From assembly GCA_012839085.1 (NCBI GenBank), contig DUNZ01000113.1, forward strand, positions 1-40,897: 40,897 nt of DNA, given 5' to 3'. This stretch comes from Clostridiales bacterium. Its GTDB lineage: Bacteria > Bacillota > Clostridia > Lachnospirales > Lachnospiraceae. A model generated the notes under the pieces. It saw only the letters and a program-made list of their open reading frames with translations. It searched no databases and was not told where the DNA came from. The position numbers and the translations under genes were made by a program. This document shows positions 1 through 40,897 of the stretch, one piece after another. Each line of letters starts with the position of its first letter. Position 1 is the first letter of the stretch.

Positions 1-2341
1 CACCACTTTCTGCGGTTATCTTCACTTCTGCTCCAATTCTTTGCAAACGTTCCAATAAATCCACATGGGGATGGCCGTACCTACTTTTCTTTCCACTAGA
101 TATGAATGCAAATTCCGGCCGAACTAGGTTTAGAAATTCTTCGCTGCTTGAGTTACGGGATCCGTGATGGGCTACCTTTAAGACATCATAATCGTTGGCA
201 AATTTTATTGTGAAATTTTGCTGCCAATCTTTTTTTACTTGTTTTGTTATTATCTGACCTTTATTCTTCTTTAACATATCAGTTACTATTTGCTCCCCAT
301 CCTTTTCTAAATCACCAGTTAGAAGCATATCAAAACTGCCATAAGTAATACTAAGAACCGTAGAATAGGCATTACTAGAGCTTGGTATATAATCAAAGGA
401 AGGATGCAGACATGTAATGTATGTATCGCCATCTCGAATCAAATCACCTCTTTGTATATACAGTAAGCATATCCCCTTGTCACTTGCTAGGTCTTCAATG
501 GATTTATAATTTTCATCCTTTTCCTTAATTTTTGGCAATACCAGTCTCTTAATCTTTATCTTTTGATCTATTATTAATTCCTTCAGGCCATTGACATGAT
601 CTGCGTCTCCATGGGTTATGATGGCATAATCAATCTGATCTATCCCCTGTGACAGTAAGAATGGTTGCAGCCGATACTTCCCAACTTTACTCACATCTGT
701 GCTACCCCCATCAATCAAATAAGTGGTTCCTGATTCTGTTTTCATAAAAATAGCTTCTCCCTGCCCAACATCCAACATCCTTATCTCTAATCCAGAATGG
801 GGCTTGGGAAAAATAAGAATACCTAGAGCAAAGAGTAATAGGATAAGTAGGGATTTACACTGGGTACGCTTTGTTAGCCTAACAAATATCATCAGTAAAA
901 TAAGATAGATCAGAATTCGAATCATCTCAGGTTTCCCCACGGTTATGATGCTGATGGGAAGCATTTGAAAAAACTTGCATATTCCTTCGTATAATTTCAA
1001 TATGAAATTTGATCCGCCAATCAAAAACACACCTAAGGGTAAATAGATACATCCAGCTATCCCTGCCAGCAAGGCTGAAATCATCAAGCAGGATACACAG
1101 GGTAGAATCAACAAATTTACAAGAAGACTATAGGTGGGTAATTGATAATAAAAGGTAAGCACCAGGGGCAATGTTAAGATTTGTGCACTGACACTGGTGA
1201 AAAGACCAGATACCAAAAAATTCTTAGAAGGAAACAGATTATTCAAAGTGGGAAGGAAAATGGCTATTCCCAATACTGCACCAAAGGATAATAAAAATCC
1301 TGCATGAAAGATTTGTAGGGGGTTTTGCAAAAGAATTAGTAAGGCACTAAAGGCAGTTGCTGAGAGCATATCATAGCTTTTACCAAAGATAGCCGAAAGA
1401 AGCATAATTATCATCATCATAACTGCACGATTGGTTGATACAGAAAAATTGGTTAGCACTCCATAAGAATAGATGAATAGGATCGATAGAAAGGTAGATG
1501 GAATTAATGGCAACTTTAATTTCTTTAATAACTTAAAGATACATATGCCAATAAGGGATACATGAAGTCCAGAAATTGCTAACACATGGGAAATTCCATT
1601 ATCCTGATATAGCTCTTTGATTTCTTCCTCCAGAAGATATTTTTCACCCAGTAGCATAGCAATGATAGCACCGGATTCTTTCTTGGAAAGTATTGTATCG
1701 TATGTCCCAATTAGTTTTTTCTTTAGTACATCTAAAAGAAAATGAAAATAGGAATATTCTAGGTTAGTAATTGTGATTGATCTTGCTTTTACTTTATAAT
1801 CGATGTTTTCAATCTGATAATATAATTTTTCATTAAATTGTCCGGGATTGGTTGGTATAGAGAATTTTTGAATTGTACCATAGACGGTTATTTCATTACC
1901 AACAAGATATTGATTTTCATCCTTTGAACTACGGATTAAGACATTTTCACATAGATATGGTTCGTTACGGTTCTCGAAATATATTTTATTATTTTTTACA
2001 TAAAGGGTCGTTCCCCATTGGTTATGGACTACCATAGTAATCGTTCCCGTCAGCTTACAATCTGCTTCTTCTTCAAAAGCCCCTTCGATCTCCGGGGTAA
2101 GCAATTGTCCTCTCATCGCAAAAACCCCTAGTAATACCATAAAAGGCAGGAACCAAAGAAAACCATCCTGTCTGGTAATTCGTACTTCTTTCGTTTTAAA
2201 TCTTAAATGGTAGATCACCAAGTAAAATGTTATAAAAAGGATTACTAGAAATGGCACCCAAATCATTTGATACCATGTCAATAGTAATCCCAAGATATAG
2301 GAACCAACGACACAAATCATTGGGCGTTTAATCAAAGACAC
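1..2341 (-). CDS. comEC: ComEC/Rec2 family DNA internalization protein (partial, runs off left edge)
   Basis: Manual minus-strand translation is open from GTG at 2341 to the edge. Contains DNGISHVLAISGLHVSLIG, LDVGQGEAIF, ITHGDADHVNG and KVAHHGSRNSSS, typical of ComEC competence plus C-terminal metallo-beta-lactamase-like domains. Absent from the ORF track because the stop lies outside the window. Confidence 0.95.
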   Translation of the reverse strand, partial: MSLIKRPMICVVGSYILGLLLTWYQMIWVPFLVILFITFYLVIYHLRFKTKEVRITRQDGFLWFLPFMVLLGVFAMRGQLLTPEIEGAFEEEADCKLTGTITMVVHNQWGTTLYVKNNKIYFENRNEPYLCENVLIRSSKDENQYLVGNEITVYGTIQKFSIPTNPGQFNEKLYYQIENIDYKVKARSITITNLEYSYFHFLLDVLKKKLIGTYDTILSKKESGAIIAMLLGEKYLLEEEIKELYQDNGISHVLAISGLHVSLIGICIFKLLKKLKLPLIPSTFLSILFIYSYGVLTNFSVSTNRAVMMMIIMLLSAIFGKSYDMLSATAFSALLILLQNPLQIFHAGFLLSFGAVLGIAIFLPTLNNLFPSKNFLVSGLFTSVSAQILTLPLVLTFYYQLPTYSLLVNLLILPCVSCLMISALLAGIAGCIYLPLGVFLIGGSNFILKLYEGICKFFQMLPISIITVGKPEMIRILIYLILLMIFVRLTKRTQCKSLLILLLFALGILIFPKPHSGLEIRMLDVGQGEAIFMKTESGTTYLIDGGSTDVSKVGKYRLQPFLLSQGIDQIDYAIITHGDADHVNGLKELIIDQKIKIKRLVLPKIKEKDENYKSIEDLASDKGICLLYIQRGDLIRDGDTYITCLHPSFDYIPSSSNAYSTVLSITYGSFDMLLTGDLEKDGEQIVTDMLKKNKGQIITKQVKKDWQQNFTIKFANDYDVLKVAHHGSRNSSSEEFLNLVRPEFAFISSGKKSRYGHPHVDLLERLQRIGAEVKITAESG

Positions 2342-2673
2342 ATCACCTTCCGTTCCTTTTTTCAGTTATAGATAAATTCATAAATACATTTTATAAAACT
2401 CAATAAAATAAGATCATAGTAATATCGAAAATTTCTAATACCAAAATCATGTTTTAAATCATTCTAAAAAATCAATCTTTTCTATTATTCTTCTATATTA
2501 TTCCACTGGTTTTTTCTTGAATTATTCAAAACTATTTTTCTTATATTATCCCATCAAATTATTCTTCTAAGTTATTCTTGCGTGCTGAGGTAAGGCCTTT
2601 ATTTCAAGCCTTGTTACCTACTCATCAGCAAAATATACCAGTAAATAATTCTAGAAAATATTTTAAAATCTTT

Positions 2674-3666
2674 CTACTCCTCAACCAAATTCAAATTACG
2701 TTCAAAAATCCCATTAAAGTCGATACTTTCGCGGTATTTTTCTTGTACCGCACCATTGATTAAGAATTGAACCTTACTGATTTTTGAATTGGGTAATTCA
2801 ACTAAAGTATTCACCACAGAGTAGATCACCAGTTCATCATTGGTTATATTCGGAACCTTCTCTAAGAATTTTTCATTAAAATCTACATAACAGATTCCTT
2901 CCTTGGTACTAACATTTAATAATGTGGTACCCTCTGGTATGGTGTTATATAAGCCATTTTCTGTCGGTCCATTGATTAATTGCTTGATAACTAGTTCCTC
3001 AATGGAACCGGTTCCAGTATAATGAATATTCGTATCCGTTTCAATCAAGGCATCTCCCTCTTTATTGGCAAAGAACAAGGATACTTTGTAATAGGTTTGG
3101 GTACCAGTACTCTCAAGAAAACGATCTTGTGTCATTAAGCCAACAATACTTCCATCGATATTTTTAAGGGGCTGTCCATTCACGTAAAATTCTACATATT
3201 CAATACCATTGATCTGGCAGAGGGTTTTTACCACGGTAGCTCTACATAGAATTTCTGATATCCCTGTTAAATCATTATAGCTAGTATCAAAATTAATCGT
3301 TAACCGGTCATCTTCATTAAAAACGAATTCTTTTATCTTTACACTATCAGGCAATGCTTTTTTATAGGTTATTTTATCCGGTCCTTTTCTTAAAACATCC
3401 ATCAGCTCATTGACCAGTTCTAAGCGGTTTGTAGTAGTCGTCCGATAGATCTCACTGACAATTTCAAATGTCTTACTATTAATATAGTAAATATTAAAAT
3501 CGATTTCCTTTTCCTCCGCCTGCTTATTTCGATCATTAGAACAAGCGGAAAACAGTATCATAATTATTAGTATGATGGAAATCCCAAAACACTTCTTCAT
3601 CTTATCCATTCCTTTATTACTTATTTTCACAACCAATTTGTAACCAGGACTATAGCATCGCTTCAA
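2674..3666 (-). CDS. GerMN-domain lipoprotein (GerM-like sporulation/germination protein); true start probably an internal Met before MKKCFGISIILIIMILFSAC
   Basis: Lipobox-type signal (LFSAC) and two GerMN-like repeats (ELVNELMDVLRKGP..., ELVIKQLINGPTENGL...). Confidence 0.85.
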   Translation of the reverse strand: MKRCYSPGYKLVVKISNKGMDKMKKCFGISIILIIMILFSACSNDRNKQAEEKEIDFNIYYINSKTFEIVSEIYRTTTTNRLELVNELMDVLRKGPDKITYKKALPDSVKIKEFVFNEDDRLTINFDTSYNDLTGISEILCRATVVKTLCQINGIEYVEFYVNGQPLKNIDGSIVGLMTQDRFLESTGTQTYYKVSLFFANKEGDALIETDTNIHYTGTGSIEELVIKQLINGPTENGLYNTIPEGTTLLNVSTKEGICYVDFNEKFLEKVPNITNDELVIYSVVNTLVELPNSKISKVQFLINGAVQEKYRESIDFNGIFERNLNLVEE

Positions 3667-3710
3667 TCATCACTCCCCACCCCAATTGACGGCGAGGAAG
3701 TCCAACTTCA

Positions 3711-5102
3711 TTATGCTATATAATTCAAAGGTATTCTTACATTAAAGGTTGTCCCTTCCCCTTCCGTACTATATACCTTGATAGCTCCTCGATGCATCTG
3801 AATTACATTTTTCGTAATTGATAAACCTAATCCGGTACCACCGGTCTCTCTGGAACGGGCCTTATCAACACGGTAAAAACGTTCAAAGATATAATCCTGT
3901 TCTTCTTCTGGAATACCGATTCCAGAATCAGCAATTTTTATAAAGAAGTATTTGTGGTCAGCGTTTAATGAAACTCGTATCCAACCGTCTTCCATATTAT
4001 ACTTGATTGCATTTTCTATTAAATTAGATATGGCCAAGGATAGTTTTACTTCATCTATTTCTGCTATCACAGGGCGAAAGCTTTCAAATATCATTTCAAT
4101 ATTTCGCTTTTTTGCTATTGGACGTAATCTCTTAAGGATCTGCTCTAGAAGCTCATTGATATTGCAACTGGTTATATTCATATCCCCTGCAGTTTTATCT
4201 AGCTTAACCAAGGAGAGTAGGTCATTAATTATTTTATTCTCTCTTTCAATTTCATCGGTTATATCATGCAGAAATTCCCGATACAGTTCCACTGGTGTAT
4301 CCTCCTGGGCAATTAAAGAATCAGCCAATACCTTAATGGAGGTAATCGGGGTTTTTAATTCATGAGACACATTGGAAACAAACTCCTGTCTTGATTTTTC
4401 CAACTTTTGCATCCTGGAAATCATTTTGTTAAATGAATCTGATATTTTTTCAATCTCATAATATCCTTTTATGGATACTTCTTGATCCAGATACCCTTCC
4501 GTTAACTGATCAATGAAATTTACAATGCTTGTTAAAGGTTTTGTTAATTTATTGGAAAAATAAAATGCGCTAACCAATATTAGGGTAGCCAAGCTGGCTA
4601 CAAAGACCATTATCCCCTTTTCCAAACTATCTTTGATCGATTGAATATCCTTGGTAGAAAAATTCATAACAATAACACCCATAACGTCCTTGGTTGTATT
4701 ATGGGTGATTGGATAAGTTAATTTAAGATAATGATTCTTATGATCATGGTTATTATACTTAACATTATTGAAGCTTTGGATTACTTCCGGTGATACCAGA
4801 TATTTTCCTTCTTCAAGAGAGTAGGTATCTTTCACAATAGTTAAGCTATTATTTACAATAATAATCCGTCCATCATATATTTCTGAAATTCGATTGATCT
4901 CCTTATCAATTTCAGGAGCATCACTATTTGCCAATAAATTAGTCGGAAGTAATAAATTCGATAACATATTGGCCTGGCCTTGTAGTTGTTTTACTCGATT
5001 TTCAATTGCTTTATCTTCATAGGTTTTAAGAACAACGTAAGAGAAAAAGGAAAGAGGTACTATACCAATAACGATAAATACCAGCAGCATGTTTAATCTC
5101 AT
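3711..5102 (-). CDS. Sensor histidine kinase (two TM, HAMP, HisKA, HATPase_c), WalK/PhoR type
   Basis: FVSNVSHELKTPITSIK H-box, ADSGIGIPEEEQDYIFERFYRVDKARSRETGGTGLGLSI. The ORF track start (5183) overlaps the upstream response regulator; Met at 5102 (MRLNMLLVF) is more plausible. Confidence 0.92.
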   Translation of the reverse strand: MRLNMLLVFIVIGIVPLSFFSYVVLKTYEDKAIENRVKQLQGQANMLSNLLLPTNLLANSDAPEIDKEINRISEIYDGRIIIVNNSLTIVKDTYSLEEGKYLVSPEVIQSFNNVKYNNHDHKNHYLKLTYPITHNTTKDVMGVIVMNFSTKDIQSIKDSLEKGIMVFVASLATLILVSAFYFSNKLTKPLTSIVNFIDQLTEGYLDQEVSIKGYYEIEKISDSFNKMISRMQKLEKSRQEFVSNVSHELKTPITSIKVLADSLIAQEDTPVELYREFLHDITDEIERENKIINDLLSLVKLDKTAGDMNITSCNINELLEQILKRLRPIAKKRNIEMIFESFRPVIAEIDEVKLSLAISNLIENAIKYNMEDGWIRVSLNADHKYFFIKIADSGIGIPEEEQDYIFERFYRVDKARSRETGGTGLGLSITKNVIQMHRGAIKVYSTEGEGTTFNVRIPLNYIA

Positions 5103-5121
5103 GCTATTTAATATTTTTAGA

Positions 5122-5814
5122 TTATTCTTGATTCTGGAAAAAATAGCCAACACCCCATTTAGTATGTATATATTTTGGTTCACTTGGATTGCTTTCTATC
5201 TTTTCCCGCAGTCTCCTAATATGCACATCGACAGTCCGAACATCCCCTGGGTAATCATATCCCCATACGATATTCAATAGATGCTCGCGGCTATATACTT
5301 TATTGGGATTAAATACTAATAACTCTAATAAATCAAATTCTTTTGCTGTAAGATTAACTTCTTTACCAGCAATATAGACCCTACGATTATCACAATCAAT
5401 TTTTAGATCTCCGTAGGATACTGTTTTAGTATCATCGTTATTCTGATTTTTTCCACTGCGGCGCATAATAGCTTTTATCCTAGCTTTAACTTCAAGTATA
5501 TTGAAGGGCTTTGTAATATAATCGTCTGCACCATATTCTAAACCTAAAATCTTATCCATGTCATCACCCTTGGCCGTTAACATGATGATTGGCATAGATG
5601 AAAATTCCCTGATTTGCTGACATACCTCAAATCCAGATAATTTGGGGAGCATTACATCAAGAAGCACCACATCATATTCTTTCTTTTTGGCTGCTTCCAA
5701 TGCTTCTTCACCGTCATAAGCACAGTCAACTTCCATCCCATCCTGCTCTAAGCTGAAGCGGATCCCTTTTACGATTAGTTTTTCATCATCTACTACTAGT
5801 ACTCTCTTTGCCAT
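5122..5814 (-). CDS. OmpR/PhoB-family response regulator
   Basis: VLVVDDEKLIVKGIRFSLEQDG receiver, VLLDVMLPKLSGFEVC phosphoacceptor region, winged helix RTVDVHIRRLREKIE. Confidence 0.96.
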   Translation of the reverse strand: MAKRVLVVDDEKLIVKGIRFSLEQDGMEVDCAYDGEEALEAAKKKEYDVVLLDVMLPKLSGFEVCQQIREFSSMPIIMLTAKGDDMDKILGLEYGADDYITKPFNILEVKARIKAIMRRSGKNQNNDDTKTVSYGDLKIDCDNRRVYIAGKEVNLTAKEFDLLELLVFNPNKVYSREHLLNIVWGYDYPGDVRTVDVHIRRLREKIESNPSEPKYIHTKWGVGYFFQNQE

Positions 5815-5932
5815 TTTCTCACCTCATCAAAGTATGGTCAACAAGTTACATTTTATACATAATTTAAATAAAAAAATAATTTTATATTATGATATTATTT
5901 CATTTAAAATATAATTATATATTATGGTTTAT

Positions 5933-6628
5933 TTAATTTATAGTTATATAGGAAGAAATCTGATGAAACAATCCCTCCTTTATGCCCGGAATGTTCATCA
6001 GCTCCTCTATACTTTTAAAATCACCATTGGAATTACGGTATTCAATAATACGGTCTGCTTTTGCCTGCCCAATCCCTGGCAAGGCCATCAAAGTCTCCTT
6101 ATTGGCTTTATTAATATTAATCAAAGAATTGCTTTGGGATGCTTCCTTATTATTTGCCTGATCTCCTTTGACAAAATCAAGAACCGATAAACTTTCCAAC
6201 TCATCCTTTGTAGGAACATATATCCGCTCTCCATCCGATACCATACGTGCCTGATTGAGATAATCCCCTGCTGCATCCTCAGTCAATCCACCTGCCATCT
6301 CAATTAGGTCAACCAATCTGGTATTAACCGCCATCTGGTATACCCCTGGGGCATGAACAGCACCACAGATATGGATATAAATCCCTTGCTCTTTTAGAGT
6401 AATATCTTCATCTCCACTCTGTTTTTTTGCTTCCATGGCTTCCTCAGTGAAATCTTCAGAATGGTTTTGATGATTTTCATCAGAACTATCCTTAGAAGCA
6501 TCATCTAAGGATAGAATTACAGCCTTGGAAGAGTCCCCTCTCCAATAAGTACAACTATAGCAGATTCCTGCTAAAATTATCAAGCTAATGATAGCAGACA
6601 ATTTTATTAAACTTTTTTTCATAATCAT
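5933..6628 (-). CDS. comEA: ComEA family competence protein (SLBB plus helix-hairpin-helix)
   Basis: IYIHICGAVHAPGVYQM SLBB segment and C-terminal ININKANKETLMALPGIGQAKADRIIEYR HhH. Confidence 0.93.
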   Translation of the reverse strand: MIMKKSLIKLSAIISLIILAGICYSCTYWRGDSSKAVILSLDDASKDSSDENHQNHSEDFTEEAMEAKKQSGDEDITLKEQGIYIHICGAVHAPGVYQMAVNTRLVDLIEMAGGLTEDAAGDYLNQARMVSDGERIYVPTKDELESLSVLDFVKGDQANNKEASQSNSLININKANKETLMALPGIGQAKADRIIEYRNSNGDFKSIEELMNIPGIKEGLFHQISSYITIN

Positions 6629-6806
6629 CTTCCTTCTTTAACAAGATCCTATAGATTCTCTATTTGAAAGAGAAGCAAACACATTCTCTTATATTAAATG
6701 AAAGAAGACTTAAAAGTACCCTCAATACTTTTTACTGGATAATATTATTTTACATAATTTATACCCCATTTACAATAGGTATTTCCTCTAAAAAAATTTA
6801 ATAATT

Positions 6807-7247
6807 TCAACATGATTTCCATTTAAAGGTTATAATACCAATTATTATGATAACCATGCCAATTAGTTTTCTCCATTCAAAGGGTACTCGTTCGGAACCA
6901 AAGATACCAAAGACTTCAATCAGGTATGCAATGATTAACTGAGATGTTATGATAAACATATTTGCACGGGCAGGTCCTAACGTATCCACACTTTTAATAA
7001 CCGTATAGGTAATAAAGGCTCCTATAACCCCCCCTAACAACATATATTTATTATCGATTCTAAAAAGTTCTTGAAAACCACTTTGCCTGCCAGTAAAAAT
7101 CCAGGCTCCTAGGCATACCAGTAAAGCCGTAAATTGAACAAAGCTAGCACTTACCCAAATTCCAGTCTGTTTTGTAACACCTGTGTTAAATACCCCTTGT
7201 ATACTCATTAATGCACCTGAAATAATTGCTATAAGAATACCCCACAT
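6807..7247 (-). CDS. DMT family transporter, YdcZ/DUF606 type
   Basis: 146-aa four-TM protein, MWGILIAIISGALMSIQGVFNT...GWRK-like C-terminus typical of the family. Confidence 0.85.
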   Translation of the reverse strand: MWGILIAIISGALMSIQGVFNTGVTKQTGIWVSASFVQFTALLVCLGAWIFTGRQSGFQELFRIDNKYMLLGGVIGAFITYTVIKSVDTLGPARANMFIITSQLIIAYLIEVFGIFGSERVPFEWRKLIGMVIIIIGIITFKWKSC

Positions 7248-7283
7248 AGTATCAAACCTCTCCTAATATACACTTTCATATTT

Positions 7284-7341
7284 CATGCATGGGTGCGACT
7301 GACCCCGCTCCGCATCATTTTCTGACGGATGTCTGTGCATG
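7284..7341 (-). promoter_or_regulatory. Candidate structured leader upstream of the YdcZ-type gene
   Basis: Minus strand 5'-CATGCA[CAGACATCCGTCAGAAAATGATGCGGAGCGGGGTCAGTCGCACCCA]TGCATG; closing 6-bp stem and unusually GC-rich interior. Confidence 0.35.
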
Positions 7342-7472
7342 ATAAGTTTATTATTAGCAAAATATACAGGATTTCATACATCTTTTGTTGGAAGATGAAA
7401 GCCTAAATAAATTGCTTTAAATGTATTCGGAAAGGTTATATGAATTCATCAATAATATTTCTTAGGGGATTC

Positions 7473-8669
7473 TTAATCTTGGCCGATATCATTTAATACT
7501 TCTTCCAAGATAGTTATCATTTCATCCACATGCTCTTTTTCAATAATTAGGGGCGGTACAAATCGAATCATATTGCTGCCAGCCGATATCAAGATTAGAC
7601 CCTTATTCAGACAGTTTGCTATGATTTCTTTTACAGGAATATTAAATTCCAGTCCCTGCATAAGCCCAATTCCCCTATGTTCTTTGATACATTTATATTT
7701 TTGAACGATTTCCTCTAATTTTTCACTAAGGTAAGGTGAAATCTGATTTACATGATCCAGAATTTGCTCACTTTCAAATAAATCAAATACTTGACTTACT
7801 GCTGCTGTTACAAAAGGATTTCCCCCATAGGTTGTTCCATGGTCTCCTGGCTCAAAGGCAGATGCCACCTCATCTCTTGCAGCAAAGGCTCCTACAGGCA
7901 AACCACAACCCAAGGCCTTGGCACTGGTCATAATGTCTGGTGTTACACCGAATTTTTGATAAGCAAACATTTCTCCTGTTCGACCCATTCCGCATTGTAT
8001 CTCGTCAAAAATCAGTAACATATCATGTTGGTCACATAATCTTCTAACACCTTCCATAAATTCTTGGGTGGCAGGATGTATTCCGCCTTCTCCTTGAACC
8101 GGTTCCATCAGAATTGCACAGGTATTCTCCTGAATTAACTCCTTCACACTTTGTAAATTATTATATTCTGCAAATACCACACCACCGATTAAAGGTTCAA
8201 AGGCTTCCCTATATTTCTTCGTTCCTGTTACGCTTAAAGCCCCCATACTCCGCCCATGGAAGGAATGATCCATGGAAATGATCTGGCTGTTGGCAATTCC
8301 ATATTTCTTATAGTAATATTTCCTCGCTAATTTAATGGCTCCCTCTATGGCTTCGGTACCACTATTGGTAAAGAAAACCTGGTCCATTCCAGATGCCTTG
8401 GTGAATTTTTCAGCAGCTTCAATGGCCGGAAGATTGTAATAGAGGTTGGATGTATGCAACAACTTATCAATTTGTAATTTCAAGGCATCATTGTATTCCT
8501 TATTGGAATAACCTAAGGCGAAAACTGCAATCCCTGCTCCAAAATCTAGATACTTGTTGCCGTCCACATCATACAAGTATACCCCTTTTCCACGATCAAG
8601 AACTACTGGAAAACGGCTGTATGTGGGCATGAATAGCTGTTCTGCCTGCTCTATATATCGCTTCATCAT
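7473..8669 (-). CDS. argD: Acetylornithine aminotransferase
   Basis: FFTNSGTEAIEGAIKLARKY, LLIFDEIQCGMGRTG, PDIMTSAKALGCGLPVGAF; adjacent to argB and argJ. Confidence 0.95.
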   Translation of the reverse strand: MMKRYIEQAEQLFMPTYSRFPVVLDRGKGVYLYDVDGNKYLDFGAGIAVFALGYSNKEYNDALKLQIDKLLHTSNLYYNLPAIEAAEKFTKASGMDQVFFTNSGTEAIEGAIKLARKYYYKKYGIANSQIISMDHSFHGRSMGALSVTGTKKYREAFEPLIGGVVFAEYNNLQSVKELIQENTCAILMEPVQGEGGIHPATQEFMEGVRRLCDQHDMLLIFDEIQCGMGRTGEMFAYQKFGVTPDIMTSAKALGCGLPVGAFAARDEVASAFEPGDHGTTYGGNPFVTAAVSQVFDLFESEQILDHVNQISPYLSEKLEEIVQKYKCIKEHRGIGLMQGLEFNIPVKEIIANCLNKGLILISAGSNMIRFVPPLIIEKEHVDEMITILEEVLNDIGQD

Positions 8670-8812
8670 TATAATGTCCCCTTTTTCTCTAAAATTTTAA
8701 ATTACAAATAAGACTAAGATTATGTTCTTATCTAACATACTTATTCTGGAAAATGTTCTTGCAAAAGAAGTTGCTCAAATCATAAATAAAAAGAAAAAAT
8801 AAATTCTACCGC

Positions 8813-9718
8813 TTATTGAAAATCTACTGCTTCATTATCATAGATACTTTCCCGGTCAATAATGGCGGTTCCAATACCTTTGTTGGTAAAAAACTCTAAC
8901 AAGAGACAATGTTCCATCCTTCCATCGAGAATATGAACTCTTCTAACTCCATTCCTCACGGCATCCACACAATTCTTAAGTTTTGGTAGCATACCACCGC
9001 CAATATAGCCACTGGCTAAAAGCTCATCGGCTTTTTCTAAGGTAAGTACGGAAATTAAACTATTTTTATCATCTGTATCGGCATATACCCCTTCAATATC
9101 CGTTAGAAAGACCAATTTTTCTGCACCAATTGCAGTTGCCACCGCACAGGCTGCATCGTCAGCATTTATATTATAATTACGAAAATCATCATCCAGGCCG
9201 ATGGGTGCTATGATGGGAATAAAATCATTATCAATTAAGGTATTAATTAATTCAACATTTACTTCCTTAATATTTCCCACAAATCCAATATCCTGACCAT
9301 TGACCGTCTTTCTTTCAACTTTTAAGGTAGATCCATCCTTACCACTAATACCAACGGCTCTCACCCCAAGTTTTTCGACCATCTGAACCAGGTTTTTATT
9401 TACTTTCCCCAAAACCATTTCTGCCACTTCCATGGTCAGCTCATCGGTAACTCTTAATCCCTCAACAAATTTTGACTCATGTCCCAGGAGGTTAAGCCAT
9501 TTTGTAATTTCTTTTCCTCCTCCATGGACGATAATTGGCTGCATTCCTACCAATTTTAAAAGGGCAACATCTTTAATCACATTTAATTGTAAATTTTCAT
9601 CCAACATAGCACTTCCGCCGTATTTTACTACCACTTTTTTGTTGTTAAACTTTTGTATGTAAGGTAGAGCCTCAATTAAGGTCTGCGCTTTTATTAGTAT
9701 TTGATCCATTAGCACCAT
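8813..9718 (-). CDS. argB: Acetylglutamate kinase
   Basis: [53 protein letters not shown]. Confidence 0.96.
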
Positions 9719-9777
9719 GGCAATTACTCCTTTTTATATTCAGTTATTAAAAAATCTAAGTTTATATCATGCTTCCA

Positions 9778-11004
9778 TTATGAGCGATAATCCGCATTGA
9801 TTTTGACATAATCATAGGTTAGATCGCAACCCCATGCAGTTGCGGTGGCTGTTCCTGCTTTGATGTCAGCGATGGCTGTTACTTGATTGGAAGATAAAAT
9901 TTTTGTCGCCACCTCTTCCGAGTAATCCGTAGCCATACCGTCTTCTACTAATTTTAAATTACCAATTTCACTCTCAATATAAAGGTCAACCTGATCTGGA
10001 TCAAAGACCACCCCAGAATACCCCATAGCACAAAGAATACGACCCCAATTGGCATCATTTCCAAAAACAGCTGTCTTAACCAGATTGGAGCTTATGATGG
10101 ACTTACTAAGGTTTGCAGCATCCTCCCAGGTTTTCGCTCCAATCACCTTAACTTCTAGTAATTTCGTTGCACCCTCCCCGTCCGCTGCCATTTGCTTTGC
10201 CAAGTCGGTTGTTACCATGTTCAGTGCCTTGCAGAAGGTTTCATAATCTTCATTCTTTTCGGTTATTTCTTCATTACCAGCTAACCCATTGGCCAGTATT
10301 AATAAAGAATCATTGGTGGAGGTATCCCGATCCACAGATACCATATTAAAGGTATGCTTCACATTCTCACTTAATGCTTCCTGTAATAGTTCCTTTGATA
10401 TGGCTAAATCTGTAGTTAGTACCCCTAGCATGGTTGCCATATTAGGGTGAATCATACCGGAACCTTTGGCCATACCACCTATGGTAATTTTCTTGTCACC
10501 AATCATAAAACGAATGGCAGCTTCTTTTGCATAGGTATCCGTTGTCATAATAGCCTCTGCTGCTAATTTACCTGCTTCGTTACCATCTTTCAAACTCTTA
10601 ACTAGGGTAAGCACCCCTTCTTCAATGGTGGTAATGGGTAATTGTTTACCGATTATACCAGTGGAGGCAGTATAAACTGCTTCTGTGGGTATATTAAGGG
10701 CTTTTGCTACCGCCTTTGCCATTCTTTCGTTATTAATATCCCCTTCCATTCCAGTGCAGGCATTGGCGATTCCACTATTTAATACGACTGCCTGAACAAA
10801 AGGACTCTCCTTGGTCACCTGAATATCCCATTTTACTGGAGCTGCTTTAACCATATTGGTTGTAAATGTCCCTGCCCCTTTGGCTGGTACCTGGGAATAT
10901 ACTAGGGCCATATCTTTTCTTTTCTTTTTTATTCCTGCATATATACCAGCTGCCTGAAAACCCTTTGCCGCAGTAACTCCACTATTTATCATCATCATAG
11001 TCAT
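9778..11004 (-). CDS. argJ: Bifunctional ornithine acetyltransferase / N-acetylglutamate synthase
   Basis: Contains the conserved GMIHPNMATMLGVLTTD cleavage-site motif. Confidence 0.97.
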   Translation of the reverse strand: MTMMMINSGVTAAKGFQAAGIYAGIKKKRKDMALVYSQVPAKGAGTFTTNMVKAAPVKWDIQVTKESPFVQAVVLNSGIANACTGMEGDINNERMAKAVAKALNIPTEAVYTASTGIIGKQLPITTIEEGVLTLVKSLKDGNEAGKLAAEAIMTTDTYAKEAAIRFMIGDKKITIGGMAKGSGMIHPNMATMLGVLTTDLAISKELLQEALSENVKHTFNMVSVDRDTSTNDSLLILANGLAGNEEITEKNEDYETFCKALNMVTTDLAKQMAADGEGATKLLEVKVIGAKTWEDAANLSKSIISSNLVKTAVFGNDANWGRILCAMGYSGVVFDPDQVDLYIESEIGNLKLVEDGMATDYSEEVATKILSSNQVTAIADIKAGTATATAWGCDLTYDYVKINADYRS

Positions 11005-11154
11005 TACCTCCTTAATCTATGAAATTATTCGTCTTCCATTTTCAGAATTACTATTTATTAGCTTCCATACTTGAAATTTATTTATAATTATACACATAGA
11101 TTAAAATTTATGCAATACCCTATTTTATTATTTCCCAATAATAATAATTTTAAT

Positions 11155-11778
11155 TTACGAATTCCTTTGATCCTTAAGATCAATTCCCAGTTCTAATAAT
11201 GTTTCATAGATTTTAGCGATAGGAAAACCAACCACATTGTAATAATCCCCGGAGATTTCTTTGATATGGATACCAAACCGCCCCTGTATTCCATAAGCTC
11301 CAGCCTTATCCATGGGCTCACCACTGGCAATATAGTCTTCCATTTGCTTCTTATTTAAAGGTTGTACAGAGACTTTGGTACAAACTGCAAAAGATATATG
11401 CTCTTCTTTTAGCTTCCTATCCTGATCTACAATAATCATGCTAACTCCAGTATATACTTGGTGCACATCATTACTTAACATCCCTAAGATTCTAGCAGCA
11501 TCCTCTTGATCCTTTGGTTTCCCTAAGGCCTGTCCCTGATAAAAGACCATGGTATCTGCACCGATGATTATGATTTTATCCTGGGATTTATTCTGCTCTT
11601 TGATTTGTTTCCAAATATCCACTACTTTTAATTTAGCTAAGGCCTCCACCATACTTGCAGGCTCTTTTTCCTCAACTTCTTCATTTACATTACTGGCCAT
11701 GGCTTCAAAGGGAATTCCCATGGTTTTTAAGATCTCTTTTCTTCTAGGTGATTCCGATGCTAATATGATTCGATACAT
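11155..11778 (-). CDS. maf: Maf family nucleotide pyrophosphatase
   Basis: LASESPRRKEIL, GADTMVFYQGQALGKPKD, DKAGAYGIQGRF. Confidence 0.95.
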   Translation of the reverse strand: MYRIILASESPRRKEILKTMGIPFEAMASNVNEEVEEKEPASMVEALAKLKVVDIWKQIKEQNKSQDKIIIIGADTMVFYQGQALGKPKDQEDAARILGMLSNDVHQVYTGVSMIIVDQDRKLKEEHISFAVCTKVSVQPLNKKQMEDYIASGEPMDKAGAYGIQGRFGIHIKEISGDYYNVVGFPIAKIYETLLELGIDLKDQRNS

Positions 11779-12000
11779 AATGACTAGTCCTTTCTTTATT
11801 CTATATGTTTCATATTCATCCTCTGTATTCTGAAGTGATTGTTTCAGTTTTTTGTTATTATATAGTATTTACTCTATGATATCTACTAAAACCTAGCAAT
11901 CGAAGGAGGAATACATCCAGAAGTTAATGAATATTTTTTCATAATTTCAATTTTACCTCTTGCATATTAATATATTATATTGTATATTTATAAATAAAAT

Positions 12001-12092
12001 AAACAATTTTACATAGTAAATTGTTTTGTCGTTATTTTAATATTATAACTAATCGATAATTAATAATTTATTTTTAAGTAATTAATTATTGA
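12001..12092 (+). promoter_or_regulatory. Two AT-rich inverted repeats upstream of argG (possible operator or leader hairpins)
   Basis: aaacaatttTac(ata)gtaaattgttt at 12001-12025 and tcgataattaataattta(tttt)taagtaattaattattga at 12053-12092. Confidence 0.4.
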
Positions 12093-12115
12093 AGCATTTT
12101 GAAGGAGGTTATTCT

Positions 12116-13333
12116 ATGAAGGAAAAAGTAATACTTGCTTATTCTGGTGGTCTTGATACTACCGCTATTATTCCCTGGTTGAAGGAAAACTACGATTATG
12201 ATGTTGTTTGTGTTTGTATTGATGTAGGTCAGGGAGATGAACTGGATGGCTTAGAAGAAAGAGCCAAATTATCCGGAGCTACCAAATTATATATAGAAGA
12301 TGTTGTAGAAGAATTTGTAGATGATTATGTAATGCCTTGTGTTAAGGCCAATGCCATTTATGAAAATAAATATCTCCTAGGAACCGCTATGGCTAGACCA
12401 GTGATTGCCAAACGACTTGTTGAAATAGCAAGAAAGGAAGGGGCTACTGCAATTTGCCATGGAGCTACTGGTAAAGGAAATGATCAAGTACGCTTTGAAT
12501 TAACCATTAAAGCTCTAGCACCAGATTTAAAAATCATTGCTCCTTGGAGAATCTGGACCATGACCTCCCGGGAAGAAGAAATTGCATACTGCCAAAAGCA
12601 CGGAATTCACCTTCCTTTTTCAGCAGATAATAGTTACTCCCGTGATCGTAATCTTTGGCACATTAGTCATGAAGGGCTGGAATTAGAGGATCCGGCACAA
12701 GCTCCAGATTATGATCACCTTCTAGTTTTAAGTGTTCCTCCAGAAAAGGCACCGGAGGAGGGAGTTACCATTAGCCTTAGTTTTGACAAAGGAATCCCCA
12801 TTGCACTTAACCAGAAGAAGATGTCACCAACGGAAATCATCAAAGAGTTAAATCAAATTGGTGGAGCCCACGGAATCGGCATTATTGATATTGTGGAAAA
12901 TCGAGTTGTTGGAATGAAATCCCGTGGGGTATATGAAACTCCCGGTGGTACCATTTTAATGGAAGCCCATACCCAATTGGAAGAGTTAATTCTTGACCGG
13001 GCTACCTTAAGTGCAAAAAAAGAAATTAGCAATCGTTTTGCTGATATCGTTTATGAAGGAAAATGGTTTACTCCATTAAGAGAGGCTTACCAGGCCTTTA
13101 TTGATGTCACTCAAGAATACGTGACTGGTGAAGTAATATTAAAACTCTACAAAGGAAATATCATCAAACAGGGAACTACTTCTCCCTACTCCCTATATAA
13201 TGAAAGCATTGCCTCCTTTACCACTGGTGATCTATACGACCATAAGGATGCGGAAGGCTTTATTAATCTCTTTGGTCTTTCCTTAAAGGTAAGAGCCATG
13301 AAGATGGCATCCCTACAAGAGGATAAAAACTAA
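12116..13333 (+). CDS. argG: Argininosuccinate synthase
   Basis: [28 protein letters not shown] ribosome-binding site directly before ATG 12116, so the ORF track TTG start at 12089 is likely too early. Confidence 0.97.
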
Positions 13334-13407
13334 AATGATAAATATAGTTGCACAAAGATAGCAAATTTATCGAGATCACTACAAGAGGATACAAAATAAA
13401 AAGATGA

Positions 13408-13446
13408 AGGCTCAAAGTCAATCTCCTTTCCATTGACTTTGAGCCT
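13408..13446. terminator. Bidirectional terminator between convergent argG and hydrolase genes
   Basis: Perfect 15-bp stem aggctcaaagtcaat/attgactttgagcct. Confidence 0.8.
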
Positions 13447-13483
13447 CTTGATTATCCTAAGCTTTAATCTAGCTTTTTCTTCT

Positions 13484-14512
13484 TTACCCAAGAACCTTCC
13501 CTATAAATTCTTCAATAACTGTCTCATATCCCTTCCTGTTCTTACAGATGCTCTCTGCGTGTTTGGCTTTGGCCACCAGATATAGAGCCTTTTTATCCTT
13601 TTTCACATAGTACATTAATTTGGACATATAGGTAGGTACAAAGTTATCACATTTCCCGTGAATAAATAAAATGGGAGTATCGATCCTACTCACAACCCGG
13701 ATGGGAGATACCTCCTTATACCAAAAGCCTGCACGAAGGAAGGTGAGACAGCTCTCAATGGGAATAAGAAAACTGGGTAGATGATAATATTGCTTTAATT
13801 GATGTCTTAATAAATGTACCAAATCGGAATAAGCACAATCAGCAATGGTTAAATCCACCCTCGGATCAATCCCCAAATGGAGAAGCACCGTAGCCGCCCC
13901 CATGGATTCTCCATGGGTAATAATCTTGCACTCAGTCCCATATTTTTTGATACACCAATCTACAATCCTAGTTAAATCATACTTTTCCTTAAATCCCATG
14001 GTGGTATGAGCCTTACCGCTATAACCATGGTTTCTATGATCGTAGATCAGGGTCGGAATCCCTAGTCTTAAAAATATTTGTGCATATTTTAAGCTGCTAT
14101 ATCTAGAGCATCCAAAGCCATGACAAAGAATTGCAACTTTTCTATCTTTGGAGGAAGCAAAATTCTCCGGCTCTAACAATTCGCAGGAAAGTTTATACCC
14201 AAATTCGGATTGCAAGTAAAATTTATACTTTTTTGTAACATAATAGGCGGCAATATCAAATTTTCCTCCACTTGCTTCTGCTGCAAACGCTTTATCACAG
14301 GCTAATTTCCTAGGTCTTAAGATCATATCTGAAAGACACCATAAAAGTTCAAACAACCATATCCCGACCAATCGATACATTCTCTCACATCCCATCCAAA
14401 TCAAGTATGCCCTCAAGTATTTGATATTATATGCCATATTAATATGGTTTATAAATAGGATTTTTAATATGCCAATAACCGGCAGTTGATATGGGTTTGA
14501 ATGGGATTGCAA
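13484..14512 (-). CDS. Alpha/beta hydrolase (membrane-anchored, YfhR/BEM46-like); true start possibly internal at MYRLVGIWLFELLW
   Basis: AILCHGFGCSRYSSLKYA, YDHRNHGYSGKAHTTMGF, THGESMGAATVLLHLG nucleophile elbow, PILFIHGKCDNFVP. Confidence 0.85.
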   Translation of the reverse strand: MQSHSNPYQLPVIGILKILFINHINMAYNIKYLRAYLIWMGCERMYRLVGIWLFELLWCLSDMILRPRKLACDKAFAAEASGGKFDIAAYYVTKKYKFYLQSEFGYKLSCELLEPENFASSKDRKVAILCHGFGCSRYSSLKYAQIFLRLGIPTLIYDHRNHGYSGKAHTTMGFKEKYDLTRIVDWCIKKYGTECKIITHGESMGAATVLLHLGIDPRVDLTIADCAYSDLVHLLRHQLKQYYHLPSFLIPIESCLTFLRAGFWYKEVSPIRVVSRIDTPILFIHGKCDNFVPTYMSKLMYYVKKDKKALYLVAKAKHAESICKNRKGYETVIEEFIGKVLG

Positions 14513-14519
14513 GATTTAT

Positions 14520-15419
14520 CTATTTCTTTTCTGGGATAAAACTATCAAAAATAAAGAGATCAAAATATCCTTGATTATCCTCTAATTGCTCTTGAGACTC
14601 TATGGTCCATGCAAAAGTTTTTGTCCGATATAGTTTTCTACATATCGTAAAGGATAATCCCCTTCGGTAAACATGATGATATGCTATAAAATCTGGTTTG
14701 GTCAGAAAATTTAGGAGCAAATGTTTTAAAATAAAGTATTGTACCTTACTCCCTTTGATTTTTTCCTTAATAAAATCCGTTGATAATTGCCCACGAACTA
14801 CATGGGGAAAATGTTTTTTATACCAAATCAAACCAAAAGGATTAAAAGATTCAATGCAATATAAGCCTTGGTAATTGGCCAATACTTTTGAAACTGCCTC
14901 ACAGGTATGATTGGGTTTCCATGGAATCTTCAATTCAATAATCAAAGGCACCTTTTTATCTACGGTTTCTAAAACTTCTTCTAAAGTCGGAATTTTTTCC
15001 TCTGACCCAAATATTTTATATTTTCTAAGTTCTTGATAGGTAAGTTCTGAAATTTTCTTATTCACCTTGCAAGAACGCTTTAACTTATAATCATGGTGTA
15101 CCACAGGAACCAAATCCTTGGTCAGCTGAACATCCAGCTCAATTCCAAAACCTTTTTCCACAGCGAGGGAAAATGCTGCCAGTGAATTTTCCGGAGCTCT
15201 GGTTTTATTATCATGAAGACCCCGGTGAGCATACAACCATCCATCAAATTTTTCAAGTTGTGGATTCGCTTTTAGCTTTGGCATGATGATTAATAAATAT
15301 AAAACTATCATTATAAGAAAAAACAATACAATTTCAACTAACATCTTAGCTCCATTCCAGTCCACAATATCCTTAATCTCTAAAAAGAGATTTCCTTGGT
15401 ACCTTATGAACATTTCCAC
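14520..15419 (-). CDS. Glycerophosphodiester phosphodiesterase family protein
   Basis: N-terminal TM then AHRGLHDNKTRAPENSLAAFSLAVEKGFGIELDVQLTKDLVPVVHHD. Confidence 0.93.
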   Translation of the reverse strand: MEMFIRYQGNLFLEIKDIVDWNGAKMLVEIVLFFLIMIVLYLLIIMPKLKANPQLEKFDGWLYAHRGLHDNKTRAPENSLAAFSLAVEKGFGIELDVQLTKDLVPVVHHDYKLKRSCKVNKKISELTYQELRKYKIFGSEEKIPTLEEVLETVDKKVPLIIELKIPWKPNHTCEAVSKVLANYQGLYCIESFNPFGLIWYKKHFPHVVRGQLSTDFIKEKIKGSKVQYFILKHLLLNFLTKPDFIAYHHVYRRGLSFTICRKLYRTKTFAWTIESQEQLEDNQGYFDLFIFDSFIPEKK

Positions 15420-15449
15420 CTACATCTATTATTAAAAGATTCCATCCTT

Positions 15450-16766
15450 CTAATCCGGAGTATCAAAGTTTTCTATAACACTGCTCTTTTTCAGTGGCTT
15501 TGAATCCCCGTGCTTTACCCTTAGCATGGTGCATAGGGCAGCCAAGGAAAAGAACACCGCATAAGGAAATAAAGTTCGATAGGATACATATTGCAAAAGT
15601 GCTCCAGATAAGATTGGAGTGAAAACTTGTGCTGCCATGGAGAAGGTATAATATAGGCCAGTATATTTTCCAATATCTGCACTCTTACACATCTCTACTA
15701 CCATGGGATAAGAGTTAACATTGATGGAAGCCCATCCAATCCCTGTAGTCGCAAAGATAAGATTCACCAAAGGAGAATACTCTAGGAAGAAGCTACCGCA
15801 TAAAAAGGAAAATCCCATAAGGACAATGCCTCCTATAATTGTTTTCTTTCTTCCTATCTTACTAGAAATATGTCCAATTGGTATGTAACTGATTAAAGCT
15901 GCAACCGTTGCAACGATTAAAAAGTCGGCAAAATCGCCTTCTTGCAAATTCCACACCTGTTGCGAATACCTAGAAAATGCGGTGGTTACCGCATTATATG
16001 CCGTAAACCATAAAAAAACGGAAGCAAGTATAAAATAGAAACTTTTCTTAACCTCAGGGGACATTGATCCTTTTTGGGTTTCAATTACTTCCTCCTCCAC
16101 AAGTTCCGATGGATATTCCTTTGCTATTTGCTCAGATAATTTTTTCTCTCGAATGGTAATCAGAAGTAAAACAACTGCGATAATCATGATAATGGCAACA
16201 GCTATGAAAACTTTTGTGTAACCATTTTTCTTTACTTCCTCATCATTTACCAAAAGGATTACGATTCCTAGGGTATATACCGCACCTAAGGTACCCATAA
16301 GATTGATGATTGCATTTGCCTTACTCCGCAATGGTTTTGGTGTTAAATCTGGCATTAAGGCTACTGCCGGAGACCGATAAAATCCCATGGCTAGTAAAAC
16401 AATTCCTAAAAAGATATAAAACTGAATTAAGTTTGCGTTCCGGTCGGCGATCGGCAAAAATGCCATAGCAATTAAAGCAACCGTGGTTCCTACTAAAATA
16501 AATGGAGTCCGTTTTCCCAGAGGTGTATTAATCTTGTCCGATAAGCGTCCAAAGAAAGGAAGAAGAAACAAAGCTAGTACATTATCCATTGCCATCAAAA
16601 CCCCAATATTCGTTTCCCCCAAGTGAAAGGTGTTTTTCAATATTAATGGAATAATATTGTCATACATTTGCCAAAAAGCACAGATTGAAAAAAACGCCAA
16701 GCCTATAAAAAAAGTCCTCTTATAGTTTAGTTTCATACAACCTCCTCCAGCCTGATCTACAGGCAA
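15450..16766 (-). CDS. MFS transporter
   Basis: About 12 TM segments, GRLSDKINTPLGKRTPFILVGT motif. Confidence 0.88.
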   Translation of the reverse strand: MPVDQAGGGCMKLNYKRTFFIGLAFFSICAFWQMYDNIIPLILKNTFHLGETNIGVLMAMDNVLALFLLPFFGRLSDKINTPLGKRTPFILVGTTVALIAMAFLPIADRNANLIQFYIFLGIVLLAMGFYRSPAVALMPDLTPKPLRSKANAIINLMGTLGAVYTLGIVILLVNDEEVKKNGYTKVFIAVAIIMIIAVVLLLITIREKKLSEQIAKEYPSELVEEEVIETQKGSMSPEVKKSFYFILASVFLWFTAYNAVTTAFSRYSQQVWNLQEGDFADFLIVATVAALISYIPIGHISSKIGRKKTIIGGIVLMGFSFLCGSFFLEYSPLVNLIFATTGIGWASINVNSYPMVVEMCKSADIGKYTGLYYTFSMAAQVFTPILSGALLQYVSYRTLFPYAVFFSLAALCTMLRVKHGDSKPLKKSSVIENFDTPD

Positions 16767-16798
16767 TTATAATATTTTTATATATTTATATATATAAA

Positions 16799-16836
16799 TT
16801 TAGATGCCAAAAGCCTTCTGGCTTTTAACATCTAAA
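16799..16836 (-). terminator. Terminator overlapping the stop codon of the SpoU-family gene
   Basis: tttagatg..aaaagcc(ttct)ggctttt..catctaaa. Confidence 0.7.
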
Positions 16837-17560
16837 TCTTTGACTTACTGGTAAATACATAGGCAGCAATTCCTACCGCAATGGTTAGATTAAGGGAATC
16901 TACATCCGCAGATTGCGGGATGAAAATACTGGTTCCTACTCCCTTAAAGGAATCATCAAGGCCAGTGGCCTCATTGCCAAATACCAGAGAATACAAATTT
17001 GCTTTTGGACAATCTTGAATGGTCAAACTCTTATCTCCATCTAGCATAAAGGTAAATATCTCATGCTCTTGATACTGCTGCCGATAATCATCAAAAGAAT
17101 CAAAGAGCATAAAATTCATTTTAAATAAAGCCCCCATAGAAGAACGGACCGTTTTAGGGTTAAAGATATCTGCTGCAGGCAGAATAATTGCCAAATCGTA
17201 GATCCCAAAACCCACCGCTGTCCTGATAATGGTTCCCAGATTCCCCATGTTACTGGGATTGACTAATACAATATGAGCCTTGTCAGAACGTAAGGTTTCA
17301 CTATATTTATCAAAAACCCCTGCCACAAAACAATTCTCTTTATCACTGATTTTATTTAATAATTTGTCATTGATTTCATAAGGGATTTTTCTATGGGCAC
17401 ATAGTTTCATTAATTTTTCCTGATCGGTATAAGTAGAATGAATAATCACCTTACGTACTTTTTCTGGTTTTGAAAGAAGCATTTCGTATGTTGGAAATGC
17501 TCCAAGAGTATAGGAATAATCAAAATGTTTCTTATAAGGTTTAATCGCTTGTTCAGACAT
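16832..17560 (-). CDS. TrmH/SpoU family RNA methyltransferase
   Basis: LVNPSNMGNLGTIIRTAVGFGIYDLAII, LVFGNEATGLDDSF, IPQSADVDSLNLTIAVGIAAY knot motifs. Confidence 0.93.
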   Translation of the reverse strand: MSEQAIKPYKKHFDYSYTLGAFPTYEMLLSKPEKVRKVIIHSTYTDQEKLMKLCAHRKIPYEINDKLLNKISDKENCFVAGVFDKYSETLRSDKAHIVLVNPSNMGNLGTIIRTAVGFGIYDLAIILPAADIFNPKTVRSSMGALFKMNFMLFDSFDDYRQQYQEHEIFTFMLDGDKSLTIQDCPKANLYSLVFGNEATGLDDSFKGVGTSIFIPQSADVDSLNLTIAVGIAAYVFTSKSKI

Positions 17561-17586
17561 AATATGGTTTCACTTCTTTACATTCA

Positions 17587-18459
17587 TTATATTTTTCTTC
17601 CCATAAATACCAAGGCTAACATGCCAGGTCCAGTATGAGATCCAATGACCGGTCCTATTTTTGATATAATAACATCCTTCACTAAATTCTTACTACGGAT
17701 GATCCTTTCCAACTCCATGGCTTGCTGTAGATTATCCCCATGTCCAACGATAACCGTTTGGCTGGCCAAGTCTACTCCTTCTGTTTCCATTTTGGAAATC
17801 AGAAAATCCAACTCTGCTTTTGAGCCACGGATTTTTGATACCACTGTCAGTTTTCCCTCATCATCGGTACTTAATACCGGTCTTATTCTTAAGGCTGTAC
17901 CCACTACAGCTTCAATGGAAGTAACCCTTCCACCTCTTCTTAAGTAATATAAATCTTTTACTGTAAACCAATGACGAGAATATAATCGGTTTTCTTCCAC
18001 CCAAGTCTTAAGTTCATCAATGGATAAACCCTTTTCCTTTTGCAGGGCTGCTTGATATACCAGTAATCCTTCCCCAATTGATGCACATAGAGAATCAATA
18101 CAATAAATGGTTCTATCCGGATATTGCTCTTTTAAATCGTTGATTACTAGCTGAGCCGCATTATATGTACCGCTAAGGCCAGAAGAAAAAGCGATATATA
18201 TTATGTCTTGTCCCTGTTCTAGTATTGGTAGAAAGGTATCGTAAAAAACGGCTGGTGTGATTTGTGTGGTTTGTGAAATTGCCCCATTTTTTAACTTCCC
18301 ATAAAATTCTTCAATGGATAACTCTCTTTCATCTGGGTAATGATTGAAATTAGTTTGATCAATATTAACTCCCATGGGAATTACATGAATCCCATATTCT
18401 TCAATTAAACTCGCAGGTAAATCTAAGGTGGCATCGCTAACAATAACGTAATCTCCCAT
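17587..18459 (-). CDS. DegV family fatty-acid-binding protein
   Basis: VIVSDATLDLPASL, SQTTQITPAVFYDTF, IAFSSGLSGTYNAA, GGRVTSIEAVVG. Confidence 0.94.
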   Translation of the reverse strand: MGDYVIVSDATLDLPASLIEEYGIHVIPMGVNIDQTNFNHYPDERELSIEEFYGKLKNGAISQTTQITPAVFYDTFLPILEQGQDIIYIAFSSGLSGTYNAAQLVINDLKEQYPDRTIYCIDSLCASIGEGLLVYQAALQKEKGLSIDELKTWVEENRLYSRHWFTVKDLYYLRRGGRVTSIEAVVGTALRIRPVLSTDDEGKLTVVSKIRGSKAELDFLISKMETEGVDLASQTVIVGHGDNLQQAMELERIIRSKNLVKDVIISKIGPVIGSHTGPGMLALVFMGRKI

Positions 18460-18636
18460 TACTAATCTCCTTTAATCCTTATGATTCCTCAATCTTGGTC
18501 TATTCTAACCTAACCTTTCATGAATCATACTTTTAATAATATTTTACTTGATATAAATATATATTTCAAGTTGCATTGTTCTTCTCTAAATTTATTTTTT
18601 AAGCTTAAGCTAATGCATTCCACCCTTATTCTTCTC

Positions 18637-19566
18637 TTAAATTAGTAATTCCGCCACAATCATAACAAGAGGAATGGTAATAACCGATAGTACCGTGGTG
18701 ACTGCAAACATTTCAGACGCATATAAATAATTCTTTTTATAGCGGATGGAAAAAAGATTAATTGTAGCACCGGTTGGACAGGCTGCCGCTAACACTGAAG
18801 TCAATAAAACTTCTCTTGATAAATCGAATAGACTAAAGATTAGCAACATGACCACCGGTATAAAAATCAATTTTAAAAATGAGATGTAGTAAATTCTTAA
18901 TTTCCCAAGCAATTTAACAAGATTGGCCTGAGCAATGGTAACCCCGGCTACCATCATGGCCAAAGGTGTGTTCATATTTCCAATGTAACTCATGGCTTCC
19001 ACTAGGGTTTCTGGCAACTGAATTCTTAGAACAAATAATAAAAACCCAGAAATAGTGGCAATGACTGAAGGGGACACAAAAGCCTGGACAATTGTCCTCC
19101 GATCCTTTTTTCCTGAGACAGATATCACGCCATGGGTCCATACAAAAAGATTAAAGATAGTCATATAGGCTGTTATATAAAATACCCCTTCACTTCCAAA
19201 AATTCCGTTCACTAAGGGAATCCCAATAAATCCACAGTTTGAATAAATTACAGCAAACCGTTCCAATACCCCGTCTTCTGGTTTATCTTTCTTTCTGATG
19301 ATTCGTTTGGCTATGATAATTGCTAAAACATGAGTTATGGTGGCTAAAAGTAAGGATATGAGCAAACCTTGTAGCAGCGTATCTTCAAACTCCCTTTGAT
19401 AAGAAAGGAAAATCACCAATGGATTCACCAGCATGAGAACCAAATCCGAAAGATATTTGTTCATTTCTTTATTAATCAATTTTATTTTATAACATATCGA
19501 TCCCACAATCATAATAAAAAGCATAATTAAAATCTGATTAAATACAGTAACTGCTGTTGTTGTCAT
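18637..19566 (-). CDS. AEC family (auxin efflux carrier-type) permease
   Basis: About 10 TM; YSNCGFIGIPLVNGIFGSEGVFY, NTPLAMMVAGVTIA. Confidence 0.9.
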   Translation of the reverse strand: MTTTAVTVFNQILIMLFIMIVGSICYKIKLINKEMNKYLSDLVLMLVNPLVIFLSYQREFEDTLLQGLLISLLLATITHVLAIIIAKRIIRKKDKPEDGVLERFAVIYSNCGFIGIPLVNGIFGSEGVFYITAYMTIFNLFVWTHGVISVSGKKDRRTIVQAFVSPSVIATISGFLLFVLRIQLPETLVEAMSYIGNMNTPLAMMVAGVTIAQANLVKLLGKLRIYYISFLKLIFIPVVMLLIFSLFDLSREVLLTSVLAAACPTGATINLFSIRYKKNYLYASEMFAVTTVLSVITIPLVMIVAELLI

Positions 19567-19758
19567 CTTGTCACTTCTCCTCTTTTTATGTAATAAGACT
19601 CCAGTTTATTATGCACTTATTTGTATCTCTTATCAAGTGGAAGTTTTCATTGCCAAAAAGCCTTGATTATATTAATTTATCATGGTAGAATTTAGACAAT
19701 CAAGATTGAACTAAAATTTTTAAAAAACTATTTTTATTGCATAGTTAAATGGTAATTA

Positions 19759-19893
19759 ATGAGGGAGTAGTTTGCATACATTATTGTATATTGTATGTGG
19801 CAAGTCAACATAATGATTCCATCTTCCGGAGTCTGGCTTTCCTTAATGAACGAGACTCATGTATGGTACTTAACGCCCATACATGAGTTTTAT
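19759..19893 (+). ncRNA. yybP-ykoY-type Mn2+ riboswitch with terminator expression platform
   Basis: GGGAGUAG near the 5' end, GUCUGGCUUUCCUUAAUGAACGAGAC near the 3' end; P1 ATGAG/CTCAT; overlapping terminator CTCATGTATGG/CCATACATGAG followed by TTTT; directly upstream of mntP. Confidence 0.9.
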
Positions 19894-19947
19894 CTTTGTA
19901 AATGGTTAATACCATACTGCAATACAAATAGCAGAAAGGAAAACAAG

Positions 19948-20511
19948 ATGGATTTTTTTACAATAGTACTTCTAGCCCTTTGTTTAGCTTCCGATGCTTT
20001 TGCAGTTTCCATCACCAACGGAATGTGTAGCTGTTATATCAATAAGAAAAACGCTCTTGCAACAGCCCTAACCTTTGGATTTTTCCAAGCCCTTATGCCT
20101 CTTCTTGGTTTTATTCTGGGTCAGTCTTTTACAGACCTTGTAGGTCGTTTCCAGCATTGGATCGCATTGTTTTTACTGGGTGCCATCGGAATTAACCTGA
20201 TTGTAGAGGCAATAAAAGAAGGCAAGAACCCAGAAGAAATCAATTGCAGTAAGAATGTATTCACTATAAAAAATCTAGTCCTACAAGGCATAGCAACCAG
20301 TATTGATGCCCTAGCAGCTGGAGTTAGTCTAGCAGTGATGGATATTAACATTTTATACGCCACTGGCCTTATAGGTATCATTACCTTCCTTTGTTGTGCC
20401 ATTGGAATCTATATTGGCAAGAAATTTGGTAACCTCTTAGGTGTCAGAGCCAGATTGGTCGGAGGCTTAATTCTTATAATCATTGGTTTAAAAATATTTA
20501 TTGAGCATTAA
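19948..20511 (+). CDS. mntP: Manganese efflux pump MntP
   Basis: MDFFTIVLLALCLASDAFAVSITNG...IATSIDALAAGVSLA; GAAAGG ribosome-binding site before ATG 19948; the ORF track start lies inside the riboswitch. Confidence 0.94.
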   Translation: MDFFTIVLLALCLASDAFAVSITNGMCSCYINKKNALATALTFGFFQALMPLLGFILGQSFTDLVGRFQHWIALFLLGAIGINLIVEAIKEGKNPEEINCSKNVFTIKNLVLQGIATSIDALAAGVSLAVMDINILYATGLIGIITFLCCAIGIYIGKKFGNLLGVRARLVGGLILIIIGLKIFIEH

Positions 20512-20614
20512 ATAGCTATATAATTGAGGTCATAAGCGAAACCTATCCTTAAACCTTGATATGAAATCATACTTTCACGAAAGGTTTACAGTTATCACAG
20601 AAAGGAGAACTGAT

Positions 20615-21286
20615 ATGAGCTTTGAACAATGCTTTATTCAACTTCCAAAAATAGAAACCAGTCGATTGCTTCTTCGTCAGATTACGGAGAGTCCTGAGGA
20701 TGGTAGAGATAGTTTGGAGTTTATCAACGATTACAGTGTCTACCGTTTTTGGGGTGTATACGATGAGGCAAATGATACCAATGGACGTCGAAGACCCAAG
20801 AAGAAAATTAAATTAGACTACCATTATAAGGCTACCATGAAGGAGTATAAAGCAAAAAGGGAATTAACCTGGTTAATGGAGTTAAAGGAAACCGGAAAAA
20901 TCATTGGAGAAATTGTTTTATATGATTTTAGATTAAATAAACAAGCTGATATTGGATATCGAATTAATAAAGACTATTGGGGACTAGGATTTGCTCCTGA
21001 GGCAGGACAAGCTGTTCTTAAATTTGCCTTTGAGGTTATGGATTTAGGGCGGCTTCAAATCAGATGTTTTACCAATAATAATGGCTCCATTCGAGTTGCC
21101 CAAAAGCTAGGATTTGTACAAGAAGGACTTATTCGAAAAGGCGCTATCATCAATGTAATTACGGATTATTATATCTTTGGTAAATTAAAAGAAGAATATC
21201 AAGACTCTCCTATACCTGATTCCCAAGCAAAGATCATTCTTCCAGAGGCTTGGAACGAAACGATTATAGAGGATTCTAATAGCTAA
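20615..21286 (+). CDS. GNAT family N-acetyltransferase (RimJ/RimL-like)
   Basis: TSRLLLRQI, DIGYRINKDYWGLGFAPEAGQAVLKFAFEVMDLGRLQIRCFTNNNGSIRVAQKLGF. Confidence 0.92.
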   Translation: MSFEQCFIQLPKIETSRLLLRQITESPEDGRDSLEFINDYSVYRFWGVYDEANDTNGRRRPKKKIKLDYHYKATMKEYKAKRELTWLMELKETGKIIGEIVLYDFRLNKQADIGYRINKDYWGLGFAPEAGQAVLKFAFEVMDLGRLQIRCFTNNNGSIRVAQKLGFVQEGLIRKGAIINVITDYYIFGKLKEEYQDSPIPDSQAKIILPEAWNETIIEDSNS

Positions 21287-21399
21287 TCATCACAGTGTAT
21301 CTCCTTGTCAAAATTCATAGATATAAAATTAATTTGAGTAATTAAAAAACAAGGAATAAAGATATGAGGAGTATGATAGGGAAAATATGAGGGATTAAT

Positions 21400-22227
21400 A
21401 TGAAAACACTTTTTATCTCCGATTTGGATGGAACCTTACTTCAACCGGATGCAAAACTATCTCAGTATACAATAAACACGATTAATCAGCTAATCGACAA
21501 GGGAATGTTGTTTACCGTTGCTACGGCCCGGTCGGAGGCTTCCATTAAACATATATTAAAAGACTTGAAAATTACCGTTCCTCTTATTTTAATGAACGGA
21601 GTCTGTACCTATGACTTTGTTAAGCAAAAATATATTAAAATTGAAACTCTTCCAGAAGAAAGCCTTCGAATATTATTGGATATGATTAAAAAATTTAATT
21701 TACAGGGTTTTATCTACACCATTAAGGATGGAGTTTTGGCAACATATTATCAGAAATTGAACTCACAACCCTTAAAATCCTTTTATGAGGAACGAGTAAA
21801 TTTATACAAGAAAGCCTTTTATCAAGTAGAAGATTTCGAGCTTTTAAAGAAGGAACCCATCATTTACTTTACCCTAATGGATCATAAAGAAAAGCTTCTA
21901 GGGGTATACCAATATTTATCTAAAGTTGCAAACTTAAATTGTACCTTTTACAAGGATAATTATTCTCCAGATTATTGGTATTTAGAGGTTTTTAGTAAAT
22001 ATGCTTCTAAGTTCTACGGTACCCAGTACCTCCGCTCCTATCTAGGGGTTGACTCTGTGGTGGCTTTTGGAGATAATTTAAATGATCTGGCTTTATTTGA
22101 AGCCAGTGATATAAAAATTGCAGTATCCAATGGAGCCCATGAGCTTAAAAAGAAAGCGACTCATATCATTGGTAAAAATACGGAAGATGCCGTAGCCAAT
22201 TGGTTATTAGAGAATGCCAATTTATAA
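21400..22227 (+). CDS. HAD superfamily Cof-type phosphatase
   Basis: FISDLDGTLLQPDAKLS, VVAFGDNLNDLALFEASD. Confidence 0.93.
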   Translation: MKTLFISDLDGTLLQPDAKLSQYTINTINQLIDKGMLFTVATARSEASIKHILKDLKITVPLILMNGVCTYDFVKQKYIKIETLPEESLRILLDMIKKFNLQGFIYTIKDGVLATYYQKLNSQPLKSFYEERVNLYKKAFYQVEDFELLKKEPIIYFTLMDHKEKLLGVYQYLSKVANLNCTFYKDNYSPDYWYLEVFSKYASKFYGTQYLRSYLGVDSVVAFGDNLNDLALFEASDIKIAVSNGAHELKKKATHIIGKNTEDAVANWLLENANL

Positions 22228-22288
22228 GCTGGGCATAATAATGGAAACATATTAAATATCTTTTCCACATTTGGAAGGAGGAAGACAT

Positions 22289-23137
22289 ATGAACAGTATC
22301 AGGGATTCTTATGTATTAATGAATGGGGTCAAAATCCCTTGCGTAGGTTTTGGTACCTGGCAACAGCCAAACAATCAGAAAACCGTAGATATTATAAAGA
22401 CCGCAATCGACTGCGGTTACCGACATATCGATACTGCATACGGCTATGGCAATGAGGAATCAGTAGGTAAAGCTGTCCGTGAATGTGGATTGAAAAGAAG
22501 TGAGATTTTTGTCACCAGTAAGCTTGCCAATCCAGATCATGGTTATGAAAGAACCATGGCTGAGTTTGAAAAAACCATGACAAATTTAGATATTGAATAT
22601 CTAGATTTGTACCTAATTCATTGGCCAAGACCCTTAGCTTTTCGTGACAATTGGAAGGAAGTCAATGAAGGTACTTGGAAAGCTTTTGAAGAATTATATG
22701 AGGCCGGAAAGATTAAAGCCATTGGTGTAAGCAACTTTTTAGAGCACCATATGGATGCTCTTTTGGAAACCGCCAAGGTAGCTCCTATGGTAAATCAATT
22801 GGAATTACACCCTCAATATGTCCAAAGAGAAGCGGTTAACTACTGCAAAGACCATAGAATGATTGTAGAGGCCTGGAGTCCCTTAATTAAAGGTAGAATG
22901 GAACACCCGACACTCCTTCGGATTGCAAAAAAATACGGAAAGTCAGTTGCTCAAATTTTACTTAGATGGAGTCTTCAACATGGATTTCTTCCACTACCAA
23001 AGGCTTCTTCTAGAGAACGTATGCTGGAAAATGCAGATATCTTTGATTTCGAGATATCGCAAGAGGATATTGAGGCTATGAAGGAATTAGAGGCTCTTGG
23101 ACGAACCGGAGCTCACCCCGATACTGCAGATTTCTAA
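22289..23137 (+). CDS. Aldo/keto reductase
   Basis: GFGTWQQ, DCGYRHIDTAYGYGNEESVGKAV, LYLIHWPRP, GVSNFLEHHMDALL; GGAGG ribosome-binding site before ATG 22289. Confidence 0.95.
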   Translation: MNSIRDSYVLMNGVKIPCVGFGTWQQPNNQKTVDIIKTAIDCGYRHIDTAYGYGNEESVGKAVRECGLKRSEIFVTSKLANPDHGYERTMAEFEKTMTNLDIEYLDLYLIHWPRPLAFRDNWKEVNEGTWKAFEELYEAGKIKAIGVSNFLEHHMDALLETAKVAPMVNQLELHPQYVQREAVNYCKDHRMIVEAWSPLIKGRMEHPTLLRIAKKYGKSVAQILLRWSLQHGFLPLPKASSRERMLENADIFDFEISQEDIEAMKELEALGRTGAHPDTADF

Positions 23138-23169
23138 TGTCGAAATGATACTTAACAGAAGTGATATTT

Positions 23170-23245
23170 CTATAAACGATTTTTCTATAAAATGATTTTG
23201 CTATTACGATCTTTGCTATAACAATCTTTGCTAAAACAATCTTTG
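23170..23245. repeat. Five tandem copies of a ~15-bp unit (consensus about ctataacaatctttg)
   Basis: ctataaacgattttt / ctataaaatgattttg / ctattacgatctttg / ctataacaatctttg / ctaaaacaatctttg. Confidence 0.85.
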
Positions 23246-23252
23246 CTATCCC

Positions 23253-23279
23253 AAAAAGCGCTCCTACAGAGCGCTTTTT
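23253..23279. terminator. Bidirectional terminator between aldo/keto reductase and asnA
   Basis: aaaaagcgctc ctaca gagcgcttttt. Confidence 0.85.
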
Positions 23280-23323
23280 ATATTTACTAGACATCTAGAG
23301 ATGTTTTCAAATGATATAAAATT

Positions 23324-24346
23324 TTATAAAAGTGGCAATCCTCTCTTTTCTGCTTCTTCTAACACATCATCCGGCCATACGGAGCATTGCACTTCACCGA
23401 TATGAGCTTTTCGCAGATAGAACATACAAATTCTAGATTGACCAATTCCACCTCCTACGGTATAAGGAAGTTCTTTATTTAAAACTGCTTTCTGGAAAGG
23501 TAGGTTGGCACGATCCATGCAATTACTTATTTGCAATTGCTCCATAAGGGAGTCTTCATCAACCCGGATACCCATAGAAGATAATTCCAATGAAATATCC
23601 AACAATGGATAATATACGATAATATCACCATTCAGATTCCAATCATCATAGTCTGGCGCTCTTCCATCATGTGGTTCCCCTGACTTTAAGACTCCACCAA
23701 TTTGCATGATAAATACAGCTCCATGCTCCTTTGCAATCTCATGCTCCCTCTCTTTTGATGATAGGTTTGGATATTTGTCTTCTAGTTCTTGCGAGGATAT
23801 AAATGTAATTTCTTCCGGAAGAATTTCCCCTACATAATCATATATCCCTGAAATATACTTTTCCGTATTCTTAATGGCACGATAAACCTTGCGAACAATG
23901 GATTTTAATGTTTCCTCATTACGTTCGGATTTATCGATAATTTTTTCCCAGTCCCATTGATCCACAAAAAGAGAATGGATATTATCTGTATCTTCATCCC
24001 TACGAATTGCATTCATGTCCGTATAGAGCCCTTCACCATGAGAAAAACCATAGCGTTTTAAAGCTTGTCTTTTCCATTTTGCTAGGGAATGTACAATTTC
24101 AACTACAGCTTCATTTTGTTCTCTAATACCAAAGCTTACTGGTCGCTCCACCCCATTTAGATTATCATTAAGCCCCGTTTCAGGTTTTACAAATAAGGGG
24201 GCAGAAACTCTGACTAAATTTAATTGTTTCGCTAATTCCCTTTCAAAATAATCTTTTACATATTTAATTCCAATCTCTGTTTCTTTAATGTCAATTGCTG
24301 GCTGATAGCCCTCAGGGATAACTAAGTTCATTATCCAACCTCCCAT
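23324..24346 (-). CDS. asnA: Aspartate-ammonia ligase (asparagine synthetase A); start may be 24331
   Basis: VRVSAPLFVKPETGLNDNLNGVERPVSF, LFVDQWDWEK, GGGIGQSRICMFYLRKAHIGEVQ. Confidence 0.96.
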   Translation of the reverse strand: MGGWIMNLVIPEGYQPAIDIKETEIGIKYVKDYFERELAKQLNLVRVSAPLFVKPETGLNDNLNGVERPVSFGIREQNEAVVEIVHSLAKWKRQALKRYGFSHGEGLYTDMNAIRRDEDTDNIHSLFVDQWDWEKIIDKSERNEETLKSIVRKVYRAIKNTEKYISGIYDYVGEILPEEITFISSQELEDKYPNLSSKEREHEIAKEHGAVFIMQIGGVLKSGEPHDGRAPDYDDWNLNGDIIVYYPLLDISLELSSMGIRVDEDSLMEQLQISNCMDRANLPFQKAVLNKELPYTVGGGIGQSRICMFYLRKAHIGEVQCSVWPDDVLEEAEKRGLPLL

Positions 24347-24616
24347 TCATATCGTATCTTCAAGTTTTTATAATGTCATGAGCAAAATGCCTTCATGATA
24401 CTGTTACTCAATCGGAAACTTCAAGCAAGCCCCGGTTTTTCATTCCCTTTTCATCAAATCTAAATAAATACTTAGCATTTACTACTTTCTTTAATTAAAT
24501 AGGATTTTCTCTGAATGAAATGTATGTAGCACATTTTACATTCATATTAATTTTTTGTCAACAATGTACTTTATTTCAAATACACTAATCTCCTATACTC
24601 TTGTTAAAGGAATGTT

Positions 24617-24661
24617 TCCAAATACACTATATCCAAATATACTATTTCCAAATATACTAAT
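24617..24661. repeat. Three tandem copies of a 15-bp unit (tccaaatatactatt)
   Basis: tccaaatacactata / tccaaatatactatt / tccaaatatactaat. Confidence 0.75.
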
Positions 24662-24699
24662 ATACTAGGTTCTTATTCCAATCGCTGATAATTAATTAA

Positions 24700-25020
24700 T
24701 TAATTATTTTGATTTCTTTTTAATTCGTAAATATCATTATAAACCATCATCATAATCTGGAAGACTTCCTCACTGATTAGTCCTCTTTGGAAGGAATACT
24801 CAACCAAAAAGCAAGTGTATGCAACAAATTTAAAATGTCGGAATATCAATTCATAATTTTCTGCTTCATAATATTTCTTAATTATATTCCAACTATAATC
24901 CGTAAGCTCTTTAACCTCTTGATCGGATTGATTGTTTAAAAGTTCTCTCATTTCATCAATTTTGGTTTCTACAAACAAACCCTTTAAATCCGCATCCAAT
25001 TGAGCTAATTCTTCATTCAT
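24700..25020 (-). CDS. Small hypothetical helical protein (106 aa)
   Basis: Complete ORF with plausible composition preceded by aggagg (cctcct on the plus strand); no family recognised. Confidence 0.65.
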   Translation of the reverse strand: MNEELAQLDADLKGLFVETKIDEMRELLNNQSDQEVKELTDYSWNIIKKYYEAENYELIFRHFKFVAYTCFLVEYSFQRGLISEEVFQIMMMVYNDIYELKRNQNN

Positions 25021-25211
25021 TGATTTTTCCTCCTGTTTTAACCTTATCTTTTATTCTTTGTATAACAAATTACAATATGCATTGTTTCACATTTTACCAT
25101 AGGTAGCAAAGAAGGCACAAGGAAAAGAAAAAGAAATCCACAGAAGCCTTTGGTAACAACTAGTTAATACACGAATATGATATTATAGTATGATGGAAAG
25201 GAAGTGTTTCT

Positions 25212-25787
25212 TTGGCTATCAGGATTTTTATAGATCAAGGTCACAATCCTGTTGGCTACCCGAATGCTGGGGCTGTAGGAAACGGTGTGTTTGAATCGGA
25301 TGTTAATTTTCAGGTAGGTATCTACCTTGGAAATTTATTAGATAATGATCCAAGATTTGAAGTGCGTTTGTCTAGACCTACTGCTACCACGGTATTGGGT
25401 ACCAATAATGCAACAAGCCTGGCAACTAGGGTACAAATGGCAAATTCATGGCCTGCCAATTATTTTATCAGTCTCCACTGTAATTCAAATCCGAACCCTG
25501 CAATCAACGGAACGGAAATTTATTTATACCAGTATGGTACTCAAGCGAACTGGATGGCACAGCATATCATGACTTCCATTGTTCAACGAGTAGGGATGAA
25601 AAATAATGGGATTAGGCTGAATCCAACCTTATATGTACTTAGAAGGACTACCATGCCTTCTTTATTAATAGAATTGGGCTATTTATCCAATCCTTCCGAT
25701 GCACAAAAACTAAGAGATAATCAATATCAATTTGCCTATGCCATCTATATTGGTATTTTAAATTATTTTGGATTTGCACCTGTTTGA
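25212..25787 (+). CDS. N-acetylmuramoyl-L-alanine amidase (Amidase_3), no signal peptide, TTG start
   Basis: IFIDQGHNPVGYPNAGAVGNGVFESDVN, YFISLHCNSNPNPAINGTEIYLY, MPSLLIELGYLSNPSDAQKL. Confidence 0.92.
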   Translation: MAIRIFIDQGHNPVGYPNAGAVGNGVFESDVNFQVGIYLGNLLDNDPRFEVRLSRPTATTVLGTNNATSLATRVQMANSWPANYFISLHCNSNPNPAINGTEIYLYQYGTQANWMAQHIMTSIVQRVGMKNNGIRLNPTLYVLRRTTMPSLLIELGYLSNPSDAQKLRDNQYQFAYAIYIGILNYFGFAPV

Positions 25788-25862
25788 TTCCTTGATATGG
25801 GTGAAGCTCTAGCAGATAATAAGCTGTTATTGGAAGCAGAGTTCAATCTTTACATGATGATA

Positions 25863-25910
25863 AATAGGGATATGCGTTCCACTAGCTTTGGTGGAACATA
25901 TATCCCTATT
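25863..25910. terminator. Bidirectional terminator between amidase and rlmH
   Basis: aatagggatatgcgttccac / gtggaacatatatccctatt long stem. Confidence 0.8.
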
Positions 25911-25914
25911 TTAC

Positions 25915-26394
25915 TCATTTATGGTAAGGTTGATTATGATTAATCCGATAGGATCGGTAGATCTGCTCCAATAGAATGACCCTCATTAGTTGGTGAGGAA
26001 AGGTCATTTTGGAAAAACTTAATTGATAGTCCGCCCTACTTAAAACCCCTTGTGATAATCCTAGAGAACCACCTATTATAAATGTGATATGACTATTTCC
26101 CTTTATAGCAAGCTCTGATATCTTTGATGCTAACTCCTCTGAGGACAGCATAGCACCTTCAATCGCAAGAGCAATACAATAGCTATCCGGTTTTAAAGCT
26201 TTTAAAATCCGTTCCCCTTCTTTGTTCTTGATGATTTCTTCTAAAGATGTGCTAGCATTGTCCGGAGTCTTCTCATCTGGTAATTCTATGATTTCCATAT
26301 TGCAATATCTACTGAGTCGCTTGGAATATTCTCCAACTGCTTGAACCAGATATTTTTCTTTTAATTTACCCACACAGATTATTGTTATTTTCAT
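25915..26394 (-). CDS. rlmH: 23S rRNA (pseudouridine1915-N3)-methyltransferase
   Basis: MKITIICVGKLKEKYLVQAVGEYSKRLSRYC, FIIGGSLGLS, MTFPHQLMRVILLEQIYRSYRINHNQPYHK. Confidence 0.97.
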   Translation of the reverse strand: MKITIICVGKLKEKYLVQAVGEYSKRLSRYCNMEIIELPDEKTPDNASTSLEEIIKNKEGERILKALKPDSYCIALAIEGAMLSSEELASKISELAIKGNSHITFIIGGSLGLSQGVLSRADYQLSFSKMTFPHQLMRVILLEQIYRSYRINHNQPYHK

Positions 26395-26950
26395 TTATTT
26401 TTTCTTCCTCTATGGCTTCATTGACATACTGATACAGAACGCCATTTTTTACGATTTTCAGCTTTTCTCCTTTAAACCCTCTTTTTCTTAGTTCTTTTTG
26501 AAAATTGTAAATCATAAAACCATGGCAGACAATTAGAATGTTTTCCTTGGACCAATCAATTCGGTCTAGAAAAGCATTAATCCTTCTTCTGGTACCTTCT
26601 ATGGTCTCTGGTTGGCTTTTTGATTTAAAATACCAGGCTAGCCTACCACAGATATGCCATACCTCAAAGGGTAATTTTAAACGTTCCGTATGTATAAAGG
26701 GGGCATTATCCACTTCCCTTAGTAGTTTATCTATTTTTAAATTACCACTATAAACTTCTTTTGCTGTTGTAATCGCCCTGGGTAAATCACTTACATAACA
26801 GATATCCCATTGGATTCCGTACATTTCAACCTTCTTTTTTATTACTTTTGCTTTTTCATATTTTCTAGACCACTGGCGAAACTCGCCGGAAGTCATCATT
26901 TTCTTATGGGGACAATTTACTTTAAAGTGCCTTAGTAATCCAATTCTCAT
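26366..26950 (-). CDS. Histidine phosphatase family protein (start adjusted to MRIGLLRHFKV)
   Basis: MRIGLLRHFKVNCP RHG-like motif, YVSDLPRAITTA, ILIVCHGFMI. Confidence 0.85.
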   Translation of the reverse strand: MRIGLLRHFKVNCPHKKMMTSGEFRQWSRKYEKAKVIKKKVEMYGIQWDICYVSDLPRAITTAKEVYSGNLKIDKLLREVDNAPFIHTERLKLPFEVWHICGRLAWYFKSKSQPETIEGTRRRINAFLDRIDWSKENILIVCHGFMIYNFQKELRKRGFKGEKLKIVKNGVLYQYVNEAIEEEKINENNNNLCG

Positions 26951-27143
26951 AACCTTATTCCAATCTAATCCTGTGTATTTTATAATTAAACAATCCATCG
27001 TTTAACATGATTATCATTTCAGATTTCACTGATAATATACCCATTTATTATAACGACATTTGATGCTATTTATCAAGCTGTTTTTATATATATTGACATG
27101 TTGAATCAAGATGAAAATCTTAGTCTAATTTCATGATAAATTT

Positions 27144-27210
27144 GATTCTTTTTTCTTGATCAACTAGATTCTTTTTTCTTGATCAATTTATTTTTATTTG
27201 TTGATCAATT
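27144..27210. repeat. Phased ~23-bp repeats each containing TTGATCAA
   Basis: TTGATCAA at 27156-27163, 27179-27186 and 27201-27208; first two units gattcttttttcttgatcaa are identical. Confidence 0.8.
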
Positions 27211-27402
27211 AGATTTTGTTTTCAGTGTGTTTATACATTTTTTCATTCTTCCACCAGATTATTGTATTTGTCGAACTTTTGTAAATATTTGTATAGCTTG
27301 TCATATTTTAGTTCACAATTGACACATTTTTGAACTAAATTGTTCACAAAAAGTCTTTAAACTATCCATATTTTAAACATATATTCTGTTTATAATATAA
27401 AT

Positions 27403-27490
27403 CAGAAAGTGATTATTTTCACTCTCCTCCTCCCTACATTATAAATTTAAAAGAGGTATCTTATCTTTTTGTAAGATACCTCTTTTATGT
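27403..27490 (+). ncRNA. Candidate small RNA 1
   Basis: TATAAT (27391-27396), hairpin GAAAGTGA/TCACTCTC, C-rich CTCCTCCTCCCT (27424-27435), perfect 15-bp terminator stem 27449-27486; no ORF. Confidence 0.45.
27449..27486. terminator. Intrinsic terminator hairpin
   Basis: aaaagaggtatctta / taagatacctctttt. Confidence 0.85.
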
Positions 27491-27710
27491 TGCCTATCTA
27501 TGAGTTTACAATGAGTTTTGGGCTATTTCTTAATTGCTTTTATTTATGGATGTTTTTTATTCATTGGGCTTTGACTCAATGAATTGTATATACTTGTTAA
27601 TTTTTTATTCAGTGGGATTGATTGATCTTGCATATTTTTAAATCGAATTTATAAAATAAACTTTATAATTTTATCACAAACTGGACACATTTTCTCACTA
27701 TACTATTTTT

Positions 27711-27831
27711 AGATAGTGATAACTCACTTTCTACTCCCACCCATGATACGCTTAATATATCTGTTAGGTGTAAGCGAAAGGGGCTGTCGCTTTAACGATT
27801 GTAAAATCATGAAGCGGCAGCTTCCTTTTTG
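27711..27831 (+). ncRNA. Candidate small RNA 2, paralogous to candidate 1
   Basis: TATACT (27699-27704), hairpin GATAGTGA/TCACTTTC, C-rich CTACTCCCACCC (27731-27742), terminator 27777-27830; no ORF. Confidence 0.45.
27777..27830 (+). terminator. Intrinsic terminator
   Basis: aaaggggctgtcgctt ... agcggcagcttccttt followed by tt; stem with G-U pairs and a T-run on the plus strand only. Confidence 0.75.
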
Positions 27832-27864
27832 CCTAAAAACAGTCTTTCTTTATTTATGCAAGTT

Positions 27865-28141
27865 TTAAGTTACAAGGTTCTCACTTTCTTTTAATGCGTA
27901 AAGTTTCTTCCTCAATTTCTTCACGTACTTCATTTTCACTGTATTTCCATAAACTATTTTCGTATCATACAGTTGCTCGCATTCAGCCATTAAATCCGCC
28001 ATTAGCTTTTCCAGATATTTCTCCTGGGTCATAAAGACTGTTAGACATTTCAGCTAGGATACGCTTTGAACATGGAGCAAAATGAATGATTCGAAATCTT
28101 GCAAAGGTTGCATGGTCAGGAGCACTGGCGTCAGTTAAATC
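27865..28141 (-). pseudogene. Degenerate transposase fragment (IS1182-like)
   Basis: Minus-strand translation DLTDASAPDHATFARFRIIHFAPCSKRILAEMSNSLYDPGEISGKA resembles the PDHxTFARFR region of IS1182-type transposases; frame is then lost and a 55-aa ORF (27865-28032) overlaps in another frame. Confidence 0.55.
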
Positions 28142-28153
28142 CATTCCCTACCT

Positions 28154-29500
28154 TTATTTTTCGTCTATTTCCGTAGCTTCCTCACTTTTCGTAGGCTCTA
28201 TTTTAGTAATTCGAACCTGTTCAATCATTTTATTTCGAGTTTCCAGTATGTCAAATCGATATTCTTCATAGTCTAAGGTTGCCCTCTCTCCATCCTGAGG
28301 AATTCGATCAAGTAATGCAATCAACAAGCCATTTAAGGTCTCAAAATCATCATGTTCGATTGCAATATCTAGCTCATCCTCTAAATCTTCTAAGCTTATG
28401 GAGCCCTTGACAACCACAGAAGATTCCTCCATGGAAAGTATCATTTTTTCTTCATTGTCATACTCATCTTGAATATTACCTACAATCTCCTCCAAGAAGT
28501 CTTCCATGGCCACAAGCCCGGCAGTTTGTCCATACTCATCGATTACAATTGCCATATGAATGTTTTTCTCTTGCATATCATGAAAGAGGATATTTATATT
28601 TTGCGTATCTGGAACAAAGTATGGCTCTCTAGCAATATCCTTTAATTGCTTATCCTTCGAGTCATCTGATATGTAGGCATTAATTACATCCTTAAGATGT
28701 AATATTCCAATAATATTATCTCGATTCTCTTCATATAGAGGATATCTTGAATAATTTTCGGATAACATAAAGCGTAATGCTTCTTCTATCTTCATTTCGG
28801 AATTTATTGCTATGATTTTCTTTTTCGGGGTCATAATATCCTGAGCTTCTTTTTCATCCAACTCAATGATATTTGAAATCATCTCGGCCTCGCCCGCATC
28901 AAATACTCCTCGCTCTTGACCTTCGTTCACCATATAGATTATTTCATCTTCAGTTACTTTTTCCTCTAAGTCTGAGGGTTTAATTCGAAATAGTAGAAGA
29001 AACATATACATTAATTTTTCTATAACCCAAGTAAATGGTTTTAAGATAGACCCTAAAAGGAGAACCAGACCAACCACACCATAGGATACTCGCTGGGCAT
29101 CCTTGATTGCCAGTTTCGATGGAATCACTGTACCAAATAAAGTACATACCAGCACCAGTAATATTGTAAATACAATCAAATACAAGGGGCGCACAATATT
29201 GATATTAAAACCACTATTTTTCACAATCGCTTCAATAGGATCAAGATAATAAGTAAAAAAGATTAAGCCGATTACTACCTGAATACCATTGATTAGTAGT
29301 TCCAGTCCCGTCATATAAGCCCCAGAACTCTCTAATATTTTGAGTAGGGTTATTGACCTTTTGTCGCCTGATTCAGCTTTTTTTCTAATCACATTTTCGT
29401 TTACATTACTTAAAGCAGCCTTTGCAGTTGAAATTATTGCATTAAATAATATCAGGGTCAAAATAATTACCACACCCGATATGGGATTGCCATCTTCCAT
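28154..29500 (-). CDS. Hemolysin/CorC-like membrane protein (CNNM, CBS pair, CorC_HlyC)
   Basis: IMTPKKKIIAINSEMKIEEAL, YPLYEENRDNIIGILHLKDVI, AIVIDEYGQTAGLVAMEDFLEEIVGNIQDEYD. Confidence 0.94.
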   Translation of the reverse strand: MEDGNPISGVVIILTLILFNAIISTAKAALSNVNENVIRKKAESGDKRSITLLKILESSGAYMTGLELLINGIQVVIGLIFFTYYLDPIEAIVKNSGFNINIVRPLYLIVFTILLVLVCTLFGTVIPSKLAIKDAQRVSYGVVGLVLLLGSILKPFTWVIEKLMYMFLLLFRIKPSDLEEKVTEDEIIYMVNEGQERGVFDAGEAEMISNIIELDEKEAQDIMTPKKKIIAINSEMKIEEALRFMLSENYSRYPLYEENRDNIIGILHLKDVINAYISDDSKDKQLKDIAREPYFVPDTQNINILFHDMQEKNIHMAIVIDEYGQTAGLVAMEDFLEEIVGNIQDEYDNEEKMILSMEESSVVVKGSISLEDLEDELDIAIEHDDFETLNGLLIALLDRIPQDGERATLDYEEYRFDILETRNKMIEQVRITKIEPTKSEEATEIDEK

Positions 29501-29531
29501 TGTAAATAACTTCTCCTTCTTTTTTCTGTTT

Positions 29532-29897
29532 TTACCTAAAATATGTATCTAAAGAAAAACTAATGATAAGGGCTTTATCAACTTTCTTTAATACATCTCG
29601 ATCTAAATGACATACTTTTTCCTTTAATCTAGATTTGTCTATGGTTCGCACTTGTTCTAACAAGATGACAGAATCTTTGACAATACCATACTTATCAGCA
29701 TCCAGCTCCACATGGGTAGGAAGCTTGGCCTTATTCATTTTTGATGTAATGGCCGCACAGATCACCGTTGGACTATGCTTATTACCTGTATCATTCTGTA
29801 TGATTAGCACGGGTCTAACGCCACCTTGTTCAGACCCAACTACCGGTCTTAAATCTGCATAAAAGATATCGCCTCTTTTAATAACCACTTTACTCAC
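29532..29897 (-). CDS. MazF/PemK-family endoribonuclease toxin (NdoA/EndoA-like)
   Basis: [33 protein letters not shown]; located after alr as in the Bacillus ndoA neighbourhood. Confidence 0.94.
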
Positions 29898-30019
29898 ACT
29901 CCAATTTTATGACAATAGTATGTTCGAGACGCATGCATCCTATTGTATGGCTTTAACCTTATTATTGCCATTTTCTTCGTGTGTATTCCATAAAGTGTTA
30001 CGCTTTTATTGGATTCAAG

Positions 30020-31255
30020 TTAATTTAAATAGCAGCGGGGAATTCTCTTTCCCACTGTACATACTAGTTCATAGGGAAAGGAGTGTGACCATTTAGCCAA
30101 TTCTTCCACAGAGATATAAGCATCCTGATCCCTTCCTAATAAAGTAACGGTATCACCTTGCCTTACATCATCGATATCTGTTACATCCACCATAAATTGA
30201 TCCATACAAATCCGACCTATAATCGGAGCATATTGTCCATGGATTATCACTTTGCCTGTATTAGATAAATTTCTTGAATAACCGTCTGCATATCCTACTG
30301 GTATGGTAGCTACCTTGGTTTTTCTTTTTGTCACATAGGTTGCGCCATAACTGATTCCTACGCCAGCTTCTACTTCCTTTACATATATAACATGGGTTTT
30401 TATTTCCAGTGCTGGTATTAACTTGATTCTGTTTTTTAATACCTCATTGGATGGATAGATGCCATAGGATATAATTCCGCATCTTACCATATCAAGATTC
30501 GCTTTGGGGATATCAATAATTCCTGCACTGTTGGAGATATGTTTGATAGGAAAATGTATATTTTCCTTTTCCGTTAATTGGACAAAATCATGATAACGTT
30601 TCCACTGATTTTCTGCATTGGTTTTTTCCATCTCATCTGCACAAGCAAAATGAGAAAATATACCTTCCATCTCAATTCCATCCAACTGCGAAATAACTTT
30701 TATTTCTTCTAGACTTTCTTTTGTATCCGAGAAGCCAATTCGACTCATTCCAGTATCTAATTTAATATGAATTTTAGCTTTTTTTCCTTGTCTTTTTGCT
30801 TCCTCAGATAGAGCCTCTGCCATCTCATATTGGAAAACTGTCTGGGATACGTCGTAAGCCACCACCAATTCATACTGCTCCTTTGGGGTATATCCCAGAA
30901 TCAAGATTGGTTTGGTTATTCCTGCTTCCCTAAGTTCGATTGCCTCTTCAATGATTGCTACACCATAGGCATCAATGCCTTGCCCATCAATTGCTCTAGC
31001 TACAGGAACCGCACCGTGTCCATAGGCGTCGGCTTTTATAATCATCATTAACTTGGTACCATTTTTGAGAAGAGATTTCACTTCTCTTATATTATGACAA
31101 ATTGCTTTTAAATCAACATTTGCCTGAACTCTATAATAATTTATTTTATTCTTAATCCCTAGAATTCGTTCCTCATTCATACCTATAACAAGCCTTTCAA
31201 GTAAAAAAATCCTCCCAGAATGTAAAAAGTATCTATTTAAAATATATGAGTTCAA
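30020..31255 (-). CDS. alr: Alanine racemase (start may be 31180, MNEERILG)
   Basis: MMIIKADAYGHGAVPVARA, HIKLDTGMSRIGF, GYADGYSRNLSN, GRICMDQFMVDVTD. Confidence 0.96.
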   Translation of the reverse strand: MNSYILNRYFLHSGRIFLLERLVIGMNEERILGIKNKINYYRVQANVDLKAICHNIREVKSLLKNGTKLMMIIKADAYGHGAVPVARAIDGQGIDAYGVAIIEEAIELREAGITKPILILGYTPKEQYELVVAYDVSQTVFQYEMAEALSEEAKRQGKKAKIHIKLDTGMSRIGFSDTKESLEEIKVISQLDGIEMEGIFSHFACADEMEKTNAENQWKRYHDFVQLTEKENIHFPIKHISNSAGIIDIPKANLDMVRCGIISYGIYPSNEVLKNRIKLIPALEIKTHVIYVKEVEAGVGISYGATYVTKRKTKVATIPVGYADGYSRNLSNTGKVIIHGQYAPIIGRICMDQFMVDVTDIDDVRQGDTVTLLGRDQDAYISVEELAKWSHSFPYELVCTVGKRIPRCYLN

Positions 31256-31336
31256 CTAGTCCTTTATAATAAATGAACCTCACACCACTAAAGTCCCGTC
31301 TTCCTACTTCCAGTCATAATATATCTATTTATTGAT

Positions 31337-32950
31337 CTAATTTAGATGCTGCTTACCCATCGGTTTATAATAATCAAAGACCCTATCCTCCATTAAATTC
31401 AAGGTTTCACCTCTGAAAACATCCCCCAAGGCATCTACGATATCCCCAGCCAACATAGAATAATTACTATGTTTGCTAGCTGCAATATCTCCTGCTAAAC
31501 CATGGATATAAACCCCGAGACAAGAGGCTTCAAAAGCTTCCATCCCTTGAGCATAAAGTCCAGCAATAATTCCCGTTAAAACATCACCACTTCCACCGGT
31601 GGCCATACCATTATTACCAGAAATATTAATGTAAAGCTTGCCTTGTCTACTTACAATGGTTCGAGCATCCTTCATTACATATATTAACTTATTATTATAA
31701 GAACATTCTCTTGCAGTGTCAATGATATTATTGGATATTTCTGATAATTCCCTTTTTAATAACCTAGATAATTCCATAGGATGAGGGGTTAAAATGGCAT
31801 GAGCTTTTAGCAGTTTGGATAGAAAATTTATTCTTTCTTGCCCCAGCAAAGCCTGACGATCCATTTTTTTAGCCAATAGATTCAATCCATCTGCATCAAT
31901 AATCACTGGTACCTTGGCCTCTATAAGGACAAAATCTAAAAGTTTTTCTGTAAAGGCTGTCTGACCAAGTCCAGGGCCAATAATAATCACCGATGCCCAG
32001 GACAAGTTCTCAGCTATCCTCTTCTCCCATTCATCATTGCTTTTACCATAAGCATCATAGGCTTCAAATAAGGCCTCTGATAGCGTTGACTGTAAAATTA
32101 GCCGATTGGAGGAAGAAGTGAGGACTTTCACTAAGCCAGCCCCGGTTCGATATGCTGCCTTTGCTGCTAAGTAAGCAGCTCCTGACATTCCTTCACTCCC
32201 TGCGATCACCAGTACCTTCCCATAGGATCCCTTATGACTATCCTTCTTACGAAGGGGAAGTAGACTTAAGTCTTCCAAACCATAATAAAAAGTATCTAGC
32301 TTAGCCTTTTGTTCCCCATTTATGGGAAAACCGATATCTACTACCTTAATCTCTCCGCAATACTCTGCTCCCGGCAATAAAAGCATACCAATTTTGGCAT
32401 ATCCAAAGGTAATGGTAACATTGGCTTTAACAGCAACATTCATAACTTGGCCATGATCTGCTGATATTCCGGAAGGGATATCAACGGAATAAATCCTTTG
32501 ATTGCCTTGATTCATATTCTTGATGACAGCTTCATAAACTCCTGTCACTGGTCTTGATAAGCCAACCCCAAAAATGGCATCGATAAGGATATCATAATCC
32601 CATATCTGATGACTTTCCACAAAGGGTATCCCAATATTTTTAGCAATGGTTAGCTGAAGCTTAGTCTCCTTGCTTGCCTTGCTTTCATCCCCTAGAAAAA
32701 GAATAGCAACATGATAGCCCTGTAAATACAGAATTCTACCTGCTGCAATTCCATCACCACCATTATTTCCAGGTCCACACACCGCTAATATTCGGTCTCT
32801 CTTATGTAAATCCTTCTTCATATGAGAAACCGTTTCATATGCTGCTCTTTCCATTAAAACCATAGAAGGGATTTTAATCTCTTCTATGGCATAGTCATCG
32901 ATCATTTTCATACTTTTTGAAGTAACTGCGTAATACATACGGCACCTCAC
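31337..32950 (-). CDS. nnrD: Bifunctional NAD(P)H-hydrate epimerase / ADP-dependent NAD(P)H-hydrate dehydratase
   Basis: VCGPGNNGGDGIAAGRIL epimerase half; KVLVIAGSEGMSGAAYLAAKAAYRTGAGLVKV and NGMATGGSGDVLTGIIAGLYAQG dehydratase half. Confidence 0.95.
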   Translation of the reverse strand: MRCRMYYAVTSKSMKMIDDYAIEEIKIPSMVLMERAAYETVSHMKKDLHKRDRILAVCGPGNNGGDGIAAGRILYLQGYHVAILFLGDESKASKETKLQLTIAKNIGIPFVESHQIWDYDILIDAIFGVGLSRPVTGVYEAVIKNMNQGNQRIYSVDIPSGISADHGQVMNVAVKANVTITFGYAKIGMLLLPGAEYCGEIKVVDIGFPINGEQKAKLDTFYYGLEDLSLLPLRKKDSHKGSYGKVLVIAGSEGMSGAAYLAAKAAYRTGAGLVKVLTSSSNRLILQSTLSEALFEAYDAYGKSNDEWEKRIAENLSWASVIIIGPGLGQTAFTEKLLDFVLIEAKVPVIIDADGLNLLAKKMDRQALLGQERINFLSKLLKAHAILTPHPMELSRLLKRELSEISNNIIDTARECSYNNKLIYVMKDARTIVSRQGKLYINISGNNGMATGGSGDVLTGIIAGLYAQGMEAFEASCLGVYIHGLAGDIAASKHSNYSMLAGDIVDALGDVFRGETLNLMEDRVFDYYKPMGKQHLN

Positions 32951-33313
32951 TTAGATTGATTCCCCTACTACAAATGCATTGGCATAATCTTTTGTATTGG
33001 ATATAGAAACATGAATTTTATTAATATTCTGAGATTTTGCCAACTCTTTAGCCCCTCCTTTTAAGTTTACATAAGGTTTTCCTAGGTCATCCCTAAGTAC
33101 CTCAATGTCAATGGGGGTAAAGGTTCGAAAACCAGTTCCGAACATTTTGGACACCGCTTCTTTTACAGCAAAATTATCTGCTGCTTTTCGAATATCTTCT
33201 TGAATAATAAGGATTTCCTTTTCTGTAAAATACCTTCGTAGAAATCCTTCTTTTTCACAAGCCTTAGTTACCCGGTCAACTTCAATTAAATCTACCCCAA
33301 TCCCGGTAACCAT
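32951..33313 (-). CDS. acpS: Holo-[acyl-carrier-protein] synthase (start adjusted to MVTGIGVDL)
   Basis: GIGVDLIEVDRV, FAVKEAVSKMFGTGF, KIHVSISNTKDYANAFVV. Confidence 0.95.
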   Translation of the reverse strand: MVTGIGVDLIEVDRVTKACEKEGFLRRYFTEKEILIIQEDIRKAADNFAVKEAVSKMFGTGFRTFTPIDIEVLRDDLGKPYVNLKGGAKELAKSQNINKIHVSISNTKDYANAFVVGESI

Positions 33314-33335
33314 CTTACCACCTTGTCCTTTCCTG

Positions 33336-33965
33336 TTAGTAATCCTCTTGTTCAGAATCAATCTTCTCCATAACCTGTGGACCAAGCAAATCATGCATAT
33401 AAGTATAAATCTTGGAATTCATAGTTTCCATATCTTGCTTGAAGACGATTTTTTCCTTCAGTTCATTTCTCATCTTCATAATCCAATCAGAAATCTCTTC
33501 AATTTGGACCTTGTTTTTATTCATACGATCATAAAAAATATGGAGACTCTCAATGAGAAGCTCTTCATTGGCCTCCTTTATCTGATATGGTAGATCTGCT
33601 AGCTCTTCCGAAGCATTTTTTATCTTATCATTCAATTCCGTAATAAATTGCTTGTTTCGTTCTAGCTTTCTTTCCCTGGCTTTTCCAAGGTGATCCGAAC
33701 GAATCTCCATATTTTCAACGATTTCATTGATCAACTTGTTTTTTAGCTTTTTCATATCTTTGATATCGTGAACCAGTTTTCCTTGCTGCTTTAATAGCTG
33801 ATTCACTTTAACTTCTAGTGCCTTGATTTCTGCAGTCTTATCTTTTTCTGTAAATATCTCATGCCATCGAGAATCTAGTGTAAGAATGGGGATTTTCCTG
33901 TTCTTGACCAACTGAGCATAGTTTGATTTTTTACTTTTCCTTCCCATAAAATACCGGCCTTTCAT
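33336..33965 (-). CDS. Coiled-coil hypothetical protein between rex and acpS
   Basis: Basic N-terminus and long heptad-rich charged helices; 209 aa, within a collinear operon-like run. Confidence 0.8.
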   Translation of the reverse strand: MKGRYFMGRKSKKSNYAQLVKNRKIPILTLDSRWHEIFTEKDKTAEIKALEVKVNQLLKQQGKLVHDIKDMKKLKNKLINEIVENMEIRSDHLGKARERKLERNKQFITELNDKIKNASEELADLPYQIKEANEELLIESLHIFYDRMNKNKVQIEEISDWIMKMRNELKEKIVFKQDMETMNSKIYTYMHDLLGPQVMEKIDSEQEDY

Positions 33966-33978
33966 AGAACCAATAACA

Positions 33979-34629
33979 TTACCCCTCTTTTTTCTTAAGA
34001 TTCTCTTTTACTGATAATCGATAAGAAAGTTTCATAAGACTTTCCGCCAGATGAACATTTTCTACAGTAACATCACTGGGCAAATGTAAGTCTGTTGGGG
34101 CAAAGTTCCATATTCCTTTGATCCCCCAAGATACCAAATCTGCAGCCAATAAAGGAGCACTAGTTTTGGGAACCGTAAGGGCTGCGATGTCAATATCGTT
34201 ATCTTTTATATATTCCTCCATTTGTTCTAGGGGCTGTACTTCTATATCACGTATTTTCGTTCCAATAATCTTAGGATCTATATCAAAGATAGCAACAATC
34301 TGGAATCCACGTCTGGCAAAATCTGTATAGTTTGCCAGGGCTTGTCCCAGGTTACCTGCTCCAATTATTATCACTTTATATTTCCGATCCAGTCCTAATA
34401 TCTTACCTATTTCAGAATGGAGATACTCCACATTATAGCCATATCCCTGTTGACCAAATCCCCCGAAATTATTTAAATCCTGTCTAATCTGTGATGCGGT
34501 AACCTTCATCTTTTCGCTTAATTCTTTAGATGAGATTCTTACAACGTCCTTCTCCAATAAATCGCCTAGATATCTGTAGTATCTTGGTAATCGATTTATA
34601 ACGGCTTTGGAAATTTCTTTCTTACTCAA
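33979..34629 (-). CDS. rex: Redox-sensing transcriptional repressor Rex
   Basis: RLPRYYRYL...VRISSKELSEKMKVTASQIRQDLNNFGGFGQQGYGYNV; IIGAGNLGQALANY Rossmann motif. Confidence 0.97.
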   Translation of the reverse strand: MSKKEISKAVINRLPRYYRYLGDLLEKDVVRISSKELSEKMKVTASQIRQDLNNFGGFGQQGYGYNVEYLHSEIGKILGLDRKYKVIIIGAGNLGQALANYTDFARRGFQIVAIFDIDPKIIGTKIRDIEVQPLEQMEEYIKDNDIDIAALTVPKTSAPLLAADLVSWGIKGIWNFAPTDLHLPSDVTVENVHLAESLMKLSYRLSVKENLKKKEG

Positions 34630-34872
34630 TGGTTATCCCCCTTCATAAAATTATAGTTTAATTATATGCAATTGTTAATAATAAGTCAATCTAACTTTCC
34701 TTTACTTGTCCATACTCATATGCTAAAATATATCATTAGTGAAAACTTTTAAACTATACTTATAAGTTATCAAAATATTATTATAAATCAGTATGAAAAC
34801 CCTAACAATACAGGATTTGAATAAAGACAAATTAAGCCACATTTAGTATTATTTAATCATATCAAATAAAGG

Positions 34873-36861
34873 ATGATTTATGTGATTTTATCATGTACAA
34901 ATATAAGCAAGTCATTTGGAACTACACAAATACTGCAATCGGTATCTTTTCATATTAACGAAAGAGAAAAGGCAGCAATTGTGGGTTTGAATGGTGCCGG
35001 AAAATCCACCTTACTTAAAATAATTATGGGAGAGCTTAGTGCTGATGAAGGAGAAGTAATCATAGCTAAGGGTGCTTCCATAGGTTACCTTGCCCAACAT
35101 CAAAACCTTATGTCGGAAAACTCCATCTATGAGGAAATGCTGACGGTAAAAGAGGATGTCATTACTCTGAATAAGAATATTAGAACTTTAGAGCAGGACA
35201 TGAAGCATGCCAAGGGCGAAAAATTAGAACAGATGCTTAATACCTATACCCGTCTGATGCATGAATTTGAGCTTAAAAATGGTTACGCCTATCAGAGTGA
35301 AGTAACAGGAATTTTAAAAGGTCTTGGATTTTCAGAAGATGAATTTGATAAAAAAATTAACACCCTATCTGGAGGTCAAAAAACCAGAATCGCTCTGGGT
35401 AAACTGTTACTGACTAAACCCGATATCATGCTCCTTGATGAGCCTACTAACCATCTGGACTTAATATCCATTGCCTGGCTAGAAGCTTTTTTAATTAATT
35501 ATAATGGCGCTGTTGTAGTAGTTGCTCACGACCGTTATTTTCTTGATAAGGTGGTAAATAAGGTCATCGAAATTGAAAATAGAAAAGCTATAACCTTTGA
35601 TGGTAATTATTCCGATTATGTAAATAAAAAATCCATGCTTCAAAATGCCTTGATGAAGCAGTACTTAAATCAACAACAAGAAATTAAGCGTCAGGAAGAA
35701 GTTATTGCAAAACTTCGTTCCTTTAATCGGGAAAAATCCATCCGCCGAGCTGAGAGCCGAGAAAAACTTCTAAATAAAATAGAACGAATTGAAAAACCAA
35801 TGGAACATACTCCACAAATGCATTTTGAACTTGAGCCTAGGATTATCAGTGGAAATGATGTACTTAGCGTTAGTGGTTTAGCTAAATCCTATGGAGATTT
35901 ACAACTGTTTTCCAATCTAAATTTTGAAATCAAACGGGGAGAAAAAGTCGCAATTATCGGAAACAATGGAACCGGGAAGACCACAATACTGAAAATCATC
36001 AACGGTCAGGTTGAGGCAGATGATGGGGAAATCCGCTTGGGTACTAAGGTACAAATCGGATATTATGACCAGGAACATCAGGTGCTACACCCGGAAAAAA
36101 CCCTCTTTGATGAGTTGCAGGATACCTATCCACATCTGGACAATACCGCTGTTCGAAACATTCTTGCTGCCTTCCTATTTACCGATGATGATGTATTTAA
36201 ACGAATTAAGGATCTTAGCGGTGGAGAACGAGGAAGAGTAGCTTTAGCCAAACTAATGCTCTCCGAGGCAAACCTATTAATTCTGGACGAGCCTACCAAC
36301 CATTTGGACATAGCTTCAAAGGAAATTCTTGAAAATGTTTTAAATAACTATAGTGGTACTGTTTTATATGTATCCCATGACCGTTACTTTATTAATAAAA
36401 CCGCCACACGAATTCTAGATCTCACCGGTCAAACCTTGCTGAATTATATCGGTAACTATGATTATTATTTAGAGAAGAAGCCGGAAGTTGAAGCTGCATA
36501 CCTTGGGGAAAATATGGATCAGACCCAGGCAAGGTCAGGAAAGCCAGGAGACTTTCCCGCCTCATCCCCCTTTGTTTCCTCTACTAGTTCCCCAGCAGAA
36601 CCCAGTGCAAACAAACTTAGTTGGCATCAACAAAAAGAGGAACAAGCAAGGGAAAGAAAGAGAAAAAATGACTTAAGAAAGATTGAGGATGAAATCTCCC
36701 AATTAGAGACTAGAAATGATGAGATTGATATTCTCCTTACAAAAGAAGAGATTTATACCGATGTGGAAAGATTAATTGAACTAAATAATGAAAAGAAAGA
36801 ACTGGAAGCCAGACTAGAAGTCCTACTGGAACAATGGGAACTTCTAGCCGAAGATAATTAG
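34873..36861 (+). CDS. ABC-F family ATP-binding protein
   Basis: Two ABC domains (GLNGAGKST / GNNGTGKTT; LSGGQKTRIALGKLL / LSGGERGRVALAKLM; two LLDEPTNHLD-type Walker B motifs) and a C-terminal coiled coil; no TM. Confidence 0.95.
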   Translation: MIYVILSCTNISKSFGTTQILQSVSFHINEREKAAIVGLNGAGKSTLLKIIMGELSADEGEVIIAKGASIGYLAQHQNLMSENSIYEEMLTVKEDVITLNKNIRTLEQDMKHAKGEKLEQMLNTYTRLMHEFELKNGYAYQSEVTGILKGLGFSEDEFDKKINTLSGGQKTRIALGKLLLTKPDIMLLDEPTNHLDLISIAWLEAFLINYNGAVVVVAHDRYFLDKVVNKVIEIENRKAITFDGNYSDYVNKKSMLQNALMKQYLNQQQEIKRQEEVIAKLRSFNREKSIRRAESREKLLNKIERIEKPMEHTPQMHFELEPRIISGNDVLSVSGLAKSYGDLQLFSNLNFEIKRGEKVAIIGNNGTGKTTILKIINGQVEADDGEIRLGTKVQIGYYDQEHQVLHPEKTLFDELQDTYPHLDNTAVRNILAAFLFTDDDVFKRIKDLSGGERGRVALAKLMLSEANLLILDEPTNHLDIASKEILENVLNNYSGTVLYVSHDRYFINKTATRILDLTGQTLLNYIGNYDYYLEKKPEVEAAYLGENMDQTQARSGKPGDFPASSPFVSSTSSPAEPSANKLSWHQQKEEQARERKRKNDLRKIEDEISQLETRNDEIDILLTKEEIYTDVERLIELNNEKKELEARLEVLLEQWELLAEDN

Positions 36862-36902
36862 GTTAATCATTCCAGCTTTTAAGTTTTAGTACTTAAGATT
36901 AA

Positions 36903-36986
36903 GTTCTTAAGTTTAAGCTTTTAAGTTTATGCTTTTAAGTTTATGCTTTTAAGTTTATGCTCTTATGTTTAAGCATTTAATTTAAA
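36903..36986. repeat. Six tandem copies of a 14-bp unit (gcttttaagtttat)
   Basis: gttcttaagtttaa / 3x gcttttaagtttat / gctcttatgtttaa / gcatttaatttaaa. Confidence 0.85.
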
Positions 36987-36987
36987 A

Positions 36988-37139
36988 GGGGTATACAGAT
37001 CATATGCTCCATCTTACCAATAACAAAAACCTTTTATGAATTGTCTTCTTAATAAAATGGATTCATATTGACCGTTTAAGACAAGACAATTCACAACTGG
37101 GGTTTTCTAACGGTGGATTGGAACTATATCTGTATACCC
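36988..37139. repeat. 152-bp imperfect inverted-repeat element
   Basis: Terminal arms gggtatacagat (36989-37000) / atctgtataccc (37128-37139), internal arms gaattgtctt / aagacaattc, imperfect pairing between; followed by a T-run (37142 on). Confidence 0.75.
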
Positions 37140-37169
37140 ATCTTTTTTGCAACAGGTTTTATACAAATT

Positions 37170-37844
37170 TTATTTGCATAAACCTTGTTCGCTGATATTT
37201 TGTATGGTGTTCATAATATGTTCATGAGCCAGGGCTTCTGCCAATTCTCCATTCTTCTGCTTAATTGCATCAAGAATAGCGGCATGTTCTGCACTGGATT
37301 TTGAAGCCCTTGAAGGCATGGATAAGGTAATCTTTCTTACTCTTTCCACATAATGATGAAAATCGGATAATACATGTTCCAAAATCTTACTGCCCGAAGC
37401 CTTATAAATCAATTCATGGAATTTATTATCTAACTCAACCAATTGTTTCATATGACTTCTTCTAGCATGGAAATCCGAAAGATACAAGACTTCTTCCAAA
37501 GCCTCAATTTGTGCATTGGTGATGTTTTCACAAGCCCATTTTGCACATAAGCCTTCTAAATAGGAACGTATTACATAGATATCTCGAATATCCTTCGATG
37601 TGATTCCTGTAACATAAGCTCCTTTATTCGGTATAATTGTAACCAAACCTTCTAATTCAAGCTGCCTTAATGCTTCTCTGACCGGGGTACGGCTTACTCC
37701 GAGTACCTTTGCTATGGTATTTTCCCTCAGCTCATCATTCTCTTTATATATTCCGGCCAATATATCTTCCCGTATCTTATGAAACACCCTACCCGTTAAA
37801 GAATATTTATCTGCAGCATCTATTTGAAGATACTGTTCTGCCAA
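37170..37844 (-). CDS. GntR family regulator (FCD/FadR subfamily)
   Basis: VFHKIREDILAGIYKENDELRENTIAKVLGVSRTPVREALRQLELEGLV and an FCD-type C-terminus. Confidence 0.93.
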   Translation of the reverse strand: MAEQYLQIDAADKYSLTGRVFHKIREDILAGIYKENDELRENTIAKVLGVSRTPVREALRQLELEGLVTIIPNKGAYVTGITSKDIRDIYVIRSYLEGLCAKWACENITNAQIEALEEVLYLSDFHARRSHMKQLVELDNKFHELIYKASGSKILEHVLSDFHHYVERVRKITLSMPSRASKSSAEHAAILDAIKQKNGELAEALAHEHIMNTIQNISEQGLCK

Positions 37845-37856
37845 GGATGTCCCTCC

Positions 37857-39047
37857 TTAATTATTCATTGCCTCTATGGTTTCCATTAGATAATCGGCAA
37901 ATTCCTCACCAGTTGCACCGGTATCCCTTCCGGTAATCACTAGTTTCTTTTCTGATACTGTACAAATATCTAAAGCTTTGTATAATTGTTCTGCTTCCTT
38001 ATTATATCCAATATGGGACAGAAGCATTGCCCCTGCACGAATCATACTACAAGGGTCAGCATATTTGTCTCTTCCCTCCAGTACCATACGAGGAGCAGAA
38101 CCATGAATCGCTTCAAACATTGCATATTTCTTACCAATATTGGCACTTCCTGCTGTTCCAACACCGCCTTGGAATTCTGCTGCTTCATCCGTAATAATAT
38201 CACCGTAAAGATTGGGAAGAACAACTACTTGGAAGTCTTTCCTTCTCTTCTCATCAACTAATTTCGCAGTCATAATATCGATGTACCAGTCATCGGCTGT
38301 GATATCTGGATACTCTTTCGCAATCTCCCTAAAGATATCCAAGAATTTACCATCGGTGGTCTTAATAATATTGGCCTTAGTAACGGCAGTTACTCTAGTC
38401 TTACCATTGGCTTTAGCAAATTCAAAAGCAGCACGAATGATTCTCTCTGTTCCTTGGCTAGTTACAACGGTAAAGTCAACTCCTAAATCCTCTGTAACAT
38501 GAATTCCCTTGCTACCAACTGCGTAAGCACCTTCGGTATTTTCTCTGTAGAAAGTCCAATCAATACCCTGTTCAGGAATACGAACTGGTCTTACATTGGC
38601 AAATAGATCCAACTCTTTTCTCATGGCAACATTGGCACTCTCTACATTTGGCCAAGGATCCCCTTTTCTTGGTGTTGTGGTAGGTCCTTTTAATATTACA
38701 TGGCACTTTTTGATTTCTTCTAATACTGCCGGTGGAATAGCTGCATTTTCTTCTGCTCTTCGTTCAATGGTTAGACCTTCTATGTTTCTAAAAACAATTC
38801 TTCCGGAAGCCACATCATCCTTAAGAAGATATTTCAAAACTCTTTCTGCTTGGGCTGTGATTGCTGGTCCAATGCCATCTCCACCACAAACGCCGATAAT
38901 AATCTGATCCAAGGACTTATAATCAATAAAATCTCCCTGGGCTTTCATGTTCTCTACTCTTTTCAACTGTTCCTCAAGTAATTGACCAAATCTCTCTTTT
39001 GCTAATTCAATTTTTTCTCTAGAAACCATTACAATCCTCCAATTCAT
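37857..39047 (-). CDS. Isocitrate/isopropylmalate dehydrogenase family protein, probably NAD-dependent isocitrate dehydrogenase
   Basis: GVCGGDGIGPAITAQAERVL, RKELDLFANVRPVR, ENTEGAYAVGSKG, LPNLYGDIITDEAAEFQGGVG. Confidence 0.88.
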   Translation of the reverse strand: MNWRIVMVSREKIELAKERFGQLLEEQLKRVENMKAQGDFIDYKSLDQIIIGVCGGDGIGPAITAQAERVLKYLLKDDVASGRIVFRNIEGLTIERRAEENAAIPPAVLEEIKKCHVILKGPTTTPRKGDPWPNVESANVAMRKELDLFANVRPVRIPEQGIDWTFYRENTEGAYAVGSKGIHVTEDLGVDFTVVTSQGTERIIRAAFEFAKANGKTRVTAVTKANIIKTTDGKFLDIFREIAKEYPDITADDWYIDIMTAKLVDEKRRKDFQVVVLPNLYGDIITDEAAEFQGGVGTAGSANIGKKYAMFEAIHGSAPRMVLEGRDKYADPCSMIRAGAMLLSHIGYNKEAEQLYKALDICTVSEKKLVITGRDTGATGEEFADYLMETIEAMNN

Positions 39048-39178
39048 TTACAAGGGTTAGTAAGGCAAAGATCAGCTTTCACTAAAGCACCTTGTTTATT
39101 TGTAGTATCATATTGTCCATTTTCTATTGTATGTATTTCTAATCCTAATGTCAAATCCTAACTGCATAGGAATTAAAT

Positions 39179-40570
39179 TTATACAACTTTTACTCCCAAT
39201 TCCTCTTGTGCCTTCTGGATGACTTCTATTAACTCATCATCGGTGATCACAGTAACCCGGCCATCCTCATATTCCTGATCCACCCAAGCCTTTACATAGG
39301 CCACAAGGGGATGGCTCTTATCCACTGCCCTATCATCCTTTAGTTTATAGAAAGTATTGATCCAGTGGGCGATTCCGGCTAGTCCTGAAGTATTGGATAC
39401 CGCAACCAATACTGGTCTATTTAAAAACTTCTCGGTGTCAAATATATTATAAATCTCTTCATTTTTCAGTAATCCGTCGGCATGGATTCCTGCCCTAGTC
39501 ACATTGAAATTCTTACCAACAAAAGGAGTCCTGGAAGGAAGACGATAGCCGATTTCCTTTTCAAAATACTCCGCTAATTCCGTGATTACAGTCGTATCCA
39601 TACCATCCAAGGTTCCCTTTAATTGAGCATATTCAAAGACCATGGCCTCCAAGGGGGTATTTCCAGTTCTTTCACCAATTCCAAATAAGGAACAATTCAC
39701 TCCAGCGGCTCCATACAACCAAGCAGTGGTAGAATTGGTAACCGCCTTATAAAAATCATTGTGGCCGTGCCATTCTAGCCACTTGGATGGAACACCAGCA
39801 TGGGTGATTAGTCCATAAATAATTCCCTGTACGGAACGAGGAATCACAGCTCCTGAAAAGTTTACCCCATAACCCATGGTATCACAGGCTCTTATTTTTA
39901 CAGGCATCTTGTATTCTTCGCTTAATTTCATCAACTCCGTACAGAAAGGAATGACAAAACCATGAATATCCGATCTTGTGATATCTTCCAAATGACAGCG
40001 AGGGGCAACACCTGTTTCAAGACATTCTTTGATTACGCTTAGGTAATGTTTTAGGGCTTCTTTTCTGGTCATTTTCATTTTATAAAAGATATGGTAGTCG
40101 GAACAGCTAACTAAAATCCCCGTTTCCTTCAAACCAATTTCCTTCACCAATTCAAAATCTTTTTTACTTGCCCTAATCCAGGAGGTTACTTCCGGAAACT
40201 CATATCCTCTCTCCAAACATTGGTATACGGCATCCCGGTCTTTCTTACTGTATAAGAAAAATTCACTCTGACGAATGATTCCTTTTGGCCCACCCAATCG
40301 ATGTAAGTAATCAAAAATGGTTACGATTTGTTCTGTTGTATAGGGAGCTCTGGATTGTTGACCATCCCGGAAGGTGGTATCAGTAATAAAGATATCATCC
40401 GGCATATTGTGGGGGACGATGCGATCATTAAAAGCCACCTTGGGTACTTCATCATAGGGAAACAGATTTCGAAATGTGTTGGGCCGATCCACATCGACCA
40501 GCTGGTAAATTGGCTCCTGTAATTGGAGTAAATTTGTATGTGGGTTAATAAATACTTTTCTCTGCTTCAT
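39179..40570 (-). CDS. HMGL-like/isopropylmalate synthase-family enzyme, putative Re-citrate synthase
   Basis: FITDTTFRDGQQSRAPYTTEQI, EWHGHNDFYKAVTNSTTAWLYGAAGVNCSLFGIGERTGNTPLEAMV; paired with an isocitrate dehydrogenase gene. Confidence 0.8.
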   Translation of the reverse strand: MKQRKVFINPHTNLLQLQEPIYQLVDVDRPNTFRNLFPYDEVPKVAFNDRIVPHNMPDDIFITDTTFRDGQQSRAPYTTEQIVTIFDYLHRLGGPKGIIRQSEFFLYSKKDRDAVYQCLERGYEFPEVTSWIRASKKDFELVKEIGLKETGILVSCSDYHIFYKMKMTRKEALKHYLSVIKECLETGVAPRCHLEDITRSDIHGFVIPFCTELMKLSEEYKMPVKIRACDTMGYGVNFSGAVIPRSVQGIIYGLITHAGVPSKWLEWHGHNDFYKAVTNSTTAWLYGAAGVNCSLFGIGERTGNTPLEAMVFEYAQLKGTLDGMDTTVITELAEYFEKEIGYRLPSRTPFVGKNFNVTRAGIHADGLLKNEEIYNIFDTEKFLNRPVLVAVSNTSGLAGIAHWINTFYKLKDDRAVDKSHPLVAYVKAWVDQEYEDGRVTVITDDELIEVIQKAQEELGVKVV

Positions 40571-40622
40571 ATGTACATCTCCATTCTACCATGATACTAG
40601 ACGCTAAGGTCAAATTTGTATC

Positions 40623-40651
40623 ATTGTATACAATTATACTTGTATTGTCAA
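40623..40651 (-). promoter_or_regulatory. Sigma-A-type promoter with overlapping ATTGTATACAAT palindrome
   Basis: Minus strand TTGACA (40646-40651), 17-nt spacer, TACAAT (40623-40628); perfect 12-bp palindrome at 40623-40634. Confidence 0.75.
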
Positions 40652-40667
40652 GTTTAAAATTGAATTA

Positions 40668-40897
40668 TTATATCATAAGCTTACGGCCTATTTTTCCTAT
40701 GCTAATGGAGCTAGCCAAACCAAGGGATATGATGATAGAAGATTTCAGATCCAAGGCTTGTCCTAGATTCTCCCCGTAGGAATTCCCCTTCTCCTCCTCA
40801 TAGGTCACAAGCTTTTCACCGCTAACCTTCTTTTCCGACATGGATAGAAAGGCAGTTAAGGAGATGACCAAACAAATAAATCCAATTTTTAAAACAC
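40668..40897 (-). CDS. Partial ORF of unknown function, continues past the right edge
   Basis: Minus frame open to the edge (LKIGFICLVISLTAFLSMSEKK...GRKLMI); N-terminal hydrophobic stretch. Confidence 0.4.
   Translation of the reverse strand, partial: VLKIGFICLVISLTAFLSMSEKKVSGEKLVTYEEEKGNSYGENLGQALDLKSSIIISLGLASSISIGKIGRKLMI

Follow-up and report, generated by a model that had tools for sequence, protein, structure and literature searches.

The window considered here (the whole stretch of DNA that was analysed, 40,897 nucleotides) carries two neighbouring plus-strand units which are predicted to be non-coding small RNA (sRNA) genes, members of a family found in several genera of the Lachnospiraceae. 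Unit 1 (27404..27490), delimited by folding, its terminator and the comparison of 20 loci, presumably specifies an RNA of about 88 nt which begins 7–8 nt after the -10 hexamer. A 5′ hairpin (27404–27426, by folding) leads into the unpaired C-rich segment CUCUCCUCCUCCCUACAU (27423–27439), in which CUCUCCUCCUCCCUAC ends at 27437, and a terminator located by terminator search (27448–27487) closes the unit. Unit 2 (27711..27832), recognized by a covariance model, by folding and in 20/20 loci, has a predicted length of about 122 nt. Its 5′ hairpin (27711–27732, by folding) is followed by the conserved unpaired core ACUCCCACCC (27733–27742) and here by AUGAUACGC, then by a folded second hairpin (about 27747–27772), which is additional relative to unit 1, and by a terminator (about 27774–27832, terminator search). 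Both folds are unusually stable (z -7.3 for unit 1, -6.6 for unit 2; none of 200 dinucleotide shuffles was as good), and terminators are present above chance (four found versus 0.4 expected). The preliminary description had placed two such units, each with a -10, a hairpin, a C-rich stretch and a terminator, at these sites, where they do exist; its gap of 8–9 nt between the -10 and the hairpin is in fact 7–8 nt, and the second hairpin of unit 2 had been missed.

The list of open reading frames contains none of annotated size over either unit, and both flanking genes lie on the minus strand. The divergent neighbour (26366..26998) specifies a member of the histidine phosphatase superfamily (Pfam PF00300), is given for context only and recurs beside the loci in other genera. 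On the other side lies a gene for a CNNM/CorC-type CBS transporter (28154..29500; Pfam CNNM, CBS, CorC_HlyC), likewise context only; since it is convergent with the pair, there is no downstream gene of which the units could be leaders. A MazF/PemK-family gene (29532–29897, minus strand) adjoins alr, which is the usual arrangement in Firmicutes.

The promoters of the two units share one architecture. That of unit 1 (27367..27396, plus strand) has CATA at 27367 and again at 27378, a gap of 9 nt and the -10 hexamer TATAAT (27391–27396); that of unit 2 (27675..27704, plus strand) has CACA at 27675 and 27686, the same 9-nt gap and TATACT (27699–27704). Neither possesses a -35 box, because direct repeats of the activator type, ending 9 nt before the -10, occupy its place. 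An 11-bp direct repeat which replaces the -35 is typical of activators of the OmpR/PhoB type. The earlier statement that no convincing -35 could be found therefore holds, with these repeats standing in its stead. When 124 family promoters were aligned on the -10, CACA or CATA occurred at -24 in 97 and at -13 in 98 of them, and fainter repeats were seen at -35 and -46. In about 20% of family copies the box is missing at the standard spacing. Upstream of unit 1 an alignment of 19 loci revealed a further conserved region (27320..27366, plus strand; GACAYAAA...TTGTTMACAAA...GTCTTTA), within which two weaker matches to the box lie in phase at 27320 and 27342 (PWM scores 10.4 and 11.6), the main match beginning at 27353, 11 bp after the latter.

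A PWM trained without window sequence and run over all positions and both strands of the window ranked the unit 2 promoter first (35.1) and that of unit 1 second (20.5), the next score being 12.0. A degenerate form of the box matched only three times in the 2.6-Mb genome: at unit 1, at unit 2 and at a third C-rich RNA candidate. The latter (G000:C201:7638-7830; L204, L250) has a terminator hairpin with the loop CUACCCUCCCCCCUCU and looks like one more C-rich RNA belonging to the regulon. In other Lachnospiraceae yet another box-driven RNA candidate, with UUCUUCUCCUUCC, adjoins the unit 2-type gene (L117, L156).

A DNA search with unit 1 matched 20 of 41 related genomes, the window's own counted. 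At all 20 same-genus loci unit 2 lies downstream of unit 1, in the same order and at a core-to-core distance of 171–407 nt. ACTCCCACCC of unit 2 is identical in 20/20 of these loci and ACTCCCACCCTATTATACG in 18/20, the exceptions being the window and L019; since unit 1 was the query by which these loci were ascertained, the search itself does not account for the identity seen in unit 2. Covariance model R1 matches unit 2 in the window with an E value of 5e-10, the window copy being among the 20 rows of the model. Across the order, the unit 2 model found matches in 8 of 392 genomes, and Velocimicrobium porci (G398) alone has eight copies. The exact unit 2 core was present in 6/392 genomes and 4/173 genera (reversed control, 0 matches). 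With 4–5 of 173 sampled genera carrying it, the family is patchy and not family-wide. A hint from a 12-mer complement search of extra unit 2 copies in G004 came to nothing, the sequences being unrelated.

When a sequence collection was scanned, the core, ACUCCCACCC(UAUUAUACG), came up in at least 120 DNA stretches, almost all of them carrying the label Lachnospiraceae or Clostridia. For these copies the query dictates the core but leaves the flanks free to differ in structure. A 5′ hairpin of at least seven pairs abuts the core in 93% of copies versus 28% of shuffles, and a hairpin 2 stem of at least 7 bp, built from 61 distinct arm pairs, occurs in 68% versus 5%. Stems were compared with shuffles because register shifts of hairpin 2 made pair counting on alignment A3 uninformative. 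A unit 1-like RNA adjoins unit 2 also in phytofermentans, Anaeromicropila, [Clostridium] polysaccharolyticum and other loci. Rfam 15 yielded no family at gathering score for the window and 14 relatives, nor anything credible at relaxed thresholds, and the consulted portion of the Clostridium phytofermentans TSS map, whose library had a size limit of 200 bp, names no such RNA (PMC5171806). Judged on these comparisons, the predicted sRNA family is conserved and real. The proposal of a duplicated family is borne out by two paralogous units with a single promoter architecture, whose tandem arrangement is kept together with the hairpin, C-rich segment and terminator; the loss of this layout from homologous intergenic regions had been named as the observation that would speak against it, and in relatives the layout is retained.

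The preliminary description had overlooked the regulon to which the units appear to belong, which involves HtrA and a two-component system. A stricter box pattern applied to 26 relatives also matched an HtrA-like protease and an unnamed lipoprotein. Among htrA loci gathered by protein similarity, and thus independently of their promoters, the box precedes the gene in 15 of 16 same-genus orthologues (the 16 include the locus which gave rise to the test) and, for a second paralogue, in 4 of 5; 0–1 of 1000 shuffles were as good. One of the eleven OmpR-type regulators of the genome, that of the response regulator–histidine kinase (RR-HK) pair at G000:C78, has the box upstream, and no CACA repeats were found upstream of the other ten. 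By PWM its box is weak in this genome (8.9); orthologues carry TTCACA-N5-TCATA/ACATA-like repeats upstream in 11/11 parsable genomes (shuffle counts 0–20 of 1000), and two from other genera score above 20. At 13 loci of other genera a C78-type RR (69–79% identical) follows the sRNA on the same strand, at a distance of 0.24–3.0 kb. Neither this RR nor its HK reached an NCBIfam equivalog cut-off.

Over 2.7 million positions the PWM gave 194 matches above 16, mostly at sRNAs and htrA, a count biased by the choice of loci for those very genes; the HtrA and RR tests are free of that bias. Among the remaining matches above 16 are more CU-rich RNAs and a membrane protein with an FKBP domain. At two loci (L074, L040) the box lies upstream of, or near, the gene for a membrane-anchored FKBP-domain (trigger-factor-like) protein, which fits a secretion-stress regulon. 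The same box at the RR and htrA promoters predicts an autoregulated system controlling htrA, and indicates that this two-component system may switch on both sRNAs as well. As a prediction, the assignment of the sRNA family to this regulon is strong.

Might the box be read by another OmpR-type regulator, WalR- or PhoP-like, with the C78 system merely a co-target of genuine sRNAs? WalR and PhoP boxes are likewise 11-bp direct repeats, and the window itself contains an RR (5122–5814) which is the best YycF match here, at 283 bits against a cut-off of 340. This WalR-like RR shares one operon with a kinase and a GerMN (Germane) lipoprotein (2674–5814, minus strand). No CACA repeat occurs upstream of it, and it was rejected as the regulator on that ground. 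The pst loci (28 examined, box PWM score at most 11.9) are without the box, for which reason the phosphate regulon was dismissed as its source; their lack of it also counts against a reader of this kind. Linkage and autoregulation favour the C78 orthologue, and we regard a different reader as rather improbable. Much less probable still is that the units are cis-acting leaders or attenuators, or genes for small peptides, and not trans-acting sRNAs. It is true that a terminator closes each unit and that a 50-aa GTG frame (27716–27868) overlaps unit 2, but the gene downstream has the opposite orientation, as it does in many relatives, any reading frame is broken by loop indels and hairpin swaps, and the longest ORFs beginning within the RNA usually have 10–29 codons and differ among copies. 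Least credible of all is a true transcript on the minus strand, where unit 1 offers TATAAT, the RBS-like string GGGAGGAGGAG and GTG, and where the terminator stem is bidirectional; it is the plus strand that keeps the promoter box, the -10, the placement of the hairpin and the U-runs, and the reverse frame is not kept among relatives.

Two described regulons resemble the one proposed here. The CiaR-dependent csRNAs (ccn) of streptococci are intergenic RNAs of 51–202 nt, several per genome and sometimes in tandem, with two stem-loops and an unpaired C-rich stretch; 11-bp repeats lie about 10 nt before the -10, and htrA is in the regulon (PMC3091779, PMC8186281). Units 1 and 2, with predicted lengths of about 88 and 122 nt, are likewise intergenic; each possesses a promoter and a terminator of its own and has stem-loops on both sides of an unpaired region, and here too several homologous RNAs and htrA share one box. 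That box, however, is CACA/CATA at 11-bp spacing and not the NTTAAG-N5-TTTAAG of CiaR, and the candidate RR has TIDTHVKKLRSKM where CiaR has the recognition helix VVEVYVSKVRKKL (about 4/13 identical, compared by hand). Because box and recognition helix differ, the family is not a member of the CiaR csRNAs; the Lachnospiraceae hosts and the core sequence are different as well. The window's units contain an anti-start CAU which the unit 2 consensus lacks. In Bacillus, CssRS is an autoregulated two-component system controlling two htrA paralogues (PMC12826053). Here the box is similarly found at the RR and at two htrA paralogues, and also near the FKBP-domain protein and the unnamed lipoprotein; unlike CssRS, the RR-HK operon does not adjoin htrA in this genus, and no NCBIfam equivalog cut-off links the C78-type RR and HK to CssRS. 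We know of no sRNAs driven by CssRS. The best reading of these likenesses is that the regulon mirrors the CiaR plan of an RR, htrA and several sibling sRNAs, although the lineage is a distant one and neither the DNA box nor the regulator is the same.

The comparison originally drawn with RsaE/RoxS is without support from homology, Rfam matches being absent. As in the RsaE/RoxS and FsrA types of C-rich Firmicute sRNA a C-rich single strand is available to meet a Shine-Dalgarno (SD) sequence, but there is no sequence or covariance-model match to them, and layout, promoter and host differ. Unit 1 paired with translation-start regions at a mean of -10.9 kcal/mol versus -6.3 kcal/mol inside genes, as did its reversed and some shuffled versions; its complementarity to the SD follows from its C-richness and would be seen with any C-rich sequence. 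For unit 2, which had no advantage over shuffled controls, the anti-SD claim is not supported as it was put, and the search for conserved targets gave none; SD pairing is altogether the weak part of the proposed mechanism. The unit 2 core paired with start regions no better than when reversed or shuffled; perfect or near-perfect 12-mer complements were no commoner than controls, nor was GGGTGGGRGTRG with one mismatch commoner than the reversed pattern; and among 60 DNA stretches only a few had a site at a start region, none of which recurred at orthologous starts. The core might then act without SD pairing, as a sponge or decoy whose partner is a protein or a single strongly conserved RNA. In favour of this are the 17–19 nt of core, conserved far more than SD pairing requires, the want of a start-region preference over shuffled sequence and the failure to find recurrent targets. 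Sibling unit 1, with the same layout, is on the other hand a plain anti-SD-like sequence, and sRNA seeds with several targets may also be strongly conserved, and we hold such a mode of action to be possible though unlikely. Slightly more doubtful is the specific form in which the near-invariant ACUCCCACCCUAUUAUACG is a dedicated binding site for a protein or one ancient RNA partner and not a general anti-SD. If it were, the Lachnospiraceae would possess a stress-induced RNA family with a new mode of action, copies of which had been taken up by mobile elements (eight in Velocimicrobium porci).

Our preferred reading, which we consider likely, is that the sibling sRNAs are the RNA arm of an HtrA-linked two-component regulon responding to envelope or secretion stress, and that they repress mRNAs by pairing with ribosome-binding sites. 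What the sequences themselves establish are the genes, the structures and their conservation, the shared box, its occurrence at htrA and the RR, and the sRNA-RR linkage. Each unit would be an sRNA gene with its own promoter and terminator, and an OmpR-family RR seated on the 11-bp direct repeats immediately before the -10 would activate these -35-less promoters. The activator is most likely the autoregulated C78 pair, whose RR we infer to bind the box and which would also activate htrA and other envelope genes, envelope or secretion stress being the presumed inducer. Each RNA would expose a C-rich single strand between its 5′-terminal hairpin and the 3′ structure or terminator, and these segments would most likely block translation of selected mRNAs through their G-rich ribosome-binding sites, by pairing near the start codons.

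The unit 2 core also turns up in unusual settings. Velocimicrobium porci has its eight copies in one genome (L022, L033, L034, L037), and two viral-classed contigs (L159, L160) each bear one. Several of these copies have no 11-bp box, and a sigma-70-like promoter (TTGAAA-N17-TATAAT) precedes at least one of them, which suggests that the box-less copies may be mobile-element copies freed from the stress regulator. Searches of phage and plasmid collections gave no match to the family.

The literature we searched says little on regulation by sRNAs in the Lachnospiraceae, which are major anaerobes of the gut and degraders of biomass. The present family is missing from Rfam. As its promoter code can be read, and a candidate regulator and a co-regulated protease are at hand, its function lends itself to direct testing. 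The likeness to CiaR suggests that a design which couples HtrA quality control with sibling sRNAs may recur among Firmicutes.
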